Below, in pieces: positions 1-53,257 of a stretch of 53,257 bases of DNA (position 1 is the first letter of the stretch; each line of letters starts with the position of its first letter). Origin of the DNA: Domibacillus indicus (lineage in GTDB: Bacteria > Bacillota > Bacilli > Bacillales > Domibacillaceae); contig NZ_JAMBOO010000029.1 in NCBI RefSeq assembly GCF_023715895.1, positions 1-53,257 of the forward strand. The letters run 5' to 3'. The position numbers were made by a program, and so were the translations under genes. The notes below the pieces were generated by a model. It did not search any database. It was not told where the DNA came from and saw nothing but the letters and a program-made list of their open reading frames with translations.

Positions 1-105
1 CCGCCGCTGACTTCCGGGAGCAAGCTCCCTTCTGTCCGCTCGACTTGCATGTATTAGGCACGCCGCCAGCGTTCGTCCTGAGCCAGGATCAAACTCTCCA
101 AAAAA
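1..105 (-). rRNA. rrs: 16S ribosomal RNA, 5' end only (partial)
   Basis: Read on the minus strand this is the first ~105 nt of a bacterial 16S rRNA, with the universal AGAGTTTGATCCTGGCTCAG start followed by the conserved AACGCTGGCGGCGTGCCTAA stretch and the beginning of variable region V1. The gene runs off the left edge of the window. The mature 5' end is placed at about 105 by analogy with Bacillus. V1 reads as a low-GC Gram-positive (Bacillales) sequence, but the piece is too short for a genus call. Confidence 0.97.
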
Positions 106-239
106 GTTTGACTTGCTCATTTGTTTCCATTAAAACACGGGGTGTTTTTAATGGAAGATAAAAATTTAAAACGTTGACGTTTATTTTGTTCAGTTTTCAA
201 AGATCAATTTTCTTCATTGTCGTTATCGACAGCTAAATA
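106..239 (-). promoter_or_regulatory. pre-16S leader with processing stem
   Basis: The transcribed leader of the rrn operon lies between promoter and mature 16S. It contains CTTTGAAAACTGAAC (about 188-202 on the minus strand), the characteristic Bacillus pre-rRNA leader motif. It also holds a hairpin with 12-13 bp arms (127-138 with 142-154, CCATTAAAACAC against GTGTTTTTAATGG), which could form a processing or antitermination structure. The function of the hairpin is inferred. Confidence 0.7.
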
Positions 240-268
240 ATCATATCATGCATCAACTTTTAAGTCAA
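240..268 (-). promoter_or_regulatory. rrn promoter (sigma-A)
   Basis: On the minus strand TTGACT (263-268) and TATGAT (240-245) are separated by exactly 17 nt, a near-consensus vegetative promoter about 135 nt upstream of the mature 16S end, where the proximal rrn promoter of bacilli normally sits. A weaker TTGAGT with an AT-rich -10 region lies further upstream and could be a distal promoter, but it is not called. Confidence 0.8.
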
Positions 269-892
269 CAACTTTTTATCAAAAAATTATTTTAATAAAT
301 CATTATTGTGACTCAAACTTCTTTAACTTTACTATACCGTTAGAACGGCAGACAATCACCTTAATGCATCTAGCGCATAAAGTCCATAACATTTTTCCGT
401 TAGTAAATTATATTGAAATAATTAAACCAAATGAATACATGTTATTAGTTTAGGTTGCCGCAGAAGCGACGTTTAATAATATAGCATGCTTATTTTTCTT
501 TATCAACAAATTTTTTCGTGTTTTTTATTCCCTTTTCAGGTTTTTATTTCTGACAAGGAATACAACGACAATAGCTGTATGTTTGAATAAGGAGCAGCCT
601 GCGTAAGATACTACTGCTTAAAAGGATCTTCCTTCTTCATAAGGCTTGCATTTTTGCCGGGTAATGAGGTGATTAAAAAAGGCCGATAAACCCGTCGCTT
701 TTCCAATTATACTGTCTATGTTTCAAACACACTTTCTGCTGGATTTGTTCTCTTCTTAACAATGACGGCGAAAACATTTTGAACATAACATTGAAAATGA
801 AACAAGAAGCCCTTATGCTCACCCTACAATTAAGGACTTCTTCATTTATTATAGAAGCTGTTTAATTTTTTTGATCAATAATTCATATTAGC
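269..892. other. intergenic region, no gene seen
   Basis: The 624 bp between the rrn promoter and the oxidoreductase gene are AT-rich. Neither strand has an open frame with a usable ribosome-binding site. The only structured element is the stem-loop at 804-842. The rest probably holds upstream rrn promoter elements, but nothing definite can be assigned. Confidence 0.5.
804..842 (-). terminator. stem-loop, probable terminator of the Rieske oxidoreductase gene
   Basis: AAGAAG-C-CCTTA (804-815) pairs with TAAGG-A-CTTCTT (831-842), interrupted by one mismatch, about 50 nt downstream of the oxidoreductase stop. The following T-rich stretch is weak, so the terminator assignment is moderate. Confidence 0.5.
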
Positions 893-2470
893 TCAATATC
901 CCGAGTCTTCTGAGGTGAGATTGTCCAGCATGCGGTGATCGTGCCGCTGTAATGGCTTTTCGGCCGGCCCTTCCACTACTTCTCCTGTATAGGAAAACCG
1001 AGAACCGTGGCACGGACAATCCCACGTACGATCGCCGCTGTTCCACGCAACTTCACAACCGATATGCGTACAGGTTGTATCGACAATATGCAGATTTCCT
1101 TCGGTATCCCGATATGCCCCTTTACGGTGTCCATTAATTGTAATCGCTGCTCCTTCATCATTAGCCAAATCCTCTACACTTTTCGTCGGTTTTTCTAGTT
1201 TTCCCTTGATCAAATGACCGACCACATCTGCATTATCCAGCAGGAAGTTTTTTAAGCTTGGATGGGCATAAAAACGTGACGGCGAATATAAATCCTCATA
1301 AGGATTTGATTTTTTCCGAACGATATCCCGAAATAAAAGCGCAGCTGCCGTACTATTGGTCATTCCCCATTTTCTGAAGCCGGTCGCAATTAAGACATTT
1401 GATACTTCCGAAGTGATTTGGCCGATATAAGGGATTTTGTCGAGCGTCACTAAATCCTGGGCTGACCAGCGATAAAGAACATCCTCGATTCCTAAAACAT
1501 TCTCTCCAAATTCTTCAAGCGCGTTGTAATAGTCAATGGTGTCTTTTCCTTGGCCTGTTTTATGGTTTTCTCCTATAACCAGTACCATTTCTTCTCCATT
1601 GATTGTCACAGAGCGCAGGGAACGGGCGGGCTCTTCAACATTGCAGTACATTCCGCCTGGATAAGGCTTTTTTGTTTTAGCCGCAAGAACGTAAGAGCGG
1701 TCTGCATGCATTCTGGTTGAGTAAAGCCCGGTCCCTTCGTAAAAAGGAAAATGAGTGCAGGCAAGAACAAATCTTCCTTGAACACGAGATCCTCTGCGGG
1801 TGAGAACAGTTGGATACTCTCCTGTCTCAATATTCACGCATGTCGTATCTTCAAAAATCAAACCGCCCTTGTTCGTAATATCCTCGACGAGATGAGCGAG
1901 ATATTTCAATGGATGAAATTGAGCCTGGTCTTTCATGACAAGTGCTTTTTTTACATCCATTTCAAAAGGAATACGATCAACCAGGCCGCCGTTAATACCA
2001 AGACGCTGATAAGCTTCTGCTTCTTTTTCAAGTTTTCGTGTATACTGGTCTGCAGACGTGTACAGGTACGCATCTTGTATACGGAAATCGCAATCAATTT
2101 GATGTTTCTCTACGGTTTCTTGAATAAAGCGAAGCGCTTCTGCGTTGGCCTCATAATATAATTTGGCTTTGTTTGTTCCGAAATTGTGCATAAATTCGTC
2201 GTAAATCAATCCATGCTGAGCAGTAACTTTCGCGGTCGTATGCCCAGTTGTACCATTTAACAATTTCCCTGCTTCTAAAACGACCACTTTTAATCCTTCG
2301 TTCACTAAAAGATAAGCAGAAGTAAGGCCGGTGATTCCCCCGCCTACAATTACAACATCTACAGAGAGATCCTCTTCTAAACGAGGAAACGCCGGCAAAT
2401 CAACGGAATCTCTCCAAAATGACTGCGTATCCCCCGGCAGCTTCCCATTCAGCCTCTTATTTTGCTCCAC
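893..2470 (-). CDS. FAD-dependent oxidoreductase with C-terminal Rieske [2Fe-2S] domain
   Basis: This 525-residue protein has an N-terminal glycine-oxidase/DAO-type FAD fold: the dinucleotide-binding VVIVGGGITG lies near residue 40, and VVVLEAG ends the first beta-alpha-beta unit. A Rieske domain occupies the last ~90 residues, with ligands visible as CTHIGC and CPCHGSRF (CxH ... CxxH). This architecture matches the YhfW family of bacilli, whose substrate is unknown, and the length fits. The GTG start is supported by GGAGG seven nt upstream. It is probably a cytoplasmic redox enzyme passing electrons between the iron-sulphur centre and FAD. No partner gene adjoins it, so it is likely monocistronic with the stem-loop at 804-842 downstream. 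Confidence 0.9.
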   Translation of the reverse strand: MEQNKRLNGKLPGDTQSFWRDSVDLPAFPRLEEDLSVDVVIVGGGITGLTSAYLLVNEGLKVVVLEAGKLLNGTTGHTTAKVTAQHGLIYDEFMHNFGTNKAKLYYEANAEALRFIQETVEKHQIDCDFRIQDAYLYTSADQYTRKLEKEAEAYQRLGINGGLVDRIPFEMDVKKALVMKDQAQFHPLKYLAHLVEDITNKGGLIFEDTTCVNIETGEYPTVLTRRGSRVQGRFVLACTHFPFYEGTGLYSTRMHADRSYVLAAKTKKPYPGGMYCNVEEPARSLRSVTINGEEMVLVIGENHKTGQGKDTIDYYNALEEFGENVLGIEDVLYRWSAQDLVTLDKIPYIGQITSEVSNVLIATGFRKWGMTNSTAAALLFRDIVRKKSNPYEDLYSPSRFYAHPSLKNFLLDNADVVGHLIKGKLEKPTKSVEDLANDEGAAITINGHRKGAYRDTEGNLHIVDTTCTHIGCEVAWNSGDRTWDCPCHGSRFSYTGEVVEGPAEKPLQRHDHRMLDNLTSEDSGY

Positions 2471-2635
2471 TTAAAAACCTCCATTTATGATTTCAGTTAT
2501 ACGGCCAGCCGGCTGGCTGAGGTTCACTTATTTTGCTTGACCATTCCCCTATAGGTTGCCATTTTTTTCATTGACATATACATAAAAGGAGCTACTGAGA
2601 AAATACATGTAAAGAAGCTGCATGGACATAAAAAA

Positions 2636-2654
2636 GAAGCTGCTCTGCAGCTTC
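2636..2654 (-). terminator. rho-independent terminator of the RsbR-like gene
   Basis: A perfect 8-bp stem GAAGCTGC/GCAGCTTC with a 3-nt loop is flanked by A and T runs. It begins 2 nt past the stop of the STAS-domain gene. Confidence 0.8.
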
Positions 2655-2655
2655 T

Positions 2656-3498
2656 TTATAAAAGACCAAAAGACTCATTTAAGTCTTTTAATGCCTGTTC
2701 TAAATTGGATTTGATTTTTAATTGGCCTGTATCAATGCCTAGATTTGTCATCGTTTGGGCTACTTCCGGCCTGATGCCAATTAAAATGGTTTCTACACCA
2801 AGCAGTCCCAGCGCTTTTTCGATTTTAAAAATTTGATCTGCGACCATGGTATCAACGACTAATACACCCGATAAATCAAAAAGAAGATGGGACAACCGCT
2901 TTTCAGAAGCTTTCTGCAGCACTTCTTCCATTAAAAGACGCGCTCTTTCTGTATCGATATTTCCAATAAGCGGCAATACAGCCACTCCTTTTGCGAGTGG
3001 TACAACGGGTACGGATAATTCTAGAAAAGCGCGTTTTGAATTTTCAAGGGTTTCTTCGTGGCACTGAACGTAGGCAGAGCTGAATGCATAAACGGCTTGA
3101 TCTAAAAGCGGGTCTAAAATAGAACCTACCTTTAGCGACGTGGCCAGCGACATATCGTGATTCAGCATTTCCTCCCCCAGCACTTCCCAAATACAAGTTC
3201 GATAATAACTCGTTCCTTTTAATGCTTGATCTAACGGAATACCTAAATCACATACGCGCTTGCCTGTTTCTTTTCCCCATTTTAAAAAAAGCTGGCCCCC
3301 TGTGTCTGCATCAGCTTCCTGAAGAAGACTTTCCCCGAATAACTTGACGAAATTCGCCCGGATGTCGATGATTTCTTTTTCAGTCATTGGGAGTTTTTGT
3401 GCTGCTGCTTTGTTGATTGCTTTCTCATGTACCCGTTCGGCAATTTGATATTTTTTTTCTAAAATTTTCTCCCCAAGAAGTTGCAACTCGTTCTTCAT
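2656..3498 (-). CDS. RsbR-like stressosome protein (N-terminal sensor plus C-terminal STAS domain)
   Basis: The protein is 280 residues when started at the ATG at 3498, which has GGAGG seven nt upstream. A longer frame to 3549 has no such site. The N-terminal half is a helical, globin-like RsbR-type region. The last ~110 residues form a STAS domain with LLFDLSGVLVVDT (the loop holding the phosphorylatable Ser/Thr) and a QIFKIEKALGLLG helix. RsbR paralogues build the stressosome with RsbS and RsbT and pass signals toward sigma-B. The stressosome core genes are not here, so this looks like an orphan RsbR paralogue (co-antagonist), as is common in bacilli. What it senses is unknown. A terminator follows immediately. 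Confidence 0.82.
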   Translation of the reverse strand: MKNELQLLGEKILEKKYQIAERVHEKAINKAAAQKLPMTEKEIIDIRANFVKLFGESLLQEADADTGGQLFLKWGKETGKRVCDLGIPLDQALKGTSYYRTCIWEVLGEEMLNHDMSLATSLKVGSILDPLLDQAVYAFSSAYVQCHEETLENSKRAFLELSVPVVPLAKGVAVLPLIGNIDTERARLLMEEVLQKASEKRLSHLLFDLSGVLVVDTMVADQIFKIEKALGLLGVETILIGIRPEVAQTMTNLGIDTGQLKIKSNLEQALKDLNESFGLL

Positions 3499-3897
3499 TT
3501 TTTCCTCCAAGACCTTATGTATTTGCTGCATGTATAGATATATACCCAATTATAAAAAGGCTTCAATCCTTTTCACTCTTAAATTACACTCCGCTAATAA
3601 GCTGTAGTTTGTCGCCAATAAAACTGCTCTTATCTTTTTGTGGGTTCAATTATATCGTAAAAAAGCTGATTCGAAGGACTCAACTTTGCAGGATAGCTGC
3701 TCACTTACACGAGATCATTCAACATTAAACCTGTTCAAAAAGTTATGTATTTACAAAAAATAACAAAAAGGTGCGGATGCCTGCTTAACTTGTAAAAAAA
3801 GAAAGGCACAAGGCCTTTCTTTCTTTATTATATTACAGAAAACAGACTACATCTATTCTCAAATAGATAGCAGATATAGGGTTCCAACAGTGCCCCT
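3499..3897. other. intergenic region with one terminator
   Basis: About 400 bp hold the upstream region of the RsbR-like gene and the terminator of the TIM-barrel gene (3799-3822). No additional coding frame with a ribosome-binding site is apparent on either strand. Confidence 0.5.
3799..3822 (-). terminator. terminator of the TIM-barrel isomerase gene
   Basis: AAGAAAGGC (3799-3807) pairs with GCCTTTCTT (3813-3821), flanked by A and T runs on both sides, so it could work bidirectionally. It lies about 75 nt past the stop of the gene ending at 3898. Confidence 0.75.
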
Positions 3898-4665
3898 TTA
3901 TCCTGTGTGATGTTTTTGATGAATTTGGACTAAATCTTCGACTGGATTATGAATCGGGAAGTATTCAATGCCTACATACCCAGAATAATCGGTTTGTTTA
4001 ATTGCATCGAAAATATTATCGTAATTTAACTCGCCGATAAACAGCTCATGTCTTCCCGGAGTACCTGCTGCTTGTATATGGGCGATGTGATCAATGTTAT
4101 TAATCATTCGAGAAGTCACATGTCCTTCCATAATTTGAACATGATAGATATCGTAACAAACTTTCACCAAAGGATGATTTATCTCTTTTACAATATCAAA
4201 TGCTTCTTCTGATGTATTCAAATAATAACCACTTAACTCTGCATCTACTTTTATATTAAGCGGTTCAATGGCCGTTGTAACATTGTGTTCTTCTAGAATA
4301 GGGATGCTTTCTTTTAACCCTTCAACTAAGCTTTTCCTCATCTCCTGGCGTGTTAAACCGTCCACTTCAAAACCAACCATGTGAACCATCAGTTTGCTAC
4401 CGAGATAATTAGCCGCTTTTGCTGTTTCTTTTAGTGCTTCCAGCGCTTTTTCCCGATTAGAAGGATCCACAAAACTTTCGGGCTTCACAACAATGCATGC
4501 AATATCTATCCCTAATTCCTCTTTTGTTTCTTTGATTCTTTGGAGGTCCTTGTCATGAGGAGACCAAAATTCAACAATGTTCAGCTCTTTTTCGTGCAGT
4601 ATGCGCATTGCCTCACAAGGATCCTGATCTTGAAATAAGCTTTCAATATTAAAAGAAATTTTCAT
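3898..4665 (-). CDS. sugar phosphate isomerase/epimerase family protein (xylose isomerase-like TIM barrel)
   Basis: This 255-residue protein belongs to the AP-endonuclease-2-like TIM-barrel family that includes hydroxypyruvate isomerases, IolE/IolI and sugar epimerases. Metal-binding signatures visible are AIEPLN (Glu), VCYDIYHVQI (Asp, His), HIQAAG (His) and a terminal YVGIEYFP (Glu), the usual divalent metal set. The length is typical. The start has GGAG about 8 nt upstream. It stands alone between a terminator and a transposon, so context does not reveal the substrate. A role in sugar or hydroxypyruvate isomerisation is a family-level inference only. Confidence 0.8.
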   Translation of the reverse strand: MKISFNIESLFQDQDPCEAMRILHEKELNIVEFWSPHDKDLQRIKETKEELGIDIACIVVKPESFVDPSNREKALEALKETAKAANYLGSKLMVHMVGFEVDGLTRQEMRKSLVEGLKESIPILEEHNVTTAIEPLNIKVDAELSGYYLNTSEEAFDIVKEINHPLVKVCYDIYHVQIMEGHVTSRMINNIDHIAHIQAAGTPGRHELFIGELNYDNIFDAIKQTDYSGYVGIEYFPIHNPVEDLVQIHQKHHTG

Positions 4666-4786
4666 TTCCCTACTCCTTTATCGTGATTAAACCAGCGCTT
4701 TTGTTGATTTTTTGACCATGCTATAGCCTGATTACAAGGACTATAAGAATAGATAAACGTGTTATACCCGCTATCAAAAATAGTTA

Positions 4787-4859
4787 GTGAACCTCTCCAC
4801 CTAAATCAAAGATTTTGATGGAGCATCCCTTATCTTGAATACAGTACAACATCAGCTGG
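4787..4859 (-). ncRNA. possible omega-RNA (reRNA) scaffold at the tnpB 3' end
   Basis: In IS200/IS605 elements a guide RNA is transcribed from the right end, overlapping or following tnpB, and its guide is the DNA just outside the element. Here the 73 nt after the tnpB stop contain the conserved hairpin (CTCCA against TGGAG around a TCAAAATC/GATTT stem) and end at GGTTCAC. The guide would then be roughly 4766-4786. Seen: the hairpin and its position. Inferred: transcription and function. Confidence 0.35.
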
Positions 4860-6218
4860 TTAAGCTTCCTCCGGAAGCCCGAGTGCATGATGGAGACTAA
4901 TGAACGAAGATAAGGTCTGAGATGTTCTTATTGCCAGCTCAGGGACTTTTGCCTGAAGTGACAACCATTTCGTTTCCGAAATGGATTTTTGAAAAGCCCG
5001 AATGAAATAACGGGCTCCAATATTATAAGAAGCGGACAAATCCGCATGATAGACTTTGCCAGTTGAAAACGTGGCAAAGTCTTTTTTCGGGTTCCGTTCC
5101 ACGTTTCCAGAGCCATCAAGTGCAAGGGCGCTGGTGTTTCGCGGATTGACCCGGGATATGCGCATGCCGAGGCAGTGCGCCATTTCTTCTACCTTGTTTT
5201 GGATGCCTATTTTCCCCCACCCGTGAAGCTTGAAACGAAATTTCCTGGCTCCATAAAACCCCTTTGGGGTTTTCATTCTACCCAGGTATTCGAATACAAT
5301 GACATCACACCCGTGCTTTGTCGCAAATTTTATAATTTCATGGCTTGTGTGGCGGACAATATGCTGCTGGTACCCATTGATCTGCCGCCAAAAATTCGGT
5401 GCATGAATGCGGCCGCTTGCCCGCTGGGCTTTCCGCAGTTTGTTGGTTAACGTCTGCAGACGGTCTTTTTCTTTAGGCTGGTTAATAAATGTCCGGCCTA
5501 AGACAGTGCCTTTTGCATCGATAACCGAGCAAACCGCAGAGTTCGTCAGTCCGAGGTCTACTGCACACACTTTTTGCTCTTGAATAGCCGTTTTTGTTAA
5601 AGTAACTTTATTTTTATAGCTGATAGAAAGGAAGAATTTCTTTCCCCGCTTAATCAGCTTAGGATTGTTCTCTTTCCATTCCCAAACACCGCGCTTATAA
5701 TGGTCCTGCCCTTTAAATTCGATATCCACCCATACCCAGTCATTCTGGTAAAATACCTTAATTTGTGCTGATGTATCGGATGTTCTGTTGAACATGTTCT
5801 CTCGATAAAAAACAGGGAATTCCTTATGTTCCGCCTGCAGACGGGGCGGCTGTTTCTTGAATTTTTTTCCTTCGGAAAGAGCATACTTCTGCTCTTTTTC
5901 CCAGTTTTGGTAGTTAGAGCGAAAGCTCTTTACTTTGCCAAAAGCAGAAGCAATGGCACTTCTGCGGAAGTAGGAAGGAAATTTGTAAAAACGTTCGTTA
6001 AACTCTTTATATTTTGGAAGAGGGTTTGATTTGGTTGCGTGAATCAGTTTTTCTACTGCTGGCACAATTGACTTTGTTGTCAGGCCCTTGATATCATCAA
6101 ATTCTTTGTCAATGACCTCAATCACATAGGTCAAAGCGGCATTGTAAATATCCAGAGTATCATTGAAGATTTCGGTCTGGTTTGTAATTTTGTGCAGGAG
6201 TGACTTCGCAACTTTCAT
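4860..6218 (-). CDS. tnpB: TnpB-family RNA-guided endonuclease (IS605 OrfB)
   Basis: This is a protein of about 452 residues. The ATG at 6218 has AAGAGGG seven nt upstream. An in-frame TTG two codons earlier lies too close to that site. A RuvC-like nuclease fold is seen with its three acidic positions: AVDLGLTN (Asp, about residue 222), VIVFEYLG (Glu, about 310) and HADLSASYN (Asp, about 395). The zinc-ribbon cysteines that normally lie between the second and third acidic motifs are absent: the stretch reads NTSALALDGSG ... ATFSTGKVYHADL with no CxxC pairs. A Bacillus subgroup with a degraded ribbon is known to me, so this is a divergent lineage rather than a fresh mutation. TnpB proteins cut DNA next to a short motif at the vacant insertion site and so help keep the element. 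Confidence 0.88.
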   Translation of the reverse strand: MKVAKSLLHKITNQTEIFNDTLDIYNAALTYVIEVIDKEFDDIKGLTTKSIVPAVEKLIHATKSNPLPKYKEFNERFYKFPSYFRRSAIASAFGKVKSFRSNYQNWEKEQKYALSEGKKFKKQPPRLQAEHKEFPVFYRENMFNRTSDTSAQIKVFYQNDWVWVDIEFKGQDHYKRGVWEWKENNPKLIKRGKKFFLSISYKNKVTLTKTAIQEQKVCAVDLGLTNSAVCSVIDAKGTVLGRTFINQPKEKDRLQTLTNKLRKAQRASGRIHAPNFWRQINGYQQHIVRHTSHEIIKFATKHGCDVIVFEYLGRMKTPKGFYGARKFRFKLHGWGKIGIQNKVEEMAHCLGMRISRVNPRNTSALALDGSGNVERNPKKDFATFSTGKVYHADLSASYNIGARYFIRAFQKSISETKWLSLQAKVPELAIRTSQTLSSFISLHHALGLPEEA

Positions 6219-6308
6219 AACCAAACCCTCTTTTCCATTTTTTAGTCCTTATAATAAGTTGATCGTATCAAAATGGAAATCAATTGTAAAACGAAAAGGA
6301 GGATCAGT

Positions 6309-6377
6309 ATGAGTGATGAGAAGTAAGAAGCGGCAACCGGTGTAATGAAAAAATATATAAAAGAACAGGGAGAATAA
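6309..6377 (+). pseudogene. tiny open frame broken by an in-frame TAA
   Basis: A textbook ribosome-binding site (AAAAGGAGG, 6295-6303) precedes ATG at 6309, but after five codons (MSDEK) a TAA at 6324-6326 interrupts. The same frame then continues EAATGVMKKYIKEQGE to TAA at 6375-6377, followed directly by the hairpin at 6383-6435 and a T run. It looks like a roughly 22-residue peptide gene with its own terminator that acquired a stop codon, or a reinitiating pair (ATG at 6345). Product unknown. Confidence 0.35.
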
Positions 6378-6382
6378 AGACC

Positions 6383-6435
6383 TTAGCGCCTAACCCCCAC
6401 TAAATCGAAGATTTTGAAGGGGAATGCGGCGCTAA
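6383..6435. repeat. long imperfect palindrome at the tnpB 5' side (element left end or terminator)
   Basis: Outer arms TTAGCGCC (6383-6390) and GGCGCTAA (6428-6435) enclose inner arms CCCC and GGGG around AAATCGAAGATTTT. The inner part resembles the right-end hairpin at 4796-4826, supporting a left-end role. On the plus strand a run of six T follows, so it could also terminate plus-strand transcription. Confidence 0.6.
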
Positions 6436-6592
6436 TTTTTTGTTCAATGGTCTTTCCTCCTGCCAGCCTGAAAGTTAAAACTTTTATGGTTGTTCTATCG
6501 TAAACAACCACTTATAGCTATTAACAAGCGGCTGGCACCTTTTGAACCGAAAAGCTGCTTTATTTACAAGGAGAAAGGCTCACCGTGACAGT

Positions 6593-7900
6593 TTAAGACA
6601 TCTCTGTAGAAATAGCCGGCAATACAATAGAAAAACAAGTTCCTTTATCGATCTCACTTCTTACTGTAATGCTCCCGTCCATACTTTGAATAATACTAAA
6701 CGAAACCATTAACCCTAATCCCGTTCCTTTTTCTTTTGTTGTAAAATAAGGTTCGCCAAGACGGTCGATCTGCATTTGGGTCATCCCTTTTCCCGTATCG
6801 GAAATGTTAATAAAGAGACGACGGACCTCATACTCTATTTGGATGGACATTTCCCCGCCGCTTTCCATCGCTTCTATTCCATTTTTCATAATATTAATGA
6901 GAGCCTGTTCTAATTTTTTTCTTTCACCCAGCACATAGAAGGACTCATTTTCTTTAAAGCTCAACTTAATATTGACGCTGTTCATGTTTGCTAAAGGCGT
7001 AAGAATATTCACGACCTGGTAAATCTCTTGATGTACTAGGATTTTCTCCATTTTTTCAGGTGTAGGCTTAGCGAAAGTTAAATAATCATTAATAATGTCT
7101 GTCGCTCTGTCTAATTCTTGAATGGACAGCCTGATATACTCTTTTATTTCTGGAGAAATCGAGCTCTCATGTGATAACTGCATAAATCCTCTGCTCGCCG
7201 TCAGCGGGTTTCTTACTTCATGGGAAATACTCGCAGCAAGGTTGCTGACAATGTCCAGCTTTTCTGCTTTTATTAATTTTTGCAGGACATCAAGATTTGT
7301 TTTAATGACTTCCCAAATAGCTGTAGCGATCCACATACTTACAATGTTGAGCAAAAAGTAAACAATCCACATATTGGGTGTTAAATGAATATCCGAAACC
7401 TTTATGGCAGCAAAGTAAGTGAGCAGCAAAGAAATAAAAACCAATAAAACGCTTGATAGTAACTTTTGTTTTAAAGGCATCTTTATATAGTATTTAGAGA
7501 CAAGAGCAGCTAATACTGCCATCGCAGCATACGACCAAAGGGTCACATAAAAGCCGCTTCCCCCTACAAAATAACGGATTAAAAAAAGAGCCGCCAGTAG
7601 AAGAAAACCATTTTTTGGCCCCGCATATAAGAATCCCAGCAGAAGAGGAACTCTGCGAAGATCCCACGTAAACCCGTTTCCGAATGAAAAAGGGAAAAAC
7701 ATGCACATTGCTAAGGAGATCAGCAGGAAGATGACAAACCAGGTGTCTTTAAACCTTTCAAAGCGGTAGGAGTACTTCAATAAATAAAACATTTGCATTA
7801 AAAACAGAGGAAGTAAAACAAATAGAAAATTAATGAGTAAGTCCTTCGTTATCAGTTCCATCGATGCACCGCCCATTGAACACATAAGGAAATCGTTCAT
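6593..7900 (-). CDS. kinB: KinB-like membrane sensor histidine kinase
   Basis: The protein has 435 residues. About six hydrophobic segments fill the first ~215 residues, in the 5TM/LytS-like arrangement of sporulation kinase B. A HisKA phosphoacceptor motif follows (SISHEVRNPLTASRG, His about 230), then an HATPase_c domain with N box NIMKNGIEAM, ISDTGKGM and GTGLGLMVS. The ATG at 7900 has AGGA seven nt upstream. An internal ATG at 7861 (MELITKDLL) aligns better with the start of B. subtilis KinB and is an alternative. No response regulator adjoins it, which fits a phosphorelay kinase feeding Spo0F. The usual partner kapB is not in the window. Sporulation-initiation function is an inference from resemblance. 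Confidence 0.75.
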   Translation of the reverse strand: MNDFLMCSMGGASMELITKDLLINFLFVLLPLFLMQMFYLLKYSYRFERFKDTWFVIFLLISLAMCMFFPFSFGNGFTWDLRRVPLLLGFLYAGPKNGFLLLAALFLIRYFVGGSGFYVTLWSYAAMAVLAALVSKYYIKMPLKQKLLSSVLLVFISLLLTYFAAIKVSDIHLTPNMWIVYFLLNIVSMWIATAIWEVIKTNLDVLQKLIKAEKLDIVSNLAASISHEVRNPLTASRGFMQLSHESSISPEIKEYIRLSIQELDRATDIINDYLTFAKPTPEKMEKILVHQEIYQVVNILTPLANMNSVNIKLSFKENESFYVLGERKKLEQALINIMKNGIEAMESGGEMSIQIEYEVRRLFINISDTGKGMTQMQIDRLGEPYFTTKEKGTGLGLMVSFSIIQSMDGSITVRSEIDKGTCFSIVLPAISTEMS

Positions 7901-8054
7901 ATAATTTTCCTAAGCATAATCTATTTGTTCTCACTCTCGCAATCTTCTTTTTAAAAAGTCCGGCTCGTTTTAACGCTATTTAGATTTTTCTTAATGAATG
8001 GTTAAATGCTTTAGATGATGAATAAAACACTATTTCTACTTACTATAGAAAAAG

Positions 8055-8079
8055 AAAACCCCTGGAAGCCAGGGGTTTT
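8055..8079 (-). terminator. rho-independent terminator of the secreted repeat-protein gene
   Basis: A perfect stem AAAACCCCTGG/CCAGGGGTTTT with an AAG loop lies about 80 nt downstream of the gene ending at 8162 and upstream of the KinB-like gene. It can act in both directions. Confidence 0.88.
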
Positions 8080-8161
8080 CTCATCCTTTATCGGTTGTTT
8101 GCCAGGTATGTGGAGTGGCAAAAGCTTTCATTTATTTATGTTACCAAACATTCTACTATTT

Positions 8162-8944
8162 TTACGGTGATACAGTGTCTCCTGCCGTTTCATCTGTTTC
8201 CACTGCCGGAGCAGTTCCCTCATACGGATCTTCAACTACTGGAGCTGTTGTTTCATCTGTTTCTTCTTCAGGAGTTGTGGTTTCAGTTGTGTCTTCCTCA
8301 GGAGCCTCTGTTTCATCCGTTCCCTCTTCTACTGGAGCTGCGGGTTCTTCCACTGTTCCTTCTTCAGGAGTTATAGTTTCAGTTGTGTCTTCCTCAGGAA
8401 CCTCTGTTTCATCCGTTCCTTCTTCTATAGGAGCTGCAGGTTCTTCCACTGTTCCTTCTTCAGGAATTTCTACTTCTGGCGTCTCTGGAACGATTTCGAT
8501 CGTGCCTAATAGATTCTGAGTGTCTAAGACCTGCGTCACTACATCACCGATCTTGTTTTCTACTTCTATCACTTCAGGTGCATCTTCCCCGGATTTTTTC
8601 GCTACTGCATTCAATTGGTTGGTCGCTGCGTTCGTCCGGTTAAGCAGTGAATTCAGCTGGCTCAAATACCCATCGTATTCTTCAGATGTCAGCGTTTCTG
8701 TGCTTTCGAGTCCAGAAACGACAATGGCAAGTTCACTTTCAATGGAAGATACTCTTTTTTCAATAGGATTCAAACGGTGTAAAATCGAACCTCCGCTTTT
8801 TTCTTTTGCAGCTGCTTCTGTCCCTACGGACGCCTGCACGGCTGTTTTAACGTTTGCTGCCTCAGCGTCTGCCTGCGCACCGAAAGCCAGGCCAAGGGCC
8901 AATGCTGGAGCTGTTGCTTTTAAAAGTGGTTGTTTGATTTTCAT
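8162..8944 (-). CDS. secreted acidic repeat protein of unknown function
   Basis: This is a 260-residue hypothetical protein. Residues 1-29 form a signal peptide (KIKQPLLKATAPALALGLAF, then ADAEAA, a likely cleavage region). Residues ~50-150 form a helical segment with evenly spaced charged residues (LNPIEKRVSSIES, LNSLLNRTNAATNQLNAV), resembling small extracellular coiled domains. The C-terminal ~100 residues are Pro/Glu/Thr-rich and nearly all acidic or neutral, built on a 32-residue tandem repeat. No sortase motif or membrane anchor ends it, so it is probably released or held by charge. AAGGAGGAG precedes the ATG, and a perfect stem-loop overlaps this site (8955-8981). A surface or spacer role is plausible, but no family was recognised. 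Confidence 0.7.
   Translation of the reverse strand: MKIKQPLLKATAPALALGLAFGAQADAEAANVKTAVQASVGTEAAAKEKSGGSILHRLNPIEKRVSSIESELAIVVSGLESTETLTSEEYDGYLSQLNSLLNRTNAATNQLNAVAKKSGEDAPEVIEVENKIGDVVTQVLDTQNLLGTIEIVPETPEVEIPEEGTVEEPAAPIEEGTDETEVPEEDTTETITPEEGTVEEPAAPVEEGTDETEAPEEDTTETTTPEEETDETTAPVVEDPYEGTAPAVETDETAGDTVSP
8271..8462 (-). repeat. tandem 96-bp repeat inside the secreted protein gene
   Basis: Two back-to-back copies (8271-8366 and 8367-8462) have an exact 96-nt period, encoding 32 residues each, of the form PEEGTVEEPAAP.EEGTDE then PEEDTTET. A shorter degenerate piece continues on the low-coordinate side. The high nucleotide similarity of the copies suggests recent slippage or recombination, so copy number may vary between strains. 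Confidence 0.85.
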
Positions 8945-8954
8945 ACTTCTCCTC

Positions 8955-8981
8955 CTTGTAAGGGTTACTAGGTCTTACAAG
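8955..8981 (-). promoter_or_regulatory. stem-loop overlapping the ribosome-binding site of the secreted protein
   Basis: Perfect 8-bp arms CTTGTAAG and CTTACAAG are separated by 11 nt. The arm nearest the gene runs into the AAGGAGGAG Shine-Dalgarno. It could modulate translation or stabilise the mRNA 5' end. Structure is seen, function inferred. Confidence 0.45.
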
Positions 8982-9290
8982 ATACGTTATACCATCTTTT
9001 TTTCTTCTACACACGTATTTTTGCCGTTTTTAACCAAATTGAAAAGGGGATGTAATGTTAGGTCAAAAATGTTCAAATCGAAATGGAAACGTAACCATGA
9101 ATTAACATTCTTTAAAATACCCTGTAAATCCAGCCGATTTCGAGACCAACAGATCATACTTACATTCGTACTGACTATCGTACCCTTCTTTGTACTTGCT
9201 GCCCTATGAATAATCGTACTTTTCACGGCAGGAAAGCATTTCTGTCCTCACATTACACGAAAAAGAGTCTTTGTAAGACATTCTGCATAT

Positions 9291-9325
9291 AAAAAAGACC
9301 TAACCGGAAACGTTAGGTCTTTTTT
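9291..9325 (-). terminator. bidirectional rho-independent terminator of cstA
   Basis: AAAAAAGACCTAAC (9291-9304) and GTTAGGTCTTTTTT (9312-9325) form a perfect 14-bp A/T-flanked stem with a 7-nt loop just after the cstA stop. Confidence 0.92.
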
Positions 9326-9329
9326 ATCT

Positions 9330-11123
9330 TTAAGCTGTTTCTCTGCGCATTTTTACGGCTGGGTTATTCCAGTTTTGCAGCCAATTTTTTATGGCCGCTG
9401 CCATAATCACAACGCCCAGGATCAGCATGATAATCGAAAGCATGCCATTTAAAACGCTGTATCCTGCTGCATCTGCATTCAGATATACGTTTTTCACCAT
9501 CCAGTAGCCAGCATAGTTAACAGTAACGTATAGATAAGAAAGCGGAATTAAGCATGTCAGCATATAGCGACGCTTGTCTGCTATTTTCAAAATGATGGTT
9601 GCTCCGATAATTAAGCCGATAGACGCCATTAATTGGTTTGATACGCCAAACAGTGCCCAAACCGATCCGATATCTCCAGAAAAAAGCAGATAGCCCCAAA
9701 GCAGGCAGGCAAGTGCACTGGCAAAAATACTACCCGGTATCCAGTCCACACGCTTCAGCGGTTTATAAAAAGCACCGCCAAAATCCTGGATCAAATATCG
9801 TGCTACCCGTGTTCCTGAATCAATTGCAGTTAAAATAAACAAAGCTTCAAACATAATAACAAACTGGAAGAAGAAAGAAGCCAGATTATGGAACCATGGA
9901 ACATTGGTGAAGATATACGTCATGCCGACCGCAAGCGTTACAGCGCCGCCAGTCCGGCCTTCTAGATCCAAGCCGATATCCTGGCTCAGCTGGGCTAAGT
10001 TCACCGTTTCCATTCCAAGCGTCCGAAAAACTTCGGGTGTGGAGTTAATCGCAAAATAGTCACCCGGGTGCAAAGCAGTCGCTGCCACCAGTGCCATAAT
10101 CCCAACAACACACTCGACCAGCATCGCGCCGAAGCCAACTGGTTTAATGTCACTCCAGCGGTCCAGCATCTTCGGTGTTGTACCTGATCCGACAAAAGCG
10201 TGGAACCCGGAAATGGCCCCGCAGGCAATTGTAATAGAGATAAACGGCCAGACAGGACCGCTTAACACAGGTCCGCCTCCATCAATAAACTGTGTAAGAG
10301 CCGGCATTTCAATGGTCGGATTTACAATAAACACACCGGCAATCAAGGCGACGAAAACGCCGATTTTCATAAAGCTGCTCAAGTAGTCACGTGGTGCTAA
10401 CAGCAGCCAGACCGGCAGTGCTGCAGCAAAAAAAGCATAGATAGGCAAAATAAGCGAGAGCGTTTTCACATCCAGTGTCAGCCAATCTCCTAACATGGTT
10501 CCTTGAATGTATGGACCACAAAAAACAGCAGCCATAATAAGGAGGAATCCCACAATCGAGGCACCTTTTAAATTGCCTGTTTTTTTATGGTAGAGACCCA
10601 CACCCATCGCAATCGGAATCGTAATGCCGACTGCAAACGTCCCCCACGGATTGTGCTCGAGTGCATGAAGCACGACCATGGATAAGCCGGCCATCGTAAT
10701 CGTAATAATAAATAACATGGCAAGACCTGTACAAAAGCCGGCTACCGGACCCAATTCTTTCTTTGCAATTTCAGCAAGCGACTCGCCTTTTTGACGCATA
10801 GATGCAAATAAAACAACCGCATCGTGAACAGCGCCGCCAATAACCGCTCCAATCAAAAGCCAAAGAAGACCTGGCAGATAACCAAACTGAGCAGCCAGAA
10901 TAGGACCGACAAGCGGGCCTGCTGCAGCGATGGCTGCAAAGTGATGCCCAAACGTGACCCACCGATTCGTCGGCACATAATCTTTGCCATCCTCAAGCTC
11001 ATGGGCAGGCGTTTTTTTCGAATCATCGAGTTTTAACACTTTTACAGCCATAAATGTTCCATACAAGCGGTATGCAATCATTAAAATACAAATTGAACCT
11101 ATTACCATTGTAATCGCATTCAT
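9330..11123 (-). CDS. cstA: CstA-family carbon starvation protein / probable pyruvate transporter
   Basis: This integral membrane protein has about 597 residues and some 15-16 hydrophobic segments. CstA landmarks include YVPTNRWVTFGHHFAAIA near residue 65 and AAGPLVGPILAAQFG following, then GGAVHDAVVLFASMRQKG and, later, FHAFVGSGTTPK. The start at 11123 has GGAGG eight nt upstream. A longer frame to 11159 has no comparable site. CstA/BtsT-type proteins import pyruvate (or peptides, as first proposed) when preferred carbon is scarce. The upstream LytS/LytT-like genes on the same strand and a perfect cre site in front fit induction by a pyruvate-sensing system together with glucose repression. 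Substrate assignment is by analogy. Confidence 0.9.
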   Translation of the reverse strand: MNAITMVIGSICILMIAYRLYGTFMAVKVLKLDDSKKTPAHELEDGKDYVPTNRWVTFGHHFAAIAAAGPLVGPILAAQFGYLPGLLWLLIGAVIGGAVHDAVVLFASMRQKGESLAEIAKKELGPVAGFCTGLAMLFIITITMAGLSMVVLHALEHNPWGTFAVGITIPIAMGVGLYHKKTGNLKGASIVGFLLIMAAVFCGPYIQGTMLGDWLTLDVKTLSLILPIYAFFAAALPVWLLLAPRDYLSSFMKIGVFVALIAGVFIVNPTIEMPALTQFIDGGGPVLSGPVWPFISITIACGAISGFHAFVGSGTTPKMLDRWSDIKPVGFGAMLVECVVGIMALVAATALHPGDYFAINSTPEVFRTLGMETVNLAQLSQDIGLDLEGRTGGAVTLAVGMTYIFTNVPWFHNLASFFFQFVIMFEALFILTAIDSGTRVARYLIQDFGGAFYKPLKRVDWIPGSIFASALACLLWGYLLFSGDIGSVWALFGVSNQLMASIGLIIGATIILKIADKRRYMLTCLIPLSYLYVTVNYAGYWMVKNVYLNADAAGYSVLNGMLSIIMLILGVVIMAAAIKNWLQNWNNPAVKMRRETA

Positions 11124-11178
11124 TTCAAGGGCCTCCCCTATATGTTTTTGCCCTTTCACTATACCAAATGAAAATGAA

Positions 11179-11194
11179 TTGTTAGCGTTTTCAA
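11179..11194 (-). promoter_or_regulatory. catabolite-responsive element (CcpA site) upstream of cstA
   Basis: TTGTTAGCGTTTTCAA matches the degenerate cre consensus WTGNNARCGNWWWCAW at every position. It lies 56-71 bp upstream of the cstA start codon, where CcpA binding would repress transcription. Confidence 0.75.
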
Positions 11195-11205
11195 CTCAAT
11201 AAGCA

Positions 11206-11228
11206 GCATTTGCACCGTGAAATGCAAA
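11206..11228 (-). promoter_or_regulatory. inverted repeat between lytT-like gene and cstA, candidate LytTR operator
   Basis: GCATTT (11206-11211) and AAATGC (11220-11225) form a perfect inverted repeat. An overlapping pair TTTGCA/TGCAAA has the same 8-nt spacing. CAACTCA and TGAGTTG flank it as outer arms. The place, upstream of cstA and just past the response-regulator gene, suits an activator site, but the LytTR consensus itself is not clearly visible. Confidence 0.4.
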
Positions 11229-11255
11229 AATAACCGGCTGAGTTGCAAGAAAGCA

Positions 11256-12005
11256 TTAAAACCCAATTAACTGCTTTAGCTCTTTTACATATGTACGGCT
11301 GACCGGCACTTTTGATCCGTCTTTCATGATTAAATTATAAGTTGAATTAAACCATGGCTCGATTTGGTCAATGTGATTGATATTCACTAAAAAGCTTCGG
11401 TGTACTCGGACAAAAGCAGAGGAGCTGAGCTTTTTCTCAATCGCGGTTAGGGATTCCTGTGTTTTGTATTCAGAAGACATCGTCTTAATCAGGGTTTTTC
11501 CTTCTGAAGAAGCTGTATAAAGAATCGCTTCTCTGTCAATCAGCACAATGCGTTCATCGGCTGCCACCGCCAGTTTTCCGGTTTGCAGCTCGGCAGAAGG
11601 CTTTGGCATTTCTGCAAGAATGTCTGAGCGCTGCCCGCCGATCATGCGGATTGTTTTAATTTTGTCGATCGTTTGGTTGATTCGATTTTCGTCAAATGGC
11701 TTCAGCACATAATCAATAGCATTCAGTTCAAAGGCCTGCAGGGCAAACTCATCGTAAGCAGTTGCAAAAACAATCGCCGGCTTATGTTCAAGGTGGCGAA
11801 TTTCAGCCGCCAGCTCTAAGCCGCTTTCTTCAGAAAGCTCAATATCCAAAAAAACAAGATCTGGTTTTGTTTGTTTAATTTGCGGAAGCGAGTCGGCTAT
11901 ATTGCTCGCTTCCCCTGTCACTTCTACTTCGCGGGTCCTGAGCAAGAGATATTTCAACTCATCTCTTGCCAAGGGCTCGTCATCCACTATAAACGCTTTC
12001 ATCAT
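11256..12005 (-). CDS. LytTR-family response regulator (LytT/BtsR-like)
   Basis: This 249-residue protein has a receiver domain at residues 1-120, with the acidic pocket (IVDDEPLARDE), phospho-acceptor LVFLDIEL (Asp about 55), Thr/Ala switch region and Lys in YVLKPFDE. A LytTR DNA-binding domain fills residues ~140-245 (ILYTASSEGKTLI, FVRVHRSFLVNINHI, VPVSRTYVKELK). Two in-frame ATGs open the gene, and AAAGGAGG lies 11-14 nt before them. The gene overlaps the 3' end of the sensor kinase gene by 26 nt, so the two are co-translated. The nearest target downstream on the strand is cstA, as in enterobacterial BtsSR/YpdAB and related bacilli systems. Confidence 0.9.
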   Translation of the reverse strand: MMKAFIVDDEPLARDELKYLLLRTREVEVTGEASNIADSLPQIKQTKPDLVFLDIELSEESGLELAAEIRHLEHKPAIVFATAYDEFALQAFELNAIDYVLKPFDENRINQTIDKIKTIRMIGGQRSDILAEMPKPSAELQTGKLAVAADERIVLIDREAILYTASSEGKTLIKTMSSEYKTQESLTAIEKKLSSSAFVRVHRSFLVNINHIDQIEPWFNSTYNLIMKDGSKVPVSRTYVKELKQLIGF

Positions 12006-13758
12006 AATAAGCTGGACCTCCTTTTCTTTCTAACGGCAGGCGGATCAATATCGCTGTTCCCCTGTTTTCTTCGCTCGTAATCGTAAATGAAGCTTGTGTA
12101 TACATTCCTTCTAAGCGGCTGCGAATATTCACCAGTGCGGTTCCCGTACCGTGCTTGGACGAAACGGTTTCTTTTCCCAGCCTGTCGAGCTTCTCCTCTG
12201 GAATCCCTTTTCCGTTATCCGTTACTTGAATGTGTATATGCGTTGGGTCCGAAAAAGCCTCGATTCTTACTTCTCCTTTTGTTTTGGAACCAGAGAAAGC
12301 ATGCCGGATGCTGTTTTCAACAAGCGGCTGAAGAATAAACGGCGGCACCAGGCTTTTCTCAAGACCTGGTTCAATATCAAAAAAGACCTCATACCGGTCA
12401 GGAAACCGTGCTTGCTCAAGCGACAGGTACGCTCTCACATGTTCAATTTCTTTCTCAAGTGGAATGACCATCTGCCGTGCTCCCTGCAGATTGCTTCTGA
12501 AAAACTGGCTTAGCTCCAGCAGCAGCTTTCTAGCCCTTTCCGGATTGGTGCGGCATAAAACCGAAATGGTATTAATGGCATTAAACAAAAAGTGTGGATG
12601 AACCTGAGCCTGCAGCGCTTTTACTTCTGCATTTTTTAAAAGCCTGCTTTGCTGTTCCGCCTGCGCCAGCTCCAGCTGTGTAGAAAATAAATTGGCCAGC
12701 CCTTCAGCCAGCTCCCGTTCTACCTCTGTTAAATCACTCGGATTGGTAAAGTAAAGCTTTAATGTGCCAACCGTTTGGCCGTACACTTTCAACGGAAGGA
12801 CAACGGCAGCCCGAAGCGGACAAGCTGGATTTGTACAAATGATTTCTTCCCGGCTTTTCGCCGTAAGTACCCTGCCTTCCTGCAAGACTTTTTTCGTCAG
12901 CCCTGTTGAAAACCCTGCTGTCGGTTTATGATGGTCTTCTCCTGTTCCAGTGTGGGCTAAAACGCTTTTCGTATTCGTGATCGCAATGGCATCCGCTTCT
13001 GTGAGCGAAAGCATGGTCTCCGCTACAGCCCGGCAGGATTCGGCATTCAGTCCTTGTCGAAAAAACGGCAGCGTTTGATCTGCAATGTAGAACGCCTTGC
13101 TCGTCTGCAGGGCTTTTGTGCGTTCCTGCTCGCGTAAAATGTTTTGGATCAGCAGCATAAAAAGAAGCATCCCAAGCCCATTGATCGTAATCATCGGAAG
13201 ACCAATGACTTTCACCAATTCCCAGGCCGGATCAAACGGTTTAACCATCAGAAGAATCATCCCCATTTGGATGATTTCCATTAAAATGCCGACCACGATA
13301 GCAAAAGGGGTATTAATAGGGGCTTTCTGCTTATACCGCATACCAAGCCAGCCCGCTGCACCTCCTGCTAAGACAGCAGAAAGCGCACAAGCAGCAGCTG
13401 TAAACCCGCCAAGAAAAAAGCGATGGATACCCGCGATGAAGCCGATTCCAAGCCCGACAACAGGGCCGCCTAGAAGGGAGCCAATGGCGATGCCGAGTAT
13501 TCTTGTGTTTGCAATGGCACTGTCCGGCTCCAGGGCGATGAGCCAGCTGTTTTCAGTAATCGCATTTGACTGGATTTGGATTCCTGTATAATTACTGATT
13601 ACACCCAAAAAGCCGAATATCGCAACGAGGAGCAGTTTTTCCCGGGTGCCTTGGTTGTTATGAATCAATTTGCGGAAATGTTTCATTTGGGAAAAAAGAA
13701 AAACGGAAATGAGAATAATCCCCACCCGTTCAATCATAAGAGGAATAAGATTAATCAT
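11980..13758 (-). CDS. LytS-family sensor histidine kinase (5TM-5TMR_LYT, GAF, HisKA-like)
   Basis: The protein has 592 residues. The N-terminal ~200 residues carry about six membrane segments of the 5TMR_LYT type (GLGIGFIAGIHRFFLGG with conserved Arg-Phe). A GAF domain follows at ~220-365 with an unusual CTNPACPL cysteine pair, then the His_kinase module (LQAQVHPHFLFNAINTIS, His about 395) and HATPase_c (PFILQPLVENSIRHAF, DNGKGIPEEKL). LytS proteins sense extracellular pyruvate or membrane potential. The gene order kinase, regulator, cstA points to pyruvate or carbon-starvation sensing (inference). Confidence 0.9.
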   Translation of the reverse strand: MINLIPLMIERVGIILISVFLFSQMKHFRKLIHNNQGTREKLLLVAIFGFLGVISNYTGIQIQSNAITENSWLIALEPDSAIANTRILGIAIGSLLGGPVVGLGIGFIAGIHRFFLGGFTAAACALSAVLAGGAAGWLGMRYKQKAPINTPFAIVVGILMEIIQMGMILLMVKPFDPAWELVKVIGLPMITINGLGMLLFMLLIQNILREQERTKALQTSKAFYIADQTLPFFRQGLNAESCRAVAETMLSLTEADAIAITNTKSVLAHTGTGEDHHKPTAGFSTGLTKKVLQEGRVLTAKSREEIICTNPACPLRAAVVLPLKVYGQTVGTLKLYFTNPSDLTEVERELAEGLANLFSTQLELAQAEQQSRLLKNAEVKALQAQVHPHFLFNAINTISVLCRTNPERARKLLLELSQFFRSNLQGARQMVIPLEKEIEHVRAYLSLEQARFPDRYEVFFDIEPGLEKSLVPPFILQPLVENSIRHAFSGSKTKGEVRIEAFSDPTHIHIQVTDNGKGIPEEKLDRLGKETVSSKHGTGTALVNIRSRLEGMYTQASFTITSEENRGTAILIRLPLERKGGPAYYDESVYSG

Positions 13759-13856
13759 GATTCATCGCCTTCCCGCCAAGTCATGGTACTGTTTCTAAAG
13801 GATGAAAAGGGAAAAATACATGTTTTCATCCCTTTTATTTTAACATAATCATTAAA

Positions 13857-13895
13857 AGACCTTAACGCTTCCCTTCCGCGAGTAAGGAAAGGTCT
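13857..13895 (-). terminator. probable terminator of lacZ
   Basis: AGACCTT and AAGGTCT arms (13857-13863 with 13889-13895) are extended by a partial inner stem, and TTTT follows on the minus strand. It lies 100-140 nt beyond the lacZ stop and upstream of the lytS-like gene. Confidence 0.6.
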
Positions 13896-13997
13896 GCTCT
13901 TCTTAAAATCCACACAACAACAAAGGACGGACTCTCGTTAAAGAGCCCCCCCTTTCAAAGATTTTATCCTCTTTTCGTCTGCTGCTAAAAAATTTCG

Positions 13998-17484
<3,487 letters not shown>

Positions 17485-18099
17485 ATGGCTAAAAACAAAC
17501 CTAAAAAAAGCCCCCAGCTGCTCTCTAACCAGCTCCTTATCAGTTTTCTGATTCTGCTTGTCATTCTTCATTATGCAGCGGATCATTTGCTGGCTGCGGG
17601 CATTGCGTTACTCTTCATGATGACCTCCGCCGCGTTGTACTTTTATTTCCAGTGGCAAAGACAAAAGTCAGCCAAAAACAAAATGGTACAGTCAGGTATC
17701 AAAGAAATTGACGTAATGAATGGAAGAGAATTTGAAAACTATCTCGGTGCATTGTTTGAAGCAATGGGCTATGAAGTGGAAGTAACACCCGCTTCCGGAG
17801 ATTATGGGGCGGATTTACTGATGGAGAAAGATGAAACTTTTATTGTGGTACAGGCTAAGAGATACAGCAAAGCAGTAGGCATCTCTTCCATACAGGAAGT
17901 TTTCTCTGCCAAAATGTATTACCAGGCGGATGAAGCGTGGGTCGTAACCAACAATACGTTTTCGAAGAATGCCTTTGAGCTTGCCAAGAGAAGCGGCGTA
18001 AAGCTGATCGCGAGAAGGGAGCTGATTGAGCTGATTACGGAAAATATGGCGGAGACGCCTCCTCCGGTTTTTACTATTCATACATGGAATGAAAAATGA
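17485..18099 (+). CDS. membrane-anchored Mrr-type restriction endonuclease-like protein
   Basis: The protein has 204 residues. Residues ~12-55 form two closely spaced membrane helices (LLISFLILLVILHYAA, then LLAAGIALLFMMTSAAL). Residues ~80-190 are an Mrr_cat domain: GREFENYLGALFEAMGY, GDYGADLL (catalytic Asp), FIVVQAKRY (the Q-x-K part of the PD-(D/E)xK core) and WVVTNNTFSKNA. AAAGGAAAG precedes the ATG. Such two-helix plus Mrr proteins are widespread in Firmicutes, and whether they cleave DNA is unknown. No methylase adjoins it, so it would have to be a modification-dependent enzyme, a quality-control nuclease, or something else. It is the only plus-strand gene for many kb around. Confidence 0.82.
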   Translation: MAKNKPKKSPQLLSNQLLISFLILLVILHYAADHLLAAGIALLFMMTSAALYFYFQWQRQKSAKNKMVQSGIKEIDVMNGREFENYLGALFEAMGYEVEVTPASGDYGADLLMEKDETFIVVQAKRYSKAVGISSIQEVFSAKMYYQADEAWVVTNNTFSKNAFELAKRSGVKLIARRELIELITENMAETPPPVFTIHTWNEK

Positions 18100-18166
18100 A
18101 ACATATCTCAATACCCTGCCTCACTCGTACAAGCCAAGGAGGCAAGGTCATTTTTCTGCTTCTTTA

Positions 18167-19846
18167 TTATTTTTTCAGTAGATAGACTCTGGATTCATAA
18201 GGAGTCAGCGTAATGGAAGGCGTGAGCGCTCCCTCAGCGGGTTCATTGCTGACCAGCAGCTCTGCTGATTCATACTCAATGTTTTTTGGTAACTGTAGAT
18301 CGGCTGCTTCTGCAGAAAAGTTATTGAGCACAAGCAGTGTCTCATTTTCGAGTATACGTGTATATGCATATACTTGTAGATGATCATCTAAAATTAATTC
18401 GTACGTTCCATAGGCAATCACTTCATGCTGCTTGCGGAGCTTGATGAGCTTCTGATAATGATAAAATACAGAATCAGGATTGGTCAGGGCTTGTTTTACG
18501 TTGATTTCCTCATAGTTCGGATTGACTCCTAGCCACGGAATACCTGTGGTAAACCCGGCATTTTCACTGGCATCCCATTGCATTGGTGTGCGGGCATTAT
18601 CACGGCATTTGGCGTGGATGGCTTCCATTACTTTTGCATGGTCCCCACCTCCTTTGGTTACACGCTCCTCGTACATATTTAAAATTTCCAAATCATTATA
18701 TTCGGTAATATCAAACTGTACGTTTGTCATCCCAATTTCTTCGCCTTGATAAATGTATGGAGTTCCTTTGAGCATATGCAAGAACGTGCCAAGCATTTTC
18801 GCTGATTTTACCCGGTACTCTCCATCATTTCCAAAGCGGGAGACCATACGGGGCTGGTCATGGTTATTTAAATACAAGCTGTTCCAGCCTTTTCCTTCTA
18901 GGCCATACTGCCATTTAGACATCACTTCTTTTAACTCCTGCAGCTGCCATGGCCGCATATCCCACTTACCGCCTGGCCCAGCATCCAGGTCCATATGCTC
19001 GAAGGTAAAAATCATATTCAATTCTGTTCCTTCGCTGTTGGCATACCGCTGTGCATCTTCAACTGAGGTACCCGGGCATTCACCGACGGTCATAATATCA
19101 TATTTTGACAGGACGTCCCGGTTCATTTCCTGTAAGTACTCATGAACGCGCGGCCCATTTAAAAAATAGTCGCCGCCCCACGCATACCCGCCTTCTTCCT
19201 GCTGCTGGCCATCCGGCAGTCCTTCTACTTTGGAAATCATATTAATTACATCCATCCGGAACCCGTCAATGCCCCGGTCCAGCCACCAGGTCATCATGTC
19301 ATACACTTCACGTCGGACGGTTTCGTTTTCCCAATTTAAATCGGGCTGCTTTTTGCTGAATAAATGAAGGTAGTATTCATCGGTCGCTTCATCATACTGC
19401 CAGGCTGAACCACTGAAAAAAGAAACCCAGTTGTTTGGTTCCTTCCCGTTTTTACCAGGGCGCCAGATGTAATAATCGCGGTATTCGTTGTTTTTCGATT
19501 TACGCGACTCTATAAACCAGGCATGCTCATCCGATGAGTGATTGACAACGAGGTCCATCATCAGCTTCATGCCTCGTTCATGAAGACCGGCGAGCAGTTC
19601 ATCCCAGTCTGCCATCGTACCAAACTCGTCCATAATATCCCGGTAGTCGCTAATGTCGTAACCGTTATCATCATTGGGTGACTTGTAAACAGGTGAAAGC
19701 CAGACAACGTCTACCCCTAATTTTTTTAAGTAATCAAGTTTGGAGATAATCCCCGGCAAATCACCAATTCCGTCTCCGTTAGAGTCTTTAAAGCTTATTG
19801 GATAAATTTGGTAAACCACACTTTCTTTCCACCATGCTTTCTCCAT
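18167..19846 (-). CDS. malL: oligo-1,6-glucosidase / alpha-glucosidase, GH13
   Basis: The protein has 559 residues, the typical length for GH13 subfamily 31 enzymes. Conserved blocks are DVVWLSPVYKSP, DLVVNHSSDEH, GFRMDVINMIS (nucleophile Asp about residue 199), MTVGECPG (acid/base Glu about 255) and LNNHDQPRMVSRFG (third acid Asp). The Val after the nucleophile region and the long loop after region I favour alpha-1,6/alpha-1,4 oligosaccharides such as isomaltose or sucrose over polymers. No signal peptide, so it is cytoplasmic. AAAGGG precedes the ATG. The gene sits alone, with no transporter next to it, and could help LacZ broaden sugar use. The exact substrate is uncertain. Confidence 0.85.
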   Translation of the reverse strand: MEKAWWKESVVYQIYPISFKDSNGDGIGDLPGIISKLDYLKKLGVDVVWLSPVYKSPNDDNGYDISDYRDIMDEFGTMADWDELLAGLHERGMKLMMDLVVNHSSDEHAWFIESRKSKNNEYRDYYIWRPGKNGKEPNNWVSFFSGSAWQYDEATDEYYLHLFSKKQPDLNWENETVRREVYDMMTWWLDRGIDGFRMDVINMISKVEGLPDGQQQEEGGYAWGGDYFLNGPRVHEYLQEMNRDVLSKYDIMTVGECPGTSVEDAQRYANSEGTELNMIFTFEHMDLDAGPGGKWDMRPWQLQELKEVMSKWQYGLEGKGWNSLYLNNHDQPRMVSRFGNDGEYRVKSAKMLGTFLHMLKGTPYIYQGEEIGMTNVQFDITEYNDLEILNMYEERVTKGGGDHAKVMEAIHAKCRDNARTPMQWDASENAGFTTGIPWLGVNPNYEEINVKQALTNPDSVFYHYQKLIKLRKQHEVIAYGTYELILDDHLQVYAYTRILENETLLVLNNFSAEAADLQLPKNIEYESAELLVSNEPAEGALTPSITLTPYESRVYLLKK

Positions 19847-20011
19847 TGTACCCGCCCTTTCTATCCTTCTTTAACCGATCGGTCTACAAGGCCTCTTGTA
19901 TGGTTTCTTGCTGAATAAAAAATGCATTTTGCCTTCAAAGCACTTTATCCGTTGTGGACGACCCGGAAACATGGCCCGCAATTATTTTCCGAATCCTTCT
20001 TTAAAAAATAA

Positions 20012-20042
20012 GAGCAATTGCCAGTTCTGCTGACAATTGCTC
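20012..20042 (-). terminator. terminator of the gas vesicle operon
   Basis: GAGCAATTG (20012-20020) pairs with CAATTGCTC (20034-20042), and on the minus strand TTATTTTTT follows. It lies just past gvpU, the last gene of the operon. Confidence 0.88.
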
Positions 20043-20055
20043 ACTCTTTCTTTCC

Positions 20056-20457
20056 TTATCTTTCTTTGTCACTGCTATCGAATATTTTTCCTAAAAAGAA
20101 GCCGTCTATTTCACTTAGTTTTCCCCGCCAGAGAATTTTTCCTTTTGAAGGAGTAGGCTTGCTGTCGCCGCAGTAGACCTTTGTGTCTTTCATATGAAGA
20201 AAATGTGCTTCTGTATCGTTCGTGCGCGACGCTTCTCCGGCTTTTTCAAGCTGGTCACTGACCATTTGTGCCGTTTCGTTTCCACCTTCAAAAGTTTCAC
20301 TCAGCATGTGGAAATATTCTTGTGCAGATACCAGTGTACCTGTGATCACAGCACCTTTTACATTTAACGTAATATCTAAGGAGAAATCGTCTTTGTTTGC
20401 CGCTTCGACAAAAAACTCAAGAATACTATCTTTGGCTGCACTCGAACTGCTGCTCAT
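20056..20457 (-). CDS. gvpU: gas vesicle protein GvpU
   Basis: A 133-residue protein of the GvpU family, with the body carrying NVKGAVITGTLVSAQEYF and the terminal KIFDSS. It is the last gene of the cluster, as in Bacillus (Priestia) megaterium. It starts 1 nt after the gvpT stop (TAAT-ATG), with AAAGGAG upstream, so translation is probably coupled. GvpU in B. megaterium has been linked to vesicle clustering and phase behaviour rather than shell building. The assignment rests on size, sequence feel and position. Confidence 0.82.
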   Translation of the reverse strand: MSSSSSAAKDSILEFFVEAANKDDFSLDITLNVKGAVITGTLVSAQEYFHMLSETFEGGNETAQMVSDQLEKAGEASRTNDTEAHFLHMKDTKVYCGDSKPTPSKGKILWRGKLSEIDGFFLGKIFDSSDKER

Positions 20458-20458
20458 A

Positions 20459-22252
20459 TTACGTCTCCTTTCTCATCTCATTTAAAAGAAGGTACGTGTC
20501 TTCTACTTTTTCCTCTACTTTCTCATTGGAAAGAACATTATAATAGGTTGCTTTCTTTTCGTTGTTTGAATCGCTGGACAGTGATACTGCTTCCTTGCTA
20601 TTTTGCTTCTTTGATTGATCATCTTTTTCGATATCATTCTTTTTTACATCATTACTGCTCTCATTCTTTTCTTTATCTTTTTGATCCTGTTTTGGCGTTT
20701 CATTTTCATTATCATTCTCCTGCTTTTCTTCCTGACCTTCTGTTTTGCTATCCTTTTCCTGGTCTTGGTCCTTAGATGGATCTTTTACTTTTTCTTTTCC
20801 TGCTTCATTCTTATTCTTCTCATCAAGTTCCTCGTTTTCTTTCTGATTCTCATCCGAATTCGGCTTTTCTCCGCTATCTACTTGATTTTTTCCAGCGTCT
20901 TGAGAATCTTCTTTTTTATCTTCATCCTTCTGTTTATCTTGTTCTGCCTCTTCATTTTTCTTTTCATTCTCGTCTTTGTCATTGTCATCGCTTGTCTTTT
21001 GATCTTCTTCTAGAGGCTGCTTTTCTTCGTTATTTATTTGACTTTTTTTTTCAGCGTCCTCAGAACTTTCGTCATTTTCTTTTTTATCCTGCTCTTGCGT
21101 TTGAACTTCTTCATCATTTTTTCTTTTATCCGGCTCATCGTCGTTTTGGTTAGAATCTGCTGCTTGGTTCTTATCTTTTTCTCCAAGCATTTTTGTAAGC
21201 ATTTCTTCTATTTTACCTAGACGGTCCTGCAGCTTTTCATTTTCTTCCTTTAATGCCTCATATTCCTTGTTCGCTGATTTTTCATCTGACTCTGATGGTT
21301 CCTCTTTACTGTTTTTCTGAGATTCTTCCGATTTTAATTGTACCTCTTCATCATTTTTTTCATTACCATCTGGTTGAGCTGGTTGTTCTTCGCCAGCCTC
21401 TTTATCTTTTGATTCGGGTTGTGCTGTATCATCATTCTCTTTGTTTCCTAGTTGCTCTTTCGATTCTTTTTTATTTTCTTCGCCTGCTTGCTCTGTCTTC
21501 GGTTCCTTTTTATTTTCTTGATCGTCCTGCTGAGCTTTTGATTCTTCCTTATCCTCTTCGTTTTCTACTTGAGATTGGCCCTCTTCGTTATTTAAAGGCT
21601 CTTGCAAATATGATGATGAGCCTCCGTCGTTATCCGACTCTTTCGATTTTGGCTGCTCACTTTTACTGCTTTCCTGTTTTGGTGAATCTTCTTTTTCATT
21701 CTTTCCTTCATTTGATGCTGTGGTTGATTCAGTTTCCTCACTCGAACCACTTTTATTTTGCGTTTTGTCCCCTTCCTGGCCGTTTTTTGTTTCTATAAAT
21801 TTTGTCAGCATTTCTTCCAGCCGGTCTAACCGATCATTGAAATCGCTGCTTTCTTGATTGGATGTTTGCTCATTTTTGCCAGTAGACTTATGATCGGTCT
21901 CTAGTGTGAGGCTTGTCTCATTTCCGCTGTTCTGTTCTCCTTCATCATTCGCATACCCTTCTACTGAAACATCTTCTTTTTTGTCCAGAACCTTTCCAGC
22001 TGAGTGTTTAATAGAAGCCACTGCTTTTTTTGATCTTTCTTTCATTGCCTGGCCCAAGCCGGAGCCTGTGCTCTTTAACTTATCCCGACTTGCGTTTTCC
22101 AGCAGTTTCTTTCCATTCTCGGGTGTAGCCATATAACCGACGGCCGCGCCAATTAATCCTCCTGCAAGAGAACGTCTAAGTGAGCTGCTATTTGAGCTGT
22201 TCTCGTTTTTTGTTTCCTGGGTCTGCTTTTCCGTTTCTTTTGCTTTTTCCAT
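20459..22252 (-). CDS. gvpT: gas vesicle protein GvpT, greatly expanded
   Basis: The protein has 597 residues. It begins with a Ser-rich stretch and a YtxH-like glycine-zipper segment (residues ~27-45, LAGGLIGAAVGYMATPENGK). Then comes RLDRLEEMLTKF (141-152), a first Glu/Lys/Asn/Ser-rich disordered stretch, a second related coil (331-357, YEALKEENEKLQDRL followed by EEMLTKML), a second extremely charged stretch (~358-555) and a conserved-looking tail with TYYNVLSNEKVEEKVEDTYL. As I recall, GvpT of B. megaterium is about half this length, so the extra mass is low-complexity linker. GGAGG precedes the ATG. The position between gvpJ and gvpU confirms identity. It is likely a peripheral or tethering factor, not a shell protein. 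Confidence 0.8.
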   Translation of the reverse strand: MEKAKETEKQTQETKNENSSNSSSLRRSLAGGLIGAAVGYMATPENGKKLLENASRDKLKSTGSGLGQAMKERSKKAVASIKHSAGKVLDKKEDVSVEGYANDEGEQNSGNETSLTLETDHKSTGKNEQTSNQESSDFNDRLDRLEEMLTKFIETKNGQEGDKTQNKSGSSEETESTTASNEGKNEKEDSPKQESSKSEQPKSKESDNDGGSSSYLQEPLNNEEGQSQVENEEDKEESKAQQDDQENKKEPKTEQAGEENKKESKEQLGNKENDDTAQPESKDKEAGEEQPAQPDGNEKNDEEVQLKSEESQKNSKEEPSESDEKSANKEYEALKEENEKLQDRLGKIEEMLTKMLGEKDKNQAADSNQNDDEPDKRKNDEEVQTQEQDKKENDESSEDAEKKSQINNEEKQPLEEDQKTSDDNDKDENEKKNEEAEQDKQKDEDKKEDSQDAGKNQVDSGEKPNSDENQKENEELDEKNKNEAGKEKVKDPSKDQDQEKDSKTEGQEEKQENDNENETPKQDQKDKEKNESSNDVKKNDIEKDDQSKKQNSKEAVSLSSDSNNEKKATYYNVLSNEKVEEKVEDTYLLLNEMRKET

Positions 22253-22267
22253 GATAGAACCTCCTGC

Positions 22268-22600
22268 TTAGTAGTTGAATTCTTTAGCATCAATGCGATT
22301 TGTAGATATCTTCTTTTCCAGAGATTCGAGCCTCTCATGAAGTCTTTTATTTTCTTCTTCAAGCGCTTTCGTATGATGATCGGCTGCTTTTGATGTCAAA
22401 TACGGATCGGTTTCCCACCAGTCCATGCCGATTTCTTTTGCTTTATCAACAGAAGCGACAATCAGGCGTATTTTGATGGTTAACAACTCAACATCCGCAA
22501 TACCGACCGTAATATCTCCTGCGATTACAACACCTTTATCTAATATTTTTTCCAATACATCCACGATCGTACTGGATTGCATGGAATGTTCGACTGCCAT
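22268..22600 (-). CDS. gvpJ: gas vesicle protein GvpJ (GvpA-family nucleation protein)
   Basis: The protein has 110 residues. Residues 10-60 are a GvpA/J fold (TIVDVLEKILDKGVVIAGD, then VGIADVELLTIKIRLIVASVD), more divergent than GvpA/B, and WWETDPYLT follows. Residues 78-98 form a coiled-coil tail (ALEEENKRLHERLESLEKK) absent from GvpA. GvpJ is a minor shell or tip protein thought to act in nucleation with GvpF/L, G, K and S. It lies 24 nt after gvpK and 15 nt before gvpT. The tail closely resembles coils in GvpP and GvpT of this same cluster. Confidence 0.92.
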   Translation of the reverse strand: MAVEHSMQSSTIVDVLEKILDKGVVIAGDITVGIADVELLTIKIRLIVASVDKAKEIGMDWWETDPYLTSKAADHHTKALEEENKRLHERLESLEKKISTNRIDAKEFNY

Positions 22601-22624
22601 GTATAGTCCTCCTCGGCATTTTAA

Positions 22625-22909
22625 TTAAAGTAAACTTCCTAAAGGACCAAGATCGATATTTAAATCATCCGCCTCCAAGCCGAAAATTTCTTTTAATTCT
22701 TCCATTTTTTCTTCCAGGTTCATCAGAGCTTCTCCTAAATTTTCGATTTGCTCATCCGTCAGCGTGCCGCCTTCTACCCTTCTAATCGCATGTCTTTCTA
22801 CGATTTGTCTTAACAGCTCAATGACCGTTAGCACTAACTGCGCCAACCCATGCTCTGCATTGTCAGGGTCTAAGTTAATTTTTCCATTTGTCTGGCTGGC
22901 CGGTTGCAT
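22625..22909 (-). CDS. gvpK: gas vesicle protein GvpK
   Basis: The protein has 94 residues from the ATG at 22909, which has GGAGG nine nt upstream. The same frame extends to 22984 without a site. The core is INLDPDNAEHGLAQLVLTVIELLRQ, then HAIRRVEGGTLTDEQIENLGEAL, a near-textbook GvpK. The start lies 35 nt inside the end of gvpS, indicating translational coupling. GvpK is an essential assembly factor of the nucleation complex. Confidence 0.93.
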   Translation of the reverse strand: MQPASQTNGKINLDPDNAEHGLAQLVLTVIELLRQIVERHAIRRVEGGTLTDEQIENLGEALMNLEEKMEELKEIFGLEADDLNIDLGPLGSLL

Positions 22910-23150
22910 GAGTGAGATCCTCCCTCTGTTTATCAAATTGTACGGAAGAGATGGTTTTGCCGTTTTCCTGCTGAGCTTGAACAAGCGATTCTACCGAAGC
23001 AATAAGTACTCTTAAATCCAGATAAACCAAGTCAACTCCTGCTATGGAGATGACTAAATCTGCTTTTATCGCCACTCCCTTGTCCAGGATGACATCCAAA
23101 ATATCAATTAAAGCAATATCCTTGTTCTCGATCGATTCCTTTAGTGACAT
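22875..23150 (-). CDS. gvpS: gas vesicle protein GvpS (GvpA/J/M family)
   Basis: The protein has 91 residues. The GvpA-like core (LIDILDVILDKGVAIKADL, then SIAGVDLVYLDLRVLIASVES) fills residues ~14-60. The tail is short and polar. It overlaps gvpK at its 3' end. It is a minor A-family member needed for nucleation in the B. megaterium system. Identity rests on the divergence pattern and on the position between gvpL and gvpK. Confidence 0.9.
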   Translation of the reverse strand: MSLKESIENKDIALIDILDVILDKGVAIKADLVISIAGVDLVYLDLRVLIASVESLVQAQQENGKTISSVQFDKQREDLTHATGQPDKWKN

Positions 23151-23165
23151 TGTTCTCTTCCTTCT

Positions 23166-23972
23166 TTATGAAAAGCTAGAAAAGTGATAGGCCGGCCAGG
23201 GCCCAGATGCTTGAAACTGCCAGCCTTTTTCCTTCATATCCTTTTCATATTGTTGAATTTGTTTTAAAAAATCTTCGACTTTCGATTTGGAAATGAGGTA
23301 TACACCATTCCATGTCATCTCCTCCTGCCTTCCAGTCACTTCGCTGCTCCACGTTCTTTTTACGTTTCCTCGAACGGCAAACTCACTTAGGCGGGAATGA
23401 ATGTGTTCACTTACTTTGTTTTTTTCTTCTTCGAGCTCGGACGCAATGACCTTGTCCAATTTTTTCTTTTCAAAAAATTGCTTTCCTCTTGGCAATTGAC
23501 TGATTTCCGCTCTTTTTGCTTCTATAGTTGGGTTATTCTCGCTTACTTCCTTTTTTAATTGTTCGTCTTCACAATAAATTTTTACATTCCATTCTTCTTT
23601 TCCAGTGATAAAAGCAAACGTATCGAGCATTTTGCCTTCGTTTGACTGAACAGCCGCTTTCAAGCTGTCTTCGTTTTTGTACAATGTACAAAACTTCAAT
23701 GGAATTAAGGTATACATTTTTGCGAGCTTCATAACTGTTTCATGATGGTGAAAGGCTTTTTCCTGAAGCCATTCCATATCATTATTAATCCGGTCTTTAA
23801 TGATTTCTTCTGCGTATTCTTCAGTGTCTAAGCTGCACACAATAGCCGTCAGCTTTCCGATCGGAACGGTATATAAATCTTCTGTATGATCAAAACCTTT
23901 CAAAGACGGAAGCGGCTGGCTGGCTGCTTCCTCCGTTTGAGCCAATCCATACAAATAAATTAGACGATCCAT
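23166..23972 (-). CDS. gvpL: gas vesicle protein GvpL (GvpL/GvpF family)
   Basis: The protein has 268 residues. The GvpL/F signatures are an N-terminal beta sheet domain opening DRLIYLYGLAQ, AIVCSLDTEEYAEE, HHETVMKLAKMYTLIPLKFCTLY, the WNVKIYCE strand, and the terminal ASGPWPAYHFSSF, the classic GPWPPY-type ending. GvpL and GvpF bind GvpA monomers and are accessory assembly factors. It starts 14 nt after gvpG ends. Confidence 0.93.
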   Translation of the reverse strand: MDRLIYLYGLAQTEEAASQPLPSLKGFDHTEDLYTVPIGKLTAIVCSLDTEEYAEEIIKDRINNDMEWLQEKAFHHHETVMKLAKMYTLIPLKFCTLYKNEDSLKAAVQSNEGKMLDTFAFITGKEEWNVKIYCEDEQLKKEVSENNPTIEAKRAEISQLPRGKQFFEKKKLDKVIASELEEEKNKVSEHIHSRLSEFAVRGNVKRTWSSEVTGRQEEMTWNGVYLISKSKVEDFLKQIQQYEKDMKEKGWQFQASGPWPAYHFSSFS

Positions 23973-23985
23973 GTTCTTACTGCCC

Positions 23986-24240
23986 TCATTTCTTCTTTGT
24001 CATCTGCTCCCATTGTTCCATTTCCATTCGTTTGGCCATTTCATACCGTATAATCAGTTCTTCTTCTTTCGCTTTGTAAGCTTCTTCTGGAATTTCCCCA
24101 AGCTCGTACATCATCTGCAGCTGAATGAGCTTTTGCTGAATGGTAGGCAAGTCGTACAGCTCTTTATCTGCTTCTTCTTTTACCTTTTCTCCAATTTTGA
24201 TGACAAGGTTGATCGGCGCAGAAATCAGCTTGTGCAGCAT
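23986..24240 (-). CDS. gvpG: gas vesicle protein GvpG
   Basis: An 84-residue helical protein: LHKLISAPINLVIKIGEK, then DLPTIQQKLIQLQMMYELGEIPEEAY and a basic end. The ATG overlaps the gvpF stop by one base (TAATG), the hallmark of coupled translation, and gvpL follows at 14 nt. GvpG is a small obligate assembly partner of GvpF/L. Confidence 0.93.
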   Translation of the reverse strand: MLHKLISAPINLVIKIGEKVKEEADKELYDLPTIQQKLIQLQMMYELGEIPEEAYKAKEEELIIRYEMAKRMEMEQWEQMTKKK

Positions 24241-25007
24241 TAGGCATCCTCAACTTTTAATCTAATATTGACGAAGTTATAAGCCGGCCACGGACCGCTG
24301 TAGTTGAATTCGACTCGATCCTCCCATTGGTCGTGCAGCTCATTTACTTTCTGGTCAAATGCCGCTTCTTTTTCACGATCTACTAGAAATGCTGCATTTA
24401 GAAGCATCTTCTCTCCGATCGGATCATTCACTTTTGATGCTTCTGCCAGCTCCTTTAAAGGATGGAAGATATCCTGTTCTGTCTCTTTTTGCAAAGATGT
24501 CACGAGTTTTTGGGCGGCTCCCCCCAGCTGAATTCGTTCATAATAGCTAGCTGCTTCTGATTTCCCTTTTACTGCCTGAGCCATTTTTTCTATGCTGGCA
24601 TCCTCGCTCACTTTTGATTCAAGCCATTCTTTTTTGCCGATGACTTTCAAACCGAGTTCTACCTTTCCCTTTATTTCCGGGAAAAGCTTTTCAAATTGCG
24701 GATATAAATTTTCTAAAAGCACGCCGACATCTTCTTTTGAATGAAAAACATTTCCGAAACTAACCGGTATCACAGTGTCATTTTTCTTCATCACAAGAGA
24801 AACCGCCTGCTGGTGCATCATCAAATTATCTTTGTTCGGATGGTAAATTTTCATCGGCACCTCCGCAGCTACCATGGCTGCATCTTTGAACCGGATGGTG
24901 AACAGCTCTCTTTTTTCTTCTTCCATCTCTATTTCACCGAAGCTTTCATCTGCTTCCATTTGAATTCCGCAAAAAATATAAATTCCCATTGATTCTTCCT
25001 GGCTCAT
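24240..25007 (-). CDS. gvpF: gas vesicle protein GvpF (GvpL/GvpF family)
   Basis: The protein has 255 residues. It shares with GvpL the opening IYIFCGIQME, VIPVSFGNVFHSKEDV, GLKVIGKKEW and the C-terminal YSGPWPAYNFVNIRL. It is the first of the two GvpF/L proteins, lying 14 nt after gvpN and overlapping gvpG by one base. GvpF is thought to bind GvpA and be incorporated early in vesicle growth. Confidence 0.93.
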   Translation of the reverse strand: MSQEESMGIYIFCGIQMEADESFGEIEMEEEKRELFTIRFKDAAMVAAEVPMKIYHPNKDNLMMHQQAVSLVMKKNDTVIPVSFGNVFHSKEDVGVLLENLYPQFEKLFPEIKGKVELGLKVIGKKEWLESKVSEDASIEKMAQAVKGKSEAASYYERIQLGGAAQKLVTSLQKETEQDIFHPLKELAEASKVNDPIGEKMLLNAAFLVDREKEAAFDQKVNELHDQWEDRVEFNYSGPWPAYNFVNIRLKVEDA

Positions 25008-25021
25008 TGTAAAACGCTCCT

Positions 25022-25942
25022 TTATTCCTCAGTAACTTTCATATTGTGACACGCGTGTATCACTAATTCTTCTGCTGCTTTCATTGGGTTATCCGATTTG
25101 ATGCACCGACTCATTTGATGCGCTAATACGTCAAGACATAAACGCTGAAAAGCAGCGTTTGACCCGTCTACTGGAATCTCTTCTTCCGCCACTATCCTGG
25201 CAATCATTAATGAAGCGCGCAGGCTTGGTCCGTTGTCCGCTTCGCATTCTTCGCGTAACTGGGCAACAAGAGCGGTAATGGCTGCCGCCTTCTCCTGAGC
25301 GATATCGATCTTTTCCGAAATGATGGCTGCTTCTTGATCGTGTTCTTTATGGTCAATAAAAATGGTAATCAGGCGATCAAGCAATGCTTCTTGTGTTTGA
25401 TAGACTCCTGCATATTCCTCAGGATTGCTGGTGAAAATGACAGCAAAATCAGGATGAACCCGAACAAAGGGTTCTGTTAATTTTGTTCCGTACAAAGGAA
25501 GGATTCCTTCTTCTAAAATAGACAAAAAGATATTGTTAGTGGCTGGCTTCGAACGGGTAAACTCATCGTAAACAAGTGTGTAGCCATTCTTTACGGCTTC
25601 CAGCAGCCGCCCGTCTCTCCATGTTTCTGTTACGCTTTCGTCTCTTTTGTATACAGAACGAACGTAATTATCGACTACTTTTTTACTCGTGTAGCCAGTA
25701 AAGTCACCAATTAAATCTTTATTGTTTAATTCATGGTTGCCATGGATCAGCATGACGGGTTTTTTTCTTTTCTTTGCCAGAGCGAGCGCCAGCGAGGTTT
25801 TTCCAGTTCCAGACGGGCCTGTTAAGTGAATAGGGTAGCCCGCTTTTAAATATTGCAGCGAGCGGGAAAGCAAGTCTTCTGTCTCTGGATCATGGACAAT
25901 CTCTTTTGAATTTTTATTGATCTTGTTTTTTAAGACGGTCAC
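25022..25942 (-). CDS. gvpN: gas vesicle AAA+ ATPase GvpN (MoxR-like)
   Basis: The protein has 306 residues. Walker A is LTGPSGTGKTSLALALAKK (about residue 40), Walker B is GYTLVYDEFTRS, sensor 1 is AVIFTSNPEEYAG, and the arginine finger region is EALLDRLITIF. This is the MoxR-type AAA+ remodeller of gas vesicle clusters, essential for expanding bicones to cylinders in several systems. It follows gvpR by 24 nt. Confidence 0.94.
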   Translation of the reverse strand: MTVLKNKINKNSKEIVHDPETEDLLSRSLQYLKAGYPIHLTGPSGTGKTSLALALAKKRKKPVMLIHGNHELNNKDLIGDFTGYTSKKVVDNYVRSVYKRDESVTETWRDGRLLEAVKNGYTLVYDEFTRSKPATNNIFLSILEEGILPLYGTKLTEPFVRVHPDFAVIFTSNPEEYAGVYQTQEALLDRLITIFIDHKEHDQEAAIISEKIDIAQEKAAAITALVAQLREECEADNGPSLRASLMIARIVAEEEIPVDGSNAAFQRLCLDVLAHQMSRCIKSDNPMKAAEELVIHACHNMKVTEE

Positions 25943-25966
25943 TCTTTTTCCTCCTACTCCCGCGTC

Positions 25967-26230
25967 CTATGCTTCATAATTAATTGAACTTCTATACCGA
26001 ATATCTCGTCGTTTATAAGAAGCTACTTCCTTCTCTTCACTTAATAAAACCTCGTATACACCGATCATTTCGTCTTTTGCGTACTTTTTCATATATTCTT
26101 TTTCTTCAATTACTTCCACGGTCAGCTGCCAGCCATTATCGTTTTTTTCTACGGAAGTAATTTTGTGAACTGGAGCTACGAATTCGTTAAAGAACTCTGT
26201 AACATTCCCAATAATTTGTTTAATTTCCAT
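25967..26230 (-). CDS. gvpR: gas vesicle protein GvpR (GvpO-like)
   Basis: The protein has 87 residues. The compact GvpO-type domain reads WQLTVEVIEEKEYM, then GVYEVLLSEEKEVASYKRRDIRYR. It corresponds to GvpR of B. megaterium by position (after gvpB, before gvpN). In haloarchaea and Streptomyces the related GvpO is an essential accessory of unclear role. GGAGG precedes the ATG. Confidence 0.88.
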   Translation of the reverse strand: MEIKQIIGNVTEFFNEFVAPVHKITSVEKNDNGWQLTVEVIEEKEYMKKYAKDEMIGVYEVLLSEEKEVASYKRRDIRYRSSINYEA

Positions 26231-26292
26231 TATGTCCTCCTGCTAAAGAATGACAGGCCAGGGCTTCCTGCACCCTGGCTCTGCTTTCTTTA

Positions 26293-26553
26293 TTAAATGC
26301 TAAACCGTGCATTTCTTTCATTGGATTGAGCAAGCAGCCCATTTTCTTCAACGTTATCTCCAAGCAATCCGACAGCCTCCGCATAACGCAGCCATGTATC
26401 GACACTGGCAATGACCACCCGGGCTTCCACCGTTAAAATTTCAATTCCGACTACTGATACTCTTACAAAAGCATCGATGACAATCCCTTTATCTAAAATC
26501 CGGTCAATAACCTCTGCTAAACTAGAACTATCTGTACTTTTTTGAACAGCCAT
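26293..26553 (-). CDS. gvpB: major gas vesicle shell protein GvpB (second GvpA copy)
   Basis: The protein has 86 residues. The GvpA core ([49 protein letters not shown]) differs from gvpA of this cluster by only two residues over the first ~63, while the codons carry many synonymous changes. Only the last ~20 residues diverge. The strict protein conservation shows selection on the ribbed shell. In B. megaterium GvpB likewise is the functional main shell protein. AAAGGAG precedes the ATG. Confidence 0.96.
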
Positions 26554-26579
26554 AATTACTTTCTCCTTTCGTGATGATA

Positions 26580-26981
26580 TTAAGAACCGATTGTTTTAAT
26601 ATCATTGGAAGATTTTATGTTTTTTGCACGTTTGATTTTAGTAGCACTCTTAATATCCTTGGATGTTTTAATATCACTGATTCCCTTAATATGCTTAACG
26701 CCTTTTACTTTTCGGTCATCGTCTTTTTTATTGACTGAAGACATTTTCTTTTGAAATTCTTGTCCAGCTTCCACTGCTTTTCCCAGCTTTTCACGGGCTG
26801 ACAGCAGGACCTCCTGGACTTTTTCTTCTGCCTCTCCTGCTTTTTCATGGATGTTTTCTTTAAATCTCTCTTTTGCTTTGTCGACGATGACTTCTTTCAC
26901 TTTCTCTTTCACTGGCTCCGGAGCGTGTTTGATCGCGCTTTTTGCCACTTTACCAGCCGCTTTTTTCACGCGCTTGTCCAT
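26580..26981 (-). CDS. gvpQ: gas vesicle protein GvpQ with C-terminal hexapeptide repeat
   Basis: A 133-residue, very basic protein. Residues 1-80 are amphipathic helices ([40 protein letters not shown]). Residues 91-132 are seven consecutive six-residue units with [IV]-K at positions 2-3 ([36 protein letters not shown], preceded by KVKGVK). Position after gvpP gives the name. B. megaterium GvpQ is dispensable for vesicles and its role is unknown. The repeat makes this copy worth a look. Confidence 0.78.
26586..26711 (-). repeat. seven in-frame 18-bp units encoding the GvpQ hexapeptide repeat
   Basis: On the minus strand this segment encodes seven x-[IV]-K-x-x-x units in tandem. The codons vary between units, so the repeat is visible mainly at protein level and is not a fresh duplication. 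Confidence 0.75.
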
Positions 26982-27018
26982 CTCATCACCCCCTCCGGAT
27001 TCCTTTCAAAAGAACTTC

Positions 27019-27561
27019 TTATTTCTGCGTGCCTGCCAGGTCGTTCAGCATTTTTTCCATTTTTTGAAGCCGCTCATTGAGCTCTTTGTTTTCTTCTTTG
27101 ATTTTTTCATACGCTGGAGACTGGGTTTCCTTTTCTGAACTGCCTGTTCCTTTGTTCTCCCCACTTTCCTTTAGGGGAGATAGCAGCTTTCCATCAATTT
27201 TGCTGATATATCCTTCAGCTAATTGTCTGATGCTGTTTTGTGCCTGGCCGGCCAGGAGTTCCTGTGCGGTTTTCCTAAATTCCTTTTCCGCTACCTTTAC
27301 AAATTCAGAATCACCTAAGTTTTTCATCAGTTTTTTGCCGGTATCCGGATTGGCGAGCAATCCTATTCCGGCCCCTACTACGCCGCCCAGTATAGCCAGA
27401 TTGATCGAATAGTTAGGGCTGTCTTTTGTTTCTGCCGACTGCTTTTCATCCTTCGTCTGGCTGCTTTCTTCCTGGTTTACCTCTTCTTTTTGCGTACTGT
27501 TTTCGGCTGCTTCCTGGTTTTGATTTCCTTCTTGTTTTTCATTGGCTTCTTGGGTATTCAT
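27019..27561 (-). CDS. gvpP: gas vesicle protein GvpP (YtxH-like, coiled-coil)
   Basis: The protein has 180 residues. An acidic Gln/Glu-rich head (1-48) precedes a glycine-zipper hydrophobic segment (about 52-72, LAILGGVVGAGIGLLANPD, then GKKLMKNL) as in YtxH proteins. Residues 148-175 are a coiled coil (YEKIKEENKELNERLQKMEKML). It follows gvpA, as in B. megaterium. N-terminal zipper and C-terminal coil are both shared with GvpT of the cluster, suggesting common descent. Likely peripheral, linking vesicle to membrane or to other vesicles (inference). Confidence 0.82.
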   Translation of the reverse strand: MNTQEANEKQEGNQNQEAAENSTQKEEVNQEESSQTKDEKQSAETKDSPNYSINLAILGGVVGAGIGLLANPDTGKKLMKNLGDSEFVKVAEKEFRKTAQELLAGQAQNSIRQLAEGYISKIDGKLLSPLKESGENKGTGSSEKETQSPAYEKIKEENKELNERLQKMEKMLNDLAGTQK

Positions 27562-27612
27562 CCTCTTAACCTCTTCTCTTGATAGATTTCTTCTATGGCT
27601 TTTTTTTATACT

Positions 27613-27873
27613 TTAGTAACTTAACCGTGATGTCTGAGATTGGTTTTGATATGCAAGGCTTTCCGTTTCAGCTTCATCACTTAATAATCCAACCGCTTCT
27701 GCGTATCTTAGCCATGTATCCACACTGGCAATAACGACTCTGGCTTCGACTGTAAGAATTTCTATACCTACGAGTGATACTCTTACAAAAGCATCAATAA
27801 CAATTCCTTTGTCGAGAATTCGGTCAATGACTTCTGCCAGACTTGAACTATCTGTGCTTTTTTGAACACTCAT
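27613..27873 (-). CDS. gvpA: gas vesicle shell protein GvpA
   Basis: The protein has 86 residues from the ATG at 27873, which has GGAGA eight nt upstream. A longer frame to 28011 reads through the leader and is not used. The core [49 protein letters not shown] is the ribbed-shell fold. The last ~20 residues are polar and specific. It is the first gene of the 14-gene operon. Confidence 0.96.
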
Positions 27874-27945
27874 ACTTTGTCTCCTCTCTGCTTTTGACAT
27901 ATTGGGAGGTTGTTGAGCTATTTTATTTTTAGGTTTAGTCTGTAC

Positions 27946-27970
27946 ATACCTTTCCTCTCCATGAGTAAAC
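27946..27970 (-). promoter_or_regulatory. candidate sigma-B-type promoter of the gvp operon
   Basis: On the minus strand GTTTAC (27965-27970), 13 nt, then AGGTAT (27946-27951) match the sigma-B pattern GTTTAA-N12-14-GGGTAT with one mismatch per box. Transcription would start about 65 nt before gvpA. The -35 box lies inside a CCATG/CATGG inverted repeat (27959-27974). No comparable sigma-A promoter was seen nearer the gene. A start under general stress control is an inference. Confidence 0.5.
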
Positions 27971-28134
27971 ATGGTTTTTATAGGAATTAGGAACTGTTTT
28001 ATTAAATTCATTAAATATTTGTATTTAATGGATATATTATGAAAAACGTAATTTATGATAAATGCAATAAATAGCGAAGGATTTGTGTGCTTTGATCAGG
28101 TATGGTTTTGTTGAAGATATATATCTAAAAAAAA

Positions 28135-28172
28135 GGGCCCTAAACAAACAGAGATCTGTTTGTTTAGGGCCC
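28135..28172 (-). terminator. strong bidirectional terminator of the siderophore uptake operon
   Basis: An 18-bp perfect stem (GGGCCCTAAACAAACAGA and its complement, 2-nt centre) is flanked by A and T runs. It is located about 80 nt past the permease stop, shielding the gvp promoter from read-through. Confidence 0.93.
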
Positions 28173-28200
28173 TTTTTACATATGTTTCTTTTTTATCACC

Positions 28201-28228
28201 CAATCGCCCAGGCGTAAATGGGCGATTG
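28201..28228. repeat. 10-bp inverted repeat after the permease gene
   Basis: CAATCGCCCA (28201-28210) and TGGGCGATTG (28219-28228) form a perfect stem with an 8-nt loop 24 nt past the permease stop. No T run follows on the minus strand, so it is probably an mRNA 3'-end stabiliser or a partial terminator. Confidence 0.5.
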
Positions 28229-28251
28229 ACGTTTTACTTTCGAGGATTTTC

Positions 28252-29265
28252 TTACGCCTTCTTCCCTTCACGCCGCAGCAAATAAAGAAAATAAGGGGCA
28301 CCGATGACGGCTGTTACAATGCCGGCCGGTATTTCAATAGGAGGAAATAAGCCTCTTCCTAAACTGTCTGCTGCCAGCAAAAACAACGCGCCTATTAAAG
28401 CAGAAACCGGCAGCAAAAATTTATGCCGGGAACCGGTGAGCTTTCTTGCTACGTGAGGCGCGATCAATCCAATAAATCCGATTGATCCAATAGCCGCCAC
28501 ACACATTCCGATAATGATAACAGAGAGGCTGAGCAGCACATATCGCAGCTGCTTTGTTTTTTGCCCCAAACCCGTTGCCAGGTCATCGCCAAGGTTTAAT
28601 ATATCCAGTTTTGCAGACAGCAGCCAGAGTGCCATCCCAAACGGCACGCTTGGAAGCAGCATCCAAACCTGCTCCCAGCCTCTTCCCCACAAGCTTCCCG
28701 CCAGCCATAGAAGGGTGCTGTTTACGTCATCAGGAAACTTAATCATAAAATATTCAATACCCGCCTGGAAAATAGCACCGAGCGCAATCCCGATGAGCGC
28801 CAATGTGGCTGGCTTCACACCGTTTTTATGCGCAAATAGCATTAAAGCGGCTGCGGCCGCCGCCGCTCCGAGAAAAGCCGAAACGGGCAGCCAAAAAACA
28901 GGTGATTCTGGAAACAGGACAATCACAATCACTGCAGCCAGTCCGGCCCCTTTTGTGACACCAATCACATCCGGTGACGCAAGCGGGTTTCGCAATATTC
29001 CCTGCAGAACCGCACCGGCCATCGCCAGTCCTGCTCCAGCGATCATGGCAATATACAGCCGGGGCAGGCGGTACTCGTGAAGAATAAAGGCATGGCTGGA
29101 AGCGCCGGTTCCCGCTAAATCCGCCATAATATCTAGCGGTGAAATATAAACGGCCCCTACTCCAAGACTGACAGCCGATAAAAGCAACAGCAATACTGTC
29201 AAAATGAAAAGCAATACCAGAGGGCGTCTTTTTTTATTCAATGTTGTTTGTTCGGTTATTCTCAT
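28252..29265 (-). CDS. yfhA: FecCD-family iron-siderophore ABC permease (second)
   Basis: The protein has 337 residues and about nine to ten membrane helices. FecCD signatures include RLPRLYIAMIAGAGLAMAGA near residue 68, GILRNPLASPDVIGVTKGAGLAA and IGFIGLIAPHVARKLTG near 275. It overlaps the preceding permease gene by 4 nt (ATGA). The order binding protein, permease, permease without an ATPase matches yfiY-yfiZ-yfhA of B. subtilis (schizokinen/arthrobactin uptake), which borrows the YusV ATPase. Substrate transfer is by homology. Confidence 0.85.
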   Translation of the reverse strand: MRITEQTTLNKKRRPLVLLFILTVLLLLLSAVSLGVGAVYISPLDIMADLAGTGASSHAFILHEYRLPRLYIAMIAGAGLAMAGAVLQGILRNPLASPDVIGVTKGAGLAAVIVIVLFPESPVFWLPVSAFLGAAAAAAALMLFAHKNGVKPATLALIGIALGAIFQAGIEYFMIKFPDDVNSTLLWLAGSLWGRGWEQVWMLLPSVPFGMALWLLSAKLDILNLGDDLATGLGQKTKQLRYVLLSLSVIIIGMCVAAIGSIGFIGLIAPHVARKLTGSRHKFLLPVSALIGALFLLAADSLGRGLFPPIEIPAGIVTAVIGAPYFLYLLRREGKKA

Positions 29266-30290
29266 TGTTTAATGCCCCTTCCCTGCTTGGCTAAGTATAG
29301 GAAGAACGGAGCTCCGATCAAGGCGGTCACAATTCCAACCGGTGATTCAAACGGATACGCAATAAAACGGGAAAGAATATCCGCATACACAACAAGAAGT
29401 GCGCCAAACAGAGCCGAAAACGGAATGATTCTTCGATAATCCCCGCCAACGAGTTTTTTTACAATGTGAGGGACAATCAAGCCGACAAAACCGACCGGTC
29501 CTGCCACTGCAACAGATGCTCCTGCCAGCACAATCACCAGCAGTCCCGCCAGAATTCGAATTTGTGTCACTTTTTGTCCAAGGCCCTGTGCCAGGCTTTC
29601 TCCTAACACAAGAATAGAGATCGACCTGGAAAGCGCGGCAGCTAAAATCAATCCGCCAAGTGACCATGGAAGAATCAATTCTACATGCGTCCAGCTTTTT
29701 CCGTTTATTGCGCCGACCATCCAGTAGAGAGCATCCTTGCCCTGATCACTAAAAAGAACGACTCCCTGTGTTAAGGAAGACAGAAAAAAGTGAACGGCCA
29801 TTCCGGCCAGTGCAAGTTTAACCGGTGTCATTCCGCCGCCTGAAGCGAAAGAGTATACAATCACGCCTCCCAAGGCTGCTCCTAAAAACGCCGCATATAC
29901 GAGAGAAGCAGAAGAAAGACCCGGAAAAAGAACGAGTGACGAAACGACAAACAAGGATGCTCCGGCATTTACGCCAAACACTTGCGGAGAAGCCAGTGCA
30001 TTTTTCGTAATCGCCTGCATGAGGGCTCCAGCAACAGCGAGACTGGCTCCCACGAGAACGCCAATCACCGCCCGCGGCAGGCGCAGCGTCCGAATAATCA
30101 CCTGTTCTTTTGATTCATCCCAATGGATAAAAGAATGAAGAACAGTCTGCGCTTTTATATCGGCAGCGCCTACTGAAATGCTAAGAACGATGCCTATTAA
30201 TAATAAAATGGTTCCAATTAAAGCGGTAAGATATGTCGTTACTTTTTGTTTTGATGCTCTGTTCATTTCGTTCCCAACACTTCCTGACAA
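29262..30290 (-). CDS. yfiZ: FecCD-family iron-siderophore ABC permease (first)
   Basis: The protein has 342 residues, also a FecCD permease: RLPRAVIGVLVGASLAVAGA, ITKNALASPQVFGVNAGASL and VGFVGLIVPHIVKKLVGGDYR are the typical loops and the ATPase-contact region. It is followed by the second permease with a 4-nt overlap, so the two form a heterodimeric channel. It is separated from the binding protein by 52 nt carrying a stem-loop. The start at 30290 is preceded only by a weak site. An internal ATG at residue 8 (MNRASK) is possible. Confidence 0.85.
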   Translation of the reverse strand: MSGSVGNEMNRASKQKVTTYLTALIGTILLLIGIVLSISVGAADIKAQTVLHSFIHWDESKEQVIIRTLRLPRAVIGVLVGASLAVAGALMQAITKNALASPQVFGVNAGASLFVVSSLVLFPGLSSASLVYAAFLGAALGGVIVYSFASGGGMTPVKLALAGMAVHFFLSSLTQGVVLFSDQGKDALYWMVGAINGKSWTHVELILPWSLGGLILAAALSRSISILVLGESLAQGLGQKVTQIRILAGLLVIVLAGASVAVAGPVGFVGLIVPHIVKKLVGGDYRRIIPFSALFGALLVVYADILSRFIAYPFESPVGIVTALIGAPFFLYLAKQGRGIKQ

Positions 30291-30301
30291 GATTTAAACA
30301 G

Positions 30302-30338
30302 AAAAGGAAGCAAGGAGACGTTTCCTTACTTCCTTTTT
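30302..30338. terminator. stem-loop between yfiY and yfiZ genes
   Basis: AAAAGGAAG-C-AAGGA pairs with TCCTT-A-CTTCCTTTT. The T run is better on the plus strand. Placed between binding protein and permeases, it probably acts as a leaky attenuator or 3' stabiliser giving more binding protein than permease, a frequent layout in ABC operons. Confidence 0.6.
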
Positions 30339-30342
30339 TGTT

Positions 30343-31320
30343 TTATTTGTTTTCACCAAGCATTTTCAGCATATCGGCACCAATCGCTTCGGCAGAGGCA
30401 ACTCCGCGGAATCTTGTCCACAAGTCACGGTCCACGTCATACACTTGTCCATTTTTAACTGCTTTTAAGTTTTTCCAGAGCGGATTGTTTTTCCATTCAT
30501 CCGTAATGAGCTTGCCATCATTATTGGCTAAAAGTAAAATATCCGGATCAATTTCTACAAGCTGCTCTAAATTCATTTCAGCATAAGGCTCTTCCTGCTG
30601 GATCGCATTTTTGAATCCAAGGTGCTCAAGAAGTTCACCGTCATAAGAAGAAGATGTATGTGCCTGGAATGATGTATCCCGAACAACAGCAGGCAAAATC
30701 GTCGCGTTTGGATCTGCTTTCAGCTTTGCTTTTGTTTCTTCAATCGTTTTTTCATGTTCAGCCAGTCTCGTTTTGGCTTCCTCTTCTTTTCCGACCGCCT
30801 GGGCAATCGTATTAAAAGCATCCAGGTTTTCCTGGTATGTGGATTCACGGCTTTTCAGTACAATCGTTGGAGCAATTTTCTGCAAGTCTTCATATACATT
30901 TTTATGGCGTTCTGCATCTGCAATAATCAAATCCGGCTGAAGAGAGCTGATCACTTCCAGGTTCGGCTGCTCACGTGTTCCTACAGATGTATAGTCTGTT
31001 TCTTTCCCAACAAGCTTTGCAATCATCTCTTTCTTTTCATCGTCTGCGATCCCAGCGGCATCTATGCCAAGTGCATTCAATGAATCTACAAACGATAATT
31101 CAAGCGCTACAACTTTCTTAGGTGTACCCTCGATTTCCGTTTCCCCCATCTCATGGGTGATCGTTTTGGTATTCCCGCTTTCTGTTTGGCCAGCGCTTTG
31201 GGCGTTTTCGGAATCTGCTGCTTTTTGTGTACTGCTGCAGCCCGACAAGGCTAATAGAAAAGCAATGGCTAAAAGCAGACCGGCTCCTTTTACAGAACCT
31301 GTTTTCATCCACTTCAACAT
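30343..31320 (-). CDS. yfiY: iron-siderophore ABC transporter substrate-binding lipoprotein
   Basis: The protein has 325 residues, the same length as B. subtilis YfiY. Residues 1-~28 form a lipoprotein signal with lipobox LALSGC. Two lobes of the FepB/BtuF fold follow: VVALELSFVDSLNALGI, LQPDLIIADAERH and IDPDILLLANN. GAGAGG lies about 9-12 nt before the ATG. It would be anchored outside the membrane to capture hydroxamate-citrate siderophores and hand them to the two permeases. A Fur box lies 50-68 nt upstream of the start. Confidence 0.88.
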   Translation of the reverse strand: MLKWMKTGSVKGAGLLLAIAFLLALSGCSSTQKAADSENAQSAGQTESGNTKTITHEMGETEIEGTPKKVVALELSFVDSLNALGIDAAGIADDEKKEMIAKLVGKETDYTSVGTREQPNLEVISSLQPDLIIADAERHKNVYEDLQKIAPTIVLKSRESTYQENLDAFNTIAQAVGKEEEAKTRLAEHEKTIEETKAKLKADPNATILPAVVRDTSFQAHTSSSYDGELLEHLGFKNAIQQEEPYAEMNLEQLVEIDPDILLLANNDGKLITDEWKNNPLWKNLKAVKNGQVYDVDRDLWTRFRGVASAEAIGADMLKMLGENK

Positions 31321-31685
31321 GGCAAATAACTTCCTCTCTGTTGCTAATATGTATGATGTTTTGCTCTTTGATAATGATTATCATTTTTACACAAAGAAGA
31401 CGCAAGGTTATGTACATTGTGTTTTTTAAAAAAATTAAATCTAAGTGAATACTTTCACACAAAGTAAAAAACTGCTTGCATCCCCCTTTTTTTCTTCTTT
31501 TAAGAAAAAAAGCCTTCTTGGTTTGATTCTCTTTATTAAAAATAATTTTTTTCCCGTTTCCTGCATAAGCATTACAAAAGCCTTTTATAAAATCCAGGCT
31601 GCAATCATAAAAAAAACAGGACAACCATGGTGAACCGGGCCTCGCTTCATTTGCATATATTACTATAAAGAGGAGCTGTCTTGAT
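31321..31685. other. divergent intergenic region with Fur box
   Basis: This 365-bp AT-rich region holds the Fur box (31370-31388) and promoter of the siderophore operon and, on the other side, the leader of ykuK. Long T and A tracts occur at 31488-31560. No gene is supported here. Confidence 0.55.
31370..31388 (-). promoter_or_regulatory. Fur box
   Basis: GATAATGATTATCATTTTT matches the 19-bp Fur consensus GATAATGATTATCATTATC at 16 of 19 positions, including the whole 15-bp core TGATAATGATTATCA one base to the left. Located 50 nt upstream of the binding-protein start, it gives iron repression. Confidence 0.93.
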
Positions 31686-32234
31686 ATGAATCATTCTTTT
31701 CCTTCTTCCCATCAACCGGATTTACGATTCAGGACAATCAATCAAAAAGGACTTACCTTTGAAGATGTATTTCATCAAATTCTCTGGTTTATGAGCCAGG
31801 ACCCTGGCGGAAAATATCGGCTTATGATCGGTTCCGATTCGCAGGTTCATGGAAACGAAACCGTTTTTGCCACTGTCATTGTGATTCACCGCAAAGGAAA
31901 AGGGGCATGGGCTTTTCTGCGAAAAATCCGCTATCCACGAAGATACGAAAATTTGTATGAAAAAATCTCTACTGAAACATCGCTTACAGAAGAAATCGCC
32001 AGCTTATTTACTGAGGAACATAAAATGCAGATGATTGATATTGTTCTGCCTTACATTTATAAAGGCTCATCTTTCACGATAGAAGGGCATATTGATATTG
32101 GATCGGAGCAGCAAAATAAAACGAGGATCTTTATAAAAGAGATGGTTTCCAGAATGCAGTCTGCAGGGCTGGAGCCAAAGATTAAGCCGGATTCGATCGC
32201 CGCATACGGAGTCGCCAACCGCCATACAAAGTAA
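31686..32234 (+). CDS. ykuK: YkuK family protein (DUF458, RNase H-like fold)
   Basis: The protein has 182 residues. The family hallmark GSDSQVHGNETVFATVIVIHRKGKGAW occurs in two parts near residue 50 (GSDSQVHGNETVF, then HRKGKGAWAFLRK), with IDIVLPYIYKGSSFTIEGHIDIG and AAYGVANRH at the end. The conserved Asp pattern resembles ribonuclease H-like folds, but no activity is established. In B. subtilis ykuK is sporulation/stress associated as far as I recall. AGAGGAG precedes the ATG. It is transcribed alone, divergent from the siderophore operon. Confidence 0.85.
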   Translation: MNHSFPSSHQPDLRFRTINQKGLTFEDVFHQILWFMSQDPGGKYRLMIGSDSQVHGNETVFATVIVIHRKGKGAWAFLRKIRYPRRYENLYEKISTETSLTEEIASLFTEEHKMQMIDIVLPYIYKGSSFTIEGHIDIGSEQQNKTRIFIKEMVSRMQSAGLEPKIKPDSIAAYGVANRHTK

Positions 32235-32374
32235 GAGTTTTAGTTTAAGAAAGCGGAAGCACTACACCCCCTTTTTGTCCTGCTTTTTATTTTTCCCTCC
32301 ATCCCCTTTGCTTTTTCTTTTTTTGTGCAGCCGCTTTCCCCCCACTCAAAAACCTCTTTTACATAAGCAGAAAA

Positions 32375-32401
32375 CCCCTATCTTTTTTAAAAGAATAGGG
32401 G
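32375..32401 (-). terminator. terminator of the intact aminotransferase gene
   Basis: CCCCTAT and ATAGGGG arms surround an A/T-rich inner stem, and TTTTC follows on the minus strand. It lies 12 nt past the aminotransferase stop. Confidence 0.82.
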
Positions 32402-32412
32402 CTTAAACCGTA

Positions 32413-33768
32413 TTATAGTTCTGTAAATACTTTTTTGAGTACAAAAATGATAAAATCTACATCCTCGTCTGTGCAGGACAGCGGCGGACTCAATGTCAGC
32501 ACGTTATTGGATCCTTCTACCGTATCTCCGTTCTTGCCAATAATCAATCCTTCTTTTTTACAGGCAGCGATCAAGCTGGCAACCCGCTCAGCTGATGCGG
32601 GCTCTTTTGTTTCTTTGTTTTCAACCATCTCAATCCCGAGCAAAAACCCGAGCCCGCGAATATCGCCGACGTGCGGATGTTCCTTCAGCTCCGCCAGTTC
32701 TGTTTGCAGGCGGGCGCCAAGAAGTTCAGAACGTTCCACCAAGCGCTCCCGCTCAATAATCTCCAGGTTTTTCAGTGCGACGGCGCAGGCAGCCGGATTG
32801 CCGCCGAACGTATTGATATGGCGGAAGTGGCTGTTTTCAGCACTGTTTTTAAACGTTTCATAAATATCTTTACGCACAGCCGTAACCGAAAGCGGCAGAT
32901 AAGCACTCGTCAGCCCTTTCGCCATGGTGATGATATCCGGCTTTATGCCGAAATGCTGATGTCCAAAATATTTGCCGGTCCGGCCAAAGCCGCAGATCAC
33001 TTCATCGATAATAAGCAAAATACCGTATTTACGGCAGATTTCCTGTACCTTTTCCATGTAAACCGGGTGCGGTGTTAAAATGCCTCCGCCTGTAATAAGC
33101 GGTTCCATAATAATACCTGCAATTGTTTCTTTCTGCTCCCAGATGATTTTTTGCTCAAATTCTTCTGCCCGCATGATATTATAGTCTTCAACAGACATCC
33201 CGGCTGGCCGGCGGTAAGAATCCGGCGGCGAAACATGCAAAAAGCCAGGTGCAAGCGGTTCATATTTAAATTTGCGAAGCGCCTGTCCTGTAGCGGACAG
33301 GGCACCCATTGAACTGCCGTGATAAGCCCGGTGCCGTGATAAGAATTTAAACCGGGACGGCTCTCCATTTTGCTGATGAAACTGGCGGGCAAGCTTAAAC
33401 GCTACTTCATTTGCATCGGAACCGCTGTTGGAGTAAAAAATCATATATCCTCCGCCCAGCAGCTCATTCAGCTTTTCGGCCAGTTCAATAGCCGGAACAT
33501 GACTTTGTGTCATGGGTACATACGCCATTTCTAGCATTTGGTCATATGCGGCTTTCGCCAGCTCTTCCCTGCCATAACCAACATTGACGCACCAAAGCCC
33601 TGACATCCCATCTAAATAACGGTCCCCCTGGTGATCTGTAATCCAGGCACCCTGACCGCTTTGAATGACCATAGGCGGTTTTTCTTCAATATAAGGAGAA
33701 ATATGATGCCAAACATTCGCCCGGTCTTTTTCAATCAGTGACGATACATCTGTTTTTGCTGTTTTCAT
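32413..33768 (-). CDS. class-III omega-amino acid:pyruvate aminotransferase (PLP)
   Basis: The protein has 451 residues. Class-III signatures include YLDGMSGLWCVNVGYG, YSNSGSDANEVAFKLAR, YHGSSMGALSATG, IDEVICGFGRTGKYFGHQ and the PLP-lysine in TMAKGLTSAYLPL (about residue 289). It belongs to the group that includes beta-alanine:pyruvate, taurine:pyruvate and YhxA-type transaminases. It neighbours a divergent PucR-type regulator, a carbon-nitrogen hydrolase and an acylating semialdehyde dehydrogenase. A pathway beta-ureido acid or amide to beta-amino acid, to semialdehyde, to acyl-CoA is therefore plausible. AAAGGAG precedes the ATG. A second, broken paralogue lies at 39131-40469. Confidence 0.88.
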   Translation of the reverse strand: MKTAKTDVSSLIEKDRANVWHHISPYIEEKPPMVIQSGQGAWITDHQGDRYLDGMSGLWCVNVGYGREELAKAAYDQMLEMAYVPMTQSHVPAIELAEKLNELLGGGYMIFYSNSGSDANEVAFKLARQFHQQNGEPSRFKFLSRHRAYHGSSMGALSATGQALRKFKYEPLAPGFLHVSPPDSYRRPAGMSVEDYNIMRAEEFEQKIIWEQKETIAGIIMEPLITGGGILTPHPVYMEKVQEICRKYGILLIIDEVICGFGRTGKYFGHQHFGIKPDIITMAKGLTSAYLPLSVTAVRKDIYETFKNSAENSHFRHINTFGGNPAACAVALKNLEIIERERLVERSELLGARLQTELAELKEHPHVGDIRGLGFLLGIEMVENKETKEPASAERVASLIAACKKEGLIIGKNGDTVEGSNNVLTLSPPLSCTDEDVDFIIFVLKKVFTEL

Positions 33769-33822
33769 GTTTATCGCTCCTTTATCTTGATATCGCCAGA
33801 AAAGTTCTTTTCCGTTTCATTT

Positions 33823-33833
33823 GACACATTGTC
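33823..33833. promoter_or_regulatory. GACA-N3-TGT site 1 (upstream of aminotransferase)
   Basis: GACACATTGTC is a perfect interrupted palindrome (GACA-CAT-TGTC) 55 nt upstream of the aminotransferase start and 158 nt upstream of the divergent pucR-type gene. It is one of five GACA-N3-TGT sites in this catabolic island. Confidence 0.5.
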
Positions 33834-33938
33834 TCTTTGAAAAAAAACAGATTGGCAGAAAATCTTACATAAATGGATGAATGCTGATTGAATTTCTGTC
33901 ATACTTTAATTTACAAATTATTCGAATAATTTTCATGT

Positions 33939-33948
33939 GACATAGTGT
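33939..33948. promoter_or_regulatory. GACA-N3-TGT site 2 (upstream of the PucR-type gene)
   Basis: GACATAGTGT followed by AAAATAATTAA lies 44-53 nt upstream of the PucR-type regulator, suggesting autoregulation. Same motif as sites at 33823, 38283, 38994 and 42048. Confidence 0.5.
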
Positions 33949-33991
33949 AAAATAATTAACCTGCTAAAGTGGACGAATTGGAGGCAGCCGT

Positions 33992-35629
33992 ATGAAAAAA
34001 ATTGAATTGACGATCAATGAAATTTTAAAGCGGGAGACTTTTCGCAATGCCAGGCTTCTTGCCGGAACAAAAGGGCTGCATCGCCCGATCAAGTGGTCCC
34101 ATATTTTAGAAGTAAAAGACTTTGATATGCTCATTAATGGCGGCGAGCTGATTTTAACAACAGGCATTAGTTTTCCTGACGATATATTGACGCAACTTGA
34201 CTATATAAGCAGACTTATTGCTAAACAAGCAGCCGGCTTGTGTATTGAGTTTGGCTCTTCCGTAACTAGTCTTCCATCAGAAGTGTTATCATTTGCTGAC
34301 CAGCATCATTTCCCAATTATTGTATTTGAGAAAACGGTTAAGTTCGTTGATATCACCCATGACTTGCATACGATGCTCATTAACCGCCATCAGCGGATGC
34401 TGTCTGATCTGGATCATTTATCGAGCCGGTTTATGCGTCTTTCCCTGGCACCGAATGGCATCTTTAAAATCCTGCAGGAGATGTATGGTTATTTTCAGCA
34501 GCCGGTTTTCTTTCTTTCTGAAGGAAGCAAATCCTTTTACTGCCCGGCTGATACAAAAGACCAGGAAGCCGTTCTGCGAGCGATGCTGTACAGCGAGCAG
34601 CCGGATGGACTGTCTGGCCGTCTTCTTACCGTAAACGGAACAGTGTATGCGGTAAAGCCTGTTCAAGTGTTTGAGCAGGTTCGGGGGTATCTTTGCCTGC
34701 AAATCAGCGATTCCTTCTATGATGATTTTTTCCTACTCGTTCTTGATCGTGCTGGACTGGCTGTTTCACAAATTTTGCTTCGCACGCAAACACTTGAGGA
34801 ACGAAAACAGCATGCAGAAGATGAGCTTGTGCGCAGTCTTTTGCAGGGGAAAGAAGTCCGGGCGGAACATTTGAGCACGTATGTATCGGCAGCGGTTCAT
34901 CAAATGCATTATCGTGTATGTGTGATTCAGTTGAATGCCAGCCAGTCCAATAAAACGGATTGGGAAGAATGGAAACTTCAGCAGACAATGCAAATCCGCT
35001 CTTTGTTTCAAAAGCATGGATGTATACCGGCTCTTTCTACAAGTAATCATGAAATCGCCGTGCTTGCTTTTTTTAGACCGTCTGAAACGGGCACTTATGA
35101 TAAATTCAGCCGCATTACAGAAACGATCAGCCAGATGAAAGCCTTTATTTCTTCTCCTGTCTGTATTGGTGTGAGCAGTGTTTTTACGCACCTTTCTAAA
35201 ACGAAGGAAGCCTATGATGAATCAAAAGAAAGTCTGGAGCTACAGCGATCCGGCATTACAGTCAGCCCTTTTTATGAAAAGTTAGGCATTTACCGGCTGC
35301 TTTTTGGGTTGCAGAAAAGCGGACTGCTTGATCGGTATGTGCATGACTATCTTTTCCCTGTACTTGAGTATGACACCAAAACAAATGGCAGCCTGCTGGA
35401 GACGTTAGCCGTATATTTAGAATGCGGCGGCTCCAAAAAAGAAGCAGCCCAAAAATTATTTATCGTCCGCCAGACTCTTTATCACCGGCTCTCAAAATTA
35501 GAATCACTGCTTGGTGAGAACTTTATGGAGCCTGTTAATCGGCTTGCTTTAGAAGCTGCTGTGCAAGCTTATAAGTGGCAGACCGGCCAAATGTCTCAAG
35601 AGCCCTCTTTTCAGCATGATGTACTGTGA
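33992..35629 (+). CDS. PucR-type transcriptional regulator
   Basis: The protein has 545 residues. The N-terminal PucR domain (residues ~1-130) starts LTINEILKRETFRNARLLAG and includes the GGELILTTG motif. A GGDEF-like/PucR middle domain follows, and the C-terminal HTH_30 (about 485-530) has YLECGGSKKEAAQKLFIVRQTLYHRLSKLE. Members usually activate nearby purine, amino-acid or polyamine catabolic genes in response to the substrate. GGAGG lies seven nt before the ATG. It is transcribed divergently from the aminotransferase, and is the only regulator in the island, so it is the natural binder of the GACA-N3-TGT sites (inference). Confidence 0.9.
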   Translation: MKKIELTINEILKRETFRNARLLAGTKGLHRPIKWSHILEVKDFDMLINGGELILTTGISFPDDILTQLDYISRLIAKQAAGLCIEFGSSVTSLPSEVLSFADQHHFPIIVFEKTVKFVDITHDLHTMLINRHQRMLSDLDHLSSRFMRLSLAPNGIFKILQEMYGYFQQPVFFLSEGSKSFYCPADTKDQEAVLRAMLYSEQPDGLSGRLLTVNGTVYAVKPVQVFEQVRGYLCLQISDSFYDDFFLLVLDRAGLAVSQILLRTQTLEERKQHAEDELVRSLLQGKEVRAEHLSTYVSAAVHQMHYRVCVIQLNASQSNKTDWEEWKLQQTMQIRSLFQKHGCIPALSTSNHEIAVLAFFRPSETGTYDKFSRITETISQMKAFISSPVCIGVSSVFTHLSKTKEAYDESKESLELQRSGITVSPFYEKLGIYRLLFGLQKSGLLDRYVHDYLFPVLEYDTKTNGSLLETLAVYLECGGSKKEAAQKLFIVRQTLYHRLSKLESLLGENFMEPVNRLALEAAVQAYKWQTGQMSQEPSFQHDVL

Positions 35630-35630
35630 A

Positions 35631-35660
35631 AAACGCCCCAGACGAATGTCCAGGGCGTTT
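35631..35660. terminator. bidirectional terminator between the PucR-type gene and the symporter operon
   Basis: AAACGCCC (35631-35638) and GGGCGTTT (35653-35660) flank a 14-nt loop, with TTC-rich sequence on one side and A's on the other. It serves convergent genes ending at 35629 (+) and 35670 (-). Confidence 0.85.
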
Positions 35661-35669
35661 CTTCTTATA

Positions 35670-35837
35670 TCAAGATGTAAGTTCTTGGTTTTTCTCTGGC
35701 TGCTCGGGATTTTTCTCGGCTACAGCCGGCCTACGAAAAAAGATATCTTTTATGCAGGCAGCGGCAATAAACAGCATGCCTGCGGCGCACCAGACAAACA
35801 AAAATCCGTAAAATAGTTTAAACACCTCAAGCGACAT
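35670..35837 (-). CDS. 55-residue membrane protein, symporter small accessory protein
   Basis: An ATG at 35837 with GAGGGGAGA about 9 nt upstream opens a 55-codon frame ending in TGA. The product starts MSLEVFKLFYGFLFVWC, has one long hydrophobic helix (residues ~7-28), then KDIFFRRPAV and a Glu/Lys/Pro-rich tail. It lies 17 nt downstream of the sodium:solute symporter gene on the same strand. Many SSS-family transporters are paired with such single-helix accessory proteins, so it is likely a subunit or stabiliser. No catalytic residue is seen. Confidence 0.75.
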   Translation of the reverse strand: MSLEVFKLFYGFLFVWCAAGMLFIAAACIKDIFFRRPAVAEKNPEQPEKNQELTS

Positions 35838-35854
35838 GTGATCCGTCTCCCCTC

Positions 35855-37357
35855 TTATATCTTCTGGATTTCATGCTCTGGCTCATACTCTTTCAACGGA
35901 GCAAAATCATACTGCTTTCTTGAAAACGGTAAACCGATTAAGATGACAAGAAATGGCAATGCAAGCGATAAGATGTTGCCGATAAACCAATTTAAATCCG
36001 GATTATCAATCATAAAGTACGCAGATAAGCCGCCGGCCAAACCGACCATCATTGAGCAAATGGCAATGGTGCTGTTTAACCTTTTTGACCAAAGTCCGAT
36101 AATGAGTGAAGCGGTCGGTGCTGCAAATAAAATACCGCTGAAAATGTCAATTTTTAAAAGAGACATGCCGTCTAAGAACATAGCGGCAATACCGATAACA
36201 ATACCGGCAGCAAACGTCACGAGGCGGCCAAAGCGCATTTGTTTTCTTTCATCAGCTTTCTTATTCACATACCGCTTATAAAAGTCTAATGTCAACATCG
36301 CCTGTACACCTGCGAGCCCATTTCCTCCAGTAGTTAATCCCGCCATAAAAATCATAATAACAAAGACGACCGCGCCAAAACTTCCAAGAAAATGCTCAAA
36401 TATATAAGGCGCTACACCCGTTGATACACCTAAATCTTCAGGGGTTAATTGAAGGAAATAAACGCTTCCGCCAATCACATTCCCAAAAATGATCGGAATA
36501 GGCAGCCAAGCAATAATCGTTCCAATCATATATGCCCAGAACAATCCTTTTGAGCTGGATGCAGCGGCGGCAGTGGAGTAATATCCCTGGCTCAGGACAA
36601 CTTGTCCCATCGCAATTACAACAGCCGACAAGCCATAGCGCCACCCAGCCGGTCCAAAAAAGTTTAAAGCATCCGGATTATGCTGTGGATGATCGGTATT
36701 CGTTACCGCATCCAGCATACCGTAATACATGTTTTCAAGTCCGACCGCTTTCACAATCAACGGCATCGTAATAAAGATTACAATCATAATCATAAAAAAT
36801 TGAAATACGGAATTGTAAATAGAGCCTTTTAAACCAGCAATGGCAATAAAACCAGAAAATAAAATGGCGGATAAAAGAGCCACTACCTTATAGTTTAAAT
36901 GAAACGTATATTCAAATGCATACGCAATGCCGACCGCCTGCATGACACATACATACAAGACAAGAGCAATACCAAAGACTAAGTAAATATTTGCGAGCCG
37001 GCTGTCAAACCGTTCCCGAATAAATTCAATAAACGTCGTAGTCCGCGGCATAATGTTACGAAGCCGCAAAGCAATCGGAATAAAAATCATAAATGGGACA
37101 ACCGCTCCCCACGCATAGTTAAAGCCTCCGTTTACACCGTACCATACACCTGCTTCTGCTGAGGCCATAATCGTTCCTGTCCAAATCCAGGCGACACAGA
37201 CACTTGCAGCCACCAGGCCAAACGGAACGCTGCGCCCAGCCGTAAGCATTTCATCTACACGCTTAGAAGACTCATTCCGGCTGATGATAAGAGATATTAA
37301 AATAAGAATAACCGTAAATCCTAAAATGATTCCATATCCTGCGAAGGTACTATTCAT
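35855..37357 (-). CDS. sodium:solute symporter (SSS family)
   Basis: The protein has 500 residues and about 13 membrane helices: a first helix GIILGFTVILILISLII, VCVAWIWTGTIMASAEAG, the LeuT-fold half repeats, GLTTGGNGLAGVQAMLTLDFYKRYV near residue 345, and a charged tail. It belongs to the PutP/PanF-like SSS group. The ATG directly abuts the TAA of the carbon-nitrogen hydrolase (TAA-ATG), giving coupled translation. It probably imports the nitrogenous substrate used by the hydrolase and aminotransferase, such as a beta-amino acid or ureido compound. Confidence 0.88.
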   Translation of the reverse strand: MNSTFAGYGIILGFTVILILISLIISRNESSKRVDEMLTAGRSVPFGLVAASVCVAWIWTGTIMASAEAGVWYGVNGGFNYAWGAVVPFMIFIPIALRLRNIMPRTTTFIEFIRERFDSRLANIYLVFGIALVLYVCVMQAVGIAYAFEYTFHLNYKVVALLSAILFSGFIAIAGLKGSIYNSVFQFFMIMIVIFITMPLIVKAVGLENMYYGMLDAVTNTDHPQHNPDALNFFGPAGWRYGLSAVVIAMGQVVLSQGYYSTAAAASSSKGLFWAYMIGTIIAWLPIPIIFGNVIGGSVYFLQLTPEDLGVSTGVAPYIFEHFLGSFGAVVFVIMIFMAGLTTGGNGLAGVQAMLTLDFYKRYVNKKADERKQMRFGRLVTFAAGIVIGIAAMFLDGMSLLKIDIFSGILFAAPTASLIIGLWSKRLNSTIAICSMMVGLAGGLSAYFMIDNPDLNWFIGNILSLALPFLVILIGLPFSRKQYDFAPLKEYEPEHEIQKI

Positions 37358-38164
37358 TTATAGCCTCTCCCTTCCCGCTGCTTCCGGTATATATAAATCC
37401 GGCCGGCGGTCTTTTAAATAGAAAAAAGAGGACCTGGCTTCTTCAATCTGGGCTAAATCCAATTCCGTTATATAAAGCTGCTCATCTCCAGAGCCTTTTA
37501 CAAGCAGCTTCCCAAACGGGCTGGCAGCGGCGCTTTCACCAAAAAAGTGAGTCGTTTCCTCCACACCAATTCGATTGGTTGTCGCCACGAACACTTGATT
37601 CTCAGCAGCCCGGCTTTGAATGTAAATATTTTGAAAGTGTTCAAGCGGTTTCATATTAGCCGTTGGGGCTAAAATCATTTCTGCTCCTTTATCAGCCAGG
37701 CTTCGCGCCGTTTCTGGAAATTCTGTATCGTAGCAAATCATGACGCCGATTGTGCCAAATTCCGTATTCCAAACGGGAAAGGAGCTTCCTGCTGAAAAAT
37801 ATTTATATTCTTCATCCCACAAATGAACTTTTTGATAAGTGCCTAACAGCACGCCGTCCTGATCAATAATGGCCGCAGAATTAAATAATTGTCCATCTTT
37901 CTTTTCTGGAAATCCAGCAATAACTATGACTCCACGCTCACGTGCTGACTGCTTTAATATTTGAATACTTTTGCCGCCTGCTTCTTCAGCAAGCTCTGCT
38001 GTTTTCTCACGAGTAAAATAACCGGTTGTCGCCATTTCTGGAAACAATACAATGTCGCATCCCTGCTCAGATGCTTCTTTGATAAATTGAATCATTTTTT
38101 CTAAATTTGCTTCTTTGTCATATAACACCGGCTGAAATTGTGCTAACCCAATTTTCACTTTCAT
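37358..38164 (-). CDS. carbon-nitrogen hydrolase (nitrilase superfamily)
   Basis: The protein has 268 residues from ATG 38164 (AAAGGGGG seven nt upstream). The frame extends to 38245 without a site. The nitrilase triad is visible: Glu in VLFPEMATTGY, Lys in YQKVHLWDEE, Cys in GVMICYDTEFPE (about residue 146). The family cleaves amides, carbamoyl groups or nitriles. Beta-ureidopropionase, N-carbamoylputrescine amidase and omega-amidase are all members. Operon: hydrolase, symporter, small accessory protein. With the aminotransferase and acyl-CoA-forming dehydrogenase it suggests degradation of a carbamoylated or amidated amine. Confidence 0.88.
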   Translation of the reverse strand: MKVKIGLAQFQPVLYDKEANLEKMIQFIKEASEQGCDIVLFPEMATTGYFTREKTAELAEEAGGKSIQILKQSARERGVIVIAGFPEKKDGQLFNSAAIIDQDGVLLGTYQKVHLWDEEYKYFSAGSSFPVWNTEFGTIGVMICYDTEFPETARSLADKGAEMILAPTANMKPLEHFQNIYIQSRAAENQVFVATTNRIGVEETTHFFGESAAASPFGKLLVKGSGDEQLYITELDLAQIEEARSSFFYLKDRRPDLYIPEAAGRERL

Positions 38165-38282
38165 ATAACATCCCCCTTTGAAAAAGCAATTTTTCCTGTC
38201 TGTTTTTTTGAATTCTCCAGTAACACGATGATCCTTAAAAATCATAATAAAAATATATCAAATATTCTGACAAAATAAATTA

Positions 38283-38292
38283 GACACAATGT
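38283..38292. promoter_or_regulatory. GACA-N3-TGT site 3 (upstream of the hydrolase operon)
   Basis: GACACAATGT preceded by TTA (TTAGACACAATGT) lies about 120 nt upstream of the hydrolase start. The same extended TTAGACA occurs at the dehydrogenase site (42048). Confidence 0.5.
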
Positions 38293-38397
38293 TCATACCT
38301 GAATAGAGTAGAATTGACAATGTGAAAATGGGCAAGACTCATTTTTACAACCTTTATTTTTACTTCCGCTGGGCAGCTGACTCTTGTACCCATAAAG

Positions 38398-38462
38398 AAA
38401 AACACCTCCAAGCTGGCTTTTTAGGTATTTACATACCCGTTTTTCAACTTAAAGGTGTTTTT
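38398..38462 (-). terminator. stem-loop downstream of the pyruvate carboxylase remnant
   Basis: AAAAACACCT (38398-38407) and AGGTGTTTTT (38453-38462) form a 10-bp stem, with a nested GGTAT/ATACC stem inside. On the minus strand TTTTTC follows. Likely the original terminator of the carboxylase gene or its remnant. Confidence 0.7.
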
Positions 38463-38508
38463 GTTTGTCTCACTCTATAGGGTAGTACCCCCAGAAAATC
38501 GTTGCTTT

Positions 38509-38818
38509 TTATTTCTCAAGCCCCACAAGAAGATCGCCCGTAGAAATAGCTTCGCCGTTTTGTACATGGACAACGGACAGCTTTGACAGTTTCATCAAAT
38601 GATGCCTGTACCGTTGTCTCCATTTTCATCGCTTCGGTAATCATGAGATGATCCCCGCGCTTCACTTTATCTCCTTTTTCAAGGATGACCTTGATGACTG
38701 TACCCGGCATCGTCACTGCAATATGACCCTCGTTTTTCGGATTAGCTTTCACTTTCGCATTAACGGCTGATTTGATGCTCTCATCTTTAATCACCACATC
38801 ATGCGGGTTCCATCCGCC
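38509..38818 (-). pseudogene. pycA: pyruvate carboxylase C-terminal fragment (biotinyl domain), frameshifted
   Basis: The frame 38516-38935 contains VVIKDESIKSAV, then HIAVTMPGTVIKVILEKGDK and the biotinylation motif ITEAMKMETTVQA, the carboxyl end of pyruvate carboxylase. Nothing of the other ~1000 residues is present. After FDETVK the frame turns to nonsense, but another frame continues LSVVHVQNGEAISTGDLLVGLEK to TAA at 38509. One extra A in a short A run explains this. Upstream of about 38818 the similarity ends. It is therefore a doubly damaged remnant, not a small biotin carrier protein. A functional carboxylase is presumably elsewhere. Confidence 0.75.
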
Positions 38819-39130
38819 TGCGGGTGGCCGATCGAAATAAGTTTCACAACTACTCATTTTGTACAAAAATACTGGATTTAAGGAAATTATATCCATAAAA
38901 AGTACCGTTGTTTTCTCTTGAGTGTCCACATGCAATAGCTGAGTAGTTCCTTTATTTATCTAAATATAATGGACATGCAAAAAATAGCCACTAGACACAG
39001 TGTTAAACATTCATATTTATTATTTTTACATTAATGAATTCCAGAAAACGACAAAACGACGGGCAGGCCGATCGTTTTGTCCAATTATGATCAAAGCCCA
39101 TTCATTAGCATATGGTTCATGGCTAATTCA
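38819..39130. other. intergenic region, scar between two pseudogenes
   Basis: 312 AT-rich bp separate the carboxylase remnant and the broken aminotransferase. They hold a GACA-N3-TGT site (38994-39003) that now precedes no intact gene. This suggests loss of a gene formerly controlled from here. Confidence 0.45.
38994..39003. promoter_or_regulatory. GACA-N3-TGT site 4 (orphan)
   Basis: GACACAGTGT within CTAGACACAGTGTTAAACA, close to the sequence at the dehydrogenase site (TTAGACAGTGTGTAAAA). It sits about 175 nt upstream of the carboxylase remnant. Confidence 0.45.
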
Positions 39131-40469
39131 TTACAATTGAAGTATGCTTTCTTTTAACGCTTCCACAATAAAAGCAAAATCATCTTCTGTAATACTCAAT
39201 GGAGGAGAAAGCTGCAAAACATTATTATTCCCTGCGACAGTGTCTCCATTCTTTCCGATAAGCAAGCCTTTTTCTTTACACAAATCGATAACTTTGTTCA
39301 TTTTCTCAATGGCAGCCGGTTCTTTTGTCTGCTTATCTTCTACTAGTTCAATGCCCAGGAGAAGACCTTTCCCGCGAACATCTCCTACGTTTGGATGCTC
39401 TTTGATTACTTCCAGCTCCTGCAGAAGACGTTTACCTAACTCTTTAGAGCGTTCAATGAGTTTCTCATTCTCCATGATTTCTAAATTCTTTAAAGCCAGT
39501 GCGCAGGCAGCCGGATTTCCTCCAAATGTGTTTACATGGCGGAAGCGGTCATAATCACCCGTGCCTGTATAAGCCTCATAAATCTCTCTTTTAACAGCAG
39601 TTGCTGACAAAGGAAGATAAGCACTGGTAATACCTTTTGCCATTGTAATAATATCTGGCTTCACGTCATAGTTCATAAATCCGAACGGTTTCCCTGTCCG
39701 GCCAAATCCACATATAACTTCATCACAAATAAGCAGCGCACCGTGTTGCTCACAAATTTCTTTTACTTTTTTCATGTATCCATCAGGAGGCATTAAGATC
39801 TCGCCCCCTGTAATAATCGGCTCCATAATCACACCCGCAATGGTGTCGCTTAACTCCCATGTCATGACACGATCAATGTCATCGGCGCTAGCCAGTGTCT
39901 GGACATCCTCTGGGTTGCGGTACGTATCCGGCGGCGCTACGTGCAGAAACCCTTGGCCCAGCGGCTCATATTTGTATTTTCGCTGTGCCTGGCCTGTTGC
40001 TGCGAGAGCCCCATCGAGTTGCCATGATAAGCGCGGTAGCGTGAGATAAACTTATAACGTCCATGCTCCCCTTTTTGCTGGTGATATTGACGGGCAATCT
40101 TAAACGCTGTTTCATTCGCTTCCGATCCACTATTAGAAAAGAAAATAACGTAATCTCCGCCCAGCCATTCATTCAATTTTTCTGCTAACTTAATAGCCGG
40201 AACATGACTTTGTGTTAAAGGAAAATATGGCATTTCCTGAAGCTGTTTAAAAGCTGCTTCGGCAAGCTCTTTCCGGCCATACCCGACATTTACACACCAC
40301 AGGCCGGACATTCCGTCTAAATAACGGTTGCCGTCTATATCCGTCACCCATGCTCCTTCTGCTCCGGTGGCAATTATATTTGCCGGATTAGGCGCCGCTC
40401 CCCGCATGGCATGCCAGAGATACTGTTCATCTGTTTTTGTAAGTTTTGTGTTTGTTCTGTCACTTGCAT
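39131..40469 (-). pseudogene. second class-III aminotransferase, two frameshifts
   Basis: Parts in three frames together make a protein matching the intact aminotransferase along its length (about 65 percent by eye in the last 130 residues). A start ATG at 40469 (GGAG eight nt upstream) opens MQVTEQTQ. The frame is lost at an A run (40444-40447, one A short). The next part, YLDGMSGLWCVNVGYG to YHGNSMG, is lost at a G run (40009-40012, one G short). The last part carries GALAATGQ through TMAKGITSAYLPL to the TAA at 39131. Restoring one base at each run gives a full-length, ~447-residue protein. Either a decaying paralogue or two homopolymer sequencing errors. Confidence 0.82.
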
Positions 40470-40514
40470 GATCATCAGCTCCATTCTATTCTTTTATAGT
40501 TTTATATCCATTTT

Positions 40515-41972
40515 TTAATAGCGGGCCGTAAGCATTTTCTTGCGGGTATAGAATGCCACTCCGTCTTTTCCATTTGCATGAAGATCGCCGTAGAAGGATT
40601 TCTTGTACCCTGAGAATGGAAAGAACGCCATCGGAGCAGGAACGCCAAGATTAACGCCCAGCATGCCTGCATCTATTTCTTCACGGAATTCACGAATCGC
40701 TTTCGCACTGTCTGTATACAAACATGCACCGTTTGCGAACTCAGACTTATTTGTCAGTTCAATCGCTTCCTCTAAGCTTTCCACCCGGACAATGGACAGC
40801 ACCGGAGCAAAAATTTCATCCTGCCAGATTTTCATTCCAGGCTGCACGTTGTCAAAAATCGTCGGTCCGACAAAGTAGCCCTGCTCATTCCCTGCATCAT
40901 TTCTTCCATCTCGAATGAGGGAAGCACCTTCCGCTTGGCCGCTTTCAATGTAACCAAGGGTACGTTCTTTATGTGATTCACGGATAACAGGTCCAAGGAA
41001 TACACCTTTATCCATCCCGTTTCCTATTTTAATTTCATCAGCTGCTTGTTTAAGCCGGTCGATTAATTTATCCGCAACGTCTCCAACTGCCACCACGACT
41101 GCAGCCGCCATACAGCGTTCGCCTGCAGATCCAAAAGCTGCACCTGTAATATTGGTTACGGCATTATCTAAATCTGCATCAGGCATAACGATGGAATGAT
41201 TTTTTGCTCCCGCTAAGGCCTGCACTCGCTTGCCATTCGCTGCTGCTTTTTTATAAACATACTCAGCTACAGGCTGAGAACCTACAAAAGATACTGCTTT
41301 GATATCCTCATTTTCTAAAATGCCATTCACGACATCGTGAGCCCCATGGACAATGTTCAGTACCCCATCTGGAAGCCCTGCTTCTTTAAACAGCTCCGCT
41401 AAACGATTAGCCAGCAATGGTGTTCTTTCAGATGGCTTCAATACAAACGTGTTTCCACATGCAATGGCCAGCGGGAACATCCAGCACGGAACCATCATAG
41501 GGAAATTAAAAGGGGTGATGCCGCCAATGACTCCAATGGGATAACGATACATGCCTGACTCAACGCCTGTAGCAATATCAGGAAGCTGTTCTCCCATCAT
41601 TAATGTTGGTGCGCCAGCCGCAAATTCCACACATTCAATCCCTCGCTGTACTTCGCCGTATGCTTCGTTATAGCTTTTTCCATTTTCTAATGTAACGATT
41701 TTCGCCAGCTCTTCCCAATTCTCGACCAATAGCTGCTGATAGCGGAATAAAATGCGTGCCCGACGAGGTACAGCAACTTTTCTCCACTTCTTAAATGCTT
41801 CTTTAGCAGCCGAAACAGCGTGGTCTAACTCCTCTCGAGTAGAAATAGGCACACGAGCAATGATTTCTCCAGTTGCTGGGTTTGGCACTTCTTCTATTTG
41901 CTTGCTTGTTGACTCTATCCACTTTCCACCAATATAGTTCTTTATCATTTGAGCTGTTTGTGTTAATTCCAT
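40515..41972 (-). CDS. mmsA: CoA-acylating methylmalonate-semialdehyde dehydrogenase
   Basis: The protein has 485 residues, aldehyde dehydrogenase superfamily: IGGKWIES at the start, [34 protein letters not shown], the catalytic Cys in [14 protein letters not shown] (about residue 284), and INLGVPAPM-like [16 protein letters not shown]. This is the MmsA/IolA subgroup, which converts methylmalonate or malonate semialdehyde to propionyl- or acetyl-CoA. It is the logical step after transamination of beta-alanine or 3-aminoisobutyrate. It starts 45 nt upstream of the broken aminotransferase on the same strand, so the two formed an operon. A GACA-N3-TGT site lies 76 nt upstream of the start. Confidence 0.92.
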
Positions 41973-42047
41973 TGCAAAGCCTCCTATTTTTGAAAGTATA
42001 GTAATCCTTTGAATTCATTATATGGATCGTATAAACTCATACCATTA

Positions 42048-42057
42048 GACAGTGTGT
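42048..42057. promoter_or_regulatory. GACA-N3-TGT site 5 (upstream of mmsA)
   Basis: GACAGTGTGT within TTAGACAGTGTGTAAAA, 76 nt before the mmsA start codon. Spacing and flanks match the other sites of the island. Confidence 0.5.
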
Positions 42058-42269
42058 AAAATATTCCTTGAACTTTTTCTGCATCTTGCGCGATCGTATA
42101 TAAAACCATTTACACGCCGTCACAATAATGAAGTAAGTTTGGCAGAACTTTTTCAATAAGATTTAACCGGTTTAAGGTTTAGGTGGCCTGTCTTTCTTTT
42201 GCAGCGTAGCTGTCTTACAGAAATGGCTCTTCATCAGTGTTAGCTTGATAGGCATGTGCTAGAACAAAA

Positions 42270-42293
42270 AAAGCATCCTCGTTTGGATGCTTT
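42270..42293. terminator. stem-loop upstream of mmsA
   Basis: AAAGCATCC (42270-42278) pairs with GGATGCTTT (42285-42293), loop of six. An A run precedes it. It could end minus-strand transcripts coming from the gene-poor region, thereby insulating mmsA. Confidence 0.55.
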
Positions 42294-42914
42294 AGCTTGT
42301 AGACCAATAAAATTTATTGCTAAAGGATTTCTTTCGTTTCTTTTTTATGCAATACGTAATACTTATATAATTTATGAATACATAGTAGTGTTTGAGTTTT
42401 AATGATAGGGCAAGGGAATTTTTTAAGAAGCTGTTAGAAGTTTTGAAAAAAATAAAAGCAGACAGGCGGGGAACCCGGCTGATGCATAAATTTTAATTCT
42501 TAGAAGTTAGGATGCTAGGACGAAAGAATAGTAGCATGTCTGAAAAAACGGGATAATATACAATGACAGTAAAAATGTATGCTTTGTATCTTTTGGACAC
42601 TTAACTTCATTTGTTGATCATCCTTATTTTCCATATTGGATAGCCAGGCAGAATTTAAGTATTTTCGATTAACTATAGAGAGATAACCAAATAAGCAAGG
42701 AAATCGGCTTGTAGAAAGATCCTTTTATTTTAATTATTTTATATAAATATATTAATATAAAAATTTATTTATATTGCTTTTAGACTTAAAAATCCTGACA
42801 CAATAAGGTTTTTTAGCTTCTTTCTTTAGAGTTTCTTAGCAGAAAAATTAGAACAAATTGCTTTATCATTCCTGCTCGATTAAGTGATACGATCATTCGA
42901 GTGAGGTGAGCAAC

Positions 42915-43033
42915 ATGGAAACAAAACAGGATAGGATATTGATCTAAGTGTAATCTATAACATTCAAGAATGTCCTGATATTAAAAGTGCCGTTGCAATA
43001 ATTGCAGAAATGCTCATTTTAAGAGCTCAGTAA
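42915..43033 (+). pseudogene. small frameshifted open frame
   Basis: GAGGTGAGCAAC precedes ATG 42915 (METKQDRILI, stop). In another frame the codons continue DIDLSVIYNIQECPDIKSAV then AIIAEMLILRAQ to TAA at 43031-43033. A single indel near 42942 would join them into a ~38-residue helical peptide. No family recognised. May be a remnant or chance. Confidence 0.3.
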
Positions 43034-43200
43034 AAATATAGTTTTTCTTCGTGAATGTCGCCATTGTAGAATGAAGACTATTTAATTCAATTAACGAAAA
43101 TAGGAGAAGAATTTTATAATCCCTCTCCCATTGTTTCGTATATTATTATTTCGATTTGGTCAAACTAGAAATACAATTTAATAAAAGAAAATAGTCTCTT

Positions 43201-43229
43201 ACAGCCAAGAATCTTCTTGGCTGTTTTTA
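43201..43229. terminator. terminator after the multidrug transporter
   Basis: ACAGCCAAG (43201-43209) pairs with CTTGGCTGT (43216-43224), followed by TTTTT on the plus strand. It would serve the plus-strand remnant best, but also lies 104 nt past the transporter stop. Confidence 0.75.
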
Positions 43230-43332
43230 ATTTGATTACTTTTCTTTTTTTTATAAGAATAGTGTACTCATTGTCGTTAACTTCAATGAGGTAAACATTC
43301 TCTTTTTCATTAACGGAGTAATCTCAGTGACA

Positions 43333-44769
43333 TCAATGTGTCGAATGCACCGCCTCGCGGCTGACTACGACGCGACGGATAAAGAGCGCTATGACCAAGC
43401 CAATCAGTGCTATGATCATCGTGAACAGGAACACGTTTTGTGATCCAGCCGTCATCGCGTTTGCAATTTCAGCCTGTTTGGCCGGAGCGGAGGAGCCGTG
43501 CAAGTATTTCTCCATACCGCCCGTAAGGATACTGATAGCGACCGCTGTTCCAATCGCGCCTACGACCTGCTGCAGTGTGTTCATGACTGCCGTGCCGTGC
43601 GGGTATAACTCCGGCGGCAATTGATTTAGCCCGTTCGTTTGAGCAGGCATCCATATCATGCCTACCCCCACCATGAGCCCGATATGCAGAGCCACGATAA
43701 AGGCCACTGAAGAAGCAGGAGACAGGGCAGTAAAGAACCATAACATGACTGCAACCATCACGAGTCCGGGAATAACGAGCCATTTCGGCCCATATTTATC
43801 GAACAAGCTCCCCATACGCGGGGAGAGGATACCGTTCAGCGCGCTGCCCGGCAAAAGCATGAGTCCCGCAGTGAACACAGACAGTCCTGCACCCGTCTGC
43901 AGAAACATCGGCAGGATAATCATGCTCGACATAATGATCAACATACACGACAGTACCAGGAGCAGCCCAACGACGTACATTGGGTACTTGAAAACGCTCA
44001 GATTCATCATCGGATCGCGCATAGAGTTCTGCCGCAGTATGAACAGCACCAGCGCGACGAGCCCAACAATGATTGAAGTGACCACAACTGCGCTGCCCCA
44101 GCCTTCAGATCCTTCGCCTGCCTTACTGAAGCCGAAGACAACTCCTCCAAAGCCGATCGTTGACAATGCGACAGACAGCAGATCGATCCGGGGCTTTGTA
44201 ACATCGGTGACATTTTCCAAGTACTTCAGTCCTACCAACAACCCAATAATTAGGAACGGTAGCGAGAACCAGAAGATATAATGCCATGTTAAGTACTCGA
44301 TTAATAGACCGCCTATGGTCGGGCCGGTTGCTGGGGCAAACATGATCACAAGTCCAACGAAGCCCATCGCCGCCCCCCGCTTTTCCGGCGGGTAGATGAC
44401 AAGAATCGTATTGAACATGAGCGGCAGCAATAATGCCATGCCTGCCGCCTGTAAAACGCGAGCGACCATCAACATCTCAAAATTAAACGCGAGCGCCGCA
44501 ATGAGTGTACCCATGATTAAGCTGATGAGCGAACCTGTGAACAGCTGTCTCGTTGTAAACCTCTGCAGCAGCAGCCCGCTTATTGGCATTAAAATACCAA
44601 GAGTCAGCAGGAAACCGGTTGTTAACCACTGTGCGGTTGCGGCCGAAATTTGGAACACGTCCATTAAATTAGTCATTGCGATGTTTAAAGCGGTCTCGCT
44701 AAACATGCCGACAAAACCACAGATAAGCAGCGATGCCAGGATGGCACGCGTATTGTATTGCTTCTTCAT
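43333..44769 (-). CDS. multidrug efflux MFS transporter, DHA2 family (EmrB/QacA, LmrB-like)
   Basis: The protein has 478 residues and about 14 membrane helices, the DHA2 number. Signatures are an early LNIAMTNLMDVFQISAATAQWLTTGFLLTLG in two halves, motif A-like LLLQRFTTRQLF, motif C-like GFVGLVIMFAPATGPTIGGLL and AMNTLQQVVGAIGTAVA-type VMNTLQQVVGAIG. It is closest in feel to LmrB/MdtP of bacilli. G+C is clearly higher than neighbouring genes, hinting at a separate origin. GGAG precedes the ATG. It is the third gene of an operon with the flavin monooxygenase and nitroreductase, probably exporting the toxic compound that induces the MarR regulator. Confidence 0.9.
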   Translation of the reverse strand: MKKQYNTRAILASLLICGFVGMFSETALNIAMTNLMDVFQISAATAQWLTTGFLLTLGILMPISGLLLQRFTTRQLFTGSLISLIMGTLIAALAFNFEMLMVARVLQAAGMALLLPLMFNTILVIYPPEKRGAAMGFVGLVIMFAPATGPTIGGLLIEYLTWHYIFWFSLPFLIIGLLVGLKYLENVTDVTKPRIDLLSVALSTIGFGGVVFGFSKAGEGSEGWGSAVVVTSIIVGLVALVLFILRQNSMRDPMMNLSVFKYPMYVVGLLLVLSCMLIIMSSMIILPMFLQTGAGLSVFTAGLMLLPGSALNGILSPRMGSLFDKYGPKWLVIPGLVMVAVMLWFFTALSPASSVAFIVALHIGLMVGVGMIWMPAQTNGLNQLPPELYPHGTAVMNTLQQVVGAIGTAVAISILTGGMEKYLHGSSAPAKQAEIANAMTAGSQNVFLFTMIIALIGLVIALFIRRVVVSREAVHSTH

Positions 44770-44808
44770 TTCTATATCTCCTTATAAATCAATGTAAGTA
44801 ATAACCGT

Positions 44809-45549
44809 TTATTTTTTGGCAAATCCTTGTTTGTTTAAATACTCGAGCATGAAGGGCTGTTTGCTTCTTTCAAGATGATCCTCAATATGGTCTTTCCATC
44901 CCTTTACTTTCTTCACTGTGAAAGGCGCTTTTACAGGACGATCTTGGTAATATTCACGCATCTGTTGGTCATAAGCTGCTAATTTTTCTTCATCGAGTGG
45001 CTGATACTGATTATCAAACATGACCATCGATTGGGGCAAACGTGGTTTTAGTTCAGGTTTCTCTCCAGCAGGATAACCTATGCATAGACCGACTAAAGGA
45101 ACCACATACTTTGGTAAATGTAATACCTCAGTTAATTCTGCAATATTAAGCCTTACTCCACCGATATATACACCACCGAGTCCCATTGATTCAGCTGCAG
45201 TTAACGCATTTTGAGCCATCAGCCCAGCATCGAATGAACCGATTAAAAGAAATTCAATATAGTCAAGGTCAACATCCGGGGCAATTTGATGATTCCGGTT
45301 AAAATCTGCACAAAAAATCCAAAACTCTGCTGCTTCTTCAATATAAGGCTGATTGGCAGAGAGCTGCATCACCTTTTTTCGAAGATCTGGATCTGTAATT
45401 CTAATGATGGAAACGGCCTGTAGAAGGCTGAAAGACGAAGTTTGATTAGCTGCCTTAAAGATTGCCTCCCGTTGTTCCTCTGTCAGTGGTTGATCTGTGA
45501 AAGACCGAATGGATGTATGATTATGAAGCACTTCAAGGGTATTATTCAT
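44809..45549 (-). CDS. oxygen-insensitive NAD(P)H nitroreductase (NfrA/NfsA-like)
   Basis: The protein has 246 residues. The NfrA-type FMN fold shows HTSIRSFTDQPLTEEQREAI, AANQTSSFSLLQAVSIIR, GLGGVYIGGVRLN, PLVGLCIGYPAGE, and the C-terminal extension that reaches across the dimer. It binds FMN and uses NADPH or NADH to reduce nitro compounds, quinones or flavins, and can supply FMNH2 to the adjacent monooxygenase. GAGGAGAGG precedes the ATG. It lies 26 nt past the monooxygenase gene and 39 nt before the transporter gene. Confidence 0.9.
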   Translation of the reverse strand: MNNTLEVLHNHTSIRSFTDQPLTEEQREAIFKAANQTSSFSLLQAVSIIRITDPDLRKKVMQLSANQPYIEEAAEFWIFCADFNRNHQIAPDVDLDYIEFLLIGSFDAGLMAQNALTAAESMGLGGVYIGGVRLNIAELTEVLHLPKYVVPLVGLCIGYPAGEKPELKPRLPQSMVMFDNQYQPLDEEKLAAYDQQMREYYQDRPVKAPFTVKKVKGWKDHIEDHLERSKQPFMLEYLNKQGFAKK

Positions 45550-45575
45550 TTGAATCCTCTCCTCTATTAATTATT

Positions 45576-46910
45576 TTAATATTTAGCACTTCCGTATTGG
45601 TAAGGCACTCCCATATTCTCGCGCAGTGTTTTTCCTTCATATTCCTTGTGGAACAAACCGCGGTCCTGCAAAATCGGGACAACCAGATCCACAAAATCAG
45701 CCACTCCATCATAGGCTATATCCGGAACAACGGAGAAGCCGTCACATGCACCGGCCAAAAACCATTCTTCCAAAAAGTCAGCAACTTGTACGGGGGTACC
45801 TGCAACTACCGGATGATAGTTAATGACCCCATGGGCAAGAACATCTCGAATGGACAGCCCTTGTTTCAGCAGTTTTAAAGCTCTGGGGGAACGTGGATCC
45901 ATTGGGTTGGCATATGCCTTTTTCAACATGTCAGCTGATAAAGGTTGATCAATATCTACCGAGTGCACCGATAGTGGTAAACCAACCATAGAACCAAGGT
46001 ATCTTACCCTGCTTGGAATCTCCTCAGGATTAAAACTCATAAGCTGTCTTCGCCGTTCTAAAGCTTCTTCTTCAGTTGAGCCTAGGGAAAACATAAAACC
46101 TGCATACATCTTGATGTCATCGGGATTTCTGCCAAAACGAGCAGCACTTTGTCGAAGCGCTTGCCTGTGTTCACGAGCAGACTCTATATCATAAGGATTT
46201 GCATAGACACCAGATGCGTACCTACCCGCCAATTCCAACCCTTCACTCCCTCCCCCTGCTTGGAAAATAACGGGCTGGCCTTGCTCAGAGGGGGGGATTG
46301 GCAAGGGGCCACGAGATGCATAATACTGCCCTTCAAGATTTATAGGCCGAATTTTGTTCATGTCGGCAAATTTTCCTCCTTCTACATCTAACGTCCAAGC
46401 GTCTGATTCCCAACTCCCCCACAACGCTTGAACAATTTGTATGGATTCATGAGCCATGCCATATCGTTCTTTGCGACTGGCAATCTGAGCACCAAAATTT
46501 GCCGCCGCTAATGGATCGGATGTGGTGACCGCATTCCATCCTACACGTCCATGACTTATAACGTCCAGTGCTTTGAACTGACGTGCTATATTATATGGAT
46601 AATTGAATGTCGTTGAAAGGGTAGCAACAAGCCCAATATGTTTCGTTTCTCTGGCTACAGCCATTAGTGCTAATATAGGATCCATAGGGAACATAGGAGT
46701 CTGAGGACCTAAGTCATTGGATAATGCAGGAGTATCCGCGATGAAGATCATTTGAAATTTTCCTTTTTCAGCTAATTTAGCCCGCTCCACATAACTGTCC
46801 GTATTTGTGTAAGCAGCTGGGTCGGTGCCAGGCATTCTCCAAGCGCTGAATTCGGCCCCGTACCCAGAAACCATTTGTAGTGCTAGTTGCATCTCTTTTC
46901 TTTTTTTCAT
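45576..46910 (-). CDS. FMNH2-dependent monooxygenase, NtaA/SnaA/DszA family
   Basis: The protein has 444 residues from ATG 46910 (AAGGAGA nine nt upstream). The longer frame to 46952 lacks a site. Luciferase-like TIM barrel: FSAWRMPGTDPAAYTN, FQMIFIADTPA, DVISHGRVGWNAVTTSD (family hallmark), YYASRGPLPIPPSEQGQPVIFQAG and GTPVQVADFLEEW. Such enzymes use FMNH2 from a partner reductase to oxidise chelators, sulphonates or sulphur heterocycles. The next gene is a nitroreductase-type flavin reductase. Two operator-like sites lie between it and the marR gene. Confidence 0.92.
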   Translation of the reverse strand: MKKRKEMQLALQMVSGYGAEFSAWRMPGTDPAAYTNTDSYVERAKLAEKGKFQMIFIADTPALSNDLGPQTPMFPMDPILALMAVARETKHIGLVATLSTTFNYPYNIARQFKALDVISHGRVGWNAVTTSDPLAAANFGAQIASRKERYGMAHESIQIVQALWGSWESDAWTLDVEGGKFADMNKIRPINLEGQYYASRGPLPIPPSEQGQPVIFQAGGGSEGLELAGRYASGVYANPYDIESAREHRQALRQSAARFGRNPDDIKMYAGFMFSLGSTEEEALERRRQLMSFNPEEIPSRVRYLGSMVGLPLSVHSVDIDQPLSADMLKKAYANPMDPRSPRALKLLKQGLSIRDVLAHGVINYHPVVAGTPVQVADFLEEWFLAGACDGFSVVPDIAYDGVADFVDLVVPILQDRGLFHKEYEGKTLRENMGVPYQYGSAKY

Positions 46911-47010
46911 GTATCTCTTCTCCTTTATTTTAAATAAGCTCCAAGTAACCAAAAGACCATGAGGTAAGTTTTACTAATTAAATTTCAGTAGGCGAGAGAA
47001 AATTGAATAA

Positions 47011-47030
47011 TATTTAGCTTACTAACTAAT
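47011..47030. promoter_or_regulatory. MarR-type operator candidate 1, before the monooxygenase operon
   Basis: TATTTAGCTTACTAACTAAT resembles the perfect palindrome at the marR promoter (TATTTAG-N4-CTAAATA), sharing TATTTAGC, a 2-nt gap and RCTAA. About 100 nt upstream of the monooxygenase start. Confidence 0.55.
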
Positions 47031-47040
47031 CTGCTGGTGA

Positions 47041-47310
47041 TCACCCAGCAAGGACAGTTCTTCTTTTGATTTTCTTACTAAGTTTTCGCGTGTAATACTC
47101 ATATCCTTTGGGATTAAGTACGTCTTCGTTGTAAAAGGCTAGTGCAATGTCTGGTTCCCGCTTTCGAAATAACAGGGCTTCCTTGTGGAGAACGGCTATT
47201 ATTCAATGTACGTCTTTAGAAAAATATTCTCCTCTTAAATGAAGCAAATGCGTTTTAGCCATACTGCTATCATTGTTTCGGCTGGACACATCGCCTTCAT
47301 TGGTTCCCAT
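47041..47310 (-). pseudogene. small open frame of ~90 codons with an in-frame TGA
   Basis: An ATG at 47310 opens MGTNEGDVSSRNNDSSMAK, then HLLHLRGEYFSKDVH, ended by TGA at 47203-47205. The same frame continues IIAVLHKEALLFRKREPD, then IALAFYNEDVLNPKGYEYY and a basic end to TGA at 47041-47043. Composition in the second half looks protein-like. No family was recognised. It sits between two operator-like sites. A decayed gene is the best guess. Confidence 0.35.
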
Positions 47311-47370
47311 AATCCTTTTCTCAGTAAATAAACAACATAGAAGTATTTAATGTTTATGGCACTAAATAAT

Positions 47371-47390
47371 TATTTAGCCTGCTAATTATA
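47371..47390. promoter_or_regulatory. MarR-type operator candidate 2
   Basis: TATTTAGCCTGCTAATTATA shares TATTTAGC, a 2-nt gap and GCTAAT with the sites at 47011 and 47853. It lies just downstream of the marR stop and about 60 nt upstream of the broken 90-codon frame. Confidence 0.55.
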
Positions 47391-47404
47391 AACGTAGAGA
47401 AAAC

Positions 47405-47833
47405 TTAAAATAAGTTTTTCTCCATTTGCTTCATTAGTTTCCTTAACAGTAAGAGATCTTCCGGTGAAATGGAATGCAGTAATTTTTCCTGTTGCTGCTT
47501 CCATTTGAAATCAACCGGTTTCTCTAATTCTTTGCCTTTGTCTGTTAGAAAAATCCGCATAACCCTTGCATCTTGTTCATCACGTTTACGGTATATGAAC
47601 CCATTTTGCTCCAGCGATTTAACCATATTTGTTACCGTAGGCGGTTCGCATTTTAAATGTTCACATAGCTGCATTTGTGTTATTCCATCGCCTAACCACA
47701 AACGAGCGAGTAGTTTATCCTGGCCTACATGAAGATTAAGTTCTCTTAGGCTTTCGCTATAATCTCGACGCATTTGGGATGAAACTTTATCTAACGACTC
47801 ACGAATATCGCATCCAACCTTATTGTTCATAGA
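47405..47833 (-). CDS. MarR-family transcriptional regulator
   Basis: The protein has 142 residues from ATG 47833 (AGGGG seven nt upstream). A TTG six codons earlier is unlikely. The winged helix reads RLWLGDGITQMQLCEHLKCE, PPTVTNMVKSLEQNGFIYRKRD (recognition helix), DARVMRIFLTDKGKEL (wing). Family members repress efflux and detoxification genes until a phenolic or oxidant ligand binds. A perfect 24-bp palindrome covers its own promoter region, and two related sites lie toward the monooxygenase operon, so autoregulation and control of that operon are likely. Confidence 0.92.
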   Translation of the reverse strand, partial: SMNNKVGCDIRESLDKVSSQMRRDYSESLRELNLHVGQDKLLARLWLGDGITQMQLCEHLKCEPPTVTNMVKSLEQNGFIYRKRDEQDARVMRIFLTDKGKELEKPVDFKWKQQQEKLLHSISPEDLLLLRKLMKQMEKNLF

Positions 47834-47852
47834 TAAACCCCTACTAGTCAAA

Positions 47853-47876
47853 ATATATTTAGCGGACTAAATATAT
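47853..47876. promoter_or_regulatory. perfect palindromic operator at the marR promoter
   Basis: Ten-bp arms ATATATTTAG and CTAAATATAT are separated by CGGA, 20-43 nt upstream of the marR start. Length, spacing and A/T-rich arms are typical for MarR dimers. Confidence 0.8.
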
Positions 47877-48012
47877 CATGGTGAAATTTAGCTGTCAACT
47901 TATATCAAGAAACCCAACACATTATTTTGGGATGAATTCATCTAGATGAAATTTTATCTATAATTATTTTGGCTTATTTTATTTTCATCGTCTCCAATCC
48001 CTCTTCCACTAT

Positions 48013-48093
48013 CTGCCCGTTAGCGTAATAAGAAAAGGCTGCCCACATCGACACCCATTGATCTTCTACTCTTGCCCTCGTTAATTTAAGTAC
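48013..48093 (+). repeat. dispersed ~80-bp repeat, copy 1
   Basis: It opens CTGCCCGTTAGCGTAATAAG, then AAAAGGCTGCC, a variable middle, and closes CTTGCCCTCGTTAATTTAAG. Same architecture as copies at 50028, 50630 and 51079: a core like TGCCCCGTTAGTTGAATAAG at both ends. Confidence 0.65.
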
Positions 48094-48142
48094 AACACTG
48101 CACAATGTTGGCTCAATTAATAAAAAATATTATCTTATTATT

Positions 48143-48502
48143 TCACTCAGGTTTCTCTCCGAATTTTTTGCCGAAATTCTCCATCATATCAATTATTGGG
48201 ATAAATTCATGCCCTTTAGTTGTTAATGAATATTCAACACGTGGCGGTACCTCAGGAAAAACCTCTCGTTTAATTAATCCATCTGTTTCTAATTCTCTCA
48301 ACTGTTTTGTAAGAGAACCTTGTGAAATATCCCATAAAAAAGCTTTGATTTCACTATACCGACGCTCTTTGGACTTTAAAAACCAAAGAATGAGATATTT
48401 CCAACGTCCGGAGAGTATGTTTTGGGTATAAGCAATGCCATATACTTCCCTGTGTTCCTTTATACACTCTTTGTCAAATCCATCCTTACATATTCTAGAC
48501 AC
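48143..48502 (-). CDS. HxlR-family transcriptional regulator
   Basis: The protein has 119 residues with a GTG start (AGGTG six nt upstream). The HxlR winged helix: IAYTQNILSGRWKYLILWFL, RRYSEIKAFLWDISQGSLTKQL, ELETDGLIKREVFPEVPPRVEY, SLTTKGHEF. A cysteine near the N-terminus (CKDGFDKEC) may be redox-sensing, as in YodB/HypR-type members. It is transcribed divergently from an NAD(P)-binding protein across a palindromic site, the usual layout for regulation of a reductase. Confidence 0.92.
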   Translation of the reverse strand: MSRICKDGFDKECIKEHREVYGIAYTQNILSGRWKYLILWFLKSKERRYSEIKAFLWDISQGSLTKQLRELETDGLIKREVFPEVPPRVEYSLTTKGHEFIPIIDMMENFGKKFGEKPE

Positions 48503-48526
48503 CTTTTCACCTGCTTCCTACTGTTA

Positions 48527-48544
48527 AGTACATAAAAATGTACT
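48527..48544. promoter_or_regulatory. palindromic HxlR-type operator
   Basis: AGTACAT (48527-48533), AAAA, ATGTACT (48538-48544) form a perfect palindrome, 25 nt upstream of the hxlR-type start and about 184 nt upstream of the divergent reductase gene. Resembles known TAC-rich HxlR/YodB boxes. Confidence 0.65.
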
Positions 48545-48727
48545 ATGTCAATTTTAATTGCCTACTTCAAAAAGATGAGAAATGATTTTATTCTAGTATA
48601 TGTAACAGAAATACTCAATACGTTTTTAATATCTAATGAATATATGTATGTGGTTTGGTAAACATATGATTGTGTAACTTTAAGCAGTTTAATTCTTTGA
48701 TAGACAAATTCTTTAGGAGGAATAATA

Positions 48728-49474
48728 ATGAGATTTGGAATTATAGGTGCAGGAACAATAGGGACAATTATTTCTAAAAAATTAGTTGAGAATGGACATG
48801 ATGTCAAAATTGCAGATGCTCGAGGAATTGAACGTTTAGAAGGAAAAGAGCTTGCTGGAACGCCTGTGAGTGTAGAGGATGCAATTAAAAATATTGAAGT
48901 TCTTATAATATCTCTCCCTATAAAAGCACTGCCGAGCATTCGGAACATTATCAATCAAGTCGGGGAGGAAGTAATCATTGTAGATACTTCAAATTATTAT
49001 CCTTATAGAGACGGCAAAATTGAAGAAATCGAGAACGGGATGGTTGAAAGTGTTTGGGTTTCAAATCAATTAGGCAGACCTATCATTAAAGCTTTCAACA
49101 ATTTATTAGCCCATACTTTAGAAAATGAAGGAACCTCCGAAAGTCCTAGTGAAAGAATTGCCATAACAATTGCTGGTAATGACCTATCACAAAAACAAGT
49201 AATTATGGATGTAGCAAACGAGCTAGGCTTCGACACAGTAGATAGTGGTTCTTTAAGTGATTCTTGGAGACAACAGCCCGGAACTCCTGCTTACTGCACA
49301 GAGCTAACAAAAGATGAACTAACGAAAGCATTGAAAAAGGCAAACAAAGAAAAAGCACCATTACTACGAGATAAGTCCATGGAACGGTTTGCAGAGCTCC
49401 TTGCAGGAAAAAAAGAAGTTGAATTATCACATAAAGATTTTGTGAATATAAACAGAGAAATATACAATTCATAA
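48728..49474 (+). CDS. NAD(P)-binding reductase, F420-dependent-reductase-like fold
   Basis: The protein has 248 residues. N-terminal Rossmann motif FGIIGAGTIGTIISKKLVENGHDV; LIISLPIKALPSI and IIVDTSNYYPYRDG are the second-half strands seen in NADP oxidoreductase coenzyme F420-dependent family members and related NADPH-dependent reductases. The end holds PGTPAYCTELTKDELTKAL. Bacilli do not make F420, so NADP(H) is likely the cofactor. GAGGA precedes the ATG. Divergent HxlR regulator and palindrome suggest induction by electrophiles. Confidence 0.85.
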   Translation: MRFGIIGAGTIGTIISKKLVENGHDVKIADARGIERLEGKELAGTPVSVEDAIKNIEVLIISLPIKALPSIRNIINQVGEEVIIVDTSNYYPYRDGKIEEIENGMVESVWVSNQLGRPIIKAFNNLLAHTLENEGTSESPSERIAITIAGNDLSQKQVIMDVANELGFDTVDSGSLSDSWRQQPGTPAYCTELTKDELTKALKKANKEKAPLLRDKSMERFAELLAGKKEVELSHKDFVNINREIYNS

Positions 49475-49477
49475 AAC

Positions 49478-49508
49478 AAAAGGTGCACTCAGTTAGAGCG
49501 CACCTTTT
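49478..49508 (+). terminator. terminator of the reductase gene
   Basis: AAAAGGTGC (49478-49486) pairs with GCACCTTTT (49500-49508), followed by T's. It starts 4 nt past the stop codon. Confidence 0.9.
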
Positions 49509-49702
49509 TGTATATCCATATATACCCATAAAGTTACGGAGAAATATGTTTTCCTCTTTCCTTTTTGCCGCCAAACAATCCGTAATATTATTGATAGTTC
49601 TGGGAGCTTACAAAAAGCCTTTCCAGTCCGAACTCAAATTTTTCAAAAACTGAAATTTAAGTATGATTGTGTTTTAAATCCCTTTTCCATTAACCTGCTT
49701 CG

Positions 49703-49975
49703 TTAATTCAATAGCTCTTTTAAAATTTTATCAGCAATCATTAAGCAATCTTTAGATTTTTTATAGTCATCTTCGAAAGCTTTATTGATTCTTTCAGCTA
49801 ATTCTTCAGCATTATTCACTTGAAGAGCTGCCGATGCAATTCGATGAATTTCAAATTCGTATTCGTCATCTGGGCAATCAAGAGCCAGCAAGCCCATAGG
49901 GTCCCATTCATTAATTATCTTTCCGACTACTTGCAATGTCTTCTTAAATTTGTCTTTAAGGTGTTTATGCGACAA
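49703..49975 (-). CDS. DUF1871 family protein
   Basis: The protein has 90 residues if started at the TTG at 49975, which has AAAGGGGGG at a proper distance. The ATG at 49996 has no site before it, and its next codons encode the ribosome-binding site itself. The core VGKIINEWDPMGLLALDCPDDEYEFEI is the DUF1871 signature. Function unknown. Members occur as stand-alone genes and near polymorphic-toxin immunity genes. Its stop codon falls inside a partial copy of the dispersed repeat (CTGCTTCGTTAATTCAA, 49695-49711), so its last residues may derive from repeat sequence. Confidence 0.72.
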   Translation of the reverse strand: MSHKHLKDKFKKTLQVVGKIINEWDPMGLLALDCPDDEYEFEIHRIASAALQVNNAEELAERINKAFEDDYKKSKDCLMIADKILKELLN

Positions 49976-50027
49976 CCGACTCCCCCCTTTACTCATTAAT
50001 AATAATTCTATATCTTGTTAAATTAAT

Positions 50028-50110
50028 CTGCTCCTTTAGTTGAGGAAGAAAAAGACCGGCTGCTGTTCCAGCCGGTTCTTAAATTCTTGCCCCCATTACT
50101 TGAATAAGAA
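50028..50110 (+). repeat. dispersed ~80-bp repeat, copy 2
   Basis: It opens CTGCTCCTTTAGTTGAGGAAG, contains a hairpin CCGGCTG/CAGCCGG at its centre, and closes CTTGCCCCCATTACTTGAATAAG. Left and right ends are versions of the same core. Sits between the DUF1871 and DUF4275 genes. Confidence 0.75.
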
Positions 50111-50117
50111 GGATTTG

Positions 50118-50567
50118 CTATTCCTCCTTTGACTGATAAAAGTATGGTCCACAATATTCTTCATGAGTAAAAACATATGTCCATGTAAAATCTGTATCAA
50201 CTACATAAATATCTTCTAAATAATCGTCAACATCTTTTAATATGTCTTCTGCCTTTAGACTTTTGGCGTTTTCAAGCAATAATACACTTTGATTGTCACG
50301 GTAAAAAATATAACAACCATTTTTCTTAACCTTATTAAATGCATCCCTTGCTTTTTGTTCTTCTAAACAAGAAAGTTTATTATAGCTAAATACATGCCAT
50401 AAGTGCTGATAAAAATAAATTTTTCCTTTTTGGGATTTGCTAAGGTGCTTGGCGAATGCTTCTTCCCACTGTTTCCGTAAATCTTCTTTTTTGCTTATCA
50501 GTTTGGTAACAAGGATTCCTTTAGACTTTAACAAATTAATCTGCTGTATCATTTTTGAAAATAACAC
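50118..50567 (-). CDS. DUF4275 family protein
   Basis: The protein has 149 residues from GTG 50567. An ATG at 50552 is an alternative, and neither has ideal Shine-Dalgarno spacing. Family landmarks: FRKQWEEAF-type LRKQWEEAFAKHL, KGKIYFYQHLWHVFSYNK, CYIFYRDNQSVLLLEN, and the terminal DTDFTWTYVFTHEEYCGPYF. The function is unknown. Such proteins often lie in Bacillus islands of small immunity-like genes. Placed between two copies of the dispersed repeat. Confidence 0.75.
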   Translation of the reverse strand: MLFSKMIQQINLLKSKGILVTKLISKKEDLRKQWEEAFAKHLSKSQKGKIYFYQHLWHVFSYNKLSCLEEQKARDAFNKVKKNGCYIFYRDNQSVLLLENAKSLKAEDILKDVDDYLEDIYVVDTDFTWTYVFTHEEYCGPYFYQSKEE

Positions 50568-50629
50568 CTCTTATTCCATTCCTACATTATAACTATTCAG
50601 CTTACTTTATTTCCTTTTGTTTTACTAAT

Positions 50630-50710
50630 CTGCTCTTTAGTGAGGAAAAAAAGACCGGCTGGAACAGCAGCCTGTTCTTAAACTCTTGCACCCCGTTATT
50701 TGAACAAGAA
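50630..50710 (+). repeat. dispersed ~80-bp repeat, copy 3
   Basis: It opens CTGCTCTTTAGTGAGGAAA, has a central GGCTG-gaacag-CAGCC hairpin, and closes CTTGCACCCCGTTATTTGAACAAG. Strongly similar to copy 2, including TTCTTAAA before the closing core. Confidence 0.75.
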
Positions 50711-50753
50711 ACCATGTCATAACTCATAAGTTTTGACACTTACATAAATAAAA

Positions 50754-50775
50754 AAGACTGTCTATTGACAGTCTT
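50754..50775 (-). terminator. terminator of the small membrane protein gene
   Basis: AAGACTGTC (50754-50762) pairs with GACAGTCTT (50767-50775), A run before and T-rich after. It lies 38 nt past the stop of the gene at 50813. Confidence 0.88.
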
Positions 50776-50812
50776 ATTATTGAATTAAAACCTGCTTTAC
50801 TTAGTGATTTCT

Positions 50813-51004
50813 TTATTTGTCATTATCCAAATCACTATCCAGAAAAGACTTTTTATCCTCTTCAGTCCCATACTTCTTTTCAATAAATTGACCAATCACT
50901 GACTTGTTAATACCATCCTTTACTGCTGTTAAAATTACTATATACAAAATAAATAGACCAACAATCCAAAGGATAATAGAAAAAACTAAGGAATCGAATG
51001 CCAT
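50813..51004 (-). CDS. small single-pass membrane protein of unknown function
   Basis: The protein has 63 residues. A hydrophobic helix fills residues ~6-27 (LVFSIILWIVGLFILYIVIL), then TAVKDGINKSVIGQFIEKKYG and an acidic tail. A GGGGGG site precedes the ATG by five nt. It resembles the short DUF6019-like membrane peptides of bacilli in shape, but this is not certain. It has its own terminator. Confidence 0.6.
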   Translation of the reverse strand: MAFDSLVFSIILWIVGLFILYIVILTAVKDGINKSVIGQFIEKKYGTEEDKKSFLDSDLDNDK

Positions 51005-51078
51005 TATGTCCCCCCAAACTAATAACCAATTCCTTACATTACTTTACCACAAAAAAACATTCCCCTCCCTCAACAACC

Positions 51079-51163
51079 CTGCCCCGTTGTTAGCTGAATA
51101 AGAAAAGGCTGCCGAAATGACAGCCGAGATATTAAACAAAGCACCCCGTTAGTTGAACAAGGA
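51079..51163 (+). repeat. dispersed ~80-bp repeat, copy 4
   Basis: It opens CTGCCCCGTTGTTAGCTGAAT, AAGAAAAGGCTGCC, includes GGCTG-N9-CAGCC, and closes GCACCCCGTTAGTTGAACAAGG. This copy has the least altered core and helps define the consensus TGCCCCGTTAGTTGAATAAG. Confidence 0.75.
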
Positions 51164-51179
51164 ACCCCTTTAAATCGAT

Positions 51180-51638
51180 TCATTTAAGCAGTGTTTTTAA
51201 AGCTTCCTCAATATCTGTTTCTAGGTCATTTTTTGATAAATCATATAGTGTGCCTGAACCTTTAGAGTAACCACCAAAGTAATACCACAATCCAATTGTA
51301 TCTGCATAAAAATCATCATCAAATTTTGGACCATCATAATCTATCGCTATTTGAGAACGATACTCTTTTTCTAGACATTTTTCGGAAGTTAAGCCCTTTA
51401 TTTCATCTCCATCAATATCCCTGCCAATCCAAATTATTAGATTGTTTTTTCCCTGAATTTCGAATACATTTTCATACTTTCTTTGGAGAACTTTACTACA
51501 TTCTTCTCCTAACTTTTCTAATTCAATTATCTTTCTTTTTAACTCTTTGTTTATTTCACTTTTTGGAATTAGAATGTACTTGTCATAAAGCTTATTTTGT
51601 TCATCCTTCTTAAATAACCTTCTGAATTTATCAAGCAT
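51180..51638 (-). CDS. hypothetical protein
   Basis: The protein has 152 residues. A basic N-terminus (LDKFRRLFKKDEQNKLYD), a central coil (INKELKRKIIELEKLGEE), then a mixed alpha/beta part with LIIWIGRDIDGDEIKGL, SQIAIDYDGPKFDDDFYA and a conserved-looking LWYYFGGYSKGSGTLYDLS. AGGTGGG precedes the ATG. No family was recognised. Size, acidity of the second half and neighbours (DUF1871, DUF4275) make an immunity-type protein conceivable, but this is a guess from context. Confidence 0.55.
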   Translation of the reverse strand: MLDKFRRLFKKDEQNKLYDKYILIPKSEINKELKRKIIELEKLGEECSKVLQRKYENVFEIQGKNNLIIWIGRDIDGDEIKGLTSEKCLEKEYRSQIAIDYDGPKFDDDFYADTIGLWYYFGGYSKGSGTLYDLSKNDLETDIEEALKTLLK

Positions 51639-51888
51639 ATTTTTCCCACCTATCTAGAGAAACCGTTATTTAAGTATTCGATTTCTTATTAAACTAACCT
51701 GCCCGATCGTATTTGAAATGACAGAAACATGTCATAGCTTGCGCTTATCAAAAATTAATGCGTAATCCTTATTGAACTATCGGAGCAGTTTAAATCAATA
51801 AGATATAGTTATGAGTTTTCATTAATAATTCATAATTCCCCTTATGTATCTTATTTGATATGTTAAAGAAAAGAAAGGGGGGATTATA

Positions 51889-52632
51889 ATGAGAATTTTT
51901 GATGCACATTTTCATATTATTGATTTTGATTTTCCGATTATCGAAAACCAAGGATATACACCACCGAGCTATGTTGTAACAGATTATCAAAATGAAACCG
52001 CTGATTTGAATGTATTAGGTGGAGCGATTGTGTCTGGGTCTTTTCAAGGATTTGACCAAGAATACTTATTGAAGGCACTTAAACAAATGGGTCCAGCATT
52101 CTGTGGCGTTACGCAATTGCCCTTTACTGTGACGGATGATGAAATTGTAAGCTTACATAACAATGGGGTAAGAGCATTACGATTTAATATCAAACGAGGT
52201 GGTTCAGAAGATTTATCAAAGCTCGATTACTTTGCTAGAAGAGTTTATGATTTGGCTGGGTGGCATAGTGAACTTTATATTGATGCAAAAGAGTTACCTG
52301 AAATTGCATCGACTATTGAAAAATTACCTGCTATTTCAATTGACCATTTAGGATTGTCAGAAGAAGGACTAACGCATTTGTTAAAATTAGTTGATAAAGG
52401 TATACACGTAAAAGCAACAGGTTTTGGGCGTGTGGAACTAAATGTTGAAAACGCTTTAAAATCCATATATGAAACAAATCCTGATGCACTTATGTTTGGC
52501 ACAGATTTGCCATCAACAAGAGCGAAAAGACCTTTTGAATATGGAGATATTGAATTGATTCAGCATCTATTTGATGAAAAAGCTGCGGATAAAATCTTGT
52601 ATACAAATGCTTTAAAATGGTATTTCAAGTAA
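51889..52632 (+). CDS. metal-dependent hydrolase, amidohydrolase-2 family
   Basis: The protein has 247 residues. The N-terminal metal motif FDAHFHIID (HxH), IDHLGLS (His) and MFGTDLPSTR (catalytic Asp) match the TIM-barrel amidohydrolase-2 family, near 2-pyrone-4,6-dicarboxylate lactonases and decarboxylases. It is somewhat shorter than most (about 280). AAAGGGGGG precedes the ATG. It stands alone between the repeat-rich region and icd, so no pathway can be named. Confidence 0.8.
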   Translation: MRIFDAHFHIIDFDFPIIENQGYTPPSYVVTDYQNETADLNVLGGAIVSGSFQGFDQEYLLKALKQMGPAFCGVTQLPFTVTDDEIVSLHNNGVRALRFNIKRGGSEDLSKLDYFARRVYDLAGWHSELYIDAKELPEIASTIEKLPAISIDHLGLSEEGLTHLLKLVDKGIHVKATGFGRVELNVENALKSIYETNPDALMFGTDLPSTRAKRPFEYGDIELIQHLFDEKAADKILYTNALKWYFK

Positions 52633-53052
52633 TTCGGTTCCCATTAGATTAAGAATGAAATATTAAAGTTTTTGAGTGTGTACACTTAAACTAACGGAGA
52701 GCGTTAGTTGCAGCATAAAAATAGGAAACCATTGGAAATTGAGTCCCCTTTGTTTTATCCAATTATCAACATTAAATTTTAACAGAGCCTATTTTTTAGA
52801 AACCGAAAAATTAAATGGTCAATAAAGAAAAACGCTATTGTACTTATTTTTTTAAATCATTTACAGTAGGTAGGGATCAAAAGTTCTTCACTGTTTTATC
52901 GAACTTAGTATCTATTTGCATTTAGTTTTAGATTAAAAGATTATCTAGCCCGAATTTCCAATACATACCTGTAGATGTGGAGGAATGAAAACTCATTTTT
53001 TTCCCACTATAATTAATTTGCAAAAAAATATAATATGAAGGAGAAATTAGTC
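52633..53052. other. upstream region of icd
   Basis: 420 AT-rich bp with a small perfect hairpin (AACTAACG/CGTTAGTT, 52689-52709) whose arm contains the CGTTAGTT core of the dispersed repeat, and a TATAAT close to the icd start region. No coding frame is supported. Confidence 0.5.
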
Positions 53053-53257
53053 ATGACACAAGGTGAGAAAATTACTGTAACGAACGGCGTGTTGAACGTC
53101 CCAAACAACCCTATTATTCCCTATATTGAGGGCGATGGAATTGGTCCTGATATTTGGGCAGCTGCTTCACGCGTTTTAGATGCAGCGGTTGAAAAAGCGT
53201 ACAATGGCGAAAAGAAAATCGTTTGGAAAGAAGTTCTTGCGGGTGAAAAAGCCTTTA
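53053..53257 (+). CDS. icd: isocitrate dehydrogenase (NADP), N-terminal part, truncated by window edge
   Basis: The first 68 residues of Icd: [20 protein letters not shown], then [19 protein letters not shown] and [15 protein letters not shown], which match bacterial NADP isocitrate dehydrogenase. AAGGAG precedes the ATG. It is a citric-acid-cycle enzyme converting isocitrate to 2-oxoglutarate. In B. subtilis icd follows citZ, but here no citrate synthase gene precedes it within the window. Confidence 0.95.

Follow-up and report, generated by a model that had tools for sequence, protein, structure and literature searches.

A gas vesicle operon of Domibacillus indicus lies in the stretch of 53,257 nucleotides that we analyzed (the window). 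Fourteen gvp genes follow one another on the minus strand from 27873 to 20056 in the order A-P-Q-B-R-N-F-G-L-S-K-J-T-U. The operon of Bacillus (Priestia) megaterium has the order gvpAPQBRNFGLSKJTU. The features are, in the direction of transcription:

28132..28175, minus strand: intrinsic terminator separating the operon from the fecCD-type gene upstream (20-pair stem, T run)
27946..27970, minus strand: sigma-B-like promoter (GTTTAC-N13-AGGTAT; 10 of 12 consensus bases), located 97 nt upstream of the gvpA ATG
27613..27873, minus strand: gvpA, shell protein paralogue (Pfam GvpA-type; NCBIfam GvpA above cut-off)
27019..27561, minus strand: gvpP, GvpT/GvpP family (NF041669, above cut-off)
26580..26981, minus strand: gvpQ (NF041670, above cut-off)
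26293..26553, minus strand: gvpB (GvpA2), expected main shell protein (Pfam GvpA-type; NCBIfam GvpA above cut-off)
25967..26230, minus strand: gvpR, GvpO family (PF05800, above cut-off)
25022..25942, minus strand: gvpN, AAA ATPase with a GTG start (TIGR02640 above cut-off; Pfam AAA)
24240..25007, minus strand: gvpF (PF06386, GvpL/F)
23986..24240, minus strand: gvpG (PF05120)
23166..23972, minus strand: gvpL (PF06386, GvpL/F)
22875..23150, minus strand: gvpS (PF00741, GvpA-type)
22625..22909, minus strand: gvpK, overlapping gvpS by 35 nt (PF05121)
22268..22600, minus strand: gvpJ, with a coiled-coil-like C-terminal tail (Pfam GvpA-type)
20459..22252, minus strand: gvpT (597 aa), which contains a long low-complexity region of acidic character (NCBIfam GvpT/P, above cut-off)
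20056..20457, minus strand: gvpU (NF041667, E 7e-53, above cut-off)
20012..20042, minus strand: operon terminator downstream of gvpU (13-pair stem, T-rich tail)

None of the 14 frames contains an internal stop, and the spacing between neighboring genes ranges from -35 nt (gvpS/gvpK) to +62 nt (gvpB/gvpR). A first-pass annotation had described a complete minus-strand operon free of lesions, with gaps below about 70 nt, and both descriptions hold. Its single terminator is present downstream of gvpU (20042-20012), but the operon is flanked by terminators on both sides, the second one lying upstream (28175-28132). The limit of the operon at 27970 also has to be moved: gvpA most likely starts at 27873, where it is preceded by an AGAGGAG ribosome site, and 27970 belongs to an upstream in-frame ATG (27972-27970 by our own count) located where the promoter element begins. 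GvpA and GvpB are 80% identical over 85 residues, and GvpB matches the solved shell protein PDB 7r1c (E 7.5e-39). GvpP and GvpT scored above the cut-off of the NCBIfam GvpT/P profile, while Pfam YtxH stayed below its cut-off for both (22.2 and 23.1 bits against 37.5). A Pfam Tad5 match of GvpQ (20.7 against a cut-off of 27) was regarded as chance.

As a gas vesicle operon of the Bacillus (Priestia) megaterium type it is ordinary, and what is new concerns its regulation. It shares with the B. megaterium operon the genes, their order and the gvpS/gvpK overlap, in addition to the GvpB match to 7r1c. All 14 genes occur in order in 9 of the 11 relatives that we fetched, which agrees with the order claimed earlier. 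In a sample of 397 genomes of the order, taken irrespective of habitat, 112 have GvpK above the cut-off, so an operon of this kind is not rare; with this count, the 5 of 13 genomes of the genus that have GvpK and the nine complete relatives, the earlier statement that such clusters are rare in soil bacilli and often partial is not borne out. Spread on plasmids and a phage origin were considered and rejected. Of 72,556 plasmid records, 5 matched the operon DNA, only in short segments at gvpA, gvpB or gvpJ, and GvpN matched 4 of 50,697 phage records at 26-27% identity, in proteins annotated as hypothetical or CobS.

The regulatory question centers on the region before gvpA. A sigma-B-type -35/-10 pair precedes the first gene of the operon, sharing in the window 10 of 12 bases with the sigma-B consensus GTTTAA-N12-15-GGGTAT. 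If any element with at least 10 of the 12 bases of this consensus counts as a match, 20 of the 26 regions upstream of gvpA have one. Each of these lies at -126 to -88, an interval picked after the hits were known and in operons that are related by descent. Dinucleotide shuffles reached the element in 1.7% of cases within this interval and in 9.6% anywhere in 300 nt; ordinary upstream regions, used as a natural background, did so in 3 and 24 of 313, respectively. None of the 26 operons has such an element before gvpB. Permuting the letters of the consensus pair 200 times gave at most 6 matches in the 26 regions, and the consensuses of sigma-A, H, D, F, W and E/K matched 0 or 1. Across species the hexamers are kept and the spacers vary. 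The remaining 6 regions score just 9; at L167 the score-9 element is misplaced, at -198, and in genus label g48 the sequence in both operons is GTTTGA-N12-AAGTAT. Where a single A/B-type gene was found (24 operons, in which this gene is often not the first), the element precedes it once, and two of seven gvpP-first operons reach 10 of 12, at -50 and -191.

A sigB gene is present in another genome of the species (G006, distinct from the window's own assembly, G000), where TIGR02941 scores 436.9 bits against a cut-off of 315. It sits in an rsb-like gene row, whose members were assigned by visual inspection of their order, their size and their first residues. As a positive control, the rsbV-like gene of the species is preceded by a 12 of 12 element, GTTTAA-N14-GGGTAT. 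Like the element before gvpA, it consists of two hexamers with a spacing of 12-15, and the two differ at 2 of 12 bases.

We consider it likely, judging from the sequence, that this is a functional B. megaterium-type operon read as a single transcript whose promoter, of the sigma-B class, lies about 97 nt upstream of gvpA. It could instead be driven by a housekeeping promoter, the conserved element being the binding site of some other regulator. Conservation of the hexamers alone cannot name the factor, and an inverted pattern like GTTTAG...CTAAAC is seen by eye in some species. Yet the promoter scan found no sigma-A-like site on the minus strand upstream of the window's gvpA, sigma-A matched 0 of 26 regions in the interval, and the hexamer pair with its spacing of 12-15 fits sigma-B as the rsbV-like gene's element does; we therefore think this alternative unlikely. 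We give even less credit to an operon that has survived intact by chance, silent or decaying, without making vesicles. In two relatives gvpA is no longer intact, and according to PMC11223475, B. megaterium vesicles made in E. coli do not require gvpA, P, Q, R, T or U. Against such decay, comparison with the eight relatives that belong to other genera gives identities of 67-97% for GvpB, N, F, G, L, S, K and J, all 14 frames are open, and order, terminators and promoter element are all conserved. The set given as essential in the same source (shell A/B, N, F, G, L, S, K, J) is complete and intact in the window.

With a sigma-B-class promoter, we infer sigma-B dependence, vesicle formation and a benefit to the cell. 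General stress or energy limitation would lead sigma-B RNA polymerase to start near 27939 on the minus strand. GvpB and GvpA would form the vesicle shell, GvpS, K and J would act in seeding and in linking GvpL to the shell protein, GvpF and G in chaperoning, GvpN, aided by GvpR, in elongation, and GvpU and T in clustering (for roles proposed in B. megaterium, see PMC11445434 and PMC11223475, where pNL29 is part of the gas vesicle operon). The benefit might be that cells short of energy float towards the air in wet soil or a film, or it might be another stress use; the earlier suggestion of a stress use other than flotation gains support from the sigma-B-like promoter. Such a promoter might account for how seldom vesicles are noticed in ordinary cultures, and its conservation makes their purpose in soil bacilli directly testable by standard stresses and a sigB deletion.

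Published observations bear on a stress role in both directions. As cited in PMC5027565, gas vesicle genes of Streptomyces coelicolor are reported to be raised under salt stress; this is also a soil organism but belongs to a different phylum. The same source reports that long salt stress lowered, rather than raised, the gas vesicle genes of Jeotgalibacillus malaysiensis, which counts against a stress reading. In the accessible parts of PMC11223475 and PMC11445434, the description of the B. megaterium operon includes no sigma-B-like promoter, and in that of PMC2374992, on a Streptomyces cluster, 'sigma B' occurs in the reference list only. Our literature search, covering mostly papers outside subscription under the one spelling 'sigma B', returned no Bacillus gvp operon under sigma-B, and a search for gas vesicles in Domibacillus returned no reports.

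A broader proposal places the gas vesicles of Bacillus relatives in the sigma-B general stress regulon: they would be an organelle that soil bacilli form in stress or stationary phase, not an aquatic relic, and in this Domibacillus group the operon would be carried by a large second replicon. In G006 the operon lies on what may be a second replicon, 1.7 Mb in size and carrying ten rRNA operons. We give the proposal less weight because 12 of 13 Domibacillus genomes contain a relative of the C1 Rep-like gene and several C1 strand samples do not fit, and we rate it slightly below an even chance.

The accessory proteins were also compared. For GvpU, one AlphaFold2 model reached a mean pLDDT of 81.6 and the other four 33-40. 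The GvpU sequence has no PDB relative at E <= 0.1, nor does the model have a PDB match at E <= 0.001 (the highest-probability rows were Sm/LSm proteins, E 0.06 or worse). Its one match in a viral library (unnamed; E 8.6e-4, rmsd 10.7) and the model itself were given no evidential weight. A prophage GvpU-like protein had no relative among viral contigs.

The C-terminal tail of GvpJ resembles GvpP, with a weaker likeness to GvpT. A profile built from 12 GvpJ tails, searched against 2,243 frames of the gathered loci, matched at E < 0.1 13 GvpJ frames (one unlabelled, from L056), 8 of 12 labelled GvpP frames and 2 GvpT frames, as well as another unlabelled frame of L056, which at 180 aa is GvpP-sized. 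In a whole 5.08-Mb genome, the profile (10 of the 12 tails) placed after GvpJ itself GvpP (0.014), GvpT (0.15) and an unrelated place (2.2). We conjecture that the tail is a docking point for accessory proteins, a feature of interest for gas vesicle engineering; no paper treating GvpJ, GvpT and coiled together was found in our literature search. Among heptad-keeping shuffles, 2 of 1,200 reached the real mean for GvpP (a clear signal) and 53 of 1,200 for GvpT (a weak one), and the core of the tail is present in 12 of 16 GvpT frames.

The gas vesicle (gvp) operon, which the first-pass annotation had described as complete and intact, is real and ordinary. Its genes, gvpA-P-Q-B-R-N-F-G-L-S-K-J-T-U, are 14 minus-strand open frames free of internal stops, each preceded by a ribosome site that looked plausible by eye, and the spacings from gvpA to gvpU are 51, 37, 26, 62, 24, 14, -1, 13, 15, -35, 24, 15 and 1 nt. 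All 14 products matched Pfam and NCBIfam profiles; the name GvpR rests on the GvpO family, and GvpS and GvpJ exceed the cut-off only as GvpA-type proteins. Over 85 residues, GvpA and GvpB share 80% identity, and GvpB has matches to two solved shell proteins, 7r1c (E 7.5e-39) and 8gbs. The four GvpA-type places in the window's genome all lie inside the operon. The features of the locus are:

28175-28132: terminator with a 20-pair stem, behind the upstream fecCD-type gene
27970-27946, minus strand: sigma-B-like element, 97 nt before the gvpA ATG
27873-20056, minus strand: 14 gvp genes, gvpA to gvpU
20042-20012: terminator with a 13-pair stem, behind gvpU

By GvpU, the nearest named loci are those of Domibacillus sp. 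PGB-M46 (99%) and D. robiginosus (98%). The two flanking proteins of the operon, a fecCD-type permease and an alpha-amylase-family enzyme, have 91-99% matches in the same-species genome G006 and in two other genomes of the genus, G009 and G010. For the 20-kb locus of D. epiphyticus, pieces longer than 300 bases align to the window only inside the operon. Among 397 genomes sampled across the order, 112 have GvpK and 94 have GvpU above cut-off, some of the GvpU matches being stray copies outside gvp operons; within the genus, GvpK occurs in 5 of 13 genomes. Nine of 11 relatives fetched by GvpU carry the complete set in the same order. Intact gvpA is absent from the other two, B. aerolatus, where a match to the first 17 codons remains, and B. 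wudalianchiensis. An additional gvpT-like gene occurs in three of the 11 (two C. oceanisediminis and M. lacus), in one of which masked bases interrupt gvpT.

Alignment upstream of gvpA showed two short conserved words amid diverged DNA, which in the window read GTTTAC-N13-AGGTAT. The B. subtilis sigma-B consensus is GTTTAA-N12-15-GGGTAT. We added 40 further gvp regions, taken from 113 genomes and spread over genus labels, to 13 earlier ones, for a set of 53 operons. Two GvpA/B-type genes were found in 29 of these; after L005, L006 and L056, which nearly duplicate the window and each also score 10 of 12, had been removed, 26 remained. The element scored at least 10 of 12 before gvpA in 20 of the 26 operons, representing at least ten genus labels, and all 20 lay at -126 to -88, an interval set after the hits had been seen. 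The remaining six (L007, L162, L168, L176, L193 and L167) scored 9, with GTTTAG-N13-AGGTAA at -100 in L007 and a misplaced element at -198 in L167. Before gvpB, none of the 26 operons reached 10 of 12, and where one A/B-type gene was found the element preceded it in 1 of 24 operons.

Dinucleotide shuffles reached the threshold in 9.6% of cases anywhere in 300 nt and in 1.7% inside the interval. Across the 26 upstream regions, 200 letter-permuted consensus pairs gave a maximum of 6, and six other sigma consensuses matched 0 or 1. As a natural background, 313 upstream regions from 400 kb of same-species chromosome gave 3 matches in the interval and 24 anywhere. Judged from sequence, this putative sigma-B-like promoter, conserved across operons, is the part of the locus that merits follow-up.

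The 400 kb searched was placed where the B. subtilis gene order around sigB would put that gene. It encodes a 264-aa sigma factor scoring 436.9 bits against NCBIfam SigB (cut-off 315), within a row of 386 - 93 - 116 - 275 - 120 - 131 - 336 - 109 - 154 - sigB - 199 aa. This row appears to read as the known alr-ndoAI-ndoA-rsbRSTUVW-sigB-rsbX order, names other than sigB being assigned from order, size and first residues. As a same-species positive control, GTTTAA-N14-GGGTAT (12 of 12) lies 80 nt upstream of the 109-aa rsbV-like gene.

In the proposed mechanism, sigma-B RNA polymerase would turn on the entire gvp operon under stress or energy limitation, and the stress-induced vesicles would presumably benefit the cell. 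Extracts of PMC5027565 report that the gas vesicle genes of J. malaysiensis go down under long salt stress, which counts against a simple salt-stress role. For B. megaterium vesicles in E. coli, extracts of PMC11445434 propose a seeding role for S, K and J, shell-protein chaperoning by F and possibly G, elongation by N with R as a possible helper, and clustering by U and, less so, by T. According to portions of PMC11223475, GvpR, T and U are dispensable for such vesicles and their joint loss gives narrower ones; that study was unable to confirm GvpU's effect on clustering.

The C-terminal end of GvpJ, KALEEENKRLHERLESLEKK, resembles IKEENKELNERLQKMEKML in GvpP and LKEENEKLQDRLGKIEEML in GvpT, and a GvpJ-tail profile run on the whole genome found GvpP and GvpT as its best matches besides GvpJ. 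Compared with heptad-keeping shuffles, the GvpT likeness is weak. A coiled-coil-like segment is common to GvpJ (22268-22600) and GvpP (27019-27561) and, more weakly, GvpT (20459-22252). Extracts of PMC11445434 report that GvpT interacts with both G and J, in agreement with this likeness. The window GvpT, at 597 aa, is within the range of its relatives (main copy 378 to 803 aa, masked copy left out); residues 151-560 are 32% D+E and 18% K+R, and conservation, by eye, covers the N-terminal region as well as an end resembling NVLSDxxDTYLL. In the GvpT of Cytobacillus oceanisediminis 15_TX (L008:7587-9998), units resembling SQSQSEGEGNNER are, by eye, repeated in tandem roughly twelve times, so the length of this GvpT may vary through repeat slippage.

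In the two-contig genome G006, the gvp operon is on C1 (1,711,846 bases), not C2 (3,390,870 bases), and the window corresponds to about 746-802 kb of C1, reckoned from one alignment. It is possible that C1 is a second replicon (chromid) bearing the operon. DnaA matches C2 strongly at 84 kb and weakly at 1.10 Mb; of seven ParA-type places, five are on C2 (one at 92 kb) and two on C1 near 0.61 Mb. The C1 stretch at 0.607-0.617 Mb encodes, beside the two ParA genes (one with ~78% identity to a Planococcus plasmid ParA), a 331-aa Rep-like HTH protein. Relatives of the latter occur in 62 plasmid records (55 Priestia), all below 60% identity, and in 12 of 13 genus genomes, with 92-98% counterparts in the window's own genome, G009 and G010; in G010 the counterpart and gvp share one 126-kb contig. 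In sampled stretches, the GC skew of C1 switches sign near 0.615 Mb and again between 1.40 and 1.45 Mb; that of C2 does so between 1.78 and 1.87 Mb and at some point below 0.17 Mb. Samples at 100 and 500 kb of C1 and 1.53 and 2.72 Mb of C2 were flat or misfitting, and the strand on which long frames run does not agree at, among others, 100 kb, 200 kb, 1.05 Mb and 1.65 Mb of C1 and 170 kb and 1.53 Mb of C2. Each contig has ten full 16S genes, C1 with one fragment besides, and both start exactly at an rRNA operon, so a mis-split or cointegrate is possible. A second replicon fits the larger genome sizes of the nearest kin (4.7-5.1 Mb in the window's own genome, G006, G009 and G010; 2.1-3.8 Mb in the other nine of the genus). 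None of the papers searched joins Domibacillus with 'megaplasmid', or 'chromid', Bacillaceae and 'rRNA operon'. The window's contig end falls within a 16S rRNA gene (1-104), which agrees with C1 carrying an rRNA operon at about 800 kb.

Stray GvpU-like genes, their neighbours judged by eye, adjoin transporter-like frames with no gvp operon around (L052, L053, L054 and L055) or lie amid unrelated genes outside gvp operons (L057 and L058); the order-wide survey found no GvpK match in the genomes of L053, L055, L057 and L058. In the window's own genome, a GvpU-like gene lies in a prophage head module (G000:C169:43872-44255; L051:4858-5301), flanked on one side by the gene for a minor head protein and on the other by a 262-aa frame close to that of the major head protein. 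GvpU matches the phage family phrog_14356 (E 3e-14). Among 50,697 phage records, two Pseudomonas phages carry a relative (29-30% identity), which sits among hypothetical genes.
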